Source: Streptomyces sp. 130 (lineage in GTDB: Bacteria > Actinomycetota > Actinomycetes > Streptomycetales > Streptomycetaceae). Taken from it: 64,000 nucleotides of DNA. The stretch lies in the NCBI RefSeq assembly GCF_007096885.1, contig NZ_VJNO01000002.1, forward strand, positions 310,001 through 374,000. The letters are read 5' to 3'. The position numbers were made by a program, and so were the translations under genes. The notes beneath the pieces were generated by a model. The model was not told the DNA's origin and did no database searches. It saw only the letters and a program-made list of their open reading frames with translations. Of this stretch, positions 1 to 64,000 are shown one piece after another. The stretch's first letter is position 1, and every line of letters begins with the position of its first letter.

Positions 1-420
1 GAGCCGGGCGGTGTCGGGGTGGTCGGCGGCGACGGCGGCGATCGGCTCGCCGTGGTGGCGGACCAGGTCGGAGGCGAAGACGGGGCGGTCCACGACCTTG
101 CGGCCGTACAGGGCCTCGCCCGGGACGTCCCGGTGGGTGACGACCGCGCGCACCCCGGGCATCTCGGCGGCGGCCGAGGTGTCGATGGAGAGGATGCGGG
201 CGTGGGCGTGCGGGGAGCGCAGGACGGCCGCCCAGAGCAGGCCCTCGGCCCACAGGTCGGCGGCGTACGGGAAGGTGCCCTGGGTCTTGGCGCGGGCGTC
301 GGCCGGGGGCAGCGAGGCGCCGAGGCCGAGCCGCGGCCGCTCGGCCTCGGGTCCGCCCGGACCGGCCGGCGACGGGATGCTGATCGTCGTGGGGGAGGCG
401 CCGGCCGCGTCGTTGCTCAC
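1..420 (-). CDS. Xanthine dehydrogenase-family molybdopterin-binding subunit, N-terminal part (runs off window)
   Basis: The first 140 codons of the large, molybdenum-cofactor subunit of a xanthine dehydrogenase/CO dehydrogenase-type hydroxylase; the rest lies before base 1. The visible part is the N-terminal hammerhead domain: a G-A-S-L-P-P-A-D-A stretch, then Y-A-A-D-L-W-A-E-G-L-L and R-S-P-H-A-H-A-R-I, which is how this family begins. The GTG start at 420 overlaps the stop of the iron-sulfur subunit by 4 bp (GTGA), so the two are translationally coupled. With the next two genes it makes the usual FAD, 2Fe-2S and Mo subunit set. The substrate (purine, aldehyde or other heterocycle) cannot be read from this fragment. 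Confidence 0.85.
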   Translation of the reverse strand, partial: MSNDAAGASPTTISIPSPAGPGGPEAERPRLGLGASLPPADARAKTQGTFPYAADLWAEGLLWAAVLRSPHAHARILSIDTSAAAEMPGVRAVVTHRDVPGEALYGRKVVDRPVFASDLVRHHGEPIAAVAADHPDTARL

Positions 421-2396
421 GCCATGTCTCCGTCCTGCTGGTGGGCCTGCACACTACCGGCGCCGGGCGCCGCCTGGTGTGGGACGCGGGGCTTCTCCGG
501 CTCGCCGGTCCCGGTCTCCCCGGCGGCTTCGGCGGCCTCGGCGGCGGCCGCGCGGGCCGCGATGACCTCGTTGACCGCGTTCAGGACGCCCCGGTAGCCG
601 GAGCAGCGGCAGAGGTTGCCGCACAGCGCCCGGCGGGTCTCCAGTTCGCTGGGGCGGTGGTTGCCCTCCAGGAGGTCGTGGACGGTCATCGCCATGCCGG
701 GGATGCAGAAGCCGCACTGGACGGCGCCGCAGTCCGCCAGCGCCCGCTGCACGTCGGACGGTTCCCCGTCGACGGCCAGGCCCTCGACCGTACGGACCTC
801 GCTGCCGGCGGTCGTGGCGGCGGGGACGAGGCAGGAGGCGACGAGCCGGCCGTCCACCTGGACGTTGCACGCCCCGCACTCGCCCTGCGAGCAGCCGTCC
901 TTGGCGCCGGCGAGGCCGAGGCGTTCGCGCAGCACGTAGAGCAGGGACTCGCCGATCCAGGCGTCCGTGACGGGCCGGTCGACGCCGTTGACGTGCAGCG
1001 TGTACGAGGCGGCGGGGTGCTCGCTGGGCGGCGGGGGCCCCTCCGGGGCCGGGGCCTCGGGCACCTCGGCGGGCTGGAGGGTGTCCGCCGCCTCGGGCGC
1101 CGTGGCGTCCGGCGGCGCTTCCCCGGCGGGCGCCTGCGCGACCGGGTCCGGGACGGCGCCGGGGGCGTCCGCGAGGGCGTCGGCCGCCGGCTCGGGCCGC
1201 TCGCCGCCGACCGGCTCCGCCGCCTCGGGAGCGCTCTCGGCGGGGGCGGCGTCCGACGCGTCGGCATCGCCTGCGGAGGGGGCACCCGTCAGCCCATCGG
1301 CGTCGCCTGCGGCGGGGGCGGCGGCCGACGCGTCGGGGTCGCCTGCGGCCGGGGCACCCGTCAGCCCATCGGCGTCGCCTGCGGCCGGGGCGCCCGTCGG
1401 CCCGTCGGCCCGCACGCCACCCGGGGCACCGGCAAGATCACCCGCCACCGGCTCCGCAGCCCCGCCCGCATCCGACACCGCCCAGGACGCCGACACACCC
1501 GCCGAACCGTCCCCCCGCGCCGCACCCGCGGCACCGGCAAGATCACCCGCCACCGGCTCCGCAGCCCCGCCCGCGCCCGACACCGCCCAGGACGCCGGAA
1601 CACCCGCCGAACCGTCCCCCCGCACGTCACCCGAGGCATCGGCCGGACCACCCGCCGACGGCTCCGCAGCCCCGGCCGCGTCCGGCACCGACCAGGACGC
1701 CGACACACCCGCCGAACCGTCCCCCCGCGCCTCACCCGAGGCACCGGCAAGATCACCCGCCGACGGCTCCCCCGCCCCGCCCGCGCCCGGCACCGCCCAG
1801 GACGCCGACACACCCGCCGAACCGTCCGCCCGCGCCTCACCCGAGGCACCGGCAAGATCACCCGGCGACGGCTCCGCGGCCCCGGCCGCGTCCGGCACCG
1901 CCCAGGGTGCCGGGGCGCCGCCCGGCAGGGTGGCCGGGCGGTCCGCGTACCAGTCGGCGGCGGGGGGCGGGGTGTACAGCTCGCCGGAGTCGTCCGAGAG
2001 CGCGGCGGCCGGGTCCGGCCAGGACGAGGTGTCCACCGGCCACTGGGCGGTGGCGGCCGGGTCCGTACCGTACGGCTCCTGGTACGAGCCGGGGTGCGGG
2101 TGGCCGTAGCCGGACTGCTGGTTCGGGTCGGGCCAGTGCACCGGGTCCGGCGCGGGCTGCTGGTCCGGGGTCTGGACGGTCCAGTTGCCGGTGGCCGCCG
2201 GGTCGAGGCCGGCGGCCGGGGTCAGCGGCAGGATCATCGGCGGGGTGTAGCCGTGGCCGGGCGCGGCCAGCGGGATGTCCGCCAGGTCCTCGGGCGGCAG
2301 CTGGACGAAGGCCGTCGCGTCGCCGTCGTAGTCGCCCTGCGGGGTCGGCTGCCAGCCGCCGTGCTGCTGCTGCTCGGCGGGGTTCTCCTTGCTCAC
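417..2396 (-). CDS. [2Fe-2S] subunit of xanthine dehydrogenase-family enzyme with long repetitive N-terminal extension
   Basis: A 659-residue protein whose last 200 residues form a standard two-cluster iron-sulfur electron-transfer subunit. A plant-type cluster motif lies near residue 500 (DGCSQGECGAC plus a later Cys). The second cluster has CGFC near 560 and CGNLCRC near 595. Free-standing subunits of this type are usually 150-200 residues, so about 460 residues are extra. The extension is rich in Ala, Gly, Pro, Asp and Glu. It begins QQQHGGWQPTPQGDYDGD and has WPDP/QSGYGHPHPG stretches. Residues 155-323 hold near-identical 35-residue tandem units, followed by shorter GDADGLTGAPAAGD units, so it is probably disordered. 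The GTG start at 2396 overlaps the FAD-subunit stop by 4 bp. Its C-terminus overlaps the Mo-subunit start. Confidence 0.88.
   Translation of the reverse strand: MSKENPAEQQQHGGWQPTPQGDYDGDATAFVQLPPEDLADIPLAAPGHGYTPPMILPLTPAAGLDPAATGNWTVQTPDQQPAPDPVHWPDPNQQSGYGHPHPGSYQEPYGTDPAATAQWPVDTSSWPDPAAALSDDSGELYTPPPAADWYADRPATLPGGAPAPWAVPDAAGAAEPSPGDLAGASGEARADGSAGVSASWAVPGAGGAGEPSAGDLAGASGEARGDGSAGVSASWSVPDAAGAAEPSAGGPADASGDVRGDGSAGVPASWAVSGAGGAAEPVAGDLAGAAGAARGDGSAGVSASWAVSDAGGAAEPVAGDLAGAPGGVRADGPTGAPAAGDADGLTGAPAAGDPDASAAAPAAGDADGLTGAPSAGDADASDAAPAESAPEAAEPVGGERPEPAADALADAPGAVPDPVAQAPAGEAPPDATAPEAADTLQPAEVPEAPAPEGPPPPSEHPAASYTLHVNGVDRPVTDAWIGESLLYVLRERLGLAGAKDGCSQGECGACNVQVDGRLVASCLVPAATTAGSEVRTVEGLAVDGEPSDVQRALADCGAVQCGFCIPGMAMTVHDLLEGNHRPSELETRRALCGNLCRCSGYRGVLNAVNEVIAARAAAAEAAEAAGETGTGEPEKPRVPHQAAPGAGSVQAHQQDGDMA
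1426..1930 (-). repeat. 105-bp in-frame tandem repeat array
   Basis: A word beginning gcaccggcaagatca (or a variant) recurs at 1426, 1531, 1636, 1741 and 1846, an exact 105-bp period. On the coding strand each unit encodes 35 residues of the form GDLAGASGEARGDGSAG followed by VSASWSV and a GAAEPSA end. There are four full copies with partial units at both ends. All copies stay in frame within the Fe-S subunit gene, so this is a protein repeat that can expand or contract, not an intergenic array. Confidence 0.9.
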
Positions 2397-3289
2397 GACA
2401 GTGCCCTCCCCAGCGCGCGTCGGGCGAGCGCGGCGACGGTGCGCCGCAGGTGCAGTACGGCGGGGGGCAGCGGTGGCGCCTCTCCCCCGTCCGCGGGTGG
2501 TTCCTGGTCCGGGATGCAGGCGGCCGCGACGTACTCGCCGAAGGCGGCCAGCGCGTCGGGGGCCAGGCCGCGCGCCCCGTCCCAGTCGATCAGCGAGGCG
2601 ATCCAGCGCTCCGCCTCCAACGGGCGCAGCGGCATCGGGGCGATGGCGCCGACCGCGCAGCGCACCCCGCGCCTGGCCGGGTCGAGGACGATCGCGACGG
2701 AGGCGGTGGCGCGGCCGGGGCCGGTGCGGCCGGTGGCCTTGAGGAACACCTGCGGGGCGTGCAGCAGGGGCACCCGGACGAAGCCGATCAGCTCGGCGGG
2801 TTCCAGCATCTCGCGGCCGGCCAGCAGGTGGGAGACGGGGATCTCGCGGCGGGCGCCGCCGGGTCCGGCGATGACGAGTTCGGCCTCCAGGGCGGCGAGC
2901 ACCGGCAGCGCGTCCCCGGTCGGGGCGGCGGTCGCGATGTTGCCGCCGAGCGTGCCGGCGTTGCGGATCTGCGGGGGGCCGGCGGCGCGGGCGGAGGCGG
3001 CGAGCGCGGGGATGAGGGCGGCGAAGTCGGGCCGCCCCATGCGGGCGTGGGTCAGGCCGGCGCCCAGCAGGGCGTGTCCGTCCTGGTAGTGCCAGCCGCG
3101 CAGCTCGCTGATGCGGCCGAGTCCGACCAGGCCGGAGGGGCGCAGGAGCCCTTTGTTGACGGCCGACATCAGGTCCGTGCCGCCTGCCACGGGGACGGCG
3201 GCCGGCATGGCGCCGAGTGCCGCCACCGCCTCGTCCAGCGAGGCAGGCAGCGTCACGGACTGCGTCGCCTGCGGTGCGTGCGTGGTCAA
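2393..3289 (-). CDS. FAD-binding subunit of xanthine dehydrogenase-family enzyme
   Basis: A 298-residue medium subunit that passes electrons between the Fe-S clusters and the acceptor. The FAD-binding motifs are visible: VPVAGGTDLMSAVNKG near residue 30 and RNAGTLGGNIATAAPTGD near 110, followed by the C-terminal CO-dehydrogenase flavoprotein domain. I place the start at TTG 3289 (LTTHAPQATQSV), which has an AGGGG ribosome-binding site about 8 nt upstream and gives the normal family length. An in-frame ATG further upstream would add about 75 residues unlike the family. It is first in the FAD, Fe-S, Mo operon. Confidence 0.85.
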   Translation of the reverse strand: MTTHAPQATQSVTLPASLDEAVAALGAMPAAVPVAGGTDLMSAVNKGLLRPSGLVGLGRISELRGWHYQDGHALLGAGLTHARMGRPDFAALIPALAASARAAGPPQIRNAGTLGGNIATAAPTGDALPVLAALEAELVIAGPGGARREIPVSHLLAGREMLEPAELIGFVRVPLLHAPQVFLKATGRTGPGRATASVAIVLDPARRGVRCAVGAIAPMPLRPLEAERWIASLIDWDGARGLAPDALAAFGEYVAAACIPDQEPPADGGEAPPLPPAVLHLRRTVAALARRALGRALS

Positions 3290-3595
3290 CCCAGCTGCCC
3301 CTTCCCGGTGTCCCGGCGCTCCCGCCTGTTTCGCCGTACGGTACGTGCTCGAAGCCCGGACGTGGCAACTCTGGCACATCTTCGGACCGGCCCGACGCGC
3401 AGGTCCGCGAAGGGTGTATCCGTCCATGGCCAGGGTAATGGTCCCGGTTTCACGCCGGTTCGGCGGTGAGCGCCCTTTGCCGGTCGTGTGCTTCTCCGTA
3501 CGGATTGCCCCCAAGGCGGCGGCCCGGCCCGGGAAACGCCGCCGCCACCACGGTCGCAGCGGCCGTGGTGGCGGGAGAGCGGGCCGGGGCCGGGC
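3290..3595. other. Intergenic region upstream of the xanthine dehydrogenase operon
   Basis: About 300 bp between the hexosaminidase stop and the TTG start of the FAD-subunit gene. It must hold the promoter of the minus-strand xanthine dehydrogenase operon. I find no convincing -35/-10 pair or operator. The only clear element is the hairpin at 3542-3574. Open frames crossing the region lack a ribosome-binding site and look like artefacts of high GC. Confidence 0.5.
3542..3574 (-). terminator. Hairpin terminator after the hexosaminidase gene
   Basis: A perfect 12-bp stem (ccgccaccacgg paired with ccgtggtggcgg) with a 9-nt loop, starting 22 bp after the hexosaminidase stop codon on the minus strand. 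There is no T-tract, as is common for Streptomyces terminators. Confidence 0.7.
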
Positions 3596-5227
3596 TCACA
3601 CGTTCGGGGGTGCCCCCTCGATCGGGCGTCCGAGGACGCCGGGGCGCTTCTGCCAGGGGAGCGGTCCGGTCGGCGGCCGGTAGCCGACGCCGAGGGCGTC
3701 GAGCCGGGCGTAGTGGGCGGTCATGCGGCGCTCGAAATCGGCGAAGTCCCGTTCCGCCGGGGCGGGCAGGGCCGACCAGGCGACCTCGGCGAACGCGGCG
3801 AGGCGGGGGAAGACCTGGTAGTCGACGCGGGCCCGGTTCTGCATGACCTCGGACCAGGCGTTGGCCTGGGTGCCGATGACGTGCCGGGCCGCCTCCGCGC
3901 TCAGGGACGGCGGCACGGGTTCGAAGCGGTAGACGTCCTCCAGGGTGCGGACGTACCCGATGGGCATCGGCTCGTCGGGGCCGCCGTGCTGACGGTGGTC
4001 CAGATAGATCTGCTGCTCCGGGCACATGACCACGTCGTGGCCCGCCTCGGCCGCCGCGATGCCGCCCGCGTAGCCGCGCCAGGAGGAGACGGCGGCGCCG
4101 GGGGCGAGGCCGCCCTCCAGGATCTCGTCCCAGCCGATGAGGCGCCGGCCGCGGGCGGTCAGCCAGGTGTCGAAGTGGCGGATGAACCAGGACTGGAGCT
4201 CGTCCTCGTCCGCCAGGCCGAGTTCCTTCATGCGGGCCTGCGCGGCGGGTGACCGCTTCCACTGGTCCTTGGGGCACTCGTCGCCGCCGACGTGGACGAA
4301 CGGCGAGGTCTCCGGCGGGAAGAGTTCGAGGAGTTCCTCGAAGACGCCCTCGTAGAACCGCAGGACGTGGTCGGAGGGGGCCAGGACGTTCGGTGTGATG
4401 CCCCAGTTGTCCCAGACGCCGAGCGCCGAGGTGTCGATGACGTCGGTGTTGCCGAGCTCCGGGTAGGCGCTGATGGCGGCCTGCGAGTGGCCGGGGATGT
4501 CGATCTCGGGGACGACCCGGATGTGCCGGGCGGCGGCGTAGGCGACGATCTCGCGGATGTCGTCCTGGGTGTAGTAACCGCCGTGCGGGGTCTCGTCCCA
4601 GAGTTCGGAGGCCCGGTGCCCGTACTTGGTGCGCGGGCGCCAGGCGCCGGCCTCGGTGAGGCGCGGGTACCGCTTGATCTCGACGCGCCAGCCCTGGTCG
4701 TCGCTGAGGTGGAAGTGGAAGACGTTCAGCTTGTGGGCGGCGAGCAGGTCGAGGTAGCGCAGGACGTCGTCCTTGGGCATGAAGTGCCGCGCCACGTCGA
4801 GCATCAGGCCGCGCCAGCCGAAGCGGGGCGCGTCCTCGATGTCGGTGAACCCGAACGCGGCCGTGCCGTCCCCCGTCGGCGCCTTCCGGAAAGCCCGGGG
4901 GCCCAGCAGCTGGCGCAGGGTCTGGGCGCCCCAGAACACCCCGGCGGGGCCGCCGCCGGTGATCGACAGGCGGTTGCCGGGCAGCGTGGTCAGCCGGTAC
5001 GCCTCCGGCTCCAGGGCCGGATCGGTCAGCAGCCGGATGGACCGCTCCGCGTCCTCGGCGCCCGGTGCGAGCGGCACGCCGAAGGCCGCGCCGAGGGTGG
5101 TGCGCAGCCAGCGCTCGGTGGTCCCGGTGCCGGGAGCCGCCGCGAGGGTGGTGGACTCGTCCAGCAGGAATCCGCAGCGCCCCTGGTCACCGGCGCGCGC
5201 GGGGGCCGGGATCAGATCCATGTTCAT
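3596..5227 (-). CDS. Beta-N-acetylhexosaminidase, GH20
   Basis: A 543-residue glycoside hydrolase family 20 enzyme that removes terminal GlcNAc/GalNAc residues. An N-terminal alpha/beta domain (GAQTLRQLLG region) precedes the TIM barrel. The barrel starts near residue 130 with R-F-G-W-R-G-L-M-L-D-V-A-R-H-F. The catalytic pair is Asp316-Glu317 in HVGGDECPKDQ, and there is a late GTQANAWSE segment, all characteristic of GH20. No signal peptide is visible, so it should act inside the cell on imported oligosaccharide. The ATG at 5227 follows the permease stop by 4 nt with AAGGA upstream; a second ATG lies two codons on. Being last in an operon with a binding protein and two permeases, it probably cleaves the imported chitobiose-like sugar. 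Confidence 0.93.
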   Translation of the reverse strand: MNMDLIPAPARAGDQGRCGFLLDESTTLAAAPGTGTTERWLRTTLGAAFGVPLAPGAEDAERSIRLLTDPALEPEAYRLTTLPGNRLSITGGGPAGVFWGAQTLRQLLGPRAFRKAPTGDGTAAFGFTDIEDAPRFGWRGLMLDVARHFMPKDDVLRYLDLLAAHKLNVFHFHLSDDQGWRVEIKRYPRLTEAGAWRPRTKYGHRASELWDETPHGGYYTQDDIREIVAYAAARHIRVVPEIDIPGHSQAAISAYPELGNTDVIDTSALGVWDNWGITPNVLAPSDHVLRFYEGVFEELLELFPPETSPFVHVGGDECPKDQWKRSPAAQARMKELGLADEDELQSWFIRHFDTWLTARGRRLIGWDEILEGGLAPGAAVSSWRGYAGGIAAAEAGHDVVMCPEQQIYLDHRQHGGPDEPMPIGYVRTLEDVYRFEPVPPSLSAEAARHVIGTQANAWSEVMQNRARVDYQVFPRLAAFAEVAWSALPAPAERDFADFERRMTAHYARLDALGVGYRPPTGPLPWQKRPGVLGRPIEGAPPNV

Positions 5228-5231
5228 GACG

Positions 5232-6068
5232 TCAGTCCTTAACCGCTCCGCCGAGTCCGGAGACCAGGCGTCGCTGTACGAGTACGAAGAAGACCAGCAC
5301 GGGCACGGTCATCACCGTGGAGGCTGCCATGATCCCGCCCCAGTCGTTCTCGTCGGGTTTGAAGAAGACCAGCAACGCCATCGGGAGCGTCGACTGGGAG
5401 GTGTCGCTGATGATGAACGACTTCGCGAACAGGAAGTCGTTCCAGGTGGAGATGAACGAGAAGACGCTCGTCGCCACGAGTCCGGGGAGGACCAGCGGGA
5501 AGAGGATCTGCCACAGGAAACGGGTGCGGCTCGCCCCGTCGATGTACGCGGCCTCCTCCAGCGCCTCCGGCACGGCCCGTACGAAGCCGCGCAGCATCCA
5601 GATCGCGAACGGCAGCGAGAACGCCAGGTGCGGCAGGATCAGCGAACCGAGGGTGTTCAGCTGGCCGAAGTCCCGCATCAGGAAGAACAGCGGGATCGTC
5701 AGCGCCTCGACCGGCACCATCTGCGCGACCAGGAACATGATCAGCAGTGTGGTCCGGAAGCGGAACCGGAACCGGGTGACCGCCGTGGCCGCCAGGAACG
5801 CGATGAGCGCGGAGGCGACGACGACCGTCCCGGCGACGAGCAGGCTGTTGAGGAAGTAGCGCCCGAAGTCCTGCTGCTGGAAGACCCGCCGGAAGGAGTC
5901 CAGGGACGGCGACAGGGTCCAGGGCCTGGGGTGCGTGGACTGGACCTCGCCCGCCGGTTTGAGGGCGGAGAGCACCATCCAGTACAGCGGGAAGGCGACG
6001 GCGGCGGCGATGAGCAGGGCCGCGGCCTCGGCGGCGAGCCGGCCGGGCCGGCGGACGGGCAGCCTCAC
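5232..6068 (-). CDS. Sugar ABC transporter permease, MalG type
   Basis: A 278-residue inner-membrane permease of a carbohydrate importer. Six membrane segments are apparent, from LLIAAAVAFPLYWMVLSAL at the N-terminus to VPVLVFFVLVQRRLV at the C-terminus. The EAA loop that docks the ATPase is near residue 190 (EALEEAAYIDGASRTRFLWQ). The GTG start at 6068 overlaps the upstream permease stop by 4 bp (GTGA). The operon has no ATPase gene. In Streptomyces such importers commonly share the ATPase MsiK encoded elsewhere, which I infer here. Confidence 0.92.
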   Translation of the reverse strand: MRLPVRRPGRLAAEAAALLIAAAVAFPLYWMVLSALKPAGEVQSTHPRPWTLSPSLDSFRRVFQQQDFGRYFLNSLLVAGTVVVASALIAFLAATAVTRFRFRFRTTLLIMFLVAQMVPVEALTIPLFFLMRDFGQLNTLGSLILPHLAFSLPFAIWMLRGFVRAVPEALEEAAYIDGASRTRFLWQILFPLVLPGLVATSVFSFISTWNDFLFAKSFIISDTSQSTLPMALLVFFKPDENDWGGIMAASTVMTVPVLVFFVLVQRRLVSGLGGAVKD

Positions 6069-7024
6069 AGTTCCTCCCCCTGCCGGCGTACGAGACGCAG
6101 GTGGACCAGCGTCACGGCGAGCAGGATGAGCAGCATCACGACGCCGATCGCCGAGCCGAGGCCGTACTGCGAGGAGGCGAACGCCTTCTGGTACGCGTAC
6201 ACGTTGAGCACCAGGTTCTGCCCGGCGATCCCGCCGCCGTTGGTCATGACGTAGATCTGGGTGAACACCTTGAAGTCCCAGATGACCGACTGGATGGTGA
6301 CGACGGTGAGGATCGGCCGCAGCATCGGGGCCGTGACGGACCGCCAGGTCCGCCACTGCGAGGCCCCGTCCAGCGCCGCCGCCTCCAGCACCTCGGCGGG
6401 GATCGCCCGGATGCCCGCGTACACGGTGACCATCACGAACGGGAAGGAGCACCACAGGACTTCGAGGAGCACCAGCGCGAAGGCGCTGTAGCGCCCGTAC
6501 GTCCACGAGTGGTCGCCGAGCCCCAGGACCCGGTTGACCGGGCCGAAGTCCGCGTCGAAGAGGAAGACCCAGACGGTCGACCCGGTGATCGCGGGCGTCG
6601 CCCAGGCGCCGAGCGCGGCCAGCATGAGGGCGAGCCGGGGCACGGCCCGTATCCGGGTCAGCAGGACGGCCAGCGCGCAGCCGGTGAGCAGGGTGGCCAG
6701 GACGCAGGCGGCGGCGAAGACCACGGTGGCGAGGAGGACCTGCCAGAACTGGCGGTCCCCGAAGAGGGCGGCGTAGTTGCCGAACCCCTGGAAGCGGGCC
6801 GGTTCGCCGCCGCTGACCTGGGCCTGGGTGTACTCCAGGAAGGAGATCAGGCCGAGCTGGTAGATCGGGTAGACCAGCAGCCCGCCGAGCAGGACTAGCG
6901 CGGGCAGCAGATAGAGCCACGGGGTCCAGCCCGGCCGCCGGGCCGGGGAGGCGGACCGGCGGCGCGGGGCGGGCGCGGGGGCGGGTGTGGGGGGCGCTTT
7001 GTACGCCGTGCTGTTCGCGGTCAT
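6065..7024 (-). CDS. Sugar ABC transporter permease, MalF type
   Basis: A 319-residue membrane permease, partner of the MalG-type subunit. A Pro/Ala-rich cytoplasmic N-terminus of about 30 residues precedes TM1 (LYLLPALVLLGGLLVYPIYQ). The ATPase-docking EAA loop reads EVLEAAALDGASQWRTWRSV. A periplasmic segment carries the usual N-Y-A-A-L-F motif. It starts 2 nt after the binding-protein stop and overlaps the next permease by 4 bp, so the set is tightly coupled. Confidence 0.92.
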   Translation of the reverse strand: MTANSTAYKAPPTPAPAPAPRRRSASPARRPGWTPWLYLLPALVLLGGLLVYPIYQLGLISFLEYTQAQVSGGEPARFQGFGNYAALFGDRQFWQVLLATVVFAAACVLATLLTGCALAVLLTRIRAVPRLALMLAALGAWATPAITGSTVWVFLFDADFGPVNRVLGLGDHSWTYGRYSAFALVLLEVLWCSFPFVMVTVYAGIRAIPAEVLEAAALDGASQWRTWRSVTAPMLRPILTVVTIQSVIWDFKVFTQIYVMTNGGGIAGQNLVLNVYAYQKAFASSQYGLGSAIGVVMLLILLAVTLVHLRLVRRQGEEL

Positions 7025-7026
7025 CG

Positions 7027-8331
7027 TCAGCCCGCTTCGGCGAACGCCGCGTCCATCTTCTCCGCGGCGTCGTCGGCCGCCTCGGCCACGTCCTTACGGC
7101 CGCTGACGATCTCCTGGAACATGGTGGGCAGGATCAGCGAGGAGTCGATCTGCCCCCAGGCCGGGGAGGCGGGGACGAACTTGGCGCCGGCGCCGAGCGT
7201 CCTGACGAAGGGCTCGACGAACGGCTCGCGCTCCGCGGCGGCGGCGCGGACGTCGGTGTAGGTCGGCAGGAAGCCCATCGCGTCGAACATGCGGGCCTGG
7301 GAGGCCTTGCCGGTCAGCTCCTTCATCAGGTCGACGGCCAGGCTGCGGTGCCCGCTGCTCCTCAGCACGCCGATGTTGTTGCCGCCCGCGAACGCCGGGG
7401 CGATGGAGCCCTCGGCCACGCCGGGCAGCGGGACGACCGCGTACTTGCCCTTGACGGCGCCGGCTTCGACGGCCGCGTGGCTGAAGTCGCCGCCGATGGC
7501 CATGGCGGCCTTGCCGGACGCGAAGGCGGTGACGGTCGCGTTGCCGCCCATCGCGGCGCACTTGGCGGGCGGGCAGTTGGCGGCGCCGAACAGCGAGGTG
7601 TAGGCCTCGATGCCCTTGCGGGCCTTCGCGCTGTTGATGGCCGACTTGTACGAGGAGCCGTCCCGGTCGGCCAGTTCGCCGCCGTTGGCCCAGATGAACG
7701 GCATCGCCCCGTAGGTGTAGGCGCCGCCGACGGCGAGCCCGTACAGGTCCGGCTTCTTCCGGTGGATCTTCTTGGCGGTGGAGATCAGTTCGGCCTGTGA
7801 CTTGGGCGGTTCGATGCCCAGGTCCGCGAAGACGTCGGTGCGGTAGTACAACGCGCGTACGCCGACGAAGAGCGGGGCCCCGTAGACCTTGCCGTCGACC
7901 GTCACGGACTGCTTGGCGGCCGGGTCGGTGTCCTCGGCGTCCGCCCAGGCCCCGAACTCGGACGTGATGTCGGCGAGCCCGCCGTCCTTGACGTACCCGG
8001 CGGTGTCGGTGTTGCCGTACTCGATGAGGTCGGGGGCGCTCTCCGGATCGTTGAAGGCGGCCTTGACGCGCTGGGCGCGGGTCTCGACCGGGATGTACTC
8101 GATCGTGACCTCGGCGCCCTTGTGGGCCTTCTCGAAGGCGGCGACCGCGGTGTCGACGACCTTCTCCTTCGGCTCGTTGCCGACCTCCTGGAACAGCCAG
8201 ACCCGCAGTGTGCCGGTCTTCTCGTCGCCCTTGGCTCCGTTGTCGGAGGTCTGCGGCGCGCAGGCGGTGGCGGTGAGGCCCGCCAGGACGAGCGCCGCGG
8301 CCGGGGCGGCGATTCGGGCAGAGAACTTCAT
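7027..8331 (-). CDS. Extracellular sugar-binding lipoprotein of ABC importer
   Basis: A 434-residue family 1 solute-binding protein, first gene of the importer operon. The ATG at 8331 opens a lipoprotein signal peptide (MKFSARIAAPAAALVLAGL) with the lipidated Cys in TATAC near residue 25. The mature part shows typical features: LRVWLFQEVGNEPK, an FEKAHKG motif, an ALYYRTDVF strand and an FASGKAAMAIGG segment. It would capture the sugar outside the membrane and hand it to the two permeases. The downstream hexosaminidase and the DasR-like site at 8427-8442 suggest an N-acetylglucosamine oligosaccharide such as chitobiose. This resembles a DasABC system, but no dasR gene is adjacent. The ligand assignment is inference. 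Confidence 0.9.
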   Translation of the reverse strand: MKFSARIAAPAAALVLAGLTATACAPQTSDNGAKGDEKTGTLRVWLFQEVGNEPKEKVVDTAVAAFEKAHKGAEVTIEYIPVETRAQRVKAAFNDPESAPDLIEYGNTDTAGYVKDGGLADITSEFGAWADAEDTDPAAKQSVTVDGKVYGAPLFVGVRALYYRTDVFADLGIEPPKSQAELISTAKKIHRKKPDLYGLAVGGAYTYGAMPFIWANGGELADRDGSSYKSAINSAKARKGIEAYTSLFGAANCPPAKCAAMGGNATVTAFASGKAAMAIGGDFSHAAVEAGAVKGKYAVVPLPGVAEGSIAPAFAGGNNIGVLRSSGHRSLAVDLMKELTGKASQARMFDAMGFLPTYTDVRAAAAEREPFVEPFVRTLGAGAKFVPASPAWGQIDSSLILPTMFQEIVSGRKDVAEAADDAAEKMDAAFAEAG

Positions 8332-8353
8332 CCGGGAACCCCTACCGGTCAGT

Positions 8354-8370
8354 GTTGCAGCATACGCAAC
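8354..8370. promoter_or_regulatory. Dyad gttgc-N7-gcaac upstream of the importer operon
   Basis: A 5-bp perfect inverted repeat (gttgc/gcaac, 7-nt spacer) 23-39 bp upstream of the binding-protein start. Its place in the likely promoter or leader suggests an operator or a leader hairpin. The protein that would bind is unknown. Confidence 0.3.
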
Positions 8371-8426
8371 GCATGTTTCGTTCTGCACAACAGGCAGGAG
8401 AGTAGGTGGGGTCGGGGACGGCGACA

Positions 8427-8442
8427 AGTGGTCTGCACCACC
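8427..8442. promoter_or_regulatory. Candidate DasR-responsive element (dre)
   Basis: The 16-mer AGTGGTCTGCACCACC matches the published dre consensus A(G/C)TGGTCTAGACCA(G/C)T at 13 of 16 positions, as I remember that consensus. It is a dyad with GTGGT/ACCAC arms. It lies about 95-110 bp upstream of a sugar importer plus GH20 hexosaminidase operon, the kind of target DasR controls in response to glucosamine-6-phosphate. Confidence 0.6.
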
Positions 8443-8492
8443 TCTGCACCACTCCGTGACCTGGCGGAGCAGCCCGTGCAACGGCACGCGAA

Positions 8493-8530
8493 AGACCCCC
8501 GGGGCACGCGGACGCGCGCCCCGGGGGTCT
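8493..8530 (-). terminator. Terminator after the DUF3039 gene
   Basis: A perfect 13-bp stem (agacccccggggc with gccccgggggtct) and 12-nt loop, 36 bp past the stop codon of the minus-strand gene at 8566. It insulates the importer operon from upstream transcription. Confidence 0.8.
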
Positions 8531-8565
8531 CCCGGGCCTTCAGCTCTGGGCCGTACCGGTGGCCG

Positions 8566-8853
8566 CTACTTCTTGTCCTTGCCGCCCTTGCCCTTGTCGC
8601 CGCCGGCGCCCATGGACTCGTAGATCTCCTTGCACATCGGGCAGACCGGGTACTTCTTGGGGTCGCGCCCCGGTACCCAGACCTTGCCGCACAGTGCGAC
8701 CACGGGGGTGCCCTCCAGGGCGCTCGCCATGATCTTGTCCTTCTGGACGTAATGGGCGTAGCGCTCGTGGTCGCCGTCGCCGTTCGACACCTGCGGCGTC
8801 GGCTCCACGAGGGTTCCGGTACCTGCCCCGCGCTCGGGCTCAAGAGTGCTCAT
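8566..8853 (-). CDS. DUF3039 family small zinc-ribbon-like protein
   Basis: A 95-residue actinobacterial conserved protein. The core reads HYVQKDKIMASALEGTPVVALCGKVWVPGRDPKKYPVCPMCKEIYE in pieces: an LCGKVW segment and a VCPMC pair supply Cys ligands that look metal-binding. A lysine-rich tail (GGDKGKGGKDKK) follows. The start is ATG 8853 (MSTLEPERGAG). The function is unknown. It is a separate transcription unit between yqgE and the importer, with its own terminator. Confidence 0.85.
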   Translation of the reverse strand: MSTLEPERGAGTGTLVEPTPQVSNGDGDHERYAHYVQKDKIMASALEGTPVVALCGKVWVPGRDPKKYPVCPMCKEIYESMGAGGDKGKGGKDKK

Positions 8854-8882
8854 AACCGCCAAGCGTACTGAAGAACGGGACA

Positions 8883-9443
8883 TCAGTTCAGCGAAGGGTC
8901 GTCCGGATACGTGGCGATCATGGCCAGTTCGCTGCGCTGCCGCCGCAGGACCGCACGCCACAGGCCCTCCGGGCGCGGCGAGGACACGTCACCGGGCTCC
9001 GATTCCACCACGTACCAGGCGCCCTCGGACAGCTCGCGCTCCAGCTGTCCGGGCCCCCAACCCGCGTACCCCGCGAAGATCCGCAGCGAGCCCACGGCCG
9101 CCGCCAGCAGCTCGGGCGGTGCCTCCAGGTCGACCAGGCCGATCGCCCCGTACACCCGGCGCCAGCCGAGGGGGCCCTCGCCGCCCGGGATCACCGCGAC
9201 CCCGAGGGCGGAGTCCAGCGAGACCGGTCCGCCCTGGAAGACGACCTCCGGCTCACCGGTCAGCCCGGCCCAGGGCGCCAGGATGTCCACGACGCCCACC
9301 GGGGTGGGCCGGTTGAGGACCACGCCGAGGGAGCCCTCCTCGTCGTGGTCGAGGAGCAGCACGACCGCACGGTCGAAGTTCGGGTCCGCCAGGGCGGGCG
9401 CGGCCACGAGCAGCCGCCCTGTGAGCGAGGACACCTCGGTCAT
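8883..9443 (-). CDS. YqgE/AlgH family protein (DUF179)
   Basis: A 186-residue protein of the widespread YqgE/AlgH family, biochemical role unknown. Diagnostic segments are SLTGRLLVAAPALADPNFDR at the N-terminus, VVLLLDHDEEGSLGVVLNRP, VFQGGPV near residue 70, and FAGYAGWGPGQLE near residue 130, where the chain ends its typical fold. The start is ATG 9443 (MTEVSS). It is transcribed away from murA, with the two starts about 275 bp apart. Confidence 0.9.
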   Translation of the reverse strand: MTEVSSLTGRLLVAAPALADPNFDRAVVLLLDHDEEGSLGVVLNRPTPVGVVDILAPWAGLTGEPEVVFQGGPVSLDSALGVAVIPGGEGPLGWRRVYGAIGLVDLEAPPELLAAAVGSLRIFAGYAGWGPGQLERELSEGAWYVVESEPGDVSSPRPEGLWRAVLRRQRSELAMIATYPDDPSLN

Positions 9444-9718
9444 GGCAGAAATGATCCCGCATCTCCGGCCGCGGCGGGGGCCAAGTGACGTGCTCGTCGC
9501 GCTCGGTGCCCGAGCGCAGCTCAGGGCGCACGGGTGCACGCGGAGCGCACGGCCGGACCGCCGATCCGGACGGTGACCCTCCGCAAGTCCCGTACAGCAG
9601 AGTGTGTTGTGGCGGATTCATGACGTTCGTACACCACCCGTTCCCCTACGGAACGGGGGTGCGGGGCCATTACCCTTTCGTTTGGCCCCCTGCCCGACCA
9701 CTCCGGAACGCGAGATTC
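9444..9718. other. Divergent yqgE-murA promoter region
   Basis: A 275-bp divergent spacer that must carry promoters for both genes. A perfect 8-bp hairpin (cccgttcc, loop cctac, ggaacggg) lies at 9637-9657 in what would be the murA leader. A TACCCT hexamer at about 9671 could be a -10 box, but I see no matching -35. The murA ribosome-binding site is weak (ggaacgcgag). Confidence 0.45.
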
Positions 9719-11059
9719 ATGACCGGCACAGACGATGTCCTGCTTGTCCACGGCGGAACCCCGCTGGAGGGCGAGATCCGCGTCCGAGGCGCCAAGAACC
9801 TGGTGCCCAAGGCGATGGTCGCCGCGCTGCTCGGCAGCGGGCCCAGCCGGCTGCGCAACGTGCCCGACATCCGTGACGTACGCGTGGTGCGCGGGCTGCT
9901 CCAGCTGCACGGGGTGACCGTCCGCCCCGGCGAGGAGCCGGGCGAGCTGGTCCTGGACCCCACGCACGTCGAGAGCGCCAACGTCGCCGACATCGACGCC
10001 CACGCGGGCTCCTCGCGCATCCCGATCCTGTTCTGCGGGCCGCTGCTGCACCGCCTGGGCCACGCGTTCATCCCGGGGCTCGGCGGCTGCGACATCGGCG
10101 GCCGGCCGATCGACTTCCACTTCGACGTGCTGCGCCGGTTCGGCGCGACGATCGAGAAGCGGGCGGACGGGCAGTACCTGGAGGCCCCGCAGCGGCTGCG
10201 CGGCACCAAGATCCGGCTGCCGTACCCCTCGGTGGGCTCCACCGAGCAGGTGCTGCTGACCGCGGTGCTCGCCGAGGGCGTCACGGAGCTGTCCAACGCG
10301 GCCGTGGAGCCGGAGATCGAGGACCTGATCTGCGTCCTGCAGAAGATGGGCGCGATCATCTCGATGGACACCGACCGGACCATCCGGATCACCGGTGTGG
10401 ACCGCCTCGACGGCTACACCCACCGCGCCATCCCGGACCGCCTGGAGGCCGCGTCCTGGGCGTCCGCCGCGCTGGCGACCGAGGGGAACATCTACGTCCG
10501 GGGCGCCCAGCAGCGCTCGATGATGACGTTCCTGAACACCTACCGCAAGGTGGGCGGCGCCTTCGAGATCGACGACGAGGGCATCCGCTTCTGGCACCCG
10601 GGCGGCGCGCTCAACGCCATCGCGCTGGAGACGGACGTGCACCCCGGATTCCAGACGGACTGGCAGCAGCCGCTGGTGGTCGCGCTGACGCAGGCCGCGG
10701 GCCTGTCCATCGTCCACGAGACGGTGTACGAGTCCCGGCTCGGCTTCACCTCCGCGCTCAACCAGATGGGCGCGCACATCCAGCTCTACCGGGAGTGCCT
10801 GGGCGGCTCGGACTGCCGCTTCGGGCAGCGCAACTTCCTGCACTCCGCGGTCGTGTCGGGCCCCACGAAGCTCCAGGGCGCGGACCTGGTCATCCCGGAC
10901 CTGCGCGGCGGCTTCTCGTACCTGATCGCCGCTCTGGCGGCCCAGGGCACCTCCCGGGTGCACGGCATCGACCTGATCAACCGGGGCTACGAGAACTTCA
11001 TGGACAAGCTGGAGAAGCTGGGCGCGAAGGTGGAGCTGCCGGGCGGCTCGCTGGTCTGA
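9719..11059 (+). CDS. murA: UDP-N-acetylglucosamine 1-carboxyvinyltransferase
   Basis: A 446-residue cytoplasmic enzyme catalysing the first committed step of peptidoglycan synthesis, transfer of enolpyruvate from PEP to UDP-GlcNAc. Landmarks are RVRGAKNLVPKAMVAALLG at the N-terminus, the substrate-binding GSTEQVL region near residue 180, and a C-terminal GIDLINRGYENFMDKLEKLG segment. The active-site loop GGCDIGGRP carries the nucleophilic/PEP-reactive Cys (Cys124), not the Asp found in mycobacterial MurA. The length is about 25 residues above E. coli MurA. The start is ATG 9719; longer upstream frames have no ribosome-binding site. It converges on hupA through a shared terminator. Confidence 0.93.
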   Translation: MTGTDDVLLVHGGTPLEGEIRVRGAKNLVPKAMVAALLGSGPSRLRNVPDIRDVRVVRGLLQLHGVTVRPGEEPGELVLDPTHVESANVADIDAHAGSSRIPILFCGPLLHRLGHAFIPGLGGCDIGGRPIDFHFDVLRRFGATIEKRADGQYLEAPQRLRGTKIRLPYPSVGSTEQVLLTAVLAEGVTELSNAAVEPEIEDLICVLQKMGAIISMDTDRTIRITGVDRLDGYTHRAIPDRLEAASWASAALATEGNIYVRGAQQRSMMTFLNTYRKVGGAFEIDDEGIRFWHPGGALNAIALETDVHPGFQTDWQQPLVVALTQAAGLSIVHETVYESRLGFTSALNQMGAHIQLYRECLGGSDCRFGQRNFLHSAVVSGPTKLQGADLVIPDLRGGFSYLIAALAAQGTSRVHGIDLINRGYENFMDKLEKLGAKVELPGGSLV

Positions 11060-11083
11060 GCGGCCGCTGGAGGGCCGAATGCC

Positions 11084-11121
11084 GAAGGGCGGCCACCCCG
11101 GGTGCGGGGTGGCCGCCCTTC
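11084..11121. terminator. Bidirectional terminator between murA and hupA
   Basis: A perfect 16-bp stem (gaagggcggccacccc with ggggtggccgcccttc) and 6-nt loop, between the convergent stop codons at 11059 and 11138. It can serve both strands. Confidence 0.9.
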
Positions 11122-11137
11122 GTCGTGCCCAGGGGTC

Positions 11138-11419
11138 TTACTTGCCCTTGGCGGCTTCCTTGAGCTTGGAGCCCGCGGAGACCTTCACGCTGTAGCCGGC
11201 CGGGATGTTGATCGGGTCGCCGGTCTGCGGGTTACGAGCGGTGCGAGCGGCACGGTGGGTGCGCTCGAAGGTCAGGAAACCGGGGATGGTGACCTTCTCG
11301 TCGCCCTTGGCGACGACCTCACCGACGGTCTCGGCGAGAGCGGCCAGCACGGCGTCGGCGTCCTTGCGGGTCACCTCGGCACGGTCGGCCAGGGCGGCCA
11401 CCAGCTCACTGCGGTTCAT
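11138..11419 (-). CDS. hupA: DNA-binding protein HU
   Basis: A 93-residue histone-like nucleoid protein that bends DNA as a dimer. It has the full HU fold: MNRSELVAALADRAEVTRKDADAV at the N-terminus (in pieces), a helical dimer core, the GDEKVTIPGFLTFE strand, the DNA-binding arm with ARTARNPQTGDPINIP, and the KVSAGSKLKE end. It lacks the long Lys/Ala-rich tail of the second Streptomyces HU paralogue (HupS), so it is the short HupA type. A GGGAG ribosome-binding site precedes ATG 11419. Confidence 0.95.
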   Translation of the reverse strand: MNRSELVAALADRAEVTRKDADAVLAALAETVGEVVAKGDEKVTIPGFLTFERTHRAARTARNPQTGDPINIPAGYSVKVSAGSKLKEAAKGK

Positions 11420-11772
11420 TTTGTTACTCCCGTGTTCTTCTTGCCTGTGAGGCGTGAGATCGAAGCCGATGCTGCCAGGGCCCTCGGACAGTCCCCTAAG
11501 CCGGGTCCGCCCTTGAGAGGGTCCGGTAGACCTCGCGCCCTGTGGGGTCTCCCCTGGACGTAGTCCTTGAGGAAGCATCCTGCCCCCACCTGCGGCGGGA
11601 AAGCCAATCCGGCACCCTCCGGGAGCCGCGCGAACAGCACCACCGCCTCGTCGTGGTGACGTCCCGTCGACTACCCCAGAGCCGTCCGCGAGGGGTGCGG
11701 GGCTCTGCGGGACGCGTCGCCCGCCCACCCTAAAGGGGCGTTTGGGGCGCCGCGACCCGCGACGCGCCGTAG
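11420..11772. other. hupA upstream region with structured leader and malic-enzyme terminator
   Basis: About 350 bp between the malic-enzyme stop and hupA. It should contain the hupA promoter, but no confident hexamers are seen. A possible malic-enzyme terminator lies at 11677-11707. The 240 bp nearest hupA can form several stems on the minus strand. One is an imperfect hairpin at about 11520-11560, where GTCC-AGGGGAGACC pairs with GGTCT-CCGGAC. The codon pattern of the open frame ending at the hupA ATG is not coding-like. Confidence 0.4.
11677..11707 (-). terminator. Possible terminator after the malic enzyme gene
   Basis: An outer 7-bp stem (cagagcc/ggctctg) with inner ccgc/gcgg pairing, 66 bp past the malic-enzyme stop on the minus strand. 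It is weaker than the other terminators in the window. Confidence 0.45.
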
Positions 11773-13206
11773 TCAGACCGACGTGGGCGCCGTCACAGTG
11801 GCTCCGGCGGCCCGCGCGGCGTCCCGGACGGCGCCGGCGACCGCACCGGCGACCTTGTCGTTGAAGACCGACGGGATGATGTAGTTCGCGTTCACCTCGT
11901 CCTCGGCGACCACGCCGGCCAGGGCGCGCGCGGCGGCGAGCATCATGTCCGTGTTGACCGTGCGGGACTGGGCGTCGAGCAGGCCCCGGAAGACGCCGGG
12001 GAAGACCAGCACGTTGTTGATCTGGTTCGGGAAGTCCGAGCGGCCGGTGGCCACGACGGCGGCGGTGCGGCGGGCGATCGCCGGGTCCACCTCCGGGTCC
12101 GGATTCGCGAGCGCGAACACGATCGCGCCGTCCGCCATGGCCGCCACGTCGTCCCCGTCCAGCACGTTGGGGGCGGAGACGCCGATGAAGACGTCGGCGC
12201 CGACCACGGCCTCCTTGAGGGTGCCGGTGATGTTCTCCGGGTTGGTGTTGTCGGCGATCCAGCACAGCGGCGAGTCCGGGTCGGCGGACCGCAGGTCCTC
12301 GCGGCCGGAGTGCACCACGCCGTGGATGTCGGCGACGACGGCGTGCTTGACGCCCGCGGCGATGAGGAGCTTCAGGATGGCCGTACCGGCGGCTCCGGCG
12401 CCGGACATGACGACCCGCACGTCCCCGATCGCCTTGCCCACCACGCGCAGCGCGTTGGTCAGCGAGGCCAGGACGACGATCGCCGTGCCGTGCTGGTCGT
12501 CGTGGAAGACGGGGATGTCCAGGGCCTCGCGCAGCCGGGCCTCGATCTCGAAGCAGCGCGGCGCGGAGATGTCCTCCAGGTTGATCCCCGCGAAGCCGGG
12601 CGCGATGGCCTTGACGATCTCGACGATGGCGTCGGTGTCCTGGGTGTCCAGGCAGATCGGCCACGCGTCGATGCCGGCGAAGCGCTTGAAGAGGGCCGCC
12701 TTGCCCTCCATGACGGGCAGCGCGGCCTTCGGGCCGATGTTGCCGAGGCCGAGCACCGCGGAGCCGTCCGTCACGACTGCGACGGAGTTGCGCTTGATGG
12801 TGAGGCGGCGGGCGTCCTCGGGGTTCTCGGCGATCGCCATGCAGACCCGGGCCACGCCGGGGGTGTAGATCATCGAGAGGTCGTCGCGGTTGCGGATGGG
12901 GTGCTTGGACGCCATCTCGATCTTGCCGCCGAGGTGCATGAGGAACGTACGGTCGGAGACCTTGCCGAGCACGACGCCCTCGATGCCGCGCAGCCCCTCG
13001 ACGATCTCGTCGGCGTGCGCGGTGGAGGAGGCGGCGATCGTGACGTCGATCCGCAGCTTTTCGTGGCCGGAGGCGGTCACGTCGAGGCCGGTGACCGAAC
13101 CGCCGGAGGACTCCACGGCCGTGGTGAGCTGGGAGACCGCGGTGCCGCTCGCGGGCACCTCCAGCCTGACCGTCATCGAGTACGAGACGCTGGGCGCCGT
13201 TGCCAT
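11773..13206 (-). CDS. NAD(P)-dependent malic enzyme with N-terminal ACT domain
   Basis: A 477-residue enzyme that decarboxylates malate oxidatively to pyruvate. Residues 1-85 look like an ACT-type ligand-binding domain (MTVRLEVPASGTAVSQL). The malic N-terminal domain follows, with SMIYTPGVARVC and VTDGSAVLGLGNIGPKAALP near residues 120-165. The NAD-binding domain has VVMSGAGAAGTAI near residue 270 and the conserved FALANPDPE and SDFPNQINN segments. The length and layout match the short bacterial malic enzymes. I choose ATG 13206 because AAGGA lies 8 nt upstream; an ATG ten codons earlier has no such site. Confidence 0.92.
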   Translation of the reverse strand: MATAPSVSYSMTVRLEVPASGTAVSQLTTAVESSGGSVTGLDVTASGHEKLRIDVTIAASSTAHADEIVEGLRGIEGVVLGKVSDRTFLMHLGGKIEMASKHPIRNRDDLSMIYTPGVARVCMAIAENPEDARRLTIKRNSVAVVTDGSAVLGLGNIGPKAALPVMEGKAALFKRFAGIDAWPICLDTQDTDAIVEIVKAIAPGFAGINLEDISAPRCFEIEARLREALDIPVFHDDQHGTAIVVLASLTNALRVVGKAIGDVRVVMSGAGAAGTAILKLLIAAGVKHAVVADIHGVVHSGREDLRSADPDSPLCWIADNTNPENITGTLKEAVVGADVFIGVSAPNVLDGDDVAAMADGAIVFALANPDPEVDPAIARRTAAVVATGRSDFPNQINNVLVFPGVFRGLLDAQSRTVNTDMMLAAARALAGVVAEDEVNANYIIPSVFNDKVAGAVAGAVRDAARAAGATVTAPTSV

Positions 13207-13393
13207 GGCCGAGTCCTTCGCTTTCCTTAGCTTCATTGCTACGCGCGTCCGAGCTCCGAGCAGGCCCGGCAGCGGACACGCCTTCCGATATTCGCACCTA
13301 CCGACGAGTAGCCGTTAATGACTGTCGCAGCGCGGAAAGTTTTTTCCACCATACGAGAGAGGGTGGCGCAACGGAACCCCTCCCCGGGAACGC

Positions 13394-13536
13394 GAAGAGG
13401 CCCGCGCCACCGGAAGGTGACGCGGGCCTCTTCTTCAGTTGACGACACCGGCCCGCCATGCTCGCCTCGCGGCAAGTGGTCGCTCGAAGCGACTAAGGTT
13501 GGGCCCGGGGGCTTGGATCGAGCCGGTGCCACATCC
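13394..13536 (-). ncRNA. Candidate small RNA with own promoter and terminator
   Basis: About 140 nt on the minus strand, starting downstream of the sigma-R-like promoter at 13542-13568. It ends in a perfect 13-bp hairpin (gaagaggcccgcg with cgcgggcctcttc) at 13394-13433. Near its 5' end, GGCACCGGCUCG can pair with CGGGCCGGUGUC just before the terminator, closing the molecule. An internal GUCGCU-UCG-AGCGAC hairpin sits in the middle. No frame inside looks coding. I recall that an sRNA (scr2952) was reported near the equivalent S. coelicolor helicase gene, but cannot verify this. The same hairpin could also terminate the helicase gene. Confidence 0.5.
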
Positions 13537-13541
13537 AGCCT

Positions 13542-13568
13542 AACAAACCACCTGGAAAAGTGATTCCC
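13542..13568 (-). promoter_or_regulatory. Sigma-R-like promoter GGGAAT-N18-GTT
   Basis: On the minus strand GGGAAT is followed after exactly 18 nt by GTT, an exact match to the sigma-R (oxidative thiol stress) consensus as I remember it. Transcription would start near 13536 and enter the candidate sRNA. Confidence 0.5.
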
Positions 13569-13612
13569 GAAGCGCGGGTTGACCAGAATCGGCGCCCGCA
13601 CGCCCCGCTCCC

Positions 13613-15994
<2,382 letters not shown>

Positions 15995-16099
15995 CGAGGC
16001 CCCCTTCTGACGTGCATTGGGCAGCCGTCAACCTTATGCGACGGGGACCCTTCGCGCACCTGCTGGGGGCCGCCCGAACCCCACTCGTACGATGGGCGG

Positions 16100-16639
16100 A
16101 TGAACGCCCGCGCGCGTGACACTCGTCTGTCGGCCGGTTCCCTGGTGCTGCGTCCCTGGCGGCCGGGCGACCTCGGAGTGCTCCTGGACGCCTACCGCGA
16201 CCCCGCCGTCCTGGCCGGTTCGCGGGCACCGGTGGCGGACGAGGCGGCGGCCGCGCATTGGCTGCGGGCCCAGGAGGAGGGCCGGGCGACCGGGCTGCGG
16301 CACAGCTTCGCGGTGGTGGACACGGAGCTCGGGGCGGGCCCGGTGGGCAATGTCGCCCTGTCCTTCCCGGAGCCCGGCGCGCCCTCGGCGGAGGTGGGGT
16401 ACTGGACGGTCGCGCCCGCCCGGGGCCGGGGCATCGCCCCGCGCGCCCTCGAAGCGCTCTCCGGCTGGGCGTCCGAGGCGTTCGCCGACGCCGGTCTCGT
16501 ACGGCTCGAACTGCTGCACCAGGTGGACAACGCGGCGTCCTGCCGGGTCGCGGAGAAGGCCGGGTACGCGCTCACCGAGGTGCTGCCGCCGTCCCCGCCG
16601 TGGCCGCGCGAGGGCCACCGCCACACGCGCCGGCTCTAG
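16100..16639 (+). CDS. GNAT family N-acetyltransferase (RimJ/RimL type)
   Basis: A 179-residue acetyltransferase. The N-terminal LVLRPWRPGDLGVLLDAYRD and the acetyl-CoA-binding motif V-A-P-A-R-G-R-G-I-A-P-R-A-L near residue 115 fit the RimJ/RimL branch, as does the late NAASCRVAEKAGYAL segment. The substrate is unknown. The start is ATG 16100 (MNARARDTRLSAG); the ribosome-binding site is poor (gggcgg). The stop lies 2 bp before a palindromic repeat that separates it from a convergent acetyltransferase of the same subfamily. Confidence 0.88.
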   Translation: MNARARDTRLSAGSLVLRPWRPGDLGVLLDAYRDPAVLAGSRAPVADEAAAAHWLRAQEEGRATGLRHSFAVVDTELGAGPVGNVALSFPEPGAPSAEVGYWTVAPARGRGIAPRALEALSGWASEAFADAGLVRLELLHQVDNAASCRVAEKAGYALTEVLPPSPPWPREGHRHTRRL

Positions 16640-16641
16640 AG

Positions 16642-16770
16642 CTGTCCGGCGGATCTCCGTGGATCGGCCCGCGGCGTCCGGTGTATCCCCGGGTTCTCGG
16701 CTCCGCGCTGCGGGCGTGCGGCGAGCGTGCGGGCCAGGCGGCGCGGCCCCGCGAGGACCCGCCGGACAGG
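16642..16770. repeat. Palindromic repeat element, copy A
   Basis: About 130 bp filling the gap between two convergent acetyltransferase genes. The ends are inverted repeats: ctgtccggcggatctccg at the left, and at the right a segment whose reverse complement begins ctgtccggcgggtcctcg. It shares both ends and an inner gagcgtgcgggccaggcg stretch with copy B at 17390-17590. It probably also acts as a two-way terminator. Confidence 0.75.
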
Positions 16771-16773
16771 CCC

Positions 16774-17343
16774 TCAAACCGCCCCGGTCACCGGGCCGTC
16801 GTGCAGGATGCGCTGGAAGAGGTGGTGGTCGCGCCACTCACCGGCGATGTGGAGGTAGCGCGGCGCCAGGCCGAACCGCTCGAACCCGCACTTGGCGAGG
16901 ACCCGCTGGGACGCGGCGTTGTCCGGCAGAACGCTCGCCTCGATCCGGTGCAGCCGCAGCTCGTCGCGGGCCAGCTCGCAGATCCGGCGCACCGCCGCCG
17001 TCGCCAGGCCCCGGCCCGCGTGCTCCACATCCACCCAGTAGCCCAGGGAGGCGCTGCGGAACGGGCCGAGCACGATCGTGTTGAGGTCGAACGCGCCGAC
17101 CACCCGGTCCTCGGCGTCGCTCAGCACCCAGGGCATCGCACGCCCCGCGTCCCGGTCGGCGAGCAGCCCGGCCAGCCGCTCGCGCTGGGCCTCCTCGGTG
17201 TAGAAGGAATCGGGGCGCACCGGCTCCCAGGGCCGCATGTACGCCCGGCTGCGGATCAGCGCCTCGGCGCGGGAGGCGGCGTCGGCCATGGTCGCGGGGC
17301 GCAACCGTATGCCCGCGTCGAGCGGGTGGGCATCGTCGATCAT
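16774..17343 (-). CDS. GNAT family N-acetyltransferase (RimJ/RimL type)
   Basis: A 189-residue acetyltransferase. It has GIRLRPATMADAASRAEAL at the N-terminus and YWVDVEHAGRGLATAAVRRI near residue 105, containing the acetyl-CoA loop G-R-G-L-A. NAASQRVLAKCGFERFG and a C-terminal HHLFQRIL follow, typical of RimJ/RimL-like ribosomal-protein or small-molecule acetyltransferases. The acceptor is unknown. The start is ATG 17343. Copies A and B of a palindromic repeat lie on either side. Confidence 0.88.
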   Translation of the reverse strand: MIDDAHPLDAGIRLRPATMADAASRAEALIRSRAYMRPWEPVRPDSFYTEEAQRERLAGLLADRDAGRAMPWVLSDAEDRVVGAFDLNTIVLGPFRSASLGYWVDVEHAGRGLATAAVRRICELARDELRLHRIEASVLPDNAASQRVLAKCGFERFGLAPRYLHIAGEWRDHHLFQRILHDGPVTGAV

Positions 17344-17389
17344 GCCCAGCACGCTATCGCGGCCCGGATCGGCAGAAGGCCGCCGATGC

Positions 17390-17590
17390 CTGTCCGGCGG
17401 ATCTTCGTGGACCGGCCCGCGGCGTCTGGTGCACCCCCGAGACCCCACTTCTCGGCTCCGCTCGAACAGGGGAGACCCCACTTCTCGGCGTGCGCCCGGA
17501 TCGCCCTCGTACCGGACGTACAGGGGCGACGCGGGCGCACGCCGAGCGTGCGGGCCAGGCGCCGCGGGCCCGCGAAGGTCCGCCGGACGG
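17390..17590. repeat. Palindromic repeat element, copy B
   Basis: About 200 bp. The left end ctgtccggcggatcttcg and the right end (reverse complement ccgtccggcggaccttcg) form an outer inverted repeat that continues inwards for about 30 bp. An inner hairpin pairs gcgtgcgcccg with cgggcgcacgc. It has an 18-bp direct repeat (gagaccccacttctcggc at 17439 and 17472) absent from copy A. The whole segment can fold as one long nested hairpin. It resembles a non-autonomous palindromic (MITE-like) repeat; no transposase gene is nearby. Confidence 0.7.
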
Positions 17591-17711
17591 GCCCTGGACG
17601 CCGGCGTGCGCGGCGTCCGCCGCCGCCGGACGGGCCCTGGACGCCGGCGTGCGCGGCGTCCGCCGCCGCCGGACGGGCCCTAGGCGCCCGCGTGTGCGGC
17701 GTCCGCCGCCG
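17583..17711. repeat. Three tandem 43-bp repeats at the 3' end of nnaR
   Basis: A unit starting ccggacgggccctggacg recurs at 17583, 17626 and 17669, an exact 43-bp period. The third, slightly diverged copy contains the last codons and stop of nnaR (…DAAHAGA). The first two are non-coding copies of that gene end just downstream, so the 3' end of nnaR appears duplicated twice. Confidence 0.8.
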
Positions 17712-18909
17712 GGTCCAGCGCCAGCCGGTAGCCGCGCTTGACGACCGTCTGGATCAGCCGGGGCGCCCCGAGCGCGGTGCGGAGCCTGGCCATCGCGGTC
17801 TCGACCGCGTGCTCGTCGGTGCCGCTGCCGGGCAGGGCGCGCAGCAGGTCGGCACGCGAGACCACCCAGCCGGGGCGCCGGGCCAGGGTGTGCAGCAGGG
17901 CCATCCCGGCGGGCGGGACCGCGCGCAGCTCGTCGTCCACCAGGACGGCGTGGCCCCGGATCTCGACGCGGTGGCCGGCGACGGGCAGCCTGCGGGCGCG
18001 GGCGGGCAGCTCGCGGCAGATGAGCTGGACGAGCGGGCCGAGCCGGAAGCGCTCCGGCTGGACGGTGTCGATCCCGCGCGCCTGCAACGGCACGGCGGTG
18101 ACCGGTCCGACGCAGGCCGGCACGATGCCGCCGCGCAGCGCCGTGACGACCTCGGTGAGCAGTCCGCGTTCCTCGGCGCGGCCGAGCAGCGAGGCCGCGG
18201 CCGGGGCGCTGGTGAAGGTCAGCGCGTCCAGGGCGCGGGCGGCTGTCAGGTCGAGGAGCCGGTCCAGGGGCGCGATGTCCTCCGGCGGCATCCAGCGGTA
18301 GACGGGGACGCCGACCACCTCGGCGCCGGCCTCGCGCAGCGCCTCCACGAAGCCGGGGAGGGGTTCGCCGTGCAGCTGGAGCGCGACGCGGCGGCCCTCG
18401 ACCCCCTCCTCCAGGAGCCGTTCCAGGACCTCGGCCATGGATTCGGAGGCCGGGGACCATGCCTCGGTCAGCCCGGCGGCGCGGACCGCGCCCTTCACCT
18501 TGGGGCCGCGCGCCAGGAGTTCGACCCCGCGCAGGGTGTCCAGGAGCCGGTCGCCGATGCCCCAGCCGTCGGCCGCCTCGATCCAGCCGCGGAAGCCGAT
18601 CGCGGTGGTGGCGACGACCACGTCGGGCTTCTCGGTGACCAGCCGCTCGGTCGCGGCGAGCAGTTCGCCGTCGTCGGCGAGCGGCACGATCCGCAGGGCC
18701 GGCGCGTGCACCACCGTGGCACCCCGGCGCCGCAGCAGGGCGCCCAGCTCCTCCGCCCGGCGTGCGGCGGTGACCCCGACCGTGAAACCCGCGAGGGGCC
18801 CGTGCGGTGCGTCGTCGTGCTGTCGGTCGTCGTGCTGTCCGTCGTGCATGAGGTCTACCCGGCTCTCGTCCCGCTGCTGCTCGATGGTGCGGAGGTCCGA
18901 GCCTGCCAA
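17680..18909 (-). CDS. nnaR: Uroporphyrinogen-III synthase-like/OmpR-type DNA-binding regulator
   Basis: About 409 residues. The N-terminal 270 resemble uroporphyrinogen-III synthase (FTVGVTAARRAEELGALLRR, TFTSAPAAASLLGRA, CVGPVTAVPLQARG). The C-terminal 95 form an OmpR/PhoB winged-helix domain (AVETAMARLRTAL, IQTVVKRGYRL). This is the architecture of NnaR, which as I recall is a co-activator with GlnR of nitrate/nitrite assimilation genes in actinobacteria. Its place just downstream of narK supports that. The HemD-like part may be sensory, not enzymatic. The start is uncertain: TTG 18909 gives a His/Asp-rich leader, while ATG 18848 (MHDGQHDD) is an alternative. The 3' end carries tandem repeats. 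Confidence 0.85.
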   Translation of the reverse strand: MAGSDLRTIEQQRDESRVDLMHDGQHDDRQHDDAPHGPLAGFTVGVTAARRAEELGALLRRRGATVVHAPALRIVPLADDGELLAATERLVTEKPDVVVATTAIGFRGWIEAADGWGIGDRLLDTLRGVELLARGPKVKGAVRAAGLTEAWSPASESMAEVLERLLEEGVEGRRVALQLHGEPLPGFVEALREAGAEVVGVPVYRWMPPEDIAPLDRLLDLTAARALDALTFTSAPAAASLLGRAEERGLLTEVVTALRGGIVPACVGPVTAVPLQARGIDTVQPERFRLGPLVQLICRELPARARRLPVAGHRVEIRGHAVLVDDELRAVPPAGMALLHTLARRPGWVVSRADLLRALPGSGTDEHAVETAMARLRTALGAPRLIQTVVKRGYRLALDPAADAAHAGA

Positions 18910-18978
18910 CGCCGCGTGACAGACCCGGTTCAGCCGTATTTCCCGCTCGTTACGTCGCCCGGCACCGCCCGTCCATCA

Positions 18979-20310
18979 TCACACCCCGGCATGACCGAGC
19001 CGGGGCTTCGCCGGTACGGCCGCGGCGCGGCGAAGGTATACCGCCCAGGTGAGCGCCGAGCACACCGCGTAGAAGGCGAGGAAGGACCAGAAGGCCGCCG
19101 TGCCCGTGCCCGAGGTCTGGAAGGACTGCCGGAAGGCCAGGTTGACGCCGAGACCGCCGAGCGCGCCGACCGCGCCGATCAGTCCCATCGCGGCGCCGGA
19201 GATCCGCCGCCCCCGGGCCACCGCCTCCTCGCCGCGCAGCCCCTGGGCGACGGCCCGGGCGTGGAAGACGCCCGGGATCATCTTGTACGTCGACCCGTTG
19301 CCGAGCCCGGACAGCGCGAACAGGGCGGTGAAGCCGACGAGGAAGACGGTCAGCGAGGCGATCCGGGAGGCGTACACGACGACTCCGGTCGCGGCGGCCA
19401 TGGCGGCGAAGTTGACGAGGGTGATGCGCGCCCCGCCGTACCGGTCGGCGAGCCATCCGCCGACGGGGCGGATCAGCGAGCCGAGCAGCGGGCCGATGAA
19501 GGTGAGCGAGGCCGCCTGCAGCGGGGTCCGGCCGAACTGGGTCTGGAGGACCAGCCCGAAGGCGAAGCTGTAGCCGATGAAGGAGCCGAAGGTGCCGATG
19601 TAGAGGACCGCCATGATCCAGGTGTGCCGGTCGCGCACCGCCTCCCGCGCGGCCCCGGTGTCGTTGCGCACCGGCGCCAGGTTGTCCATGAAGCGCGCGG
19701 CGCACCCGGCGGCGAGCAGGATCAGCGGGATGTACGCGGCGAGCACGATCCTCGGGTGCGTGGCTCCGGCCGTCCCGATGACCAGGAGCCCGGCCAGCTG
19801 GACCACGGGCACGCCGATGTTGCCGCCGCCCGCGTTGAGCCCGAGCGCCCAGCCCTTCCGGCGCAGCGGGAAGAAGGCGTTGATGTTCGTCATGGACGAG
19901 GCGAAGTTGCCGCCCCCGATGCCGGTCAGCGCGGAGACGGCGAGGAAGGTGCCGTAGGAGGTGCCCGGCTCCATCACGACGAGGGCGGCGATCGTCGGGA
20001 CGAGCAGGGTGAGCGCGCTGAACACCGTCCAGTTCCGGCCGCCGAACCGGGCGACCGCGAAGGTGTACGGCACCCGGACGACGGCCCCGACCAGGGTCGC
20101 GGTGGAGATCAGGAAGAACTTCCCGGCCGGGTCGACCCCGTACTCGGGCCCCATGAAGAGCACCATCACCGACCACAGGGTCCAGACGGAGAAGCCGATG
20201 TGTTCGGAGAGGACGGAGAACCAGAGGTTGCGGCGGGCGACGCGCTCGCCGGTCTCCCGCCAGAAGGTCTCGTCCTCCGGGTCCCAGTGCTCGATCCAAC
20301 GGCCTGCCAT
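18979..20310 (-). CDS. narK: Nitrate/nitrite transporter, major facilitator superfamily
   Basis: A 443-residue membrane protein with about 12 hydrophobic segments. The NarK/NasA signatures are visible: ALTGIGGGNFASSMTNINAF and WALGLNAGGGNIGVPVVQLAG, the two Gly-rich nitrate signature helices near residues 135 and 165. It imports nitrate or exports nitrite. I choose ATG 20310 because GGAGG lies 6 nt upstream; a GTG directly before it sits too close. It is 69 bp upstream of nnaR on the same strand, probably an operon. A GlnR-like box lies upstream at 20362-20377. Confidence 0.92.
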   Translation of the reverse strand: MAGRWIEHWDPEDETFWRETGERVARRNLWFSVLSEHIGFSVWTLWSVMVLFMGPEYGVDPAGKFFLISTATLVGAVVRVPYTFAVARFGGRNWTVFSALTLLVPTIAALVVMEPGTSYGTFLAVSALTGIGGGNFASSMTNINAFFPLRRKGWALGLNAGGGNIGVPVVQLAGLLVIGTAGATHPRIVLAAYIPLILLAAGCAARFMDNLAPVRNDTGAAREAVRDRHTWIMAVLYIGTFGSFIGYSFAFGLVLQTQFGRTPLQAASLTFIGPLLGSLIRPVGGWLADRYGGARITLVNFAAMAAATGVVVYASRIASLTVFLVGFTALFALSGLGNGSTYKMIPGVFHARAVAQGLRGEEAVARGRRISGAAMGLIGAVGALGGLGVNLAFRQSFQTSGTGTAAFWSFLAFYAVCSALTWAVYLRRAAAVPAKPRLGHAGV

Positions 20311-20345
20311 CACGCGCCTCCACGGGTGGTCGGGGTGTCGTCCCG

Positions 20346-20377
20346 AACCTAGGAAGCGCGCGTTTCGGTGCCGTGCC
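20346..20377 (-). promoter_or_regulatory. narK promoter region: GlnR-like box and -10 hexamer
   Basis: On the minus strand GGCAC-N6-GAAAC (20362-20377) matches the GlnR half-site pattern gTnAc-n6-GaAAc at 9 of 10 positions. TAGGTT (20346-20351) downstream fits a -10 box. There is no good -35, as expected for an activator-dependent promoter. The site is 52-67 bp from the narK start. Confidence 0.5.
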
Positions 20378-20404
20378 GCGAGGTGGACCGGTGGGCAACC
20401 TTGC

Positions 20405-20434
20405 GCTCACCGGGCCGGGCCGGGCCCGGTGAGC
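20405..20434 (-). terminator. Terminator after the mat-linked acyltransferase
   Basis: A perfect 12-bp stem (gctcaccgggcc with ggcccggtgagc) and 6-nt loop, beginning 6 bp after the acyltransferase stop codon at 20441. Confidence 0.8.
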
Positions 20435-20440
20435 GGCCGG

Positions 20441-21682
20441 TCACGTACGGGCGCGGGCGGCACCGTTGGGCCAGAGCCTGGGGCGGCGCCTGGCGGCGAG
20501 GTCCTCGACCCAGCCGACGGCGAGGATCATCAGCCCGATCAGCGGCCAGACGATGATCAGCGCGAGCGCGTTGTCCGCGCGGTCGATGTAGGTGCCGAGG
20601 TGGTCGCCGACCCAGGGCACGTCCCACAGCAGGTCGATGATCGGGAAGGTGGCCATCAGCAGCATGTTGTGCCACAGGTAGATGGTGACCGCCCGGTTGT
20701 TGGCGAGGGTGACCAGGCTGTCCCACCCGGCCAGCCGGCCCGGCAGCTCCCGCCAGGAGGGGGCGTACTGGAGCAGGATCATGCAGAACCCGAGCGACCA
20801 GGTGGCCTGGGCGAGCGGGATCTCGTCCAGGTTCCAGCCCTCCTCGGTGAGGTGGTGGGCGCCCCACCACAGCCCGAAGGCCATCAGCATCGCGGCCAGC
20901 GACACGGCGAGGTAGCGCGGGACGGTCTTCAGCAGCCCGTCGTGGTGCGCGAAGCCGAGAATCCAGCAGGAGCCGAAGACCGCGAAGTCCACCAGGCCCT
21001 CACCGGTCGCGCCCGGCACGGTGACCAGGCCGGTGCCGATGACGGCGGTGAGCCCGACGGGGGCGAGCAGGGTGACCCAGGGCAGCTTCCGGAACGCCTT
21101 GAGCAGCAGCGGCGAGGCCAGCACGAACCACAGGTAGGCGCGGATGTACCAGAGCGGCCCGATGCCCTGCTCGGCCCAGGAGGTCTCCAGCCAGCCGCCC
21201 TCGGAGCCGTTCTCCCAGGGGAAGGGCGGGGCGCCGACCGGCAGGATGTAGCAGCCCAGCTTGAGGAACCACCAGACGCCCTCCTCGCGCACCGGCTTCC
21301 AGCCGAGCGCGAAGACCACGGGCACGACGACGGCCGCGAACGCCCACATGGGCGGCAGCAGCCTGCGTACGCGGGAGCGGATCACGCTCCACGCGGGCCG
21401 GGCCAGCGACCGGGCCATCAGCGATCCGGCCAGGGCGAACATGACGCCCATGGACGGGAACACGACGGTCAGCCAGGCCCAGCCGAAGAGGTGGAAGACG
21501 ACGACCCGGACGAGCGCGACGGCCCGCAGCAGGTCGAGGTAGCGGTCCCGGCCGGCCTTGGCGGGCGCGGGGGCCGGCGCGTCGGCCGGGGCGGGCCCGG
21601 CGGGGGCGGGCACCACCACGCGCAGCGCCATGGTCTGCTCGTCCGGGCGCGGCTCCCCGTACGACTGCTGTGGGTGCGTCAT
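20441..21682 (-). CDS. Membrane acyltransferase, acyltransferase 3 family
   Basis: A 413-residue integral membrane protein with about ten hydrophobic helices. It has the acyltransferase-3 opening RDRYLDLLRAVALVRVVVFH and an SWAEQGIGPLWYIRAYLWF segment. Such proteins O-acylate (often acetylate or succinylate) extracellular polysaccharides. The first 40 residues are a Pro/Ala-rich cytoplasmic tail. The ATG at 21682 overlaps the matB stop by 4 bp (ATGA), so it is co-translated with matB. I infer that it decorates the PNAG polymer made by MatB. A terminator follows directly. Confidence 0.85.
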   Translation of the reverse strand: MTHPQQSYGEPRPDEQTMALRVVVPAPAGPAPADAPAPAPAKAGRDRYLDLLRAVALVRVVVFHLFGWAWLTVVFPSMGVMFALAGSLMARSLARPAWSVIRSRVRRLLPPMWAFAAVVVPVVFALGWKPVREEGVWWFLKLGCYILPVGAPPFPWENGSEGGWLETSWAEQGIGPLWYIRAYLWFVLASPLLLKAFRKLPWVTLLAPVGLTAVIGTGLVTVPGATGEGLVDFAVFGSCWILGFAHHDGLLKTVPRYLAVSLAAMLMAFGLWWGAHHLTEEGWNLDEIPLAQATWSLGFCMILLQYAPSWRELPGRLAGWDSLVTLANNRAVTIYLWHNMLLMATFPIIDLLWDVPWVGDHLGTYIDRADNALALIIVWPLIGLMILAVGWVEDLAARRRPRLWPNGAARART

Positions 21683-23877
21683 GCGACGGGCCTCCGCTCG
21701 TGGGTGCGCGCCCGCTGGGACGGCATCGCGCCGGGCGCGTCCACCACCCCGGTACGACGCAGTTTCTGCCAGCGCAGCCGGCCGCCGGTGAGCGCGGTGA
21801 TCCAGGACTGGAGCAGCACCACGTACATGAGCTGCCGGTACAGGACCTGCTGGAGGGGCAGCGAGAGCAGATGCGTCATGCGCTCCCGGTCGAGCCGGAA
21901 GGCGTACGCGGCGCACACGCCCTGGACCGCGAGGACCCCGAGCCACGCGCCGACGGTCTTCTCGGTGGGCCCGAACACGAGCCCGTACAGCAGGAAGACG
22001 TCGATGAGCGGGGCGAGCAGCGGGGCGACGACCATGAACAGCGAGACGAACGGCAGTCCGACCCGGCCGAACCGGCCCGAGGGCCCGCGCTCGACGACCG
22101 CCCGGCGGTGCTTCCAGATCGCCTGCATGGTGCCGTACGACCACCGGTAGCGCTGCGACCAGAGCTGCTGCACGGTCTCCGGCGCCTCGGTCCAGGCGCG
22201 GGCGTTCTCCGCGTAGACGACGCGCCAGCCGTCCCGGTGCAGGGCCATCGTGACGTCGGTGTCCTCGGCGAGGGTGTCCTCGCTGATGCCGCCGACCCGC
22301 TCCAGTGCCTCGCGCCTGAAGGCCCCGACCGCGCCGGGGATGGTGGGCATGCAGCGCAGCACGTCGTACATGCGGCGGTCGAGGTTGAAGCCCATCACGT
22401 ACTCGATGTGCTGCCAGGCGCCGATCAGCGAGTCGCGGTTGCCGACCTTGGCGTTGCCGGCGACGGCCCCGACGCGCGGGTCGCCGAAGGGCTGCACCAG
22501 CTCGCGGACGGTGGTCGGCTCGAAGACCGTGTCGCCGTCCATCATCACGATGATGTCGTTGCGGGCGTGCGCGATGCCGTTGTTCAGGGCGGCGGGCTTG
22601 CCGGCGTTGCGCTGGCGGACCACCCGGACGTTGGGCAGCCGCATCCGCTGGACGATGTCCGCGGTGCCGTCCGTGGAGCCGTCGTCGATCACGATGACTT
22701 CGACCGGATAGTCACTTGCCAGGAGCGAACGGACCGTGTTCGCGATGCACTTCTTCTCGTTGTACGCGGGCACCAGGACGGTCACCGGGCGGGTGACGGG
22801 TTCGCCCCAGCGGAAGCCGCGTCCGCGGACCCGGCGGGCGTGGATGAAGGAGAGCACCAGCATCAGCCCGAAGCGGGCGAAGACCAGCACCCCGATCACG
22901 GCGAGCCCGGCCACCATCACATCGGTGATGTGCTCCGAGACGCCCACCGCCCAGACGAACGCCTTGCCCTTCCACAGGTCGAAGCCGGTGACCGGGGTGT
23001 GCGCGCTGGGTGCGCCGAGCGCGTCGGTGAGGTTGGCGAACTCGTACCCCCGCTTCTGCATCTGCGGCAGGAACTTCCCCAGGGCGGTGACGGTCTGGGA
23101 CCGGTCCCCTCCGGAGTCGTGCATCAGGATGATCGCGCCCTTGCCGTGCTTGGGCGTGGCCCGGTCGATGATCGCCTTGACGCCCGGCCGCTTCCAGTCC
23201 TCGCTGTCCGTGTTGTTGACGACGGTGAGGTATCCGCGGCTGCCGATGTACTGCGTGACCGGCCAGGACTTGTTGTCCATGGCGTCGGCGAACGAGGAGT
23301 AGGGCGGCCGGAAGAGCGAGGTGCGGATGCCCGCCGCCCCGGCCAGCACCAGCTGGTTCTGGGACAGCTCCCAGTCGATGCGGCCGGTGGACTGGTAGGA
23401 GAGGTCGGGGTGGTTGAAGGTGTGCAGCCCGACCTCGTGCCCCTCCTTGACCATGCGCTCGACCAGGTCCGGGTAGCGCGAGGCCATGGTGCCGGTGACG
23501 AAGAAGACCCCGTGGGCGTCGTACTTCTTCAGCTCGTCCAGCACCTTCGGCGTCCACTCCGGGTCCGGGCCGTCGTCGAAGGTCAGCACGATCCGGTGGT
23601 CCGGGATGCGCAGGGTCTTCGCGGGCTCGGTGGTGGACCGCGCGTCGATGACCGGTCCGCCCTCCAGCACCTGCTCGGGCACCCGGTCGGTCGCGACGGG
23701 GGGCCGGACGCGGAAGTCGGCGAGGATTTCGCTGTGCACGTAGCCACGCAGCATCAGCATGGCGAGCAGGGCAACGAGGAAGAGGAGCGGCAGCATGTAG
23801 CGCATGGGGAGTCTGCGCCGGCGGGTCTGCTTCTTCCGGTGGGAGTTGCGCCTGCCCCGGGGGGCAGGGGTGGTCAT
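21679..23877 (-). CDS. matB: Bifunctional polysaccharide deacetylase/glycosyltransferase (PNAG synthase)
   Basis: A 732-residue membrane protein. A basic N-terminus precedes TM1 (MLPLLFLVALLAMLML). Residues 90-290 form an extracellular CE4 deacetylase with the catalytic TFDDGPD motif, H-T-F-N-H-P and RPPYSSF. Two hydrophobic segments follow. A GT2 processive glycosyltransferase comes next (VTVLVPAYNEKK, VIDDGSTDGT, MMDGDTVFEP, AEDTDVT and the QRYRW motif), then more TM helices. The layout joins PgaB- and PgaC-like functions and matches MatB, which as I recall makes poly-beta-1,6-GlcNAc for hyphal aggregation in Streptomyces. The ATG directly follows the matA stop; its own stop overlaps the acyltransferase start. 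Confidence 0.9.
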   Translation of the reverse strand: MTTPAPRGRRNSHRKKQTRRRRLPMRYMLPLLFLVALLAMLMLRGYVHSEILADFRVRPPVATDRVPEQVLEGGPVIDARSTTEPAKTLRIPDHRIVLTFDDGPDPEWTPKVLDELKKYDAHGVFFVTGTMASRYPDLVERMVKEGHEVGLHTFNHPDLSYQSTGRIDWELSQNQLVLAGAAGIRTSLFRPPYSSFADAMDNKSWPVTQYIGSRGYLTVVNNTDSEDWKRPGVKAIIDRATPKHGKGAIILMHDSGGDRSQTVTALGKFLPQMQKRGYEFANLTDALGAPSAHTPVTGFDLWKGKAFVWAVGVSEHITDVMVAGLAVIGVLVFARFGLMLVLSFIHARRVRGRGFRWGEPVTRPVTVLVPAYNEKKCIANTVRSLLASDYPVEVIVIDDGSTDGTADIVQRMRLPNVRVVRQRNAGKPAALNNGIAHARNDIIVMMDGDTVFEPTTVRELVQPFGDPRVGAVAGNAKVGNRDSLIGAWQHIEYVMGFNLDRRMYDVLRCMPTIPGAVGAFRREALERVGGISEDTLAEDTDVTMALHRDGWRVVYAENARAWTEAPETVQQLWSQRYRWSYGTMQAIWKHRRAVVERGPSGRFGRVGLPFVSLFMVVAPLLAPLIDVFLLYGLVFGPTEKTVGAWLGVLAVQGVCAAYAFRLDRERMTHLLSLPLQQVLYRQLMYVVLLQSWITALTGGRLRWQKLRRTGVVDAPGAMPSQRARTHERRPVA

Positions 23878-24288
23878 CTAGTTGGCGCCTTCTTGTCCTT
23901 GCGCGGGGGCCGGGGACACGCCGGTGGGGAGGCCGGCGTCCGGAACCGTTGGATCGGTGCTGCCCGTGTCCTGCTGTTCCTGGTTCGAGAGCGGGAGGAA
24001 GGGGGCGCTGGAGTTGCCGCCGAGCACGGCGACGACCAGGGTCACCGCGTAACAGACGAAGACCGCGGCCAGGACCCAGCCGAACCGTCGCAGCGTCTTG
24101 CCGCGCCGGCCGCTCTCGTCCACGAAGACGGGGCCGTCGGAGTCGTCCGGAGCAGATGGTTCCGGCAGCAGCTCGGAGAGCTGCCGTCCGATTCCGTCCA
24201 GCTGGATGGTGACTTCGTTCGGCTCGTGTGTGTGCCCCGCATGGGCACCTTCACGCCAAGTTTCCACTGGTGTACGCACTTCCCCCAC
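23878..24288 (-). CDS. matA: Single-pass membrane protein of the mat operon
   Basis: A 136-residue protein with a charged cytoplasmic N-terminal half containing VTIQLDGIGRQLSELLPEP. One TM helix (LRRFGWVLAAVFVCYAVTLV region, residues 67-90) follows, then a Gln/Pro/Thr-rich outer tail of about 45 residues. It matches MatA by position and form, partner of the PNAG synthase MatB. The mechanism is unknown; it may regulate or scaffold MatB, as small PgaD-like subunits do. The start is GTG 24288 with a weak ribosome-binding site. Its TAG stop abuts the matB ATG. Confidence 0.75.
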   Translation of the reverse strand: MGEVRTPVETWREGAHAGHTHEPNEVTIQLDGIGRQLSELLPEPSAPDDSDGPVFVDESGRRGKTLRRFGWVLAAVFVCYAVTLVVAVLGGNSSAPFLPLSNQEQQDTGSTDPTVPDAGLPTGVSPAPAQGQEGAN

Positions 24289-24429
24289 TCAGGAACGGGT
24301 GCGCGCAACTGCCCCTGTCGTGTGTCGCCGGACGGGCCCCCACCTCGTCCACGCGCCCCCTACCACAGTGCACCCGGGCCATGAATGTAGCGCACGCCCG
24401 GCCTCCGGGCACACCCGGAGGCACAAACA

Positions 24430-24466
24430 GCGAGGACCCCGCTGCCGGTGGCAGCGGGGTCCTCGC
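24430..24466 (-). terminator. ssrA terminator
   Basis: A perfect 17-bp stem (gcgaggaccccgctgcc with ggcagcggggtcctcgc) and 3-nt loop, starting 15 bp past the 3' end of the tmRNA on the minus strand. It also separates ssrA from matA. Confidence 0.9.
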
Positions 24467-24480
24467 TCACATGGGAATTG

Positions 24481-24865
24481 TGGAGATGGCGGGAATCGAA
24501 CCCGCGTCCAACGGTGCGGAACCAGGGCTTCTCCGAGTGCAGTCCGCTACGCTTTTCTCGGCCTCGGAGGTCACACGGACAAGCCTCCGACAGGCCCAGT
24601 CACTGTTTGATTTCCTTCTGAGCCCCGTGACCGGACTCAGAAGTTTAGATCCCTTGATGATGCCAGGATCCGGGTCGGGATCACCCCCGGGCTGACACTC
24701 CGCAGAGTCTTCGCTTAGCTGCTAATTAGGCAGCGAGGGCGAAGGCGGAGGAATCGCGCTTGGAATTGGCGATTATTGGTTGCGACATATGGTTTACGAG
24801 ATCATTGCCGCTTCCTCGACTCGCTTCCCCTGCTTCGACATCCGCTGTCGAAACCGATCATCCCC
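24481..24865 (-). ncRNA. ssrA: Transfer-messenger RNA (tmRNA)
   Basis: About 385 nt. The 5' end GGGGAUG pairs with CAUCUCC at the 3' end to form the acceptor stem. The T-arm carries GGTTCGATTCC (read on the plus strand as ggaatcgaacc at about 24492). CCA is not encoded. The tag reading frame (24726-24770) encodes ANSKRDSSAFALAA then TAA. It rescues stalled ribosomes with SmpB, whose gene lies 124 bp upstream. A strong terminator follows at 24430-24466 and a sigma-R-like promoter lies at 24927-24952. Confidence 0.97.
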
Positions 24866-24926
24866 ATGTTGTGTTTTCAAGGTGGTGCCACACCCTCGAC
24901 GGGGTGTGCCGCCATCGTACGTGACC

Positions 24927-24952
24927 AACGCGGGCCGATGCCAGCGTATTCC
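24927..24952 (-). promoter_or_regulatory. Sigma-R-like promoter of ssrA
   Basis: GGAAT-N18-GTT on the minus strand, between smpB and ssrA, matching the sigma-R consensus except for the outermost G. A transcript from here would carry about 50 nt of 5' precursor before the mature tmRNA end at 24865, to be trimmed by RNase P. As I recall, ssrA is a reported sigma-R target in S. coelicolor. Confidence 0.55.
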
Positions 24953-24988
24953 TCCCGGAGGGGCCGGCGGCGGGTGCCGGCCTCGGGA

Positions 24989-25477
24989 TCAGGCGCTCCG
25001 CTGGCGGCGGCGGGCCGCCGCGATGGCGCGGTTCGTCTCCCTGGTGTCCTGCTTCTCGCGCAGCGCCTGCCGCTTGTCGTACTCCTTCTTGCCCTTCGCG
25101 AGCGCGATCTCGGCCTTGACCCGGCCGTTCACGAAGTACAGCGAGAGCGGCACGATGGTGTGGCCGGTCTCCTGCGACTTCGACTCCAGCTTGTCGATCT
25201 CGGCCCGGTGCATCAGCAGCTTGCGCTTGCGCTTGGCGGAGTGGTTGGTCCAGGTGCCCTGGACGTACTCCGGGACGTGGATGTTGTGCAGCCACGCCTC
25301 GCCGCCGTCGATCTGGACGAAGCCGTCGACCAGGGAGGCCCGGCCCAGGCGGAGCGATTTGACCTCGGTGCCCATGAGCACGAGCCCGCACTCGTAGGTG
25401 TCGAGGATGGTGTAGTCGTGGCGCGCCTTCTTGTTCTGCGCGATGAGCTTGCGCCCGGTGTCCTTTTCCTTAGCCAT
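24989..25477 (-). CDS. smpB: SsrA-binding protein SmpB
   Basis: A 162-residue RNA-binding protein that carries tmRNA to stalled ribosomes. It has [20 protein letters not shown] at the N-terminus, [17 protein letters not shown], a VPEYVQG segment, and the basic C-terminal tail [20 protein letters not shown] that mimics mRNA in the ribosome channel. The ATG at 25477 lies 18 nt after the S41 protease stop. The gene sits directly upstream of its RNA partner. Confidence 0.97.
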
Positions 25478-25495
25478 AGTGCGGCCATTTTCGCA

Positions 25496-26683
25496 CTACG
25501 ACCCGCCCCCGAGGCCACTCAATACCGTCTCGGCCCGTTCCTGGGCCCGCGCGCTCACCGCGAGGTCCGGTGTGATGCCCTTGCCGTCGACCCCGTGGCC
25601 CGCCGGGGTGCGGTAGTGGCCCACGGTCAGCTCGGCCACCGAGCCGCCCGGCAGCTCGCTCGGCATCTGCACGGACCCCTTGCCGAAGGTCCGCGAGCCG
25701 ACCGTGACCGCCCGGCCCCGGTCCTGGAGCGCCCCCGTCACCAGCTCGGCCGCGCTCATCGTCCCCCCGTCGACCAGCACGACGACGGGGCGCTCGGTGT
25801 CGCCGCCGGACCGCGCGTACAGGGCGCGCTGCTCTCCGTGCACGTCGTACGTGGCGACCAGGCCGCCGTCCAGGAAGGCGGAGGCCGCGGTGACCGCCTC
25901 GCTGATCAGGCCGCCCGGATTGCCCCGCAGGTCCAGCAGCACCCCGGCGCCCGGGGGCGCGTCCCGGACCGCGTCGCGCACGGCGGCTCCCGAGCCCCTG
26001 GTGAACGAGGCGACCGCGATGCGCACCGCCCCGGTGGGGCCCGAGCGCCGCTCCCCGATCCGGCTCACGGTCACCGACTCGACCGTGAGCCGGGCCCGGC
26101 GCAGGGTCTCGGTCCGGGTGGCGGCCCCCCGGCGGACGCCGAGGCTGACCGTGCTCCCGGCCTTCGCCCCGGTGCGGTCGCCGCGCAGCATGGCCACCAC
26201 GTCGGAGACGGGCAGCCGGTCGACGCGGCGGCCGTCCACGGTGCGGAGCAGGTCGCCGGAGCGGATGCCCGCGCGGTCGGCGGGGCTGCCGGGCTGGACG
26301 CGGGCGACGGCGACCTGGCCGTCGGCGGAGCGCCGGGCGGCGAGGCCGACCCCGGTGTACGTGCCGCCGAGGGAGTCCTCGAACTCCTGGTACTCGCGCT
26401 CGTCGTAGACCGCGCCCCAGCGGTCGCCGCTGCGGCTGACGACCTCCTCGGCCGCCTCCGTACCGGACTTGCCGTCGGCGACCGCGTCGGCCGCGGCCTC
26501 GGCGACCTCGTCGCGGTCGGCGGTGGCGGCCACGGACCGGGGGTGCACCGGGGGTTGCGACGCCTGGCCGTGGGGCAGCGCGCCGGTCGCGGCCCCGGTG
26601 GCGAGGACGCCGGCGAAGACCAGCGTCAGGGCGGCCCCGCGGCGCAGACCGCGGGGCCCGACGCGACATTCGGGGTCCGACAT
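25496..26683 (-). CDS. S41 family C-terminal processing protease (CtpA type)
   Basis: A 395-residue secreted or membrane-anchored serine protease. An N-terminal hydrophobic stretch (LTLVFAGVLATGAATGALP) is probably a signal anchor. A PDZ domain follows (VQPGSPADRAGIRSGDLL, residues 120-190), then the S41 catalytic domain. The Ser/Lys dyad is visible as Ser310 in GGTMSAAELV and Lys335 in RTFGKGSVQ, at the normal 25-residue spacing. It would process or degrade exported proteins from their C-termini. It lies between ftsX and smpB on the same strand. FtsEX controls wall hydrolases in other bacteria, so a role in trimming such enzymes is possible but unproven. Confidence 0.9.
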   Translation of the reverse strand: MSDPECRVGPRGLRRGAALTLVFAGVLATGAATGALPHGQASQPPVHPRSVAATADRDEVAEAAADAVADGKSGTEAAEEVVSRSGDRWGAVYDEREYQEFEDSLGGTYTGVGLAARRSADGQVAVARVQPGSPADRAGIRSGDLLRTVDGRRVDRLPVSDVVAMLRGDRTGAKAGSTVSLGVRRGAATRTETLRRARLTVESVTVSRIGERRSGPTGAVRIAVASFTRGSGAAVRDAVRDAPPGAGVLLDLRGNPGGLISEAVTAASAFLDGGLVATYDVHGEQRALYARSGGDTERPVVVLVDGGTMSAAELVTGALQDRGRAVTVGSRTFGKGSVQMPSELPGGSVAELTVGHYRTPAGHGVDGKGITPDLAVSARAQERAETVLSGLGGGS

Positions 26684-26751
26684 GGCGGTGATTCTAGGAC
26701 AACGCCCCGGAGGCGCAGGGGCCGTTGGGGGTGCGCCTCACAGGGCGCACA

Positions 26752-27669
26752 TCACACCTTCAGGTACTTGCGCAGCGCGAAGAGAGCGGCAACGGCGGGC
26801 ATCAGCAGGCCGATCGCCAGGACCAGCGGCAGCTTGGTGAGGACCGCGTCCCAGCCGATGAAGTCGATCAGGTTGAGCTTGTCCTGGAGCGCGAGACCGC
26901 CGTCGATCAGGAAGTAGCGCCCGGCCAGCAGCATGACGCAGGCCAGCACACCGCCGATCAGACCGGCGAAGGCTGCCTCCATGATGAACGGGGCCTGGAT
27001 GTAGAAGCCGGAGGCGCCGACGAGCCGCATGATGCCGGTCTCCCGGCGCCGGCTGAACGCGGAGACGCGCACGGTGTTGACGATCAGCATCAGCGCGATG
27101 ACGAGCATCAGCGCCATGACGAACAGCGCGGCGACGTTCATGCCGTTCATCAGACCGAAGAGGTTGTCCAGGATGCTTCTCTGGTCCTGGACCGACTGGA
27201 CGCCGTCCCGCCCGGCGAAGGCGGTCGCGACGACCTTGTACTTGGTGGGGTCGTGGAGCTTGACCCGGAAGGACTCCGGCATCTGGTCCGGCGTGATGTT
27301 GCCGGCCATCGGGGAGTCGCCGAACTCGTCCTGGTAGTGCTTGTACGCCTGGTCGCTGGACTCGTAGATCACCTTCTCCACGACGTCCATCTTCTTGAGA
27401 TCGCTCTCGATCTCTTCCTTCTGCTGCTTGGTGACCGCACCCTTGGCGCACTGGACCACCGTCTCCGCGTCGCCCTTGCCGCAGAGGTAGATGGAGACGT
27501 TGACCTTGTCGTACCAGTAGTCCTTCATCGTGCTGACCTGCTCGCGCATGAGCAGCGCGCCGCCGAACAGGGCGAGCGAGAGGGCGACGGAGACGACGAC
27601 GGCGAAGGTCATCGTGAGGTTGCGACGGAGGCCGACGCCGATCTCCGACAGGACGAACTGGGCGCGCAT
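26752..27669 (-). CDS. ftsX: Cell division protein FtsX
   Basis: A 305-residue membrane subunit of the FtsEX complex. TM1 is near residues 20-42 (MTFAVVVSVALSLALFGGAL). An extracellular domain of about 130 residues follows; it contains two Cys (YLCGKGD and VVQCAKG) that could form a disulfide. TM2 starts near residue 180 with VAALFVMALMLVIALMLIVNT. The ETGIMRLVGAS motif and two further helices complete the fold. FtsEX couples ATP hydrolysis to activation of peptidoglycan hydrolases. The start is ATG 27669, 23 bp after the ftsE stop. Confidence 0.95.
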   Translation of the reverse strand: MRAQFVLSEIGVGLRRNLTMTFAVVVSVALSLALFGGALLMREQVSTMKDYWYDKVNVSIYLCGKGDAETVVQCAKGAVTKQQKEEIESDLKKMDVVEKVIYESSDQAYKHYQDEFGDSPMAGNITPDQMPESFRVKLHDPTKYKVVATAFAGRDGVQSVQDQRSILDNLFGLMNGMNVAALFVMALMLVIALMLIVNTVRVSAFSRRRETGIMRLVGASGFYIQAPFIMEAAFAGLIGGVLACVMLLAGRYFLIDGGLALQDKLNLIDFIGWDAVLTKLPLVLAIGLLMPAVAALFALRKYLKV

Positions 27670-27692
27670 GGCGTCCTTTCAGTGCTGGGTGC

Positions 27693-28382
27693 TCAGTGCT
27701 GGTAGCCGTAGACGCCGCGCGCCTGGTCGCGCACGAGACGGCCCTTCTCGAGCTCGATGACGCGTTTGCGCATCTGGTCGACGATGTTCTGGTCGTGGGT
27801 CGCCATGATCACGGTCGTGCCGGTCCGGTTGATCCGGTCCAGCAGCTTCATGATGCCGACGGAGGTCTGCGGGTCGAGGTTGCCGGTCGGCTCGTCCGCG
27901 ATCAGCAGCATGGGCCGGTTGACGAAGGCCCGCGCGATCGCCACGCGCTGCTGCTCACCACCGGACAGCTCGCCGGGCATCCGGTCCTCCTTGCCGCCGA
28001 GACCGACGAGGTCGAGGACCTGCGGCACCGCCTTGCGGATCTCGCCGCGCGGCTTGCCGATCACTTCCTGCGCGAAGGCCACGTTCTGCGCGACGGTCTT
28101 GTTGGGCAGGAGGCGGAAGTCCTGGAAGACGGTGCCCAGCTGGCGGCGCATGTGCGGCACCTTCCAGTTGGACATGCGCGCGAGGTCCTTGCCCAGGACG
28201 TGGACGGCGCCCGTACTGGCGCGCTCCTCGCGCAGGATGAGCCGCATGAAGGTGGACTTGCCGGAGCCGGACGAGCCGACCAGGAAGACGAACTCGCCCT
28301 TCTCGATGTCGAGCGACACATCCCGGAGAGCGGGACGGCTCTGCTTCGGGTAGGTCTTGGAGACGTTGTCGAATCGGATCAC
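27693..28382 (-). CDS. ftsE: Cell division ATP-binding protein FtsE
   Basis: A 229-residue ABC ATPase partner of FtsX. Walker A is GSSGSGKST near residue 37, the Q-loop lies in [10 protein letters not shown], the signature is [14 protein letters not shown], Walker B is [13 protein letters not shown], and the H-loop is MATHDQ. I place the start at GTG 28382 ([13 protein letters not shown]), which matches the family length; upstream codons in the same frame are not FtsE-like. It is first of a minus-strand series ftsE, ftsX, S41 protease, smpB. A TATGGT hexamer at 28419-28424 could be its -10 box. Confidence 0.95.
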
Positions 28383-28671
28383 GGATGCACCACGGTCGGC
28401 CGGGAGTAGGTGAGCGTGACCATACGCGAACCGGGCTGAGCCGTGCATGCACCCGTACCGGGATGGGTGATTTACGGTGAAACGGCCCCGATTCCGGGGC
28501 GGTGCGGCGGGGAAGGGGCCCGGGTGTGACGGCGGGGCGGGCCGAATGGGCCACGAGCTGGCACAGTGGTAGGGGGTGCCTGACAGACCCCCGAGGGAAC
28601 GGTCGCGTTTCCGTGAGCGTTGGGCGGAGAGATGGCTTGTGCGGCTCCGCCGCGCGGGAGGAGGAAAGCGC
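28383..28671. other. Divergent region between ftsE and the zinc-ribbon gene
   Basis: About 290 bp that must contain both promoters. A hairpin (gccccg, loop attc or similar, cggggc) lies near 28483-28500. A possible ftsE -10 (TATGGT on the minus strand) is at 28419-28424, without a recognisable -35. I see no operator-like dyad. Confidence 0.4.
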
Positions 28672-28869
28672 ATGACCTACGACCGACTGGTGTGCGCGAA
28701 CTGCGCGGCGCCCGTCACCGAGGGTCGCTGCCCCGTGTGCCGGGCGAGCCGCGAGCGGCTGCGGGAGCAGGAGCAGGGCCCCTTCGCCGGGATCAGCCCG
28801 GCGGCGCTGGCCGCGCTGCTGGTGGTGCTCCTGGCCGCCCTGGCCCTGCTGGCCCACCAGACCGTGTAG
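28672..28869 (+). CDS. Small zinc-ribbon membrane protein, function unknown
   Basis: A 65-residue protein. It opens with a four-Cys zinc-ribbon knuckle (VCANC then CPVC, eight residues apart). A charged [13 protein letters not shown] linker follows, then one TM helix ([19 protein letters not shown]). A strong AGGAGGAAA ribosome-binding site precedes ATG 28672, which decides the start over a longer in-frame ATG at 28576. It is transcribed divergently from ftsE and ends at a strong bidirectional terminator. I do not recognise a function. Confidence 0.8.
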
Positions 28870-28891
28870 CGCCCGCCACCGGCCGGCGTAC

Positions 28892-28932
28892 GGAAGGGGC
28901 CCGGACCGCCGCGCGCGGTCCGGGCCCCTTCC
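28892..28932. terminator. Bidirectional terminator
   Basis: A perfect 18-bp stem (ggaaggggcccggaccgc with gcggtccgggccccttcc) and 5-nt loop, between the convergent zinc-ribbon gene and sortase-substrate gene. Confidence 0.9.
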
Positions 28933-28939
28933 CATGGCT

Positions 28940-29584
28940 TCACGCGGCCGTGCGGTTGCCCATCAGGCGCGGCAGCACCCGGAAGCCGATGCCGCCGGCG
29001 ATCATCGTCGCGGCGCCGGCCAGCAGGAACGCCGTCTCGCCCGCTCCGGTCTCGGCGAGCTCGTCCTTGCCCTTGCCCTGCTCGACGGGCTGGTTGCCGA
29101 CCGAGTCCGTGTCGGTGTGGCCGCCGCCACCGCCCGAGACCCCGATCTGGCCGACGCCACTGCCCTGGTCCCCGCTGTCGCTCGGCCCGTTGCCCGGGTC
29201 CGCGGACCTGGTCGGGCCCTTGGTGGGCGTGGCCGAGGGCTTCGCGGGCGTCGAGGGCGGGTCCTCCGGCTCCTCCGGGTCCGTGGGCCCGGTGGGCGGC
29301 TCGCTCGGCTGCGCCGGGCCGGTCGGCGGGGTGGAAGGGTGCGCGGGGGTGGCCGGCGGACCGGACGGCTCGCAGCGCGGGTCGAGCGGGCTGCACGGGT
29401 CACCGTCCTCGCCCGGCTCCCCGTCCCCCGGCTCGGCGGTGGTCCGCGCGCCGATCTCCACGCCGGCGACATCGACGCCGATGCCCACGGCCTGGGCCGC
29501 GCCCGCGGCGGTCAGCGAGGCGCCGGCCGCGATCACCGCGCCCGCCGCCGTCCGTGCGAGGCGTACGCGCGTCTTCTTCGTCAT
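28940..29584 (-). CDS. Sortase-anchored surface protein (LAETG motif)
   Basis: A 214-residue secreted protein. A signal peptide (MTKKTRVRLARTAAGAVIAA, cleavage after AAGAAQA) opens it. A low-complexity stalk rich in Pro, Ser, Thr, Asp and Glu spans residues 50-130, followed by a Gly/Asp segment. The C-terminal sorting signal is LAETG, then a hydrophobic helix, then R-L-M-G-N-R. LAxTG is the type recognised by class E sortases of Streptomyces, as used for chaplins. Two Cys in DPCSPLDPRCEP could form a loop. There is no catalytic domain, so the role is probably structural or a wall spacer. Confidence 0.85.
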   Translation of the reverse strand: MTKKTRVRLARTAAGAVIAAGASLTAAGAAQAVGIGVDVAGVEIGARTTAEPGDGEPGEDGDPCSPLDPRCEPSGPPATPAHPSTPPTGPAQPSEPPTGPTDPEEPEDPPSTPAKPSATPTKGPTRSADPGNGPSDSGDQGSGVGQIGVSGGGGGHTDTDSVGNQPVEQGKGKDELAETGAGETAFLLAGAATMIAGGIGFRVLPRLMGNRTAA

Positions 29585-29710
29585 GTACCGCTACCCCCAG
29601 TAGCCGTTCGCTTCAGGCTGCCCCAGCACCCTTGCCGGGGGTTCCGGGTACGTCAAGGCCGTTCCGGGCCAGGATGCCTTGCCGCGGGGGTGGTTGCGGC
29701 GATTCTCGGA

Positions 29711-30817
29711 CTACTTCTCGTTCTGCTTGCGCCAGCGGATGCCGGCCTCGATGAAGCCGTCGATCTCGCCGTTGAAGACCGCGTCCGGGTTGCCCATCTC
29801 GAACTCCGTACGCAGGTCCTTGACCATCTGGTACGGGTGCAGGACGTAGGAGCGCATCTGGTTGCCCCAGGAGTTGCCGCCGTCGCCCTTGAGGGCGTTC
29901 ATCTTGGCCTGCTCCTCCTGGCGGCGGCGTTCGAGGAGCTTCGCCTGGAGGACGTTCATCGCGGACGCCTTGTTCTGGATCTGCGAGCGCTCGTTCTGGC
30001 AGGAGACGACGATGCCGGTCGGCAGGTGGGTCAGACGCACCGCGGAGTCCGTGGTGTTGACGCCCTGGCCGCCGGGGCCGGAGGAGCGGTACACGTCGAC
30101 GCGCAGGTCGGACTCGTCGATCTCGACGTGGTCCGTCTGCTCGACCACGGGCAGCACCTCGACGCCCGCGAAGGAGGTCTGGCGGCGGCCCTGGTTGTCG
30201 AACGGCGAGACGCGCACCAGGCGGTGGGTGCCCTGCTCGACGGAGAGCGTGCCGTAGGCGTACGGCACCTCGACGGCGAAGGTGGTCGACTTGATGCCGG
30301 CCTCTTCCGCGTAGGCCGTCTCGTAGACCTCGGTCTTGTAGTTGTGCCGCTCGGCCCAGCGCAGGTACATCCGCTGGAGCCGCTCGGCGAAGTCCGCCGC
30401 GTCGACGCCGCCGGCCTCGGCGCGGATGGTGACCAGCGCCTCCCGGGCGTCGTACTCGCCGGAGAGGAGGGTGCGGACCTCCATCTCGTCCAGCGCCTTG
30501 CGGACGGACTCCAGCTCGGCCTCCGCCTCGGCGAGCGCGTCGGCGTCGCCCTCGGCCTCGGCGAGCTCGAAGAGGACTTCGAGGTCGTCGATCCGGCCGC
30601 GCAGGCCCTCGGCCTTGCGGACCTCGGCCTGGAGGTGGGAAAGCTTGCTGGTGATCTTCTGCGCCGCCTCGGGGTCGTCCCACAGGGACGGGGCGGCCGC
30701 CTGCTCCTCGAGCACGGCGATGTCCCCCCTCAGCGCATCCAGGTCCAGGACGGCCTCGATCGACCCCATGGTCGAGGAGAGGGACTTCAGCTCTTCGGAA
30801 ATATCGACGACTGCCAC
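29711..30817 (-). CDS. prfB: Peptide chain release factor 2
   Basis: A 368-residue class I release factor that terminates at UGA and UAA. It has the RF2 anticodon-like tripeptide SPF ([12 protein letters not shown]) and the universal GGQ in [18 protein letters not shown]. The N-terminal coiled domain and C-terminal [17 protein letters not shown] complete the usual length. The gene reads in one frame from GTG 30817; the programmed +1 frameshift of many bacterial prfB genes is absent. It is the last gene of a minus-strand run after pkaA and pkaB. Confidence 0.95.
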
Positions 30818-30885
30818 GGGTCCAGCGTAACGGCTGTCGGCGCGTACGTTCCTCGGGCTGCCGGATCACCGTCCCCGGGAGGCGG

Positions 30886-32127
30886 CTACGGGGCCGCCGG
30901 GGCCGAGTTCCCGGTCTCCTGGGGGCCCGGGTCCGCGCCGTCGCCGCTCAGGGCGAGCCAGCCGGCCGCGCCGATCCCGGCCACCAGCACCAGGGCCGCG
31001 GCCCCCAGCGTCAGGCGGCGCTTGCGGACGGCCGCCGACTTGTTGCGGGCCGAGCCGGGGCGGGGCCGGCCGGGGGCGCGCGGGGCGCGGGCGGTGCCCC
31101 GGGGGCCGCCGGACAGCTCGTCGGGGGCCGGGACGCGCATGCTCGTGTGGGTGTCGCGGTTGGAGTCCGGGGTGGAGCCGGGCACCAGCGGGACCGCGCC
31201 GCGCTTGCGCGGCTCCTCGCCGGCCGGCGTGTACTGCTGCTCGTCGTAGCCCTGCGGGGCCTCCGGCTCCTCGTCCGGCTCGTCCACCTCCAGGGGCGGG
31301 ATGCCGGCCAGGTGCGGCAGCTGCTCGCGCAGCCGGGCGGCCAGCTCCGAGGCGCGCAGCCGGGAGGCGGGGGCCTTGGCGAGGCACTGGACGAGCAGCC
31401 GCCACAGCTCGTCGGGGATGCCGGGGAGCGGGACCACGGTCTCGGTGACATGGCGGCGCAGGACGGCGCCGGGGTGGCCGCCGCCGAAGGGCGTGAAGCC
31501 GGCGAGGAGCTCGTACAGCACCGTGGCCAGGGCGTAGATGTCCACGGCGGCGCGCGGCGGCAGCCCCTCGACGATCTCGGGGGCCAGGTAGTCCGGGGTG
31601 CCGATGATTTTGGTGGTGCGGGTCCGGCGCGGGGTGTCGATGAGCTTGGCGACGCCGAAGTCGGTGAGCAGCGCGGGGTGGGCGTTGCCGGGACCGAGCG
31701 GCCCCTCCATGTCCAGCAGGATGTTCTCGGGCTTGACGTCGCGGTGGACGATCCCGGCGGCGTGCGCGGCGGCGAGGCCGTCGGCGACGTCCGCGACGAC
31801 GGAGACGGCCGCCTCGGGGGCCAGCCGGCGTTCGCGGTCGAGCCGGGTGCGCAGGTCGGTGCCCCGGACCAGGTCCATGACGAGGGCGAGGTCGTTGCCG
31901 TCGACCACGAGGTCGCGGACGGCGACGACGTGCGGGTGGTCGAGTCCGAGCAGCGCGGTGCGCTCCTGGACGAACCGGCCGACGAGCTCCTGGTCGGACG
32001 CCAGGTCCTCGCGGAGCAGTTTGATGGCCACGGGGCCCTCGGGGCCTTCCCCGAGCCACACCGTGCCGGCGCTGCCGCGCCCCAGTATCTGGTGGGCGGT
32101 GTACCGGCTGCCGATTTTCCGTGCCAA
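30886..32127 (-). CDS. pkaB: Membrane Ser/Thr protein kinase
   Basis: A 413-residue Hanks-type kinase. The kinase domain (residues 1-265) has the Gly loop LGRGSAGTVW, the ATP-binding Lys in VAIKLLRE, catalytic HRDVKPEN, DFG in LLTDFGVAK, and GTPDYLAPE. An acidic then basic linker follows. One TM helix lies near residues 370-390 (LTLGAAALVLVAGIGAAGWL), with a short outer tail. There are no PASTA repeats. The start is TTG 32127 with GGGAG 6 nt upstream. Length and position agree with PkaB of S. coelicolor as I recall it. The substrate is unknown; the adjacent FHA protein is a natural candidate. Confidence 0.9.
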   Translation of the reverse strand: MARKIGSRYTAHQILGRGSAGTVWLGEGPEGPVAIKLLREDLASDQELVGRFVQERTALLGLDHPHVVAVRDLVVDGNDLALVMDLVRGTDLRTRLDRERRLAPEAAVSVVADVADGLAAAHAAGIVHRDVKPENILLDMEGPLGPGNAHPALLTDFGVAKLIDTPRRTRTTKIIGTPDYLAPEIVEGLPPRAAVDIYALATVLYELLAGFTPFGGGHPGAVLRRHVTETVVPLPGIPDELWRLLVQCLAKAPASRLRASELAARLREQLPHLAGIPPLEVDEPDEEPEAPQGYDEQQYTPAGEEPRKRGAVPLVPGSTPDSNRDTHTSMRVPAPDELSGGPRGTARAPRAPGRPRPGSARNKSAAVRKRRLTLGAAALVLVAGIGAAGWLALSGDGADPGPQETGNSAPAAP

Positions 32128-32302
32128 GACTGCTCCCTCAGCGGCTGGCGATGGACCCAACAACCCCCGGTCGACAAAGCTACGCGGCGATCGGGGGCCC
32201 GCGTGCCGCGGTTGGCGCCAACCTTCGCTTCTGCGGGCGAATCGCCTCGGAATCGGCCCGCGGAAGTCGATATGGCTACAGAGCTGTGCGCCTGCGGTGC
32301 GG

Positions 32303-33952
<1,650 letters not shown>

Positions 33953-34421
33953 GTCATGCGCTCCCTGCTGGTCGTGGTGGGTCGATCCCCCGGGCACCCC
34001 CGGAGTTTCCGGCCCACTCTAGAGGCTGTACGGGGGAGACCGGCCGGGTCCGCGAGGTGACTTCACCGGTCCGTGGGCCCCAGACGCGCGCTCGCCGCTC
34101 GCGGGCGGGCGCGCTCCGCTCCCGTACGGAAGGGTCCCGGGGGAAGACGTCCGCCCGGGCCTGATGGTTGCCGCGGCCGCAGACCGGGAAACCGGTCATG
34201 CCGCACTTTTGGGGCCACTGCAGACGTTTCAAGATCACTTACTGATGACCGCCGGGCGTGTTGTCAGTGGCAGGTGCGAGGATGCCTGGAGCACGCCTGC
34301 GCGGTCGGGAGCCTCGCGGTGCGTGACGATCCTGTACCGGACGACGCGTCCGTGCCGGGTGGGGGGAATCACAGGGCGTTTCCCCGGCCGGTGCCGCGCG
34401 CAGAAGGGACCGCTGACGGCG
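33953..34421. other. Divergent region between pkaA and the FHA gene
   Basis: About 470 bp holding the promoters of pkaA (-) and of the FHA-domain gene (+). A lower-GC patch at 34200-34265 (around ttttggggccactgcag and caagatcacttactgatg) is the likeliest promoter zone. I cannot identify a -35/-10 pair with confidence. Open frames through it lack ribosome-binding sites. Confidence 0.4.
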
Positions 34422-37400
34422 ATGCAGATCCGGCTGACCGTCCTCGCGCCGCCCAGCGGCCAGACCCCGGCGCGCGCCTGCGATGTGCTGGTCACCGCCC
34501 CCGCGGGGACGGCGCTGGCCTCCGTCGCGTCGGGCCTGGCCATGTCCGTCGCCGGCCCCGACGGCTCCCTGGGCAGCGGGGCGGTGGTCCTCTTCGCGGG
34601 CCGGGAGCGGCTGGACGCGCAGCGCTGCGCCCTCGGCGAGCCGCCCCTGATCGACGGCGCGGTGCTGTCGCTCCAGGTCCCGGGCGAGGACGAGACCGCG
34701 GACGAAGCGGTCCCCGCCCAGCTCCAGGTGGTCGCCGGCCCCGACGCGGGCGGGGTCCATCTGCTGCACGGCGGCTCGGTCCGCGTCGGCCGCTCGGCCG
34801 AGGCCGACGTGCCGCTGGACGACCCCGACGTCTCCCGGCTGCACTGCGAGGTGACGGTGTCCGAGGACGGCCGGGTCTCCGTGGCCGACCTGGGCTCCAC
34901 CAACGGCACCTCGCTGGACGGGGCCGAGGTCCGCGACCGTCCGGTCCGGCTCGCCCCGGGGGCGCTGCTGCGGCTCGGCGAGTCGACGCTCCGGCTCGCC
35001 TCCGGCACGCGTCCGCCGGTGCTGCCGACGACGCCGGACGGCGAGGGCCATCTCCGGGTGGCCCGGGTCCCGGCCCCGCCGGCCGCCCCCGCGCCCGAGG
35101 CCGCCCGGCCGGACCACGCCCGGCCCGCGCCCGACGAGCCGGAGGCCGGGGCCCGGCCCGGGTCCTCCGCCGGGCACCCGGGCCGCTTCCCGGAGCAGGA
35201 GGCGCCCCGGCGCGGCGGCATAGGGGCCTGGGCCCGCCGGCTCAAGGGCGCCCGCACCGAGACGGTGCCCCCGAGCGCCCCCGCCGAGCCGGCCCCCGCC
35301 GACCCGGGCGCCTTCGCCTCGCCGCCCGCCGCCCCCGAGGGCACCTGGCCCGATCCGGCCGCCGTGCTGCTGACCGCGCTCGGCCCGGGCCCCCGGCTGT
35401 GGGAGCGCGACCCCGCGCACCCGGAGGCGCTGGTGGTCCGGCTGGGCACCACCGACCGGGCCGACCTGCCCGCCGTGCCGGTGACCGTGAGCCTGCGGGA
35501 GGCCGGTTCGCTGGGGCTCGCCGGTCCCCGGGAGCGGCTGTCCGGGCTCGCCCGGTCCGCCGTGGCCCAGCTGGCCGCGCTGCACTCCCCCGCCGACCTG
35601 GAGATCGTGCTGATCAGCACGGACCGGGCGCGGTCCGCGGAGGAGCGGCGGCGCGAGTGGGCCTGGCTGGGCTGGCTGCCCCATTTGCGCCCGATGCACG
35701 GCCAGGACTGCCGGCTGCTCCTCGCGTACGACCGCGACCAGGCGCTCGCCCGCACCGCCGAGCTGGTCCGCCGGCTGGACGACGGACCGCTCGGCCCCGG
35801 CTGGGCGAGCCAGGACCCGGCGACGGTCACCGAGGCCGCCCGCGGCCACGAAGGCCCGTTCACGGTGGTGATCCTCGACGGCGACCCCGGCGCGGCGGTC
35901 CTCCGTGAGAACACCGCCCGGCTGGCCGCGGCCGGTGCGGCGGCGGGCGTCCATCTGATCTGCCTGGCCGAGACGCCGGCCGCGACGCCCACCTCACCGG
36001 TCGCCGCGACGTACGAGGCCGCGTGCCACGCGTCGATCGCCTTCCGCGAGTGCGGGGCGGTCGGGATGCTCAGCGGTGATGTGGCGACGGCCCTGCGGCT
36101 GCTGCGCACGGCGGGCGGCCGGGCGGCGGGCCACGGCACGGTGGCCTCGGTGGACGCGGTGTCGGCGCACTGGGCCGAGCGGTTCGCCCGCGCGCTGGCC
36201 CCCCTCCGCGCGGAGGGCTCGGCCGCGCTCCCGGGCCGCCAGGTGCCGGTGGCCCTCCCCCCGTCCGCCCGCCTCCTGGACGAACTGGGCCTGGCCCGGG
36301 CCACCCCGGCCTCCCTGATGGCCCGCTGGGCCTCGACGGCGGACGACCACCCGACGCCCCGCACGGGCGCCGGACCCGGGGCGTGCCCGGGGACGGACGC
36401 CCCGGGCCACGCGGCGGCGGCGCAGGCGCCGGACTCGGGCCGCACGGCGTACCCGGGGACGGGCGACTCGGGGCGCACGGCGTACCCCGACACCACCGCG
36501 ACGGGCTCCGGCCGCATCCCATACCCCCGCACCAACACGGGCGACTCGGGCCGCACGGCGGCGCAGGCGCCGGACCCGGGACGCACCGCGTACCCCGGGG
36601 GCGGCACGGACGGCTCGGGCCGCACCCCGTACCCCGACACCACCACGACGGGCTCAGGCCGCACCCCGTACCCCCGCACCGACACGGGCGACTCGGGCCG
36701 CACGGCGGCTCAGGCGCCGGACCCGGGACGCACGGCATACCCCGGCGGCACGGGCGGCTCGGGCCGCACCCCGTACCCCGACACCACCACGTCAGGCTCC
36801 GGCCGCGTCCCGTACCCCCGCGCCGGCACCGGCGGCTCCGGCCGCACCCCGTACCCCGACGCCACCGCGACGGGCTCCGGCCGCGCTGCCCGGGTCGGCG
36901 GGCCCCGGCAGGCCGGGGGGCCTCAGGTCGCCGCGCGTGGTGCCGGCACGGCCGGGGGGACGCGGACCGCCGTGCGGCCGGGCGTCCGCGCCGGGCGGCC
37001 CGTCGTCGTGCTCGGGGCCGGGCCGCACGGGCCGGTGAGCGTCGATCTCGCGGACGAGGGGCCGCACCTGCTCATCGAGGGGCCCGGCGGCAGCGGGCGG
37101 ACCGAGCTGCTGCGGGCCGTCGCGGCGTCGCTGGCGGCGGCGGCCCGGCCGGACCGGCTGGGCATCGTGCTGGTCGACGGGGCCGGCGGCGAACGCGGCG
37201 AGTCGCTGCGGCCCTGCACGGAGCTGCCGCACGCGTTCACGCACCTGGTGGCCTCGGACCCGGTCCGGATGCGGGAGTTCGCCCAGGCGCTGGGCGGCGA
37301 GGTGAAGCGGCGGGCCGAACTGCTCGGCGAGCTCGACTTCGCCGAGTGGCACAGCCGTCACGAGGACGGGCCCGCGACCGTGCCGGTCCCCGAGCAGCGC

Positions 37401-38000
37401 GGCGACGTGGAGGCCCCCCTCAGCGGCACCCTGCGCCTGCGCCCGGGGGCGGGCCGCCCCGTGGACCCGGGACCCTCGCCGCTGCCCCGGCTGGTGGTGC
37501 TCGTGGACGACTACGACGCGCTCATAGCCCCGGCGCTCGGCAGCCCGGGCCGGCCGGCGGCCGGTTCGGTGGTGCGGGCGCTGGAGGCGGTGGCCCGGGA
37601 CGGCGGCCGGCTGGGCATCCACCTGGTCGCCGCCTCGGCCCGCCCCGACCGCACCGAGGACACGGAGCTGGCCCGCGGCGCGCGGCTGCGCATCGTGCTC
37701 GATCCGCCCGCGGTCCCGCCCTCGCCGGACGAACCGGCGCCGGGCCGGGGGCGGCTGGGGCACCCGGACGGGCGGGTGACGCCGTTCCAGGGCGGCCGGG
37801 TGACCGGCCGCATCCCGCGTACGGCGACGCTGCGGCCGACGGTCGTCCCGCTGGAGTGGGAGCGGATGGGCGACCCGCCCACCCGCCGCCCGGTCCGCGA
37901 GCTGGGCAACGGGCCGACGGACCTCGCGCTGCTCGCCAGCGCCCTGGAACGGGCGGCGCGTTCGGTGAACGCGCAACCCCTCGCGCCCCTGTCCACCTGA
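34422..38000 (+). CDS. FHA-domain protein with FtsK/SpoIIIE-like ATPase region and repetitive linker
   Basis: A 1192-residue cytoplasmic-looking protein with no TM helix. The N-terminal 85 residues are a ubiquitin-like/EssC-type segment (MQIRLTVLAPPSGQTPARAC). An FHA domain (VRVGRSAEADVPLDDPDVSR, LGSTNGTSLDG) follows at about 115-190. A Pro/Ala linker and an FtsK-like alpha/beta domain follow (DLEIVLISTDRAR, WLGWLPHLRP). Residues 670-825 are tandem SGRTPYPDT-like repeats. A last nucleotide-binding domain has GPGGSGRTEL (residues 887-896), where Arg893 replaces the Walker Lys, and a VVLVDDYDAL Walker B-like strand. It resembles half of an ESX/FtsK ATPase and is probably inactive or weak. FHA binds phospho-Thr, so it may be a target of the adjacent kinases. 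Confidence 0.75.
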   Translation: MQIRLTVLAPPSGQTPARACDVLVTAPAGTALASVASGLAMSVAGPDGSLGSGAVVLFAGRERLDAQRCALGEPPLIDGAVLSLQVPGEDETADEAVPAQLQVVAGPDAGGVHLLHGGSVRVGRSAEADVPLDDPDVSRLHCEVTVSEDGRVSVADLGSTNGTSLDGAEVRDRPVRLAPGALLRLGESTLRLASGTRPPVLPTTPDGEGHLRVARVPAPPAAPAPEAARPDHARPAPDEPEAGARPGSSAGHPGRFPEQEAPRRGGIGAWARRLKGARTETVPPSAPAEPAPADPGAFASPPAAPEGTWPDPAAVLLTALGPGPRLWERDPAHPEALVVRLGTTDRADLPAVPVTVSLREAGSLGLAGPRERLSGLARSAVAQLAALHSPADLEIVLISTDRARSAEERRREWAWLGWLPHLRPMHGQDCRLLLAYDRDQALARTAELVRRLDDGPLGPGWASQDPATVTEAARGHEGPFTVVILDGDPGAAVLRENTARLAAAGAAAGVHLICLAETPAATPTSPVAATYEAACHASIAFRECGAVGMLSGDVATALRLLRTAGGRAAGHGTVASVDAVSAHWAERFARALAPLRAEGSAALPGRQVPVALPPSARLLDELGLARATPASLMARWASTADDHPTPRTGAGPGACPGTDAPGHAAAAQAPDSGRTAYPGTGDSGRTAYPDTTATGSGRIPYPRTNTGDSGRTAAQAPDPGRTAYPGGGTDGSGRTPYPDTTTTGSGRTPYPRTDTGDSGRTAAQAPDPGRTAYPGGTGGSGRTPYPDTTTSGSGRVPYPRAGTGGSGRTPYPDATATGSGRAARVGGPRQAGGPQVAARGAGTAGGTRTAVRPGVRAGRPVVVLGAGPHGPVSVDLADEGPHLLIEGPGGSGRTELLRAVAASLAAAARPDRLGIVLVDGAGGERGESLRPCTELPHAFTHLVASDPVRMREFAQALGGEVKRRAELLGELDFAEWHSRHEDGPATVPVPEQRGDVEAPLSGTLRLRPGAGRPVDPGPSPLPRLVVLVDDYDALIAPALGSPGRPAAGSVVRALEAVARDGGRLGIHLVAASARPDRTEDTELARGARLRIVLDPPAVPPSPDEPAPGRGRLGHPDGRVTPFQGGRVTGRIPRTATLRPTVVPLEWERMGDPPTRRPVRELGNGPTDLALLASALERAARSVNAQPLAPLST
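36428..36890 (+). repeat. In-frame repeats encoding SGRTPYP-type units
   Basis: About twelve 10-13 residue units of the form (D/G)SGR(T/I/V)(P/A)YP plus a Thr/Asp or Gly-rich spacer. A longer period is visible: the stretch starting gcgactcgggccgcacggcg occurs at 36541 and again at 36688, 147 bp (49 residues) apart. Repeats stay in frame and carry many Thr and Ser, so they may be phosphorylation sites on a flexible linker. Confidence 0.85.
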
Positions 38001-38285
38001 GAGCCCGGCCGGTCCCGCCCGAATCACGCCGGAGCCGCCCTCGAACCACCCCCCGCCCGGGGCCGGAACGGGGCGGCCCGATCGTCCCCCAATGGCCGGA
38101 TACCGGTACTGACCTCACGTCACGAGGCCATCACGATCAAGGGTTTGGGGCCGAGGACGGTATTGCGGCCCCGGGACGCCGGGCATAGGACTGTGCGCAC
38201 ACGACGACGTGACGCTCGACCGGCAGCGCTGGCTTCCTAGACCCGGCGCCCGGTGGGCGCACGCGGACAGAGAGACGGGGCAGGG
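38001..38285. other. Spacer upstream of the second sugar importer
   Basis: About 285 bp after the FHA gene. A candidate vegetative promoter lies at 38163-38191. No strong terminator for the FHA gene and no clear operator dyad are seen, so the controlling regulator of the importer is not evident. Confidence 0.4.
38163..38191 (+). promoter_or_regulatory. Candidate vegetative promoter of the second importer operon
   Basis: TTGCGG and TAGGAC separated by 17 bp, close to the HrdB consensus TTGACN-17-TAGRNT. Transcription would start about 85 bp upstream of the binding-protein ATG. Confidence 0.4.
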
Positions 38286-39656
38286 ATGCGCACAACCCTA
38301 CGGATTCGCAGGGCGGCCGTGGTGTTCACCGCCATCGGCGCACTGGCCCTCACCGGCTGCGGCGGCGACGGTGACGGCGGGGACAAGAAGACGGACGAAG
38401 GCGGCTCCACGACGGGCAAGAACTCCACGCCGAGTGTCGCCTTACCGAAACTGGACGGTGAGAAGCTCTCTGTCGCCGCGGTCTGGACGGGTCCGGAACA
38501 GGCCAACTTCGTCAAGGTCCTCAAGGAGTTCGAGAAGCGGACCGGCGCGACGGTGACGTTCGTCCCGGCGCAGGACCCGATCGTCAACTTCCTCGGTACG
38601 AAGATCGCGGGCGGGCAGCCGCCGGACGTCGCGATGATCCCGCAGGTGGGGGCGGTCCAGCAGGCCGTGGCGAAGAAGTGGGCCAAGCCGGTCGGCGCCG
38701 AGGCCAAGGCGCAGCTGAGCAAGAACTACGCGCAGGTCTGGCAGGACCTCGGCGCGGTGGACGGCACCCAGTACGGGGTGTATTTCAAGGCCGCCAACAA
38801 GTCGCTGGTCTGGTACAACACCAAGGCGTTCGAGAACGCCGGCGCGAGTGAGCCGAAGACCTGGCAGGACTTCATGTCGACCGCCGAGACGGTGTCCGCC
38901 TCGGGTGTCACCCCGGTCTCGGTCGGCGGCGCGGACGGCTGGACGCTGACCGACTGGTTCGAGAACGTCTACCTGTCGCAGGCGGGCCCGGAGAAGTACG
39001 ACCAGCTCGCCCAGCACAAGATCAAGTGGACGGACCCGTCCGTCAAGGACGCGCTGACCACGCTGGCCCAGCTGTTCGGCAAGCCCTCCCTGATCGCGGG
39101 CGGCGCGGACGGCGCGCTCCAGACCGAGTTCCCCGCGTCGGTCACGCAGACCTTCACCGGTGGCGACCAGCCGAAGGCCGCCATGGTCTACGAGGGCGAC
39201 TTCGTCGGCGTCAACATCGCGCAGACGAAGGCGAAGATCGGCACGGACGCCAAGGTCTTCCCGTTCCCCGCGGTCGGCGCCGAGTCGCCCGTGGTCACCG
39301 GTGGCGACGCGGCGATCGCCCTGAAGGACGGCAAGGGCGCGCAGGCGCTGCTGACCTGGCTCGCCTCCACGGACGCGGCGAAGATCGCGGCCTCGCAGGG
39401 CGGGTTCATCTCGCCGAACAAGGGCCTGGACACCGCCGCGTACCCGAACGAGGTGCAGCGCACGATGGCGAAGGCGCTGATCGCGGCCGGTGACGCCGTC
39501 CGGTTCGACATGTCCGACCAGGCGCCGCAGTCGTTCGGCGGGACGCCCGGCAAGGGCGAGTGGAAGATCCTCCAGGACTTCCTGAAGAACCCGAAGGACA
39601 TCGCGGGGACTCAAGCGAAGCTGGAGTCCGAAGCGGCCAAGGCGTACAAGAGCTGA
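38286..39656 (+). CDS. Extracellular sugar-binding lipoprotein of ABC importer
   Basis: A 456-residue family 1 solute-binding protein. The lipoprotein signal MRTTLRIRRAAVVFTAIGAL ends in the lipobox LTGC. A Gly/Asp/Lys-rich tether of about 30 residues follows. The mature domain has LSVAAVWTGPEQANFVKVL, GGQPPDVAMIPQ, KSLVWYNTKAFENAG and KAAMVYEGDFVG, all typical of alpha-glucoside-type binding proteins. The ligand is unknown. The start is ATG 38286 (MRTTLRI), with a GGGGCAGGG purine run directly before it. It is followed after 4 bp by the first permease gene. Confidence 0.92.
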   Translation: MRTTLRIRRAAVVFTAIGALALTGCGGDGDGGDKKTDEGGSTTGKNSTPSVALPKLDGEKLSVAAVWTGPEQANFVKVLKEFEKRTGATVTFVPAQDPIVNFLGTKIAGGQPPDVAMIPQVGAVQQAVAKKWAKPVGAEAKAQLSKNYAQVWQDLGAVDGTQYGVYFKAANKSLVWYNTKAFENAGASEPKTWQDFMSTAETVSASGVTPVSVGGADGWTLTDWFENVYLSQAGPEKYDQLAQHKIKWTDPSVKDALTTLAQLFGKPSLIAGGADGALQTEFPASVTQTFTGGDQPKAAMVYEGDFVGVNIAQTKAKIGTDAKVFPFPAVGAESPVVTGGDAAIALKDGKGAQALLTWLASTDAAKIAASQGGFISPNKGLDTAAYPNEVQRTMAKALIAAGDAVRFDMSDQAPQSFGGTPGKGEWKILQDFLKNPKDIAGTQAKLESEAAKAYKS

Positions 39657-39660
39657 CGGC

Positions 39661-41082
39661 ATGACGACAGCGGCAGCGGGGGGCGCCGACGAGGCGCTCC
39701 CCGCCGACAGGCAACGGTCCGGCGGGCCCCGCGTGCCCGCCCCCAGGAAGGCCGCCCCGGCGGGCTCCCCCGGCGCTCCCGGCGGCGGCCGGAGCGTGAC
39801 CGGCACCCGCAAGGCGATCGCGGCGCTCTTCCTGCTGCCGGCGCTGGTGCTGCTCGGGGCACTGGTGGTCTACCCGATCGTGTACTCCGTCTACCGGTCG
39901 TTCTTCGACCAGGCGGGTACCGGCTTCGCCGGCATCGACAACTACAAGACGCTGTTCACGGACGACACCATCCGTACGGCGGTGAAGAACAACGCGATCT
40001 GGGTCGTCTTCGCGCCGACGATCTCCACCGCGCTCGGGCTGATCTTCGCGGTGCTGACCGAGCGCATCCGCTGGGGCACGGCCTTCAAGCTGGTCGTCTT
40101 CATGCCGATGGCGATCTCCATGCTGGCGGCGGGCATCATCTTCCGGCTGGTGTACGACGCGGCGCCGGAGCGCGGGGTCGCCAACGCGGTGTGGGTGGGC
40201 GTGCACGACACGTTCGCCGAGTCCTCGGGCTTCCCGAAGGCGCACCCGCTGCCCGCGGCCCCGCTGAAGGCGGCGGGCGGCGGGGCCTTCGTGACGAAGA
40301 CGGCCGTGCACGCCGGGCAGCCGGTCCGGCTCCCCCTGGTCGGGGTACTCCCGGCGAAGATGCCGGGCGACGCGAAACCGGCGAAGGCCCCGGCGGCGGC
40401 CGGGGACGGCGGGATCACCGGCACCGCGTGGCTCGACTTCACCAAGGGCGGCGGCGGCAAACCCAATGTGATCGACGCCGAGGAGCTCGGGCTCAAGGGC
40501 CTGAAGGTGGAGGCCGTCAGGAACGGCGAGGTGGTCGCGACCGCCAAGGCGGGTGCGGACGGCACGTTCACGCTGCCCGCCTCCGCGGACGGCGCCGAAC
40601 TGCGGCTCCCGGCCACCAACTTCCGGGAGCCGTACAACGGCGTGAACTGGCTCGGCCCGACGCTCGTGACGCCCGGGATCATCGGGAGCTACGTGTGGAT
40701 GTGGGCGGGCTTCGCGATGGTGCTGATCGCGGCCGGCCTGGCCGGGCTGCCGCGTGAACTCCTCGAAGCGGCCCGGGTGGACGGGGCCAACGAGTGGCAG
40801 GTGTTCCGCCGGATCACCGTGCCGATGCTCGCCCCGGTCCTCGCGGTGGTGCTGGTCACGCTGATGATCAACGTGCTGAAGATCTTCGACCTGGTGTTCA
40901 TCATCGCGCCCGGCTCGACCCAGGACGACGCCAACGTGCTGGCGTTCCAGCTGTACCGGTCCTCGTTCGGCACGGACGCGGACCTCGGGGTCGGCAGCGC
41001 CATCGCCGTACTCCTGCTGCTGCTGGTGGTCCCGGTGATGCTCTTCAACATCAGGCGGATACGGAAGGAGGGGCGCCGATGA
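39661..41082 (+). CDS. Sugar ABC permease, MalF type, with inserted extracytoplasmic domain
   Basis: A 473-residue permease. Its transmembrane core is ordinary: TM1 ALFLLPALVLLGALVVYPIV near residue 55, FAPTISTALGLIFAVLTERI, MPMAISMLAAGIIF, then after a gap YVWMWAGFAMVLIAAGLAG, and the EAA loop ELLEAARVDGANEWQVFRRI. The loop between two helices, normally about 30 residues, is expanded to about 155 (residues 170-325). The insert ends in a beta-rich module: GITGTAWLDF, an LGLKGLKVEAVRNGEVV strand pair, and GADGTFTLPA. That module resembles SdrD B-like/carboxypeptidase-regulatory-like domains and should face outside. It may contact the sugar, the binding protein or the wall. The N-terminal 50 residues are Pro/Gly-rich. 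Confidence 0.88.
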   Translation: MTTAAAGGADEALPADRQRSGGPRVPAPRKAAPAGSPGAPGGGRSVTGTRKAIAALFLLPALVLLGALVVYPIVYSVYRSFFDQAGTGFAGIDNYKTLFTDDTIRTAVKNNAIWVVFAPTISTALGLIFAVLTERIRWGTAFKLVVFMPMAISMLAAGIIFRLVYDAAPERGVANAVWVGVHDTFAESSGFPKAHPLPAAPLKAAGGGAFVTKTAVHAGQPVRLPLVGVLPAKMPGDAKPAKAPAAAGDGGITGTAWLDFTKGGGGKPNVIDAEELGLKGLKVEAVRNGEVVATAKAGADGTFTLPASADGAELRLPATNFREPYNGVNWLGPTLVTPGIIGSYVWMWAGFAMVLIAAGLAGLPRELLEAARVDGANEWQVFRRITVPMLAPVLAVVLVTLMINVLKIFDLVFIIAPGSTQDDANVLAFQLYRSSFGTDADLGVGSAIAVLLLLLVVPVMLFNIRRIRKEGRR

Positions 41083-41978
41083 CGACACCCCCGGCCACCA
41101 CCGCCCCGGACAGCACGGTGAAGGCGACCCGGCCGCTCGGCGCGCGGATCGCGGCGCGGGCCGCCGGCGGCGCGATGCGGGTCTTCCTGGTCCTGGTGGC
41201 CCTGTTCTGGCTGATGCCGACGGTCGGGCTGCTGCTGTCCTCGCTGCGCAGCCCGGACAAGATCGCGTCCACCGGCTGGTGGCAGGTCTTCACCGCCCCC
41301 TCCGAGCTGACCGTGGACAACTACTCCCGGCTGCTCGACAATTCGGCGATCACGGACTCACTGCTCTCCACGGTCATGATCACCGTGCCGTCCACGGTCC
41401 TGGTCGTGGTGATCGGCTCGTTCGCGGGATACGCGTTCGCCTGGATGGAATTCCCCGGCCGCGACTGGTGGTTCCTGCTGGTCGTGGGGCTGCTGGTGGT
41501 CCCCGTACAGGTGGCGCTGATCCCGGTGTCGAAGCTGTTCGGCGAGATCGGCATCTTCGAGACGACGCTCGGTGTGGTCCTCTTCCACACCGCGTTCGGG
41601 CTCCCGTTCGCGATCTTCCTGCTGCGCAACTTCTTCGCGGAGATCCCCCGGGAGCTCCTGGAGGCGGCGCGGCTGGACGGGGCGGGTGAGATACGCCTCT
41701 TCACCCGGGTCGTGATGCCGCTGGGCGGCCCGGCGATCGCCTCGCTCGGGATCTTCCAGTTCCTGTGGGTCTGGAACGACATGCTGGTCGCGCTGATCTT
41801 CGCGGACTCCGGGTCGCCGCCGATCACGGTGGCGCTCCAGCAGCAGGTGCGCCAGTTCGGCAACAACATCGACGTGCTGGCGCCCGGCGCCTTCGTCTCG
41901 ATGGTGATCCCGCTCGCGGTGTTCTTCGCCTTCCAGCGCCAGTTCGTCTCCGGCGTGATGGCGGGGGCGGTCAAGTAG
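41079..41978 (+). CDS. Sugar ABC transporter permease, MalG type
   Basis: A 299-residue membrane permease, third gene of the importer. It has six hydrophobic segments, with ALFWLMPTVGLLLSSLRSP at TM1 and the EAA docking loop ELLEAARLDGAGEIRLFTRV near residue 200. LWVWNDMLVALIF and the final FAFQRQFVSGVMAGAVK are typical. The ATG at 41079 overlaps the upstream permease stop by 4 bp with GGAGGGG upstream. No ATPase gene is present; a shared ATPase encoded elsewhere is inferred. Confidence 0.93.
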   Translation: MTTPPATTAPDSTVKATRPLGARIAARAAGGAMRVFLVLVALFWLMPTVGLLLSSLRSPDKIASTGWWQVFTAPSELTVDNYSRLLDNSAITDSLLSTVMITVPSTVLVVVIGSFAGYAFAWMEFPGRDWWFLLVVGLLVVPVQVALIPVSKLFGEIGIFETTLGVVLFHTAFGLPFAIFLLRNFFAEIPRELLEAARLDGAGEIRLFTRVVMPLGGPAIASLGIFQFLWVWNDMLVALIFADSGSPPITVALQQQVRQFGNNIDVLAPGAFVSMVIPLAVFFAFQRQFVSGVMAGAVK

Positions 41979-42288
41979 CGGATACGTGACAGAGCGGGGC
42001 GCTCCGGCCGGCCGGCGGGGGCGCCCCGCGGCCGTGCGGCGCCCGGAATCACGGGCCCCGGGGGCGTCCGTCATGGGGCCGCACGCCACGTATCGCCCAA
42101 GGTTCACTTACTGTCCTGGGTAGTATGATAAGTGGGGCCTTCATCAGCCGCGCGGTCGACCGCTCACGGGCCCGACGCGCCCGTCTCTTCGGCCTTCGTA
42201 CGCCCGCCCGCCCCCTGACCCGTCCTGTGGAGCCCGCCCCAGTACGCTGTGTGGTCTCCCAGTACGCACAGTCCGAGAAAGAGTCCGT
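41979..42288. other. Spacer between importer operon and wall-polymer cluster
   Basis: About 310 bp. It contains the importer terminator at 41995-42028. A TATGAT hexamer at 42124-42129 in a locally AT-rich stretch (gttcacttactgtcctgggtagtatgataag) is a probable -10 box of the downstream gene. That would leave a leader of about 155 nt. No matching -35 at 17 bp is obvious. The GGGTA within the same stretch recalls sigma-B type -10 elements, but the upstream spacing is off. Confidence 0.45.
41995..42028 (+). terminator. Terminator of the second importer operon
   Basis: An 8-bp outer stem (cggggcgc/gcgccccg) with inner ccgg pairings, 17 bp past the last permease stop. Confidence 0.6.
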
Positions 42289-44445
42289 ATGCCCCGGCTG
42301 AGTGTCATCATCCCCGTCCGCCGCGCCCGAGGAAGTCTGCGCGAGTGCCTGGAGTCGGTGCTCTCCCAGTCGTTCACGGACATCGAGGTCATCGGGGTCG
42401 ACGACGGCGCGCCGGACGGCTCGGGCCTGGTCCTGGACGAGTTCGCCGCGCGCGACAGCCGCGTCCGGGCCGTGCACCTGGAGCCGGGCGCCGGGGCGCA
42501 CGGCCGGCGCAACGCCGGGATCGAGGAGGCCGCCGGGGAGTACGTCCTCTTCCTGGAGGGCTACTACGTCTTCCTGCCCGGCGCGCTCCAGGCCGTCGCG
42601 GACCGGCTGGACGCCACCGGCGACCCGGACGTGCTGCTGTTCGGCCACCAGAAGCGCCCCTTCCGCGGCAAGGTCCGCCCGACGCGGTCCCTGCAGAAGC
42701 TGGACGGCATGCCCGAGGGCCCGTTCACCCTGGCGAAGCGTCCGGACCTCCTGGACATCGCCCCGGTCTCCTGGAACCGCGCGGTGCGCCGCGCGCTCCT
42801 GGAGCGCGAGACCGTGACCTTCGGCCCGGGTCCGCACGGCGAGCGGATGTACGCGCTGGCGACCGTCGCCGTCGCCGCCTCGGTGGCCACGCTGGGCACC
42901 GCCTGCGTCGAGCACCGCCAGCAGCGCTACCTGCCCGGGCTCGTGGACGACGTGGAGCCCCGGACCGGCTCGACCCCGCTGGAGCTGGTCGAGGCGTACG
43001 ACGCGCTCATGACCTTCGTGGAGGCGCGCCCGGCCCTGAAGGACGTACGCGGCCTCCTCTTCGACCGCGCCGTGCAGGAGCTGCTGGCCGCGTACCCGAC
43101 GGTGACCAAGCGCCGCCGGCAGTACGTGGGCGCGGTCGGCGCGTTCCACGGCGCGCACCGCCCCGAGGGCTTCAAGTTCCCCGGCGGGACCAAGGGGCTG
43201 CGCCCGCAGCTGATGGGCGGCGGCAAGTACACGGCGCTCGGCGCCCTGGACACCGCGCTCGCCACCCGCCGCAGCCTGCGCGCCGCGCCCAGCACGGCCC
43301 GCGCGAAGGCGAAGAAGCAGTTCACCAAGCGGTACTACAAGGCGCAGCGCAAGCTGCCGCTCGATCCCAAGCTGGCCGTGTACGCCGCCTACTGGAACCG
43401 CGGCGTGAGCTGCAACCCCGAGGCGATCTACCGCAAGGCGAAGGAGCTGGCACCCGACATCCACGGTGTCTGGGTGGTGTCGAAGAAGAACGTGGACTCG
43501 GTGCCCAAGGGCATCGACTACGTGGTGCCCGGGACCCGCCGCTACTGGTCGGTGCTGGCCCGTGCCACGTACTTCTTCAACAACGTGAACTTCCCGGACC
43601 ACCTGGTCAAGCGCCCCGGCCAGATCCATGTCATGACCCACCACGGCACCCCGCTGAAGATCATGGGCATGGACCAGCAGAACTACCCGGCCGCCGCCCA
43701 GGGGCTCAACTTCGACCGGCTGCTCAAGCGCGTGGACCGCTGGGACTGGAGCGTCTCCGCCAATCCGCACTCCACCGAGGTGTGGGCCCGCGCCTACCCG
43801 AGCGCGGCCCGCCCGCTGGAGACGGGCTACCCGCGCAACGACGTCTTCGCGACGGCCACCGAGGAGCAGATCGCCAAGATCCGCGAGGACCTGGGCATCC
43901 GCCCCGGCCAGCGCGCCGTGCTCTACGCGCCGACGCACCGCGACTACGAGTCGGGCTTCACCAACCGCCTGGACCTCGACCGGTTCTGCGCGGCCGTCGG
44001 CCCGGACACCGTGGTCCTCATGCGCGCGCACTACTTCTACGGCGGCTCGGGCCTCCCGGAGAACGCGTCGGTCATCGACGTCTCCACGTACCCGCGCGTC
44101 GAGGACCTGTGCCTGGCGGCGGACGCGCTGGTCACCGACTACTCCTCGGTGATGTTCGACTACGCCCACCTGAACCGCCCGATCGTGATCCTCGCCCCGG
44201 ACTGGGAGACGTACCGCACGGTCCGCGGTGTCGTCTTCGACCTGCTGTCCGGGCAGCCGGGCGAGACGCCGGGCGCGGTGGCCACGAACACGGACGAGCT
44301 GGCGGCGATCTTCACCGACGGCAGCTGGAACAGCCCGGAGAACGAGGCGCTGCTGAAGGCGTTCAAGGAGCGGTTCTGCCCGTACGACGACGGCCGCGCC
44401 GCCGAGCGCGTGGTGCGCCGCGTGCTGCTGGGCGAGGAGTCCTAG
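42289..44445 (+). CDS. GT2 glycosyltransferase fused to TagF/TagB-like glycerophosphotransferase
   Basis: A 718-residue two-domain protein. Residues 1-230 form a GT2 domain (LSVIIPVRRARGSLRECLES, VIGVDDGAPDGS, GRRNAGIEEAAGEYVLFLE). The final region (from about 360) is a CDP-glycerol glycerophosphotransferase domain with HHGTPLK, ETGYPRNDVF, VLYAPTHRDYES and VTDYSSVMFDYAHLNRP. Such proteins polymerise poly(glycerol- or other polyol-phosphate) wall polymers at the membrane. The GT2 part lacks a clear second Asp of a D-x-D motif (FLEGYYVF replaces it), so it may be inactive. GAAAGAG precedes ATG 42289. It converges on the downstream minus-strand genes. Confidence 0.85.
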   Translation: MPRLSVIIPVRRARGSLRECLESVLSQSFTDIEVIGVDDGAPDGSGLVLDEFAARDSRVRAVHLEPGAGAHGRRNAGIEEAAGEYVLFLEGYYVFLPGALQAVADRLDATGDPDVLLFGHQKRPFRGKVRPTRSLQKLDGMPEGPFTLAKRPDLLDIAPVSWNRAVRRALLERETVTFGPGPHGERMYALATVAVAASVATLGTACVEHRQQRYLPGLVDDVEPRTGSTPLELVEAYDALMTFVEARPALKDVRGLLFDRAVQELLAAYPTVTKRRRQYVGAVGAFHGAHRPEGFKFPGGTKGLRPQLMGGGKYTALGALDTALATRRSLRAAPSTARAKAKKQFTKRYYKAQRKLPLDPKLAVYAAYWNRGVSCNPEAIYRKAKELAPDIHGVWVVSKKNVDSVPKGIDYVVPGTRRYWSVLARATYFFNNVNFPDHLVKRPGQIHVMTHHGTPLKIMGMDQQNYPAAAQGLNFDRLLKRVDRWDWSVSANPHSTEVWARAYPSAARPLETGYPRNDVFATATEEQIAKIREDLGIRPGQRAVLYAPTHRDYESGFTNRLDLDRFCAAVGPDTVVLMRAHYFYGGSGLPENASVIDVSTYPRVEDLCLAADALVTDYSSVMFDYAHLNRPIVILAPDWETYRTVRGVVFDLLSGQPGETPGAVATNTDELAAIFTDGSWNSPENEALLKAFKERFCPYDDGRAAERVVRRVLLGEES

Positions 44446-44454
44446 CCCGTACGA

Positions 44455-44500
44455 CGCCGAGGGGCCCGCGCCGGAGTGTTCCGGTGCGGGCCCCTCGGCG
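44455..44500. terminator. Bidirectional terminator
   Basis: A 20-bp stem with one mismatch (left arm begins cgccgaggggcccgc, right arm ends gcgggcccctcggcg) and 6-nt loop, lying between convergent genes. Confidence 0.9.
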
Positions 44501-44508
44501 TGCCGCCC

Positions 44509-44961
44509 CTAGCGTTGCTGGCCGGCCATGACCGTGATCAGGCCGACCACCACGAGCAGCGAGCCGCCCCAGGTCCACAGCGAGGTCCGCTCGTGCAGCA
44601 CGGTCGCCCCGGCCAGCACGATCAGCAGGTAGCCGAGCGCGTTGAAGGGGTACGCGACGGAGAGCGGCACCTTGGCCAGCGTCGTCATCCAGGCGAGCGC
44701 GGACACCGCGAACACCAGCAGCCCGAACACGACCCAGGGGCTGCCCGCGGCCCGCAGGGCGACGGAACCGCCGTCGCGCCCGGCGGCTGCCGCGGCGCCC
44801 TTCATCCCGTGCTTGAGCATGATCTGGCCGCCCGCCGACGAGAACACGGCGAACAGCAGGAGCAGCACACTGGGGAGGGTCAAGGACTTGCTCCTGACTG
44901 CGGGGGCGGACGGCTCGGGTGTCCGGGCGGGCGGGGGTCCGGGGCGGGGCGCCTCAGACAC
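44509..44961 (-). CDS. Small four-helix membrane protein, SMR/EamA-like
   Basis: A 150-residue protein. A Pro/Ala-rich cytoplasmic N-terminus of about 40 residues precedes four TM helices: LPSVLLLLFAVFSSAGGQIML, WVVFGLLVFAVSALAWMTTL, VAYPFNALGYLLIVLAGATVL and WTWGGSLLVVVGLITVMAG. The KVPLSVAYPFNALGYLLIV helix is typical of EmrE/ArnEF-type proteins. The position after a polyprenyl-type glycosyltransferase suggests a lipid-linked sugar flippase subunit, which is inference. I take GTG 44961, which overlaps the upstream stop by 8 bp; an ATG at 45009 would extend it. Confidence 0.75.
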   Translation of the reverse strand: MSEAPRPGPPPARTPEPSAPAVRSKSLTLPSVLLLLFAVFSSAGGQIMLKHGMKGAAAAAGRDGGSVALRAAGSPWVVFGLLVFAVSALAWMTTLAKVPLSVAYPFNALGYLLIVLAGATVLHERTSLWTWGGSLLVVVGLITVMAGQQR

Positions 44962-46468
44962 CGACCCGGTCGGCGGGGACGTACTGTCGGTTGAGGATGT
45001 CCTGTACATCGACGTGCTCTCCAGCGATGATCGTCTCGGCCGCGTGCGGGGTGAGCAGGGCGACGTGCTGATAGCCGAACAGCGTCGGCCGGACGCGGGT
45101 CAGCAGCCTCGACGCCCCGCCGAGCACGGCGGCGAGCGGCCCCCGGCCGAGCAGCGACCAGAACGGCGCGCCGGTGGAGGAGAGTTCGAGGACGTCGTAG
45201 CCGGCGGCGCGCACGGTCCGGCGCAGGCTGGCCCGGGTGAAGAAGCGCAGATGCGTTTCGTCGAGGATGCCCCGGCGGTCGTAGTCGAAGGCGCCGACGG
45301 CGACCCGCAGCCGGGAGTACCAGTGGCTGAAGTTGGGCACGGACAGCAGCATCCGTCCGCCCGGCCGCAGCACGGACGCCGCCTCGGCGAGGACGCGTTC
45401 GGGCCGGGACAGGTGCTCGATGACGTCACCGGCGACCACGTAGTCGAAGCCGGTCCCGGCCGCGGCGGGCAGCCCCTGCTCCAGGTTGGCGAGGTGGAAG
45501 TGGCTGCACCGGTCGCGGACGCCGGGCACCTCGACGTGGTCGACGCCGGTCACCTCGTGGCCCAGGGACTCCAGCCGCTCGGCGAACAGCCCGCCGGAAC
45601 AGCCGAGGTCCAGGACGCGGCCGGGGGGCAGGGCGCGCATCTTCTCCAGGATGACCGCGTGCGAGGAGCCGTCGCCCTCCTTGAAGGCGTACTCGACGGG
45701 CTTGGGAATCCACCGGCAGGTCCCGAACCCTTTGACGGCCAGCCGGTATTCGAGGACGTCCTTGACGACGTCCCTGGCGTACTTCATGCCGTTGACGTAG
45801 CAGATCTCGTCGCCGTAGTAGGTGGGGACGGGGATCTCCTTGATCCGCATGCCCGCGTGCAGCAGCTGCACGATGATCTGGGTGTCGAAGTCGAAGGCGT
45901 CGGTGTTGCGGTCGATGGGCAGCCGCTTGAGGGCCGCGACGCTGTACGCCCGGTAGCCGGAGTGGAATTCGGTGAGGTCCGAGCCCAGGAGGCCGTTCTC
46001 CAGCCGGGTGAGGATGCGGTTGCCGAGCCACTTGTACATCGGCATGCCGCCCTTGAGCGCGCTGCCGGACGTCATCATCCGGGACCCGAACACGGCTTCG
46101 CACTCACCGCGTTCGATGGGCGCGACCATCTCGGGGAGCAGCTCGGGGGCGTACTGCCCGTCGCCGTGCAGCAGCACGATGATGTCGAGTCCGTGCTCGG
46201 CGGCCAGCGCGTATCCGGCCTTCTGGTTGCCGCCGTAGCCGAGGTTCTTGGTGTGCCGCATCACGACGGTGCGGGGCATGCCCTCGGCCTGCGACCAGCG
46301 GCAGCCCGCCGTGAAGGTGGCGTCGTGACTCGCGTCGTCGAGGATGAGGATCTCGTCGATCCGCGACCGGAAGTCCTCCGGAATCCGGTCGAGGGTCTTC
46401 TCCAGCGTTGTCTCCGCGTTGTACGCGACCACCAGGATGCCGATCCTGGGGCTCGGGCTTTCCTTCAC
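44954..46468 (-). CDS. GT2 glycosyltransferase (DPM1-like) fused to SAM methyltransferase
   Basis: A 504-residue cytoplasmic protein. Residues 1-240 are a polyprenyl-phosphate-type GT2 (IGILVVAYNAETTLEKTLDR, ILDDASHDAT, GYGGNQKAGYALA, LHGDGQYAPELL, VFGSRM). Residues 280-500 are a class I methyltransferase with RVLDLGCSGGLFAERL for SAM binding and DYVVAGDVIEHL. No TM anchor is seen. The fusion suggests that a sugar is first transferred and then methylated on one protein, or that the methyltransferase acts on the lipid-linked product. The GTG start at 46468 has GGAGAA 8 nt upstream. It is co-transcribed with the small membrane protein (8-bp overlap). Confidence 0.87.
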   Translation of the reverse strand: MKESPSPRIGILVVAYNAETTLEKTLDRIPEDFRSRIDEILILDDASHDATFTAGCRWSQAEGMPRTVVMRHTKNLGYGGNQKAGYALAAEHGLDIIVLLHGDGQYAPELLPEMVAPIERGECEAVFGSRMMTSGSALKGGMPMYKWLGNRILTRLENGLLGSDLTEFHSGYRAYSVAALKRLPIDRNTDAFDFDTQIIVQLLHAGMRIKEIPVPTYYGDEICYVNGMKYARDVVKDVLEYRLAVKGFGTCRWIPKPVEYAFKEGDGSSHAVILEKMRALPPGRVLDLGCSGGLFAERLESLGHEVTGVDHVEVPGVRDRCSHFHLANLEQGLPAAAGTGFDYVVAGDVIEHLSRPERVLAEAASVLRPGGRMLLSVPNFSHWYSRLRVAVGAFDYDRRGILDETHLRFFTRASLRRTVRAAGYDVLELSSTGAPFWSLLGRGPLAAVLGGASRLLTRVRPTLFGYQHVALLTPHAAETIIAGEHVDVQDILNRQYVPADRVGV

Positions 46469-46509
46469 GGGGCGTTCTCCAGTTGCGCTCGGGGACGGGG
46501 GGTGCGGGA

Positions 46510-47739
46510 TCAGTCGACGGTCGAGCAGGAACGGAATTCCGTACGGGGTGCGGTGATCGGTGCCCGCTCGGTGGGGAGGGCGTCCGGGGGCGCGGCGAGG
46601 ATGCGGCGTACGCCGGTGAACAGGCCCGCCGCCAGGACGAGCCAGCCGGCGGCGCCCAGGTACAGCACGGGCTCGCTCCAGCGCACGGCGGACCGCCCGC
46701 TGTAGCCGAGGACGGCGACCAGGCCGGCGACGGCGCTGTAGGCGAACCCTTCGGCCGGGCCGAGCACGAACATCCCGGCGGCGGCCCAGGTCAGGTACTG
46801 GAGTCCGGACGCGGTGGACAGGAGCAGCAGCAGCCCCAGCGTGGCGGCGACGACCCCGGGGGCCTGGGCCGGCCGCAGCCAGGCGAGCCGGGCGCCCGCG
46901 GCCACGCACACGAGGACGAAGAGGAAGTGGCCGCCGCCCTGCATGAAGGCGATGACCGGCTCGGGCAGTCCGAGGACGACCGCGAAGCGCACCAGCCCCC
47001 ACAGCCGGTAGCTGCCGCCCGCGTACTCCAGGACGTTGTGCACCAGGTCCATGGGCACGGTCAGCAGCGCCGGCCCCCACACGAGCGCGGTGACACCGGC
47101 GAACCCGGCGGCGAAGCGGACCAGGACCGGCCGCCCGCCGCGCAGCGCGGCCACGAGGAGGGCCGGGATCACCACGACCGGGATGAACTTGACGCTGATC
47201 GAGAGCGCCGCCGCGACACCGGCCGCGAGCGGCGCCTTCCGGTCGGCCAGGAGGTGGGCGGCGGCCAGCGCGAAGGCGACGGCGACGGCGTCGGTGTTGC
47301 CGTGATAGCCGGAGGTCGCGATGAGCACCGGGCTGACGGCGACCCCGGTCCCGCAGAGCATCGCGGTGCGCGGGGTGGCGCGGCGGCGGACGATCTCGAA
47401 CACCAGGAGCGCGCAGGCGAAGTCCGCGGCCGACGCGGGGACGCGGATCAGCGTGGCGAAGGAGAGGCCGAGTTCGGTGAGGCGGTCCAGGCCCAGCAGC
47501 ATCCACCCGGCCAGCGGCGGGTGGTTGTAGACGGGGAGCCCGGGCAGCGGGTGCGCGTAGACGCGGACGGGGCCGTACCCGGTGATGGCCTTGGCGAACC
47601 CCGCGAAGATCCGCACATCGGCGGGGCCGGGCGAGTTGGCCGCGATGATCAGGCGGGTGAGGAGGCCCGCGGTCGCCGCGACGAGTACGGCGGCCCTGGC
47701 CCGCCGTACGTCCGTTTCGCCCCACATTCGGATACCCAT
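46510..47739 (-). CDS. Polytopic membrane GT-C-type glycosyltransferase (DUF2029-like)
   Basis: About 409 residues with at least nine hydrophobic helices. The GT-C pattern is visible: an early acidic loop after TM1 (NSPGPADVRIFAGFAKAI, with catalytic-type Asp), then VYNHPPLAGWMLLGLDRL, TSGYHGNTDAVAVAF and ISVKFIPVVVIP. These enzymes use polyprenyl-phosphate sugars outside the membrane. The neighbouring DPM1-like enzyme could make that donor. ATG 47739 is chosen (MGIRMWGETD); a TTG at 47757 and ATG 47726 are alternatives and no strong ribosome-binding site decides. It ends 41 bp before the GT2-methyltransferase gene. Confidence 0.8.
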   Translation of the reverse strand: MGIRMWGETDVRRARAAVLVAATAGLLTRLIIAANSPGPADVRIFAGFAKAITGYGPVRVYAHPLPGLPVYNHPPLAGWMLLGLDRLTELGLSFATLIRVPASAADFACALLVFEIVRRRATPRTAMLCGTGVAVSPVLIATSGYHGNTDAVAVAFALAAAHLLADRKAPLAAGVAAALSISVKFIPVVVIPALLVAALRGGRPVLVRFAAGFAGVTALVWGPALLTVPMDLVHNVLEYAGGSYRLWGLVRFAVVLGLPEPVIAFMQGGGHFLFVLVCVAAGARLAWLRPAQAPGVVAATLGLLLLLSTASGLQYLTWAAAGMFVLGPAEGFAYSAVAGLVAVLGYSGRSAVRWSEPVLYLGAAGWLVLAAGLFTGVRRILAAPPDALPTERAPITAPRTEFRSCSTVD

Positions 47740-47823
47740 GAGAGCAGAACGTAGCAAGGCGGCGACGCGATGCGACGCAGCGAATCGTCACTGTGGCGTA
47801 AACAGCGGCCCCGGAAACGCCGG

Positions 47824-47851
47824 TGCCCGGCCGGTGCGGACCGGCCGGGCA
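47824..47851 (-). terminator. Terminator after the large TagF-like gene
   Basis: A perfect 12-bp stem (tgcccggccggt with accggccgggca) and 4-nt loop, 17 bp past the stop of the minus-strand gene at 47869. Confidence 0.8.
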
Positions 47852-47868
47852 TCGGTGCTCAGTGACGG

Positions 47869-50800
47869 TTACAGCATGCGGTCGACCACGCGGGCGGTGG
47901 CCCGGCCGTCGTCGAGGTCGCAGAAGTCGTGCCGGAACTGCTCGTACGCCTTGGCGTGTCCGGCGATCGCCTGCTCGGGGTCCTTCAGCGCGGCGATCAG
48001 GTCGTCGGAGTCCGGGATCAGGGGCCCGGGCGCCCGCTTCTCGAAGTCGAAGCTGAACCCGCGCAGCGTGTCGCGGTAGTGCTCCAGGTCGTACGTGTGG
48101 AAGAGCATCGGCCGCCCGGTCTGGGCGAAGTCGAACATCAGCGAGGAGTAGTCGGTGACCAGGGCGTCGCTGATGAGCATGAGTTCGCCGACGTCCGGGT
48201 AGCGCGAGACGTCCTTGACGAAGCCCGTACCGCTGTCCGGGAGCCGGTCGGTGACCATGTAGTGCCGGCGCACCAGGAGCACGGTGTCCTCGCCGAGTTC
48301 GCGTTCGGCGGCGGCCAGGTCGAGCTGGAGGCCGAGCGAGTAGCGCCCGCCGCCGAGGCGCTGGTCCTCGCGCCACGTCGGTGCGTACAGGACGACACGC
48401 TTGCCGGCCGGGATGCCCAGCTTCTCCCGTACCCCGGCGGCGACCTTGGCGCGGTCCGGGGCGTGGAAGATGTCGTTGCGCGGGTAGCCGCACTCCAGCA
48501 CCTCGCCCTCGAAGCCGAAGGAGCGGCGCAGGACGGGCGTGGAGTACGTGTTCGGCGAGACCAGGAAGTTCCACTGCTTGGCCCGCTCGGCGAGGGTCGC
48601 GATGTACCCGGCGTTCGCCTGGGCGGTGCCCGCGAGTTCGAGGCCGATGCGCTTGAGCGGGGTGCCGTGCCAGGTCTGGACGACGGTCTGGTCCTCGCGG
48701 CGCACGAACCACTCGGGCAGCTGCGTGTTGGTGACGATGTAGCGGCTGCGGGCCAGCGCCTCGTGCCAGGCGGCCGAGCCGTGCTCGACGGCGGTGGCGC
48801 CCTCGGGGACGATCGCCTGCTGGTCGCGGACCACCCAGATGTGCTCCACCTCGGTGCCCCGGCGCACCAGCTCCTCGTAGACGGCGCGCGGCGAGTCCGA
48901 GTACTGGCGGCCGTCGAAGGTGCTGTAGAACGCGGCGGCGCGCAGCGGCTCGGAGCGCTGTGCCGCGTACGCCTCGCTCAGCAGGCGCTTGGCGCGCGGG
49001 CCGCGCTCGGCGGCGCTGAGCACGGAGCCGGAGACCACGAGGAGCTGGTCCCCGAAGCGGCGCTCCAGGGTGTAGTCGCGGCCACCGAGCCTGCGGGTGG
49101 CGGGCAGGGTGTGGAAGGCGGAGGCGGGGAGCCGCAGCGCGCGGTCGCCGCTCTCGTCGGCGGCGCCCCGGTCCCGGAAGAAGAAGTACCAGTTGCCCTC
49201 GCCGAGCGGCAGGGCGCCGCCCGGTCCCTCCACGGCGTCCGGCCGCAGCTCGGCGCGGAAGCGGCGGGCGCCCTCGGGTCCGGTGAAGTCGACCGGGAAG
49301 AGCTGCTCCTCGCGGTGGGCGCTGTTCTGCACGACCAGCTCGACCGGGTGTTCCGGGTCCTCGGGGAAGGTGCCCTCCAGGAAGAGCCGGCCGTCGTCGG
49401 TCCAGCTGGCCAGCTCGACGGCGGGCTGCACGGGCCGGTCGCTGATCACCAGGTTGCCGCGCGTGCTGGCGACGAGGGCCAGCTCGCGGCGGCCGCCGTC
49501 CGGCCCTTCGGCGAGCGGGTAGCGGCCGGGGTGGACCGAGCCGGGCGCGTCGAGCGACGCCTTCAGGCCCTTGCCGACGAGATGGACGCTGTACGCGACG
49601 CTCTTCGGGGTCTCCTCGCCGGCGGGACGGTTCTCCTCGACCCGCGTGAGCGGCAGCTCGGCGGTGAAGCGGTTCCAGCCGGCACCGGAGCCGGAGCCCA
49701 CGGTGACGGGGACCTCGACGGTGGTCTTGGTGGCGCCGTGCGTCAGGACCAGCTTCAGCTCGCCCTTGACGAGGCGGGCGCGGACCACGCCGGTCACCTT
49801 GACGGTGCCGGGCTGCTCGCCCGGGCCGTGGGTCTCGAAGCGGGCGTCGACGCGCTCGGAGTGCAGCACCAGCTTGTCGCCCTCGAAGGCGGAGACGATG
49901 CGGTGGTCGCCGTCGGGGCGGTGGACGGGCGGCGCGACGGATGCCTCGCGGACCGAGGGGAAGGCGCGGCGCAGCAGCCCGCCCCGGGCGATGCCGACCT
50001 GGAACTGGAAGGTGAGCTGCTTGGGGCCGCTGTCCGCCTGGACGCGGAGCTTGGAGGCGTCGACGGAGGTCTCGAAGCCGGCGCGGTGGTAGTCGTGCAG
50101 GCTCTGCCGCGAGCGGGCGGTGGCCTCGGGCTCGTCGGTGCGGCGCAGCCGGAGCGGGACGACGTGGCGCCGGCCGGCGCGCAGCCAGCCGACGCGGAAC
50201 TCACTGGCCCCGGAGGAGGCCGGCAGGTTGCGGATGTACGCGTAGCCGCTGAGGTGCAGCTTGCCGTCGTGCCAGCGGGCGTCGCGCAGCCGGGCGGCGA
50301 GCGGCAGGTCGCGGTCGGCGACGCGAGCCACGGGCGCGGGCACGGGCCGGGTGAGCACGGGGTAGTGGGCCACGCGCCGGCGCATGCCGCTGACCTCGAA
50401 GGCGCCGGGCTCCCGCTTCTCCTGGAGGAGCAGCGCCAGCAGCTCGTCCATGCGGTGCTCGCGCACCAGGTACCACATCACGCGCAGGCGCAGCGGCAGC
50501 CCGTCGAGCACCGAGGGGTCGACCTGGTCGATGAACTTGTTGGTGTACTTCAGGAACGCGTCCCGGTACTCCTGGTCGCCGTCCGGCAGGACCTCCATGA
50601 AGTACCAGAGGTCGTTGGCCAGGGCGTGGGCCTCGTAGTGGTTCTTGTCGGCGGGGGTCCGCTTCTCGGCCAGGAACTCCGAGACGCCCTGGACGTGCGC
50701 GACGCGGTCGTGGATGCCGCGGACGACGGCCCGGCTGGTGGTGATGGAGCCGGGGCGGTCGCGCCAGTAGTAGACGGGGTCCTTGACGATGTCGACCGAG

Positions 50801-51393
50801 CCGGCCAGGAAGTGGGCGGGCAGTACGACGGGGATGTCCTCGTACAGCGCGCCGACCGGGAAGGCGAACTCGTGCTTGTCCCAGAAGGAGCGGCGGAAGA
50901 CCTTGTTGCAGGCGATGCGGTCGCCGAGGAGTTCCAGGTCGCGCGAGACGTGGGTGCGCTTGCGGGTGGTGGCCATGGGCTTGCGGAACATCGGCGACTG
51001 CACCAGCTTGCCGCCGGCGCGCAGCCGCAGGACGTTGCCGGACGCCAGGTCCGAGCCGGTCTCCTCCAGCGACTCGACCAGCATCTGGTAGGCGTTCGGC
51101 GGGATGATGTCGTCGCTGTCGCAGAAGGCCAGGTAACGGCTCTCCGGGTGGGCGTTGCGGAAGCCGGTGTTACGGGCGTGCCCCAGTCCGCCGTTCTCCT
51201 GCCTGACCAGCTTGAAGCGGTCGTCGCTCGCGGCGAACTCGGCGGCCAGCGCGGCGCTGCCGTCGGTGGACCCGTCGTCGACCATCACCACCTCGAGGTC
51301 GGTCATGGTCTGCTCCGCGAGGGACTTCAGACAGTCCGTCAGGAAGAGTTCCACGTTGTAGACGGGGACAACGACACTGAGCCGTGGCGGCAT
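47869..51393 (-). CDS. Large GT2/TagF-like wall polymer polymerase
   Basis: A 1174-residue protein. Residues 1-330 are a GT2 domain with intact motifs (LSVVVPVYNVELFLTDCLKS, VMVDDGSTDGS, GLGHARNTGF, FCDSDDII). A middle of about 440 residues is mostly beta-strand-like with repeated themes (DGKLHLSGYAYIRNL, DDGRLFLEGTFPED), probably carbohydrate-binding or packing modules. The C-terminal 400 form the glycerophosphotransferase domain (QTWHGTPLKRIG, LECGYPRNDIFH, VVLYAPTWREDQ, VTDYSSLMFDFAQTGRP). As I recall, S. coelicolor has a TagF homologue here. ATG 51393 is chosen; GTG 51402 is possible. It is a single-gene unit ending at a hairpin. Confidence 0.87.
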   Translation of the reverse strand: MPPRLSVVVPVYNVELFLTDCLKSLAEQTMTDLEVVMVDDGSTDGSAALAAEFAASDDRFKLVRQENGGLGHARNTGFRNAHPESRYLAFCDSDDIIPPNAYQMLVESLEETGSDLASGNVLRLRAGGKLVQSPMFRKPMATTRKRTHVSRDLELLGDRIACNKVFRRSFWDKHEFAFPVGALYEDIPVVLPAHFLAGSVDIVKDPVYYWRDRPGSITTSRAVVRGIHDRVAHVQGVSEFLAEKRTPADKNHYEAHALANDLWYFMEVLPDGDQEYRDAFLKYTNKFIDQVDPSVLDGLPLRLRVMWYLVREHRMDELLALLLQEKREPGAFEVSGMRRRVAHYPVLTRPVPAPVARVADRDLPLAARLRDARWHDGKLHLSGYAYIRNLPASSGASEFRVGWLRAGRRHVVPLRLRRTDEPEATARSRQSLHDYHRAGFETSVDASKLRVQADSGPKQLTFQFQVGIARGGLLRRAFPSVREASVAPPVHRPDGDHRIVSAFEGDKLVLHSERVDARFETHGPGEQPGTVKVTGVVRARLVKGELKLVLTHGATKTTVEVPVTVGSGSGAGWNRFTAELPLTRVEENRPAGEETPKSVAYSVHLVGKGLKASLDAPGSVHPGRYPLAEGPDGGRRELALVASTRGNLVISDRPVQPAVELASWTDDGRLFLEGTFPEDPEHPVELVVQNSAHREEQLFPVDFTGPEGARRFRAELRPDAVEGPGGALPLGEGNWYFFFRDRGAADESGDRALRLPASAFHTLPATRRLGGRDYTLERRFGDQLLVVSGSVLSAAERGPRAKRLLSEAYAAQRSEPLRAAAFYSTFDGRQYSDSPRAVYEELVRRGTEVEHIWVVRDQQAIVPEGATAVEHGSAAWHEALARSRYIVTNTQLPEWFVRREDQTVVQTWHGTPLKRIGLELAGTAQANAGYIATLAERAKQWNFLVSPNTYSTPVLRRSFGFEGEVLECGYPRNDIFHAPDRAKVAAGVREKLGIPAGKRVVLYAPTWREDQRLGGGRYSLGLQLDLAAAERELGEDTVLLVRRHYMVTDRLPDSGTGFVKDVSRYPDVGELMLISDALVTDYSSLMFDFAQTGRPMLFHTYDLEHYRDTLRGFSFDFEKRAPGPLIPDSDDLIAALKDPEQAIAGHAKAYEQFRHDFCDLDDGRATARVVDRML

Positions 51394-51608
51394 GTTGAGC
51401 ACGTCCGTTCATCAAGGGCCTGGCTATCCGTAGGGCTCAACCGCAGGGGCGGTCGGGGGTCACCGGTTACGGTCCCGAACGAGTGACTGCGCCTGCACCG
51501 TGCTCGCCCCGTGCACATGCTCCGGAAGGCCCGGTGGGCGGCCCGCCCACCAGATTAACCGATCGAAGGGTGACCCCTACAAGCACGCTGGCACACCCCC
51601 GCGGGCCG

Positions 51609-52232
51609 TCATCCGGCGGGGTCCGGGGCGTGTGTGAGCGCCGCCACGGCGGACGCCGCGAGGTCGTCCAGATACCCGGGGGGCACCTCGCCCCGGACCA
51701 CCGCGAGCCGCCAGTAGAGCGGGCCGACGATCAGGTCGAGGGCGCGGTCGGGGTCGCTGCCGGGCGGCAGCTCGCCGCGTGCGACGGCGTCCCGGACGAC
51801 CACGGCGGCGACGCCCTGCTGCGGGTCGAGCAGGGCGGCCTTGATGGCGTCGGAGATCTCCGGGTTCCTGGCCGCCTCGACCAGCAGGTCCGGGATGACC
51901 TGGGAGGCCAGCGGGTGGCGCAGGGCGTACGCGGCCAGTTCGAGGACGGCGCGCACATCCCCGTACAGGGAGCCGGTGGCGGGGGCGGGCATGCCCTGGG
52001 CGGCGACGGCCGAGACCAGGTCCAGGACCAGGTGCAGCTTGGACTTCCAGCGCCGGTAGACGGCGGTCTTGCCGACGCCGGCCCGGCGGGCGATGCCCTC
52101 GATGGACATCCGGGCGAACCCGACCGCGGCGAGCTCCGCGAACACCGCGCTGCGGATGGCGTCGGTCACGTCCTCGCGCAGGACGGCGGCTCCCGCCGGG
52201 GCTCGGCGGCGGCTTCCGGGGTCGGTGGTCAT
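51609..52232 (-). CDS. TetR family transcriptional regulator
   Basis: A 207-residue repressor. The N-terminal helix-turn-helix is clear (AIRSAVFAELAAVGFARMSI, EGIARRAGVGKTAVYRRWKS). The C-terminal ligand domain resembles the TetR_C_11-like group (LAAYALRHPLASQVIPDLLVEA). It is transcribed divergently from the TagGH-type exporter, the usual place for its repressor. A TATGAT box 7 bp upstream of ATG 52232 suggests a leaderless mRNA. A dyad at 52257-52272 is the likely operator. Confidence 0.88.
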   Translation of the reverse strand: MTTDPGSRRRAPAGAAVLREDVTDAIRSAVFAELAAVGFARMSIEGIARRAGVGKTAVYRRWKSKLHLVLDLVSAVAAQGMPAPATGSLYGDVRAVLELAAYALRHPLASQVIPDLLVEAARNPEISDAIKAALLDPQQGVAAVVVRDAVARGELPPGSDPDRALDLIVGPLYWRLAVVRGEVPPGYLDDLAASAVAALTHAPDPAG

Positions 52233-52394
52233 GGCCGAATCATAGTCCGCGACGACGAAACGGTTGCGTTCCGGCGTAAGTACGTCCTACCCTCGGCGTT
52301 GCGACGATACGGTCCCGTCCCGTCGCCGGGCGCGTCTTTCTCCGCCCGCACGCCGTGCCCCCCGCCTGCCCGCCTCCCGTGGAAAGCGATCGTG
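52233..52394. promoter_or_regulatory. Divergent promoters and TetR-type operator
   Basis: On the minus strand TATGAT (52239-52244) would start transcription at about the TetR ATG. On the plus strand TTGCGT (52264-52269) and TACCCT (52288-52293) are 18 bp apart, serving the exporter. The dyad GAAACG-GTTG-CGTTCC (52257-52272, one mismatch; perfect core AACG/CGTT) overlaps the plus -35 and the expected minus -35, so bound repressor could block both. Confidence 0.5.
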
Positions 52395-53330
52395 GTGAGC
52401 CAGACAACAGCCCCGGCCCCGGCGGACAGCCCGCCGCCCCTCTCCCCGCCCGTGTACGGCCCCGGCGAGCTCGCCGCGCTCGCCGCGCGCCACGGACTGA
52501 CCGTGAGCGGGGCGCGGCCCTCGCTGCCCGCGTACGTACGGCAGCTGTGGGGGCGGCGCCACTTCATCACGGCCTTCGCCACGGCGAAGCTCACCGCCCA
52601 GTACAGCCAGGCGAAGCTCGGCCAGATCTGGCAGATCATGACCCCGCTGCTCAACGCGACGGTCTACTACTTCATCTTCGGCATCCTGATGAAGACCAAG
52701 CACGGTGTGCCGGACTTCGTGCCGTTCCTGGTCACGGGCGTCTTCATCTGGACCTTCACCAGCTCCTCGATCACCGCCGGCACCCGCGCGATCAGCGGCA
52801 ACATCGGCCTCGTGCGGGCCCTGCACTTCCCGCGCGCCTCGCTGCCGATCGCGCTCGCTTTGCAACAGCTCCAGCAGTTGCTGTTCTCGCTGGGCGCGCT
52901 CGTCCTGATCCTGCTGGCCTTCGGGCAGTACCCGCAGCCGTCCTGGCTGCTCGCGGTGCCGGCCCTGGCCCTGCAGGCCGTCTTCAACACGGGGATCTCG
53001 ATGGCCATGGCCCGCCTCGCCGCGCGCACCCCGGACATCGCCCAGCTCACCCCGTTCGTGCTGCGCACCTGGATGTACGCCTCGGGCGTGATGTGGAGCA
53101 TGGAGACGATGCTGCGCGGCGACCGGGTGCCGGACTGGGTGAAGCTGGCGCTCGAACTGAACCCGGCGGCCGTCTTCATCGACCTGGTGCGCTTCGCGCT
53201 CATCGACAGCTTCGGCGCGAACCAGCTGCCCCCGCACGCCTGGGCGGTCGCCGCCGGCTGGGCGCTGGTGTGCGGCGCGGGCGGCTTCATCTACTTCTGG
53301 AAGGCCGAGGAGAGTTACGGACGTGGCTGA
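52395..53330 (+). CDS. ABC-2 type polysaccharide/teichoic acid export permease (TagG type)
   Basis: A 311-residue membrane protein. After a Pro-rich N-terminus and a cytoplasmic amphipathic part (RHFITAFATAKLTAQYSQAK, then LGQIWQIMTPLL, the TagG/RfbA signature) there are six helices, including VYYFIFGILMKTK and LLFSLGALVLILLAFGQYPQ. It forms the channel that flips lipid-linked wall polymer outward. The start is GTG 52395 (VSQTTAPAP), or the GTG just before it; GGAAAG precedes both. Its stop overlaps the ATPase start by 8 bp. Confidence 0.9.
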   Translation: MSQTTAPAPADSPPPLSPPVYGPGELAALAARHGLTVSGARPSLPAYVRQLWGRRHFITAFATAKLTAQYSQAKLGQIWQIMTPLLNATVYYFIFGILMKTKHGVPDFVPFLVTGVFIWTFTSSSITAGTRAISGNIGLVRALHFPRASLPIALALQQLQQLLFSLGALVLILLAFGQYPQPSWLLAVPALALQAVFNTGISMAMARLAARTPDIAQLTPFVLRTWMYASGVMWSMETMLRGDRVPDWVKLALELNPAAVFIDLVRFALIDSFGANQLPPHAWAVAAGWALVCGAGGFIYFWKAEESYGRG

Positions 53331-54093
53331 TTCCCGGACGCCCACCGTCGTCGTGGACGACGTCCACATCACGTACAAGGTCAACGGCGCCCGCACCGGC
53401 CGGGGCAGCGCCACCTCCGCGCTGAGCCGGATCGCCTCGCGCCGGCAGGCCCCGGGCGTGCGCGAGGTGCACGCCGTCAGGGGCGTCAGCTTCGCCGCGT
53501 ACAAGGGGGAGGCGATCGGGCTGATCGGCTCCAACGGCTCGGGCAAGTCCACCCTGCTGAAGGCGATCGCGGGCCTGCTCCCCACCGCGAAGGGCCGCGT
53601 CCACACCCACGGCCAGCCCTCGCTGCTCGGCGTCAACGCCGCCCTGATGAGCGACCTGACCGGCGAGCGCAACGTGGTGCTCGGCGGTCTCGCGATGGGC
53701 ATGACGCGCGCGGAGATCCGCGAGCGCTACGACGACATCGTGGACTTCTCCGGCATCAACGAGAAGGGCGACTTCATCACCCTGCCGATGCGCACGTACT
53801 CCTCCGGCATGGGCGCCCGCCTCCGCTTCTCGATCGCCGCCGCGAAGAACCACGACGTCCTGCTGATCGACGAGGCCCTCTCCACCGGCGACGCCCGCTT
53901 CCAGCAACGCAGCAAGGCCCGCATCCTCGAACTGCGCGAACAGGCCGGCACGGTGTTCCTGGTCAGCCACCACAACAAGTCGATCACGGAGACCTGCGAC
54001 CGGGCGCTGTGGCTGGAGTCCGGGACCCTCCGCATGGACGGCCCGGCGAAGGAAGTCATGGCGGAGTACGAACGGTTCACGAAGAAGCGGTAG
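53323..54093 (+). CDS. ABC-2 type polysaccharide/teichoic acid export ATPase (TagH type)
   Basis: A 256-residue ATPase. Walker A is GSNGSGKSTLLKAIAGLL near residue 67. The ABC signature is the TagH/RfbB-like variant YSSGMGARLRFSIA, Walker B is VLLIDEALSTGD, and the H-loop is LVSHHNKS. The first 60 residues include the insertion HITYKVNGARTGRGSATSAL before the P-loop, as in TagH. It powers export by the permease encoded just upstream. The GTG start at 53323 lies inside the permease gene (8-bp overlap). It lacks the long C-terminal domain of some O-antigen ATPases, so no carbohydrate-binding extension. Confidence 0.92.
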   Translation: MADSRTPTVVVDDVHITYKVNGARTGRGSATSALSRIASRRQAPGVREVHAVRGVSFAAYKGEAIGLIGSNGSGKSTLLKAIAGLLPTAKGRVHTHGQPSLLGVNAALMSDLTGERNVVLGGLAMGMTRAEIRERYDDIVDFSGINEKGDFITLPMRTYSSGMGARLRFSIAAAKNHDVLLIDEALSTGDARFQQRSKARILELREQAGTVFLVSHHNKSITETCDRALWLESGTLRMDGPAKEVMAEYERFTKKR

Positions 54094-54187
54094 CCCCCGG
54101 TCGCCGGGCGGCAGCCCCCGGTCGCCGGGGCGGCAGCCCCCGGTCGCCGGGGCGGACTCCACGGAGCCCGCCCCGGCGACCGGGGGC
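54093..54187. terminator. Terminator with triplicated left arm
   Basis: The arm gcccccggtcgccggggcgg occurs three times in tandem at 54093 (one base shorter), 54114 and 54136. Each can pair with the single right arm ccgccccggcgaccgggggc (54168-54187); with the nearest copy this makes a perfect 20-bp stem and 12-nt loop. It lies directly after the exporter stop and before the convergent glutamate dehydrogenase gene. Confidence 0.85.
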
Positions 54188-54193
54188 ATCCCT

Positions 54194-54232
54194 TTCAGCC
54201 CGTCCGGCGCTTGAGGACAAGGGCCGGGCGGC
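54194..54232. repeat. Short dispersed-type repeat (tttcagcccgtccggcgctt)
   Basis: The segment tttcagcccgtccggcgctt continuing gaggacaaggg matches a short intergenic motif that I recall as common in many copies in Streptomyces genomes, usually beside genes' 3' ends. It is seen once here, between the terminator and the glutamate dehydrogenase stop. Its function is unknown. Confidence 0.45.
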
Positions 54233-54269
54233 CACGAACCCGCAGCCGCCCACCCCACCGCGGCGCCGC

Positions 54270-57200
54270 CTAGACGTGCGTACGCAACAGCGTCCGCATC
54301 GTCCGCATGGCCACCGAGAGATTGGCCAGATCGAACGCGTCCGACCCCTGGATCTCCTCCAGCGTCGACCGCGACCGGGCCAGGATCGCCGCGTTCTTCT
54401 CCTCCCACGCCCCGAACCGCTCCTGCGGCGACGACGCCCCGTCGCCCACGCTCAGCACGTCGGCCGTCAGCGCCGCATGCGCCGCGTACAGGTCCTCGCG
54501 GATGGACGCCCGCGCCATCGACTGCCACCGGTCCGCCCGCGGCAGCTCGATGATCCGGTCCATCAGCTGCGTGATCCCCAGCCGGTCCGCGAGGTCGTAG
54601 TACACCTCGGCGACGGCCAGCGGCTCCTTGCCCGTTCGGTCCGCGATCGCCACGATGTCGAGCGCGGGGAACACGGAGGAGAAGCCGGCGACGCGCTGCG
54701 CCAGCTCGTCGGGGACGCCCGCCCCGGTCAGCTCGTCCAGGATGCCCTGGTACCACTCCTGGTCGGCGCCCCTCAGCATCTTCGGCAGCGCCGCCCAGAC
54801 CTGCTCGACGCCCTCGCGGAAGAAGTCGACCGTCTCGGAGATCGCCAGCGGCTGCGGCCGGTTGCCCAGCAGCCAGCGCGAGCCGCGCTCGACCAGCCGC
54901 CGCGAGTGCAGCCGCACCCGGGTCTGGACATCGGCGGCGACCTCGTTGTCGAGGGCTTCCACCGCGTCCCAGACCTCACCGAGCCCGAAGATCTCGCGGG
55001 CCGCGAACTGCGCCCGCACGATCTCCTCGATGGAGGCCCCGGTCTCCTCCCGCAGCCGGTGCAGGAAGGTCGAACCACCGCTGTTGACCGTGTCGTTGAC
55101 CAGCACCGTGGTGATGATCTCGCGCCGCAGGGCGTGCCCGTCGACCGCCTCGGGGTAGCGCGCGCGCAGCTGCTCCGGGAAGTAGGCGTGCAGCAGCTTC
55201 TGCAGGTGCGGGTCGTCCGGCAGGCTGGTCCCGATCAGCTCCTGCGCCGCCGTGATCTTCGTGTAGGCGAGCAGCACGGCCAGCTCGGGCTGCGTCAGCC
55301 CCTTGCCGGCGTTCAGCAGCTCGCGGATCTGCCGGTCGTTGGGCAGGAACTCCAGCGCCCGGTCGAGGTGGCCGTCGCGCCCGAGCCGCCGCATGAAGCG
55401 CTGCTGGGCGTGGAGCAGGGAGGGCGCCTGGGCCACGGAGTTGGCCAGGGCCGTGTTCTGCGCGTAGTTGTTGCGCAGCACCAGGCGCCCGATCTCGTCG
55501 GTCATCTCGGCGAGCAGCTTGTTGCGCTGCTTGACGGTCATGTCGCCGTCCCGCACCAGGCCGTTGAGCAGGATCTTGATGTTGACCTCGTGGTCGGAGG
55601 TGTCCACCCCGGCGCTGTTGTCGATCGCGTCGGTGTTGATCCGGCCGCCGTCCCGGGCGAACTCGATCCGGCCGAGCTGGGTCGCACCGAGGTTGCCGCC
55701 CTCACCGACGACCTTGGCGCGCAGGTCGGCGCCGTTGACGCGGATCGCGTCGTTGCCCTTGTCGCCGACGTCCGTGTTCGACTCGGCGGTGGACTTGATG
55801 TACGTGCCGATGCCGCCGTTCCAGAGGAGGTCGACGGGGGCCTTGAGGACGGCCTGCATCAGCTCGGCCGGCGTCATCTTGCTGACCCCCGCCTCGATGC
55901 CCAGCGCCTCGCGCATGTGGGCGTTGACCGGGATGGACTTGGCGCTGCGCGGGTGGACGCCGCCGCCCGCGGAGATCAGGGCCTTGTCGTAGTCGGCCCA
56001 GGAGCTGCGCGGCAGGTCGAAGAGGCGGCGCCGCTCGGCGTAGGAGGTGGCGGCGTCCGGGTTCGGGTCGATGAAGATGTGCCGGTGGTCGAACGCGGCG
56101 ACGAGCCGGATGTGTTCGGAGAGCAGCATGCCGTTGCCGAACACGTCACCGGACATGTCGCCGACGCCGACGACGGTGAAGTCCTCGGTCTGGGTGTCGT
56201 GGCCGAGCTCGCGGAAGTGCCGCTTGACGGACTCCCAGGCGCCCCGGGCGGTGATGCCCATGCCCTTGTGGTCGTAACCGGCCGAGCCGCCGGAGGCGAA
56301 GGCGTCCCCGAGCCAGAAGCCGTACGCGACGGCGACCTCGTTGGCGATGTCGGAGAACTTCGCGGTGCCCTTGTCGGCGGCGACGACGAGGTAGGTGTCG
56401 TCCTCGTCGTGCCGGACGACGTCCTTCGGCGGGACGACCTCGCCGGCCACCATGTTGTCGGTGATGTCGAGGAGCGCCGAGATGAAGGTGCGGTACGCGG
56501 CGATGCCCTCGGCCATCCAGGCGTCCCGGTCGGACGGGTCGGGCAGCTGCTTGGCGACGAAGCCGCCCTTCGCGCCGACCGGCACGATGACGGTGTTCTT
56601 CACCATCTGCGCCTTGACCAGGCCCAGGATCTCCGTACGGAAGTCCTCGCGCCGGTCCGACCAGCGCAGGCCACCGCGGGCGACCTTGCCGAAGCGCAGG
56701 TGGACGCCCTCCACCCGGGGCGAGTAGACCCAGATCTCGAACGCCGGGCGCGGCGCGGGCAGGTCCGGGATGGACTGCGGGTCGAACTTCATCGAGACGT
56801 ACGCGTGCGGCTCGCCGTTGTCCGCGTGCTGGAAGAAGTTGGTGCGCAGGGTGGCCTTGATGACGGTGAGGAAGGAGCGCAGGATGCGGTCCTCGTCGAG
56901 CGAGGCGACCTGGTCGAGGGCCCCGTCGAGCTCTTCGAGGAGCCCGTCCGTCAGCTCCGTGCCCGCGTTCTGGCGGCCGGGCGACATCCGGGCCTCGAAG
57001 AGCGAGACGAGCAGCCGGGTGGTGTGGACGTTGTTCTGGAGGGTGGACTCCATGTAGTCCTGGCTGAACGTGGAACCGGCCTGGCGCAGGTACTTCGCGT
57101 AGGCGCGCAGCACCATGGCCTGGCGCCAGTCGAGCCCCGCGCTCAGCACCAGCGCGTTGAAGCCGTCGTTCTCCGCCTCGCCGGTCCACACGGCGGCGAA

Positions 57201-59273
57201 GGCGTCCTGGAACCGCTCGCGCGCGCCGTCGGCCAGATAGCCGTCGTTGGCGGTGGTCCGGGGCATCCGCAGCCCGAAGTCGTAGATCCAGGCGTGCGTA
57301 CGGTCGGCGCAGCGCAGCTCGTACGGGCGCTCGTCCACGACCTCGACGCCGAGCCGCTGGAGGGCGGGCAGCACGGCGGACAGCGAGACCTGCTCACCGG
57401 TGCGGTAGATCTTGAAGCGGCGCTCGCCGGGGGCGGCGCCGACGGGCTCGTACAGGCTGAGGGAGAAGCTCCGCTCGTTCTCCTTCAGCGCTTCGAGGTG
57501 GACGAGGTCGGCGACGGCGGCGCGCGCCGAGTGATCGGCCTTGTAGCCCTCGGGGAAGGAGTGCCCGTACTGGCGGAGCAGTTCGGCGGCGCGCTCCTCG
57601 CCGCACTCGGCGTTCAGCGCCTCCTGGAAGCCGTCGGCCCAGGAGCGGGCGGCCTCGACGAGGCGGGCCTCGATGCGGTCGGCCTCGGCGTCGGTGAGGC
57701 TGGGCAGCTCGCTGCCGGGCGCGACGCGGACGACGAAGTGGAGCCGGGAGAGGATCGACTCGGTGTTCCAGGCCGTGAAGTCGACGCTGGTGCCGTTCAG
57801 TTCCTCCTTGAGGATGTCGATCAGCCGCAGCCGCACACCGGTGGTGTAGCGGTCGCGCGGCAGGTAGACGATCGCGGAGTAGTAGCGGCCGTACTCGTCC
57901 TGGCGCAGGTAGAGGCGCAGCCGGCGCCGCTCCTGGAGGTAGAGCACCGAGGTGACGATCGAGCGCAGCTGGTCGACGGGGGTCTGGAACAGCTCGTCGC
58001 GGGGGTAGGTCTCCAGGATCTGGAGCAGGTCGCGGCCGTCGTGGCTGTTGGGGGTGAACCCGGCGCCCTCCAGCACCTCGGCGACCTTGCGGCGGATGAC
58101 GGGGACCCGGCGCACGGACTCGGTGTAGGCGGCGGACGAGAAGAGGCCGAGGAAGCGGCGCTCACCGATGACGTTGCCCTCGGCGTCGAACTTCTTCACG
58201 CCGACGTAGTCGAGGTAGCTGGGGCGGTGCACGGTCGCCCGGCTGTTGGCCTTGGTCAGGACGAGGAGCTTGTGCTCGCGGGCCTTGGCCCGGGCGTCGG
58301 CGGGCAGCCGGTCGAACGACGGGCTGACGGGGTGCGCCTCGTCCTCGGTGTGGTGCGGGTCGGAGCGCAGGATGCCGAGCCCGGTGCCGGGGACGGCGGC
58401 CAGCGCGTCGGAGTCCTTCAGCTCGTACTCGCGGTAGCCGAGGAACGTGAAGTGGTCGGCGGCGAGCCAGCGCAGCAGCTCCCGGGCTTCGTTGACCTCG
58501 TCGTCGGCGAGGTCGTCCAGCGGCTCGCCGGGCAGGTCGTCGGCGATGCGGAGCGCTGCGCTCCGCATCTTCTCCCAGTCCTCGACGGTCTCCCTCACGT
58601 CGGACAGGACGCGCAGCAGGTCCGCCTGGATCTGCTTGAGGTCCGCGCGGTCGGTCTCGCGGTCGATCTCGACGTGGATCCAGGACTCGATCAGCGCGTC
58701 GTGCGGCAGCCCCGCCTTGGCGTCCTTGGGCCCCTTGCCGCCCTTCCGGCGGGTGCCGTCGGTCAGGACCTCGACCAGCTTGCCGGTCACATCGCGGCGG
58801 ACGGCGACCTGCGGGTGGATCACGACGTGGATGCCGCGGCCCTGGCGGGAGAGCTCGTTGGTGACGGAGTCGACCAGGAACGGCATGTCGTCGGTGACGA
58901 CCTCGACCACGGAGTGGCTGCAGGTCCAGCCGTTCTCCTCGACGGTCGGGGTGTGCACCCGGACGTTCGCCTTGCCCTGGGGGCGCTCCTCGGCCAGCCG
59001 GTAGTGGGAGGAGGCGGCACCGAAGACGTCGATCGGGTCCCGGCCCACGATGTCCTCGGGGGCGGTGTGCAGGTAGTAGCGCTGGAGGTAGGAGAGCAGG
59101 ACGTCCTGGCGGGAGTGCTCCTGCCCGGCCCCCGAGCCGTCGGCCCCGGCGGCCGCGACGTGTACCCGGGGGGCACCGCCCGGCCCGCCGACACCACCGC
59201 CCGGGCTGTTGTCAGCTACCTTGGCGGCCCGTACGAGCAGCTCGGCCTTGGCTTCGTCCAGCTTGGTCTGCAT
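54270..59273 (-). CDS. gdhB: NAD-specific glutamate dehydrogenase, 180-kDa class
   Basis: A 1667-residue cytoplasmic enzyme that deaminates glutamate to 2-oxoglutarate with NAD. Its length matches the large GDH class found in Streptomyces. The long N-terminal regulatory half has ACT-like parts (HVVIHPQVAVRRDVTGKL, ENERSFSLSLYEPVG). The catalytic core near residues 830-1150 shows GLVKAQMVKNTVIVPVGAKG, GVGDMSGDVFGNGM for the NAD fold, and SWADYDKALISAGGG. The C-terminal helical domain ends AVAMRTMRTLLRT-like. The start is ATG 59273 (MQTKLDEAKAEL); a Gly/Pro/Ala linker follows at residues 23-45. It probably feeds glutamate carbon to the TCA cycle. The spacing on both sides suggests a monocistronic unit. 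Confidence 0.95.
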   Translation of the reverse strand: MQTKLDEAKAELLVRAAKVADNSPGGGVGGPGGAPRVHVAAAGADGSGAGQEHSRQDVLLSYLQRYYLHTAPEDIVGRDPIDVFGAASSHYRLAEERPQGKANVRVHTPTVEENGWTCSHSVVEVVTDDMPFLVDSVTNELSRQGRGIHVVIHPQVAVRRDVTGKLVEVLTDGTRRKGGKGPKDAKAGLPHDALIESWIHVEIDRETDRADLKQIQADLLRVLSDVRETVEDWEKMRSAALRIADDLPGEPLDDLADDEVNEARELLRWLAADHFTFLGYREYELKDSDALAAVPGTGLGILRSDPHHTEDEAHPVSPSFDRLPADARAKAREHKLLVLTKANSRATVHRPSYLDYVGVKKFDAEGNVIGERRFLGLFSSAAYTESVRRVPVIRRKVAEVLEGAGFTPNSHDGRDLLQILETYPRDELFQTPVDQLRSIVTSVLYLQERRRLRLYLRQDEYGRYYSAIVYLPRDRYTTGVRLRLIDILKEELNGTSVDFTAWNTESILSRLHFVVRVAPGSELPSLTDAEADRIEARLVEAARSWADGFQEALNAECGEERAAELLRQYGHSFPEGYKADHSARAAVADLVHLEALKENERSFSLSLYEPVGAAPGERRFKIYRTGEQVSLSAVLPALQRLGVEVVDERPYELRCADRTHAWIYDFGLRMPRTTANDGYLADGARERFQDAFAAVWTGEAENDGFNALVLSAGLDWRQAMVLRAYAKYLRQAGSTFSQDYMESTLQNNVHTTRLLVSLFEARMSPGRQNAGTELTDGLLEELDGALDQVASLDEDRILRSFLTVIKATLRTNFFQHADNGEPHAYVSMKFDPQSIPDLPAPRPAFEIWVYSPRVEGVHLRFGKVARGGLRWSDRREDFRTEILGLVKAQMVKNTVIVPVGAKGGFVAKQLPDPSDRDAWMAEGIAAYRTFISALLDITDNMVAGEVVPPKDVVRHDEDDTYLVVAADKGTAKFSDIANEVAVAYGFWLGDAFASGGSAGYDHKGMGITARGAWESVKRHFRELGHDTQTEDFTVVGVGDMSGDVFGNGMLLSEHIRLVAAFDHRHIFIDPNPDAATSYAERRRLFDLPRSSWADYDKALISAGGGVHPRSAKSIPVNAHMREALGIEAGVSKMTPAELMQAVLKAPVDLLWNGGIGTYIKSTAESNTDVGDKGNDAIRVNGADLRAKVVGEGGNLGATQLGRIEFARDGGRINTDAIDNSAGVDTSDHEVNIKILLNGLVRDGDMTVKQRNKLLAEMTDEIGRLVLRNNYAQNTALANSVAQAPSLLHAQQRFMRRLGRDGHLDRALEFLPNDRQIRELLNAGKGLTQPELAVLLAYTKITAAQELIGTSLPDDPHLQKLLHAYFPEQLRARYPEAVDGHALRREIITTVLVNDTVNSGGSTFLHRLREETGASIEEIVRAQFAAREIFGLGEVWDAVEALDNEVAADVQTRVRLHSRRLVERGSRWLLGNRPQPLAISETVDFFREGVEQVWAALPKMLRGADQEWYQGILDELTGAGVPDELAQRVAGFSSVFPALDIVAIADRTGKEPLAVAEVYYDLADRLGITQLMDRIIELPRADRWQSMARASIREDLYAAHAALTADVLSVGDGASSPQERFGAWEEKNAAILARSRSTLEEIQGSDAFDLANLSVAMRTMRTLLRTHV

Positions 59274-59630
59274 GTCCTCTGGCTCCTGTCGCGCGCCGTT
59301 GCGTGACGTAGGTGAAAAGGTCGGCGTAACGCCACGACGCGGGGTTTCCGGTCGGGGTCGACGCTATGCCGCGATGAGAGACCGCCGGGACCGTATCGGC
59401 CATTTCCAGCGGCCGGTCCGGGCGGGAGGGATCAGCCGAGGCAGCCCGGGCGCGGTGGCGCTCCGGGCGCGGGCCGGGGGCTTCGCTGCCCCCGAGGCAT
59501 ATCGCGCTGATCACGGGACCAGGCTATCTCGCCCGCACCGGTGACCGTCACGATCCGGATGTGTACAAAAGAACGCCGCGAAATTTGACACTCTGGACAG
59601 CGCGGACGTGCCGGACGAAGCCCTCTCCCG
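59274..59630. other. Spacer upstream of glutamate dehydrogenase
   Basis: About 360 bp between the HAD-phosphatase stop and the GDH start, both genes on the minus strand. A TAGCCT hexamer on the minus strand at 59521-59526 could be a -10 box, with GTGACG 19 bp further up as a weak -35; this would leave a leader of about 240 nt. No strong hairpin is seen. Confidence 0.35.
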
Positions 59631-60329
59631 CTACCGGGTCAGCTGCTCGGCCAGCGTGATGGCCTCGGTCAGCGTGTCCACGACGGGCACCCCGGCCTTC
59701 TCCAGGCTGGCACGGCTGTGCGAACCACCTGTGTAGAGGACGGCCTTGGCCCCGGCGTGCGCGGCGGCCACGGCGTCGTCCACCGCGTCACCTATGACGA
59801 CCGTGCGCTGCGGGGATATCCCGTCCATGGCGGCGAGATGCCGCTCCATGTACGCGGACTTGCTGCCGCCGGACGGACCGGTGCGCCCGTCCACACGTAC
59901 GAAGTGCCGCTCGATGCCGAATCCGCGCACGACGGGGACCAGCTCCTCGTGCCGGTACATGCTCATGATCGACTGGCTGCCGCCGGTCAGCTGCCACCGG
60001 GCCAGCAGGTCGGCGGCCCCGGCGGTCAGCCCGCAGGCGTCACGCTGCTCGGTGTAGTGGCGGTGGAACACGCCGTCCATCCGCTCCCACTCGGCGTCGG
60101 TGGGGAGCCGGCCCATCAGCCGCTCGTAGAACCGGGGTATCGGGATGCAGTACATCTCCCGGTACTGCTCCAAGGTGATCGGCGCCAGGCCGACCTCGCC
60201 GAAGGCGGCGTTGGTCGCGCCGACGACGGCGGTGTTGTCGTCGAGCAGCGTGCCGTTCCAGTCCCAGACCAGATGTGTGCGGTGTTCCCCCGGTGCGATC
60301 CCCATGCCGGAAACGGTACTCGCCCCCAC
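59631..60329 (-). CDS. HAD superfamily phosphatase
   Basis: About 232 residues. The haloacid dehalogenase motifs are in order: motif I VWDWNGTLLDDN (nucleophile and acid Asp), a helical cap, motif II SIMSMYRHEEL, motif III Lys in GPSGGSKSAYM, and motif IV VIGDAVDDAVAAAHAG. It resembles phosphoglycolate phosphatase-like hydrolases of the Gph/PPase group; the substrate is unknown. The start is uncertain. I favour GTG 60329, with GGGGG 8 nt upstream; ATG 60305 and TTG 60335 are alternatives. It lies 15 bp after the stop of the next gene upstream, so they probably form an operon. Confidence 0.85.
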   Translation of the reverse strand: MGASTVSGMGIAPGEHRTHLVWDWNGTLLDDNTAVVGATNAAFGEVGLAPITLEQYREMYCIPIPRFYERLMGRLPTDAEWERMDGVFHRHYTEQRDACGLTAGAADLLARWQLTGGSQSIMSMYRHEELVPVVRGFGIERHFVRVDGRTGPSGGSKSAYMERHLAAMDGISPQRTVVIGDAVDDAVAAAHAGAKAVLYTGGSHSRASLEKAGVPVVDTLTEAITLAEQLTR

Positions 60330-60344
60330 TGACAACGCCCCCGC

Positions 60345-60851
60345 CTACCCGATCAGGCCGGGGATCTCCTGCACCCCGAACCACAGAAGTTCGTGGTCCT
60401 CGGCGCCGTCGACGGTGAACTGCGCGTCGTCGTCCCCGAGGTCCGCCGCCCCGAGCGCGGCCGCCGCGGCGGTGACGTCCGCGTCCGCGTCGTCGGAGTC
60501 GACGTGCACCGCGGCGGCCTTGGCCAGCGGGACGGCGGAGGCGATCGTGACCTCGCCGAGCGAGGAGGCGTCCAGGATGTGGTCCGGGTCGGCGACCGCG
60601 TCCCCGTCGGCCACGTCGACCGCGACGACGACGCGGCGCCTGGCCGCCTTCGGGTCCCCGGCGATGAGGCGCAGCGAGGCGGAGGCGGCCCGGTTGAGCG
60701 CCGCGTACTCCAGCTCCTCGATGTCGTCGGAGACGTACCACTCGCGCAGCGCCGGCGTGACGGCGTAGGCGGTGAGCGGACCGGGCCCCAGCTCACCGGC
60801 CCGGTGCGCGGCGGCGAGCCCGGCGAGGGTCAGGGGTACGTATACGCGCAT
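60345..60851 (-). CDS. Conserved actinobacterial protein, function unknown
   Basis: A 168-residue acidic protein. It opens MRVYVPLTLAGLAAAHRAGE, the form seen in a small actinobacterial family (DUF6912-like, from memory). RRRVVVAVDVADGDAV and a late DHELLWFGVQEIPGLIG follow. No catalytic motif, TM helix or signal peptide is visible. The Asp/Ala-rich stretch near residues 115-145 looks like a solvent-exposed loop. The start is ATG 60851. It is probably co-transcribed with the HAD phosphatase. Confidence 0.8.
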   Translation of the reverse strand: MRVYVPLTLAGLAAAHRAGELGPGPLTAYAVTPALREWYVSDDIEELEYAALNRAASASLRLIAGDPKAARRRVVVAVDVADGDAVADPDHILDASSLGEVTIASAVPLAKAAAVHVDSDDADADVTAAAAALGAADLGDDDAQFTVDGAEDHELLWFGVQEIPGLIG

Positions 60852-61135
60852 GGCTCGGCCGCTTTCGTAGTCGGAGACGCCCTCAGGATACGTGCGACGT
60901 CCCCCTTTGGGGTTACGCGTACGCCCCGGCCCCCGTCCACCCGGCGACGCCCCCCTCACCCCCGCGCCCCGCACCGCGCCCGGCCCCCTTGCCCTCCGAC
61001 CACCCGGACAGGTGAATCCCCCCGCGCCCCGCTCCCCCTCCCCGACACTTGCGACAAATCCGACTCCCCCGTAGAAGATCCCCAACAGAAGTTACCGCCC
61101 GGTAGAGCCGGGCCTCTGGAGCACGGGGGCGACAG
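60852..61135. other. Divergent spacer before the Rv3235-family gene
   Basis: About 285 bp between two divergent gene starts. It is C-rich on the plus strand (61000-61060). No convincing promoter hexamers or dyads could be assigned. A GGGGG run 9 nt before ATG 61136 is the ribosome-binding site of the plus-strand gene. Confidence 0.35.
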
Positions 61136-61555
61136 ATGACCACGCACAGGACCCGGCCCGCAGGACGCCAGGACACCCGCAGGCCCGAAGCCGTACCCGC
61201 CCAGCGCCACCGCGTCCCGAGGCGCATGCGTCCCCACCACTGGTTCGCGGAACGCCTGCTGGCGGTCCTGAGCGGCCAGCGCCCGGTCCACTGGATGCTG
61301 GGCCACACCATCGGCGACGCCTACGACCAACTGGCCGAACTCGCCCCCACGACCCCCTTGCGCACCCGGGGCACCCGCCCGGTCATCCGCATGTGCCGGG
61401 GCGCCCAGCCGGCCCCCGGCGTGGTGGAGGCCTGCGCGAGCATCGCCGCGGGCGAGGAGATCCGGGCCATGGCCTTCCGCCTGGAACAGGGCCCGGACCT
61501 CCGCTGGCGCTGCGCGGCGGTGGAACTGGGCAACACCCCGATGCGGACCCGGTGA
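61136..61555 (+). CDS. Rv3235 family protein
   Basis: A 139-residue actinobacterial conserved protein that is typically encoded next to secA. The conserved core is HHWFAERLLAVLSGQRPVHW, then GHTIGDAYDQLAEL, a RPVIRMCRGAQPAPGVVEAC segment and a C-terminal RWRCAAVELG. The N-terminal 30 residues are basic (RRPEAVPAQRHRVPRRMRP). Its role is unknown; proximity to secA suggests a link with export, which is inference. The start is ATG 61136. A terminator follows. Confidence 0.85.
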   Translation: MTTHRTRPAGRQDTRRPEAVPAQRHRVPRRMRPHHWFAERLLAVLSGQRPVHWMLGHTIGDAYDQLAELAPTTPLRTRGTRPVIRMCRGAQPAPGVVEACASIAAGEEIRAMAFRLEQGPDLRWRCAAVELGNTPMRTR

Positions 61556-61570
61556 GGCCCCATGAGAACC

Positions 61571-61606
61571 GCTCCCGGGCCCCACCGGGCGGCGGGGCCC
61601 GGGAGC
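61571..61606. terminator. Terminator between the Rv3235-family gene and the BtrH-like gene
   Basis: A perfect 13-bp stem (gctcccgggcccc with ggggcccgggagc) and 10-nt loop, 15 bp after the plus-strand stop; it can also serve the convergent minus-strand gene. Confidence 0.8.
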
Positions 61607-61678
61607 CCGGGGGCCCGGGGGGCCCGAAAGGGCCGGAGGATCGGGAACTGAGGTTCCTTGAAGGCTGTCAGGGCCGGA

Positions 61679-62680
61679 TCATGCTCGGGTCTCGTTCCCC
61701 AGGCGGCTCAGTGCTTGCATGGCCTCGCGTTCCATACGGGAGAGATCGCCGAGGATTGAGCCGGCCTGGACGAGGCACTGCGCATCGCCCGATTCACCAG
61801 CCTCCCTGATCAGTGCTGCCACCTCCGGCCACAGGGTGGCGGCTTCGGCGTACAGCGTGTGGCCGGTGCGTAGGTGGCTGCTGTCGAGCAGATCGGTGCA
61901 TTCGGCGAGGAAGTCGCGGTAGAAGTTGCGGAACAGGGCGCCACCGGTGCCGGCCTTCTCCATCAACAGGGCGGTCTGTGGCAGGTCTCGCTGCGGGTTG
62001 TCGGTGCGCTGGAGCCAGGTGCGTACCAACTTGCCGGCCTTCTCGATACCGCGGTGGCCGAGGTTGGCGATGGGTGGGTTGAGGAAGGCGTCGGCGCAGG
62101 CGGTGATGGCGGGGACGATGCGTCCGTGTGGGGCGGGCAGGTCTCCCGGAGCGGTGAGGGTGAACGACCGGTGCTTGGCGGTCATCGGGCCGCGCGCGGC
62201 CCTGGCCTGGGCGAGGCTGGTAAGGCTGGTGGAGACGGCTCCGCCTTGCTGGTCGGTGTCCACCAGGTAGGCGTTGTCGTCGTCGTAGCCGTACATGGCA
62301 ACGACGTGGCCACCGAAGTGGATCTTCGAGCCGAAGTAGTCCAGGTAGTAGCTGTCGAGCTGGAGTCCGACGGGGTGGCCGGCATCGATGGAGGCCGCCA
62401 CGTTGTCCCATGCTTTGCGCGGTGAGGTGGTCTCCCGGGTCAGGAGTTCCAGCCCGAGTGTGGTGGCCAGGCTGCCGGTGAGGGCGAAAGGCTTGACCCG
62501 TCCCCCGAGGAAGGGGAAGTCCATGTTCTTGCCGTCCCAGTAGATGAACGACAGGCCGGAGCCGAGGCCGAACAGCATGGGCTCGGACAGATCAAGTCCT
62601 TGGTGCCGCAGCAGCACCCCCAGGGCCGTCGTCTCGCAGTGCTGGGTGCCGCGGGCGTCGATGTCTGTCACCGTAGTCAT
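61679..62680 (-). CDS. BtrH N-terminal/DUF4872 domain protein, papain-like fold
   Basis: A 333-residue protein. Residues 10-150 match the BtrH N-terminal family: a Cys in QHCETTALGVLLRHQG, LSEPMLFGLGSGLSFIYW, and a His in HFGGHVVAMYGYDDDNAYLV followed by Asp. These give a Cys/His arrangement of the C39/papain type used for acyl transfer in butirosin biosynthesis. The C-terminal half is helical and DUF4872-like. A strong GGAGGG ribosome-binding site precedes ATG 62680. Codons such as CGT, GAA, CAA, GCA and CGA are more frequent than in neighbouring genes, and GC is lower. It sits alone between two genes usually found together. I infer a horizontally acquired accessory gene, substrate unknown. 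Confidence 0.78.
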   Translation of the reverse strand: MTTVTDIDARGTQHCETTALGVLLRHQGLDLSEPMLFGLGSGLSFIYWDGKNMDFPFLGGRVKPFALTGSLATTLGLELLTRETTSPRKAWDNVAASIDAGHPVGLQLDSYYLDYFGSKIHFGGHVVAMYGYDDDNAYLVDTDQQGGAVSTSLTSLAQARAARGPMTAKHRSFTLTAPGDLPAPHGRIVPAITACADAFLNPPIANLGHRGIEKAGKLVRTWLQRTDNPQRDLPQTALLMEKAGTGGALFRNFYRDFLAECTDLLDSSHLRTGHTLYAEAATLWPEVAALIREAGESGDAQCLVQAGSILGDLSRMEREAMQALSRLGNETRA

Positions 62681-62736
62681 GCCGTGCCCTCCTGGACGGG
62701 GGTGATCAGCCGGGTCATCAGTTCTTCAACACAACC

Positions 62737-62764
62737 GGGCCGGACACCACCCGGTGCCCGGCCC
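62737..62764 (-). terminator. Possible secA terminator
   Basis: A 7-bp stem (gggccgg/ccggccc) with a 14-nt loop containing further ccggg pairing options, starting 27 bp after the secA stop on the minus strand. It is short and without a T-tract. Confidence 0.4.
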
Positions 62765-62791
62765 AGCCACAACCCACAACGTCAGCGCACG

Positions 62792-64000
62792 CTACTTCTT
62801 ACGCCGCCGCCCGCCGGAAGACTTCTGCGCCTTGCGCCGCTCCGCCCGAGTGAGCCCGTCGGACGCACCCCCGGCCCCACTGTCCACATTCGCGAAGTCG
62901 CCCTCGACGACCCCGCCCTCCCCGTCGACCGTGGGGGCGGAGAAGTGCAGCCGGTCCGGCCGCTGCGGAGCGTCCAGCCCCTTGGCCCGGATCTCCGGCC
63001 GCGAGGCCGGCACCGCGTCCTCCTTGGATAGCGAGGTCGCCGCGTCCTCCACCGGCACCTCCTCGACCTGCTGCTCGACCTGGACCTCCAGGTTGAACAG
63101 GTAGCCGACGGACTCCTCCTTGATGCCCTCCATCATGGCGTTGAACATGTCGAAGCCCTCGCGCTGGTACTCGACCAGCGGGTCCTTCTGCGCCATGGCC
63201 CGCAGGCCGATGCCCTCCTGGAGGTAGTCCATCTCGTAGAGGTGTTCACGCCACTTGCGGTCCAGGACGGACAGCACCACACGTCGCTCCAGCTCACGCA
63301 TGATCTCGGAGCCGAGCGTCTTCTCACGCTCGTCGTACTGCTCGTGGATGTCTTCCTTGACCGACTCGGCGATGAACTCGGCGGTGACCCCGGCCAGGTC
63401 CCCCGCGGTCTCCTCCAGCTCGGCGACGGTGACCTTCACCGGGTAGAGCTGCTTGAACGCGCCCCACAGCCGGTCGAGGTCCCATTCCTCGGCGAAGCCC
63501 TCCGCCGTCTCCTGGCGGATGTAGTCGTCGATCGTGTCGTCCATGAAGTGGCGGATCTGCTCCTGGAGGTCCTCGCCCTCCAGGACCCGGCGCCGCTCGC
63601 CGTAGATGACCTCACGCTGCCGGTTGAGCACCTCGTCATACTTCAGGACGTTCTTACGCGTCTCGAAGTTCTGCTGCTCGACCTGCGACTGCGCGGACGC
63701 GATGGCCCGCGTGACCATCTTGTTCTCGATCGGCACGTCGTCCGGCACGTTGGCCATCGACATGACGCGCTCGACCATCTGCGCCTTGAACAGCCGCATC
63801 AGGTCGTCGCCGAGCGACAGGTAGAAGCGGGACTCGCCCGGGTCGCCCTGACGGCCGGAACGACCGCGCAGCTGGTTGTCGATGCGCCGTGACTCGTGGC
63901 GCTCGGTGCCCAGGACGTACAGCCCGCCGAGCTCCTTGACCTCCTCGAACTCCGCCCGCACGGACTCCTCGGCCTTCTCCAGCGCGGCGGGAAGGGCGGC
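62792..64000 (-). CDS. secA: Preprotein translocase ATPase SecA, C-terminal 403 codons (runs off window)
   Basis: The 3' part of secA; the start lies beyond base 64000. Visible are the end of the second nucleotide-binding domain ([39 protein letters not shown]), the helical scaffold and wing ([19 protein letters not shown]), and the two-helix finger region ([40 protein letters not shown]). The tail is acidic then basic, ending GGRRRKK. The Cys-rich zinc tail of E. coli SecA is absent here. SecA drives Sec-dependent export at the SecYEG channel. Confidence 0.97.

What the first reader, a model, noticed from the sequence alone, without database searches (positions are those of the whole stretch)
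34422..38000. FHA/FtsK-like protein with an arginine-substituted Walker A and Thr-rich repeats, opposite two Ser/Thr kinases
Three features meet: a phosphothreonine-reading FHA domain, an ATPase-like domain whose Walker Lys is Arg893, and a linker of about twelve SGRT(P/A)YP units rich in Thr and Ser. It is divergent from pkaA and pkaB. I suggest a kinase-regulated scaffold derived from an ESX/FtsK-type ATPase, perhaps with the repeats phosphorylated and bound by FHA in cis or trans. I do not know of a description of such a system.
Basis: partly seen in the sequence, partly recalled or inferred. Interest (0 to 1): 0.6.

Follow-up and report, generated by a model that had tools for sequence, protein, structure and literature searches.

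The report
Kinase-paired scaffold from secretion motor
Streptomyces and its relatives carry, next to a pair of signalling kinases linked to cell-wall stress, a protein rebuilt from part of a protein-secretion motor whose ATP-gripping lysine has become an arginine several times, which suggests the motor was turned into a phosphorylation-reading scaffold.

Summary
By position it is S. coelicolor SCO2975, which the searched papers list only as a hypothetical sigmaE target. It is a cut-down EccC/EssC: possible ubiquitin-like start, intact FHA, no membrane helix, EccC "DUF", then a D1-type domain; no D2/D3 and no WXG100 neighbour. It is found in 101 of 101 genomes of a Streptomycetaceae sample and 58 of 61 of a genus sample. 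The three features have separate histories. FHA pocket residues are invariant (115/115). K-to-R changed about five times; in the main Streptomyces clade (59 leaves) Arg shows 0 amino-acid and 16 synonymous changes; Walker B is DD throughout. The repeats are one clade-specific insertion (54 of 152 linkers), so they are not the core mechanism. Arg P-loops are usual in EccC-type D2/D3, and S. aureus EssC D2 (natural Arg) serves assembly. Most likely: a cytosolic, phospho-threonine-recruited, ATP-binding but hydrolysis-poor assembly platform for PkaA/PkaB. Architecture and linkage are shown; biochemistry is inferred. New variant of a known kind.

The parts
34422..38000 (+). gene of the FHA-DUF-D1 scaffold (SCO2975 position), 1,192 aa, stop included
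34422..34691 (+). aa 1-90, possible YukD/EccD-type ubiquitin-like domain (MQIRLTVL...DGAVLSL)
   Evidence: conserved in a 43-row alignment; YukD is the Pfam family hit by most members, 7 of 43, best E 0.012, below cut-off, but DUF6861 hits 6 of 43 with a better best E of 0.0021; hhalign with two EccD Ubl domains prob 57%, E 1e-4; predicted beta-beta-alpha-beta-beta-beta at modest confidence. Weak.
34728..35000 (+). FHA domain, aa 103-193, phospho-Thr pocket intact
   Evidence: closest solved folds GarA/OdhI, Z about 13
35328..36215 (+). EccC-type DUF domain (degenerate ATPase fold), aa 303-598
36339..36995 (+). linker between DUF and D1, aa 640-858, insertion of one Streptomyces clade
36435..36857 (+). 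twelve SGRT(P/A)YP-type units, aa 672-812
36996..37997 (+). EccC D1-derived FtsK/SpoIIIE domain, aa 859-1192
37080..37103 (+). Walker A GPGGSGRT, aa 887-894; Arg893 codon 37098-37100
37506..37511 (+). Walker B D1029-D1030 (DD in place of DE)
37785..37955 (+). strongly conserved C-terminal tail, aa 1122-1178 (GRIPRTAT..WERMGDPP.RRPVRELGNGPTDLALL)
32303..33997 (-). pkaA, Ser/Thr kinase with a C-terminal hydrophobic segment (start codon uncertain)
30886..32127 (-). pkaB, tail-anchored Ser/Thr kinase (start codon uncertain)
   Evidence: SCO2973 shown tail-anchored in PMC3087755 (passages)
34145..34171 (-). sigmaE-type promoter reading towards pkaA (GCAAC-N17-CGTCT)
   Evidence: SCO2974 promoter listed in PMC6767563

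Best explanation
A cytosolic scaffold made from part of a type VII secretion ATPase. SHOWN: an intact FHA domain, the EccC DUF pseudo-ATPase domain and one D1-derived domain with DD Walker B and, here, an Arg P-loop; no transmembrane segment by hydropathy, no D2 or D3; kept beside the PkaA/PkaB kinase pair across the family; a conserved sigmaE-type promoter in front of pkaA. WEAK: a ubiquitin-like start. INFERRED: under envelope stress PkaA/PkaB autophosphorylate on activation-loop threonines, the FHA domain docks on phospho-threonine of the kinases or of a shared client, and the D1 domain, which can hold ATP but hydrolyses it poorly or not at all, drives ATP-dependent ring or oligomer formation that clusters kinases and clients at the membrane. 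The repeat linker only lengthens, and perhaps tunes, the tether in one clade.
For: A match to the last 347 residues in 101 of 101 Streptomycetaceae genomes, 17 of 17 genera; the three weakest (G061, G077, G087) were opened and are FHA-bearing orthologs. Both kinases opposite in 109 of 115 loci; in four of the six misses the fetched stretch is short or cut. FHA residues G123 R124 S138 R139 H141 S159 T160 N161 G162 T163 invariant in 115 of 115. PkaA loop T191 in 114 of 114, T193 in 109 of 114. Walker A: R 115, K 41 of 156 readable rows; Walker B DD in 155 of 155 readable rows. Main Streptomyces clade, 59 leaves: Arg893 0 amino-acid, 16 synonymous changes. 12 full-length EccC-type relatives: D1 is the best-matching domain in 12 of 12; P-loop K in D1 12 of 12, R in D2 11 of 12, R in D3 11 of 12. 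S. aureus EssC D2 has natural R1020; [quoted passage not shown] sigmaE-type site towards pkaA in 95 of 114 intergenic stretches against 1.3% of shuffles.
Against: No binding, phosphorylation or ATPase data. In a genus sample 3 of 61 genomes lacked it: two without any match (G017, G032, both in many contigs) and one with only an EccC-like match (G050, 82% complete). 119 of 339 columns also show no amino-acid change in the main clade, so Arg893 is conserved but not exceptional. Lys is very rare in this gene (2 AAG, 0 AAA, against 121 Arg codons), so base composition favours K-to-R. 41 rows keep Lys, among them four loci of the same genus code (L161, L163, L165, L166) and the Streptomyces record L088, so Arg is not essential. 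No sigmaE-type site towards the scaffold gene (0 of 114), so co-induction is not shown by pattern. Oligomerisation is inferred from EssC/EccC.
Confidence: 0.48

Rival explanations
1. Nucleotide-free pseudo-ATPase scaffold: both DUF and D1 are dead folds, and only FHA, the N-terminal domain and the conserved tail matter as docking surfaces.
For: Arg for Lys in Walker A and DD for DE; the EccC5 DUF does not bind nucleotide (PMC11154593, passages).
Against: G887, G890, S891, G892 and T894 of the P-loop stay largely conserved, and only K or R occurs at 893 (156 of 156 readable rows), which suggests that phosphate is still held.
Confidence: 0.22
2. Accessory regulator of the genome's own ESX/T7SS, mixing with EccC.
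For: DUF, D1 and perhaps the N-terminal domain are T7SS parts; the genome has EccC, EccD and WXG100 genes elsewhere; 98 of 101 family genomes have an EccD match. Two of the three genomes without an EccD match, G098 and G067, still hold long EccC-type genes.
Against: No ESX gene at the locus; the kinases, not ESX genes, are the constant neighbours. The three genomes without an EccD match keep the scaffold, but EccD may have been missed there, so this counts little.
Confidence: 0.16
3. An active ATPase or translocase: Arg supports slow hydrolysis, and the protein moves DNA or protein.
For: Fold close to FtsK and EccC (Z 23-25); 41 of 156 rows keep Lys.
Against: Walker B has DD in 155 of 155 readable rows, while D1 of EccC-type relatives has DE in the 11 of 12 where my pattern found it; no membrane helix by hydropathy; single domain without D2/D3.
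Confidence: 0.1
4. One reading: PkaA/PkaB phosphorylate the SGRT repeats and the FHA domain binds them in cis or trans as the main switch.
For: GRT is strongly enriched in the 54 long linkers (216 against a shuffle mean of 14.8, maximum 25) and Thr follows GR in 216 of 271 GR pairs, so the motif is not composition alone.
Against: 98 of 152 linkers are 51 aa or shorter; one gain on the tree; tandem DNA copying can by itself keep the motif. 9 of the 54 long linkers have no GRTxYP unit at all. FHA pocket and kinases are older than the repeats.
Confidence: 0.05

Closest known systems
EccC / EssC (T7SS core ATPase), e.g. T. curvata EccC 4nh0, M. tuberculosis EccC5 DUF 8rin, G. thermodenitrificans EssC
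   Same: DUF followed by D1-type FtsK domain, in that order; fold and sequence clearly related; FHA at the N-terminus as in EssC.
   Different: No transmembrane helices by hydropathy, no D2 or D3, Arg P-loop and DD Walker B in D1, no WXG100 gene beside it.
TsdC-TsdD of T7SSd (Actinomycetota; PMC11217815, passages)
   Same: FHA with the phospho-Thr motif on an FtsK-type ATPase next to a membrane Ser/Thr kinase; the authors suggest kinase control.
   Different: TsdC is a membrane-bound ATPase with four predicted NTPase domains, encoded with a WXG100 protein; here only DUF and D1 remain, and two kinases sit divergently.
GarA / OdhI / FhaA-FhaB (FHA proteins of actinobacteria; kinase docking recalled, PknB-GarA complex 6i2p seen)
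   Same: Closest FHA domains by sequence and fold; intact phospho-Thr pocket; kinase context.
   Different: Those lack an ATPase-derived body (recalled).
S. aureus EssC D2 (natural Arg1020 P-loop; PMC9436818, passages)
   Same: Arg at the Walker A lysine place; role in complex assembly.
   Different: Here it is the D1-type domain that carries Arg, gained independently of D2.

Membership tests
EccC/EssC T7SS core ATPase | membrane anchor (TM helices) before the DUF | tested here: not met
   Highest 19-residue hydropathy 1.55 in the window protein, in the N-terminal domain and not before the DUF; highest of 153 ortholog rows 2.07, also in the N-terminal domain; own-genome EccC controls 2.35 and 2.62. 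Hydropathy only.
EccC/EssC T7SS core ATPase | DUF domain | tested here: met
   EccC5 DUF Z 21.1, 234 residues, rmsd 3.0; profile hit 8rin E 1.5e-19
EccC/EssC T7SS core ATPase | catalytic D1 with GxxGxGK[ST] and hhhhDE | tested here: not met
   GPGGSGRT and VDDYD in the window protein; DD in 155 of 155 readable rows
EccC/EssC T7SS core ATPase | D2 and D3 ATPase domains | tested here: not met
   Protein ends after D1 and its tail; NCBIfam T7SS_EccC_b hits only aa 871-970
EccC/EssC T7SS core ATPase | WXG100 partner gene at the locus | tested here: not met
   Two PF06013 matches in the genome, both on contig C77, none in the window
EccC/EssC T7SS core ATPase | NCBIfam EccCa equivalog cut-off | tested here: not met
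   142.8 bits against 509.15
Phospho-Thr-binding FHA protein | conserved G-R, S-R-x-H, S-T-N-G-T pocket residues | tested here: met
   115 of 115
Phospho-Thr-binding FHA protein | binds a phospho-Thr peptide | not testable with these tools
   needs a binding assay
YukD/EccD ubiquitin-like domain | profile match and beta-grasp fold | tested here: inconclusive
   Pfam YukD below cut-off in 7 of 43 members, best 0.012; DUF6861 in 6 of 43, best 0.0021; hhalign prob 57%; best PDB profile hit E 0.22, not a ubiquitin fold by name
FtsK/SpoIIIE DNA translocase | full motor with K/DE active site and membrane part | tested here: not met
   R/DD active site, no TM by hydropathy; NCBIfam FtsK model 13.4 bits against cut-off 1566.
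FtsK/SpoIIIE DNA translocase | gamma DNA-reading domain | not tested
   not looked for separately

The most novel reading that the evidence does not exclude
A secretion motor ring was freed from the membrane, stripped to DUF+D1 and turned into a T7SS-independent, phospho-threonine-gated assembly platform for a PknA/PknB-like kinase pair in envelope stress, with the motor's P-loop lysine replaced by arginine independently up to five times because the platform needs ATP holding and not hydrolysis.
Probability: 0.32. Interest if true: 0.75.

Novelty: new variant of a known kind. Interest (0 to 1): 0.56.

Why it matters
If right, it shows how a secretion ATPase is recycled into a signalling scaffold, gives the PkaA/PkaB kinases of Streptomyces a ready partner (in the searched library the scaffold appears only as a hypothetical sigmaE target), and offers a natural evolutionary experiment: the same Lys-to-Arg change repeated in a P-loop, testable by comparing Lys- and Arg-bearing orthologs of one family. 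It also gives a testable case for the idea, raised for T7SSd, that Ser/Thr kinases steer EccC-like machines through FHA domains.

Tried and rejected
Repeats as ancient regulatory core: rejected, one clade-specific gain. Repeat motif as a genome-wide docking signal: a DNA pattern for GRT(P/A)YP gave 10 matches in the own genome, 8 in this gene; the reversed control gave 1. Arg893 as a random decay product: disfavoured, 0 amino-acid against 16 synonymous changes in 59 leaves, but base composition remains a cause of the direction. sigmaE site: my first pattern was mis-written at the -35 box and gave 4 of 114; the corrected one, taken from the table in PMC6767563, gave 95 of 114; neither found sites towards the scaffold gene. 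The SCO2975 site listed in that paper departs from the consensus and I could not place it in the window. Solved-structure hits for the N-terminal domain alone: none convincing. Pfam and NCBIfam give the N-terminus of the window protein no name. T7SS independence from missing EccD: weakened on recheck, because two of the three genomes without an EccD match hold EccC-type genes. Among 197 genomes of the class, the matches outside this gene family that I opened (12 loci, one of them a Streptomyces EccC-type gene) were all long EccC-type genes; the match list was cut, so absence of the short form outside Streptomycetaceae is not proven. Tree: quick method with LG+G4; L140/L145 and L160/L164/L161 were flagged as long branches that meet, so three of the five K/R changes (Streptomyces main clade, genus code g3, genus code g5) are firm and two are not.

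Rows dropped or kept: L089 (the window itself) was dropped, and one ortholog is unreadable at the P-loop; for the tree I also left out every even-numbered locus among L010-L086, two repeat fetches and rows with a short DUF or D1 part (108 rows kept). Two genes fetched twice (L120/L143, L125/L135) stay in the counts, and L021 and L095 are identical on the tree, so counts are of loci and not of independent species. Four of the 40 loci have the protein split over two or three frames (L132, L148, L162, L165), not examined further. Structure alignments held part of what I had: 65 of the 156 D1 orthologs, 56 for the N-terminal half, 42 of 111 N-terminal stretches.
Full report
WHAT IS THERE. The window lies in G000, contig C56; its nearest orthologs in named records are all Streptomyces or a [Kitasatospora] label, so I take it as Streptomyces. 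The gene runs from ATG 34422 to the stop at 38000 (1,192 aa). Pfam finds FHA (2.5e-17) and FtsK_SpoIIIE (3.9e-16); NCBIfam finds type VII secretion EccCa (TIGR03924, 1.6e-41, but 142.8 bits against a cut-off of 509.15), best over aa 348-641. Arg893 stands at the Walker A lysine. Twelve SGRT(P/A)YP-type units lie at aa 672-812 and form a 147-bp tandem repeat.

DOMAINS. Aa 303-598 are the EccC "DUF" domain: the AlphaFold model (mean pLDDT 72 for aa 1-645, low over 197-306) matches the EccC5 DUF crystal at Z 21.1 over 234 residues, and the family profile finds it by sequence (8rin, 1.5e-19). Aa 859-1192: the model of aa 847-1192 (mean pLDDT 79.5) matches EssC/EccC ATPases (Z 26.5 to 24.5) and FtsK (Z 24.5); the top structural rows are EssC D2, but Z differences under 1-2 do not separate D1 from D2. 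By sequence this domain is closest to D1 in all 12 long relatives opened (68.7-154.5 bits against 21.7-53.3 for the next domain). The FHA domain is nearest to GarA and OdhI. Aa 1-90 may be a YukD/EccD-like ubiquitin domain, on weak evidence. Hydropathy shows no membrane helix. So the protein looks like an EccC/EssC that lost its membrane anchor, D2 and D3.

CONSERVATION. All 101 genomes of a Streptomycetaceae sample, in 17 genera, have a match to the last 347 residues at E 1e-15 or better; the three weakest (G061, G077, G087) were fetched and carry the FHA domain and a divergent kinase (L127, L128, L157). In a sample of 61 genomes of the same genus 58 have an ortholog-like match; G017 and G032 have none and G050 only an EccC-like one. 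All 40 loci fetched from 17 genera hold a pkaA-like kinase on the opposite strand. Of 115 loci with the FHA domain, 109 hold both kinases; L065, L139, L140, L145 and L157 show only pkaA at my 60% identity limit and L123 neither. L065, L123, L139 and L157 are short or cut stretches; L140 and L145 are not, so pkaB may be absent or diverged there. The ten FHA pocket residues are invariant in 115 of 115. The PkaA activation loop keeps T191 in 114 of 114 and T193 in 109 of 114. In the 104 of 109 PkaB loops that I could read, the commonest forms are DFGVAKLIDTPRRTKATKIIGTPDYLAPE (31) and DFGIARLVDAPRRTRATRIIGTPDYLAPE (18).

THE P-LOOP. In 157 aligned D1 domains the 893 place is R in 115, K in 41 and unreadable in 1; Walker B is DD in all 155 readable rows. 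D1 of the 12 long relatives has K in 12 of 12 and DE in the 11 where my pattern found Walker B; the two EccC genes of this genome have K and DE in D1. So K was probably the start, DE-to-DD came early, and K-to-R followed. On a tree of 108 rows built without the K/R column, K/R changes five times and the long linker once. Three origins are well placed (Streptomyces main clade of 59 rows, SH-aLRT 99; genus code g3, 100; genus code g5, 100); two sit on long branches. R is not universal in the genus: L161, L163, L165 and L166 (same genus code) and the named Streptomyces record L088 have K. Among the 59 main-clade leaves Arg893 shows 0 amino-acid changes and 16 synonymous changes (CGC, CGT, CGG), against a column median of 2 and mean of 4.4 amino-acid changes; 119 of 339 columns are equally unchanged. 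The gene has 2 Lys codons against 121 Arg codons, so base composition pushes K to R; what needs explaining is that a catalytic Lys was free to go, while EccC in the same genome keeps it.

PRECEDENT. In the 12 long relatives D2 has R in 11 and D3 has R in 11. T7SS authors write the motif as G[K/R][S/T] and D[E/D]; S. [quoted passage not shown] neither supported secretion (PMC9436818, passages). D2/D3 are described as degenerate with poor or undetectable catalysis and proposed regulatory roles (PMC11154593, passages); G. thermodenitrificans EssC D2 binds ATP (with a Lys P-loop; PMC4925161, passages). The D1 here has thus moved towards the D2/D3 type, from motor to ATP-holding assembly part. This is the main ground for my mechanism and it is inference by family.

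THE LINKER. Linkers over 60 aa occur in 54 of 152 orthologs (86-290 aa); the other 98 are at most 51 aa, all but two of them under 30. The 28 long ones on the tree form one clade with one gain; the rest were not placed. GRT is far more frequent than in shuffled linkers (216 against a mean of 14.8), and Thr follows GR in 216 of 271 cases, Ser in 15; 9 of the 54 have no GRTxYP unit. That is non-random, but tandem copying alone can do it. The motif is nearly confined to this gene in the genome (8 of 10 DNA matches). It may tune the tether or add phosphosites in this clade, but it cannot be what the family does.

REGULATION. In S. coelicolor sco2974 (pkaA) and sco2975 are both among the 91 putative sigmaE targets of a table, and pkaA is among 21 predicted to be conserved in at least 9 of 19 genomes (PMC6767563, passages). 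A sigmaE-type site towards pkaA is in 95 of 114 intergenic stretches (73 of 74 for loci below L127 plus the window, 22 of 40 for L127-L166), against 1.3% of shuffles (shuffled in blocks of two bases); in the window it lies at 34145-34171. None of 114 has one towards the scaffold gene. PkaB is tail-anchored with its kinase inside (PMC3087755, passages), and PkaI interacted with PkaA (PMC4416010, passages).

LINK TO T7SS. The genome has EccC, EccD and WXG100 genes elsewhere, no WXG100 match in the window. EccD was found in 98 of 101 family genomes; the three without a match (G098, G153, G067, each listed as 100% complete) keep the scaffold. On recheck G098 and G067 do hold long EccC-type genes, and not every candidate was scored, so this says little about independence.

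LITERATURE. Searches for pkaA+pkaB+Streptomyces+FHA (none), Streptomyces+FHA domain+FtsK+EccC (one listing, a B. subtilis paper), SCO2973/4/5 (three papers, SCO2975 in one), Streptomyces+FHA domain+FtsK SpoIIIE (none), pkaA/pkaB/S. coelicolor/kinase (39 papers, 20 listed, mostly on fungi) and type VII secretion+Streptomyces+EccC+FHA (two listings) found no description of this protein beyond the table entry; only open-licence papers are held. The nearest idea in print that I saw is TsdC/TsdD of T7SSd (PMC11217815, passages).

VERDICT. Real, conserved and undescribed as far as I could search; a new variant of a known kind (EccC/EssC-derived ATPase fold with FHA beside kinases), not a member of EccC. 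Mechanism confidence 0.48.

Noticed in passing
39661-41082 (+): Sugar-type ABC permease (named by eye) with a large Gly/Ala-rich inserted segment between its first and later hydrophobic parts; looks unusual.
   Followed up: no
28940-29584 (-): Small secreted-looking protein with a C-terminal LAETG motif, hydrophobic stretch and basic tail, as in class E sortase substrates (motif recalled), on the same strand as the kinases and an FtsE-like ATPase gene (named by eye).
   Followed up: no
L173:4194-8825 (+) and 9532-11745 (-): In another Streptomyces genome a full-length EccC-type ATPase has a Ser/Thr kinase gene next door (36.8% to PkaA); possibly a T7SSd-like locus in Streptomyces.
   Followed up: partly
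L167-L178, D2 and D3 domains: Arg at the Walker A lysine place is the rule in D2 (11 of 12) and D3 (11 of 12) of the EccC-type ATPases opened.
   Followed up: partly
37785-37955 (+): The tail after D1 is one of the most conserved parts of the family and got no family name; it may be the real docking surface.
   Followed up: no
32527-32830 (-): PkaA carries a Gln/Pro-rich stretch before its C-terminal hydrophobic segment.
   Followed up: no
34422-38000 (+): Only 2 Lys codons in 1,193 codons against 121 Arg codons; the protein is almost lysine-free.
   Followed up: no
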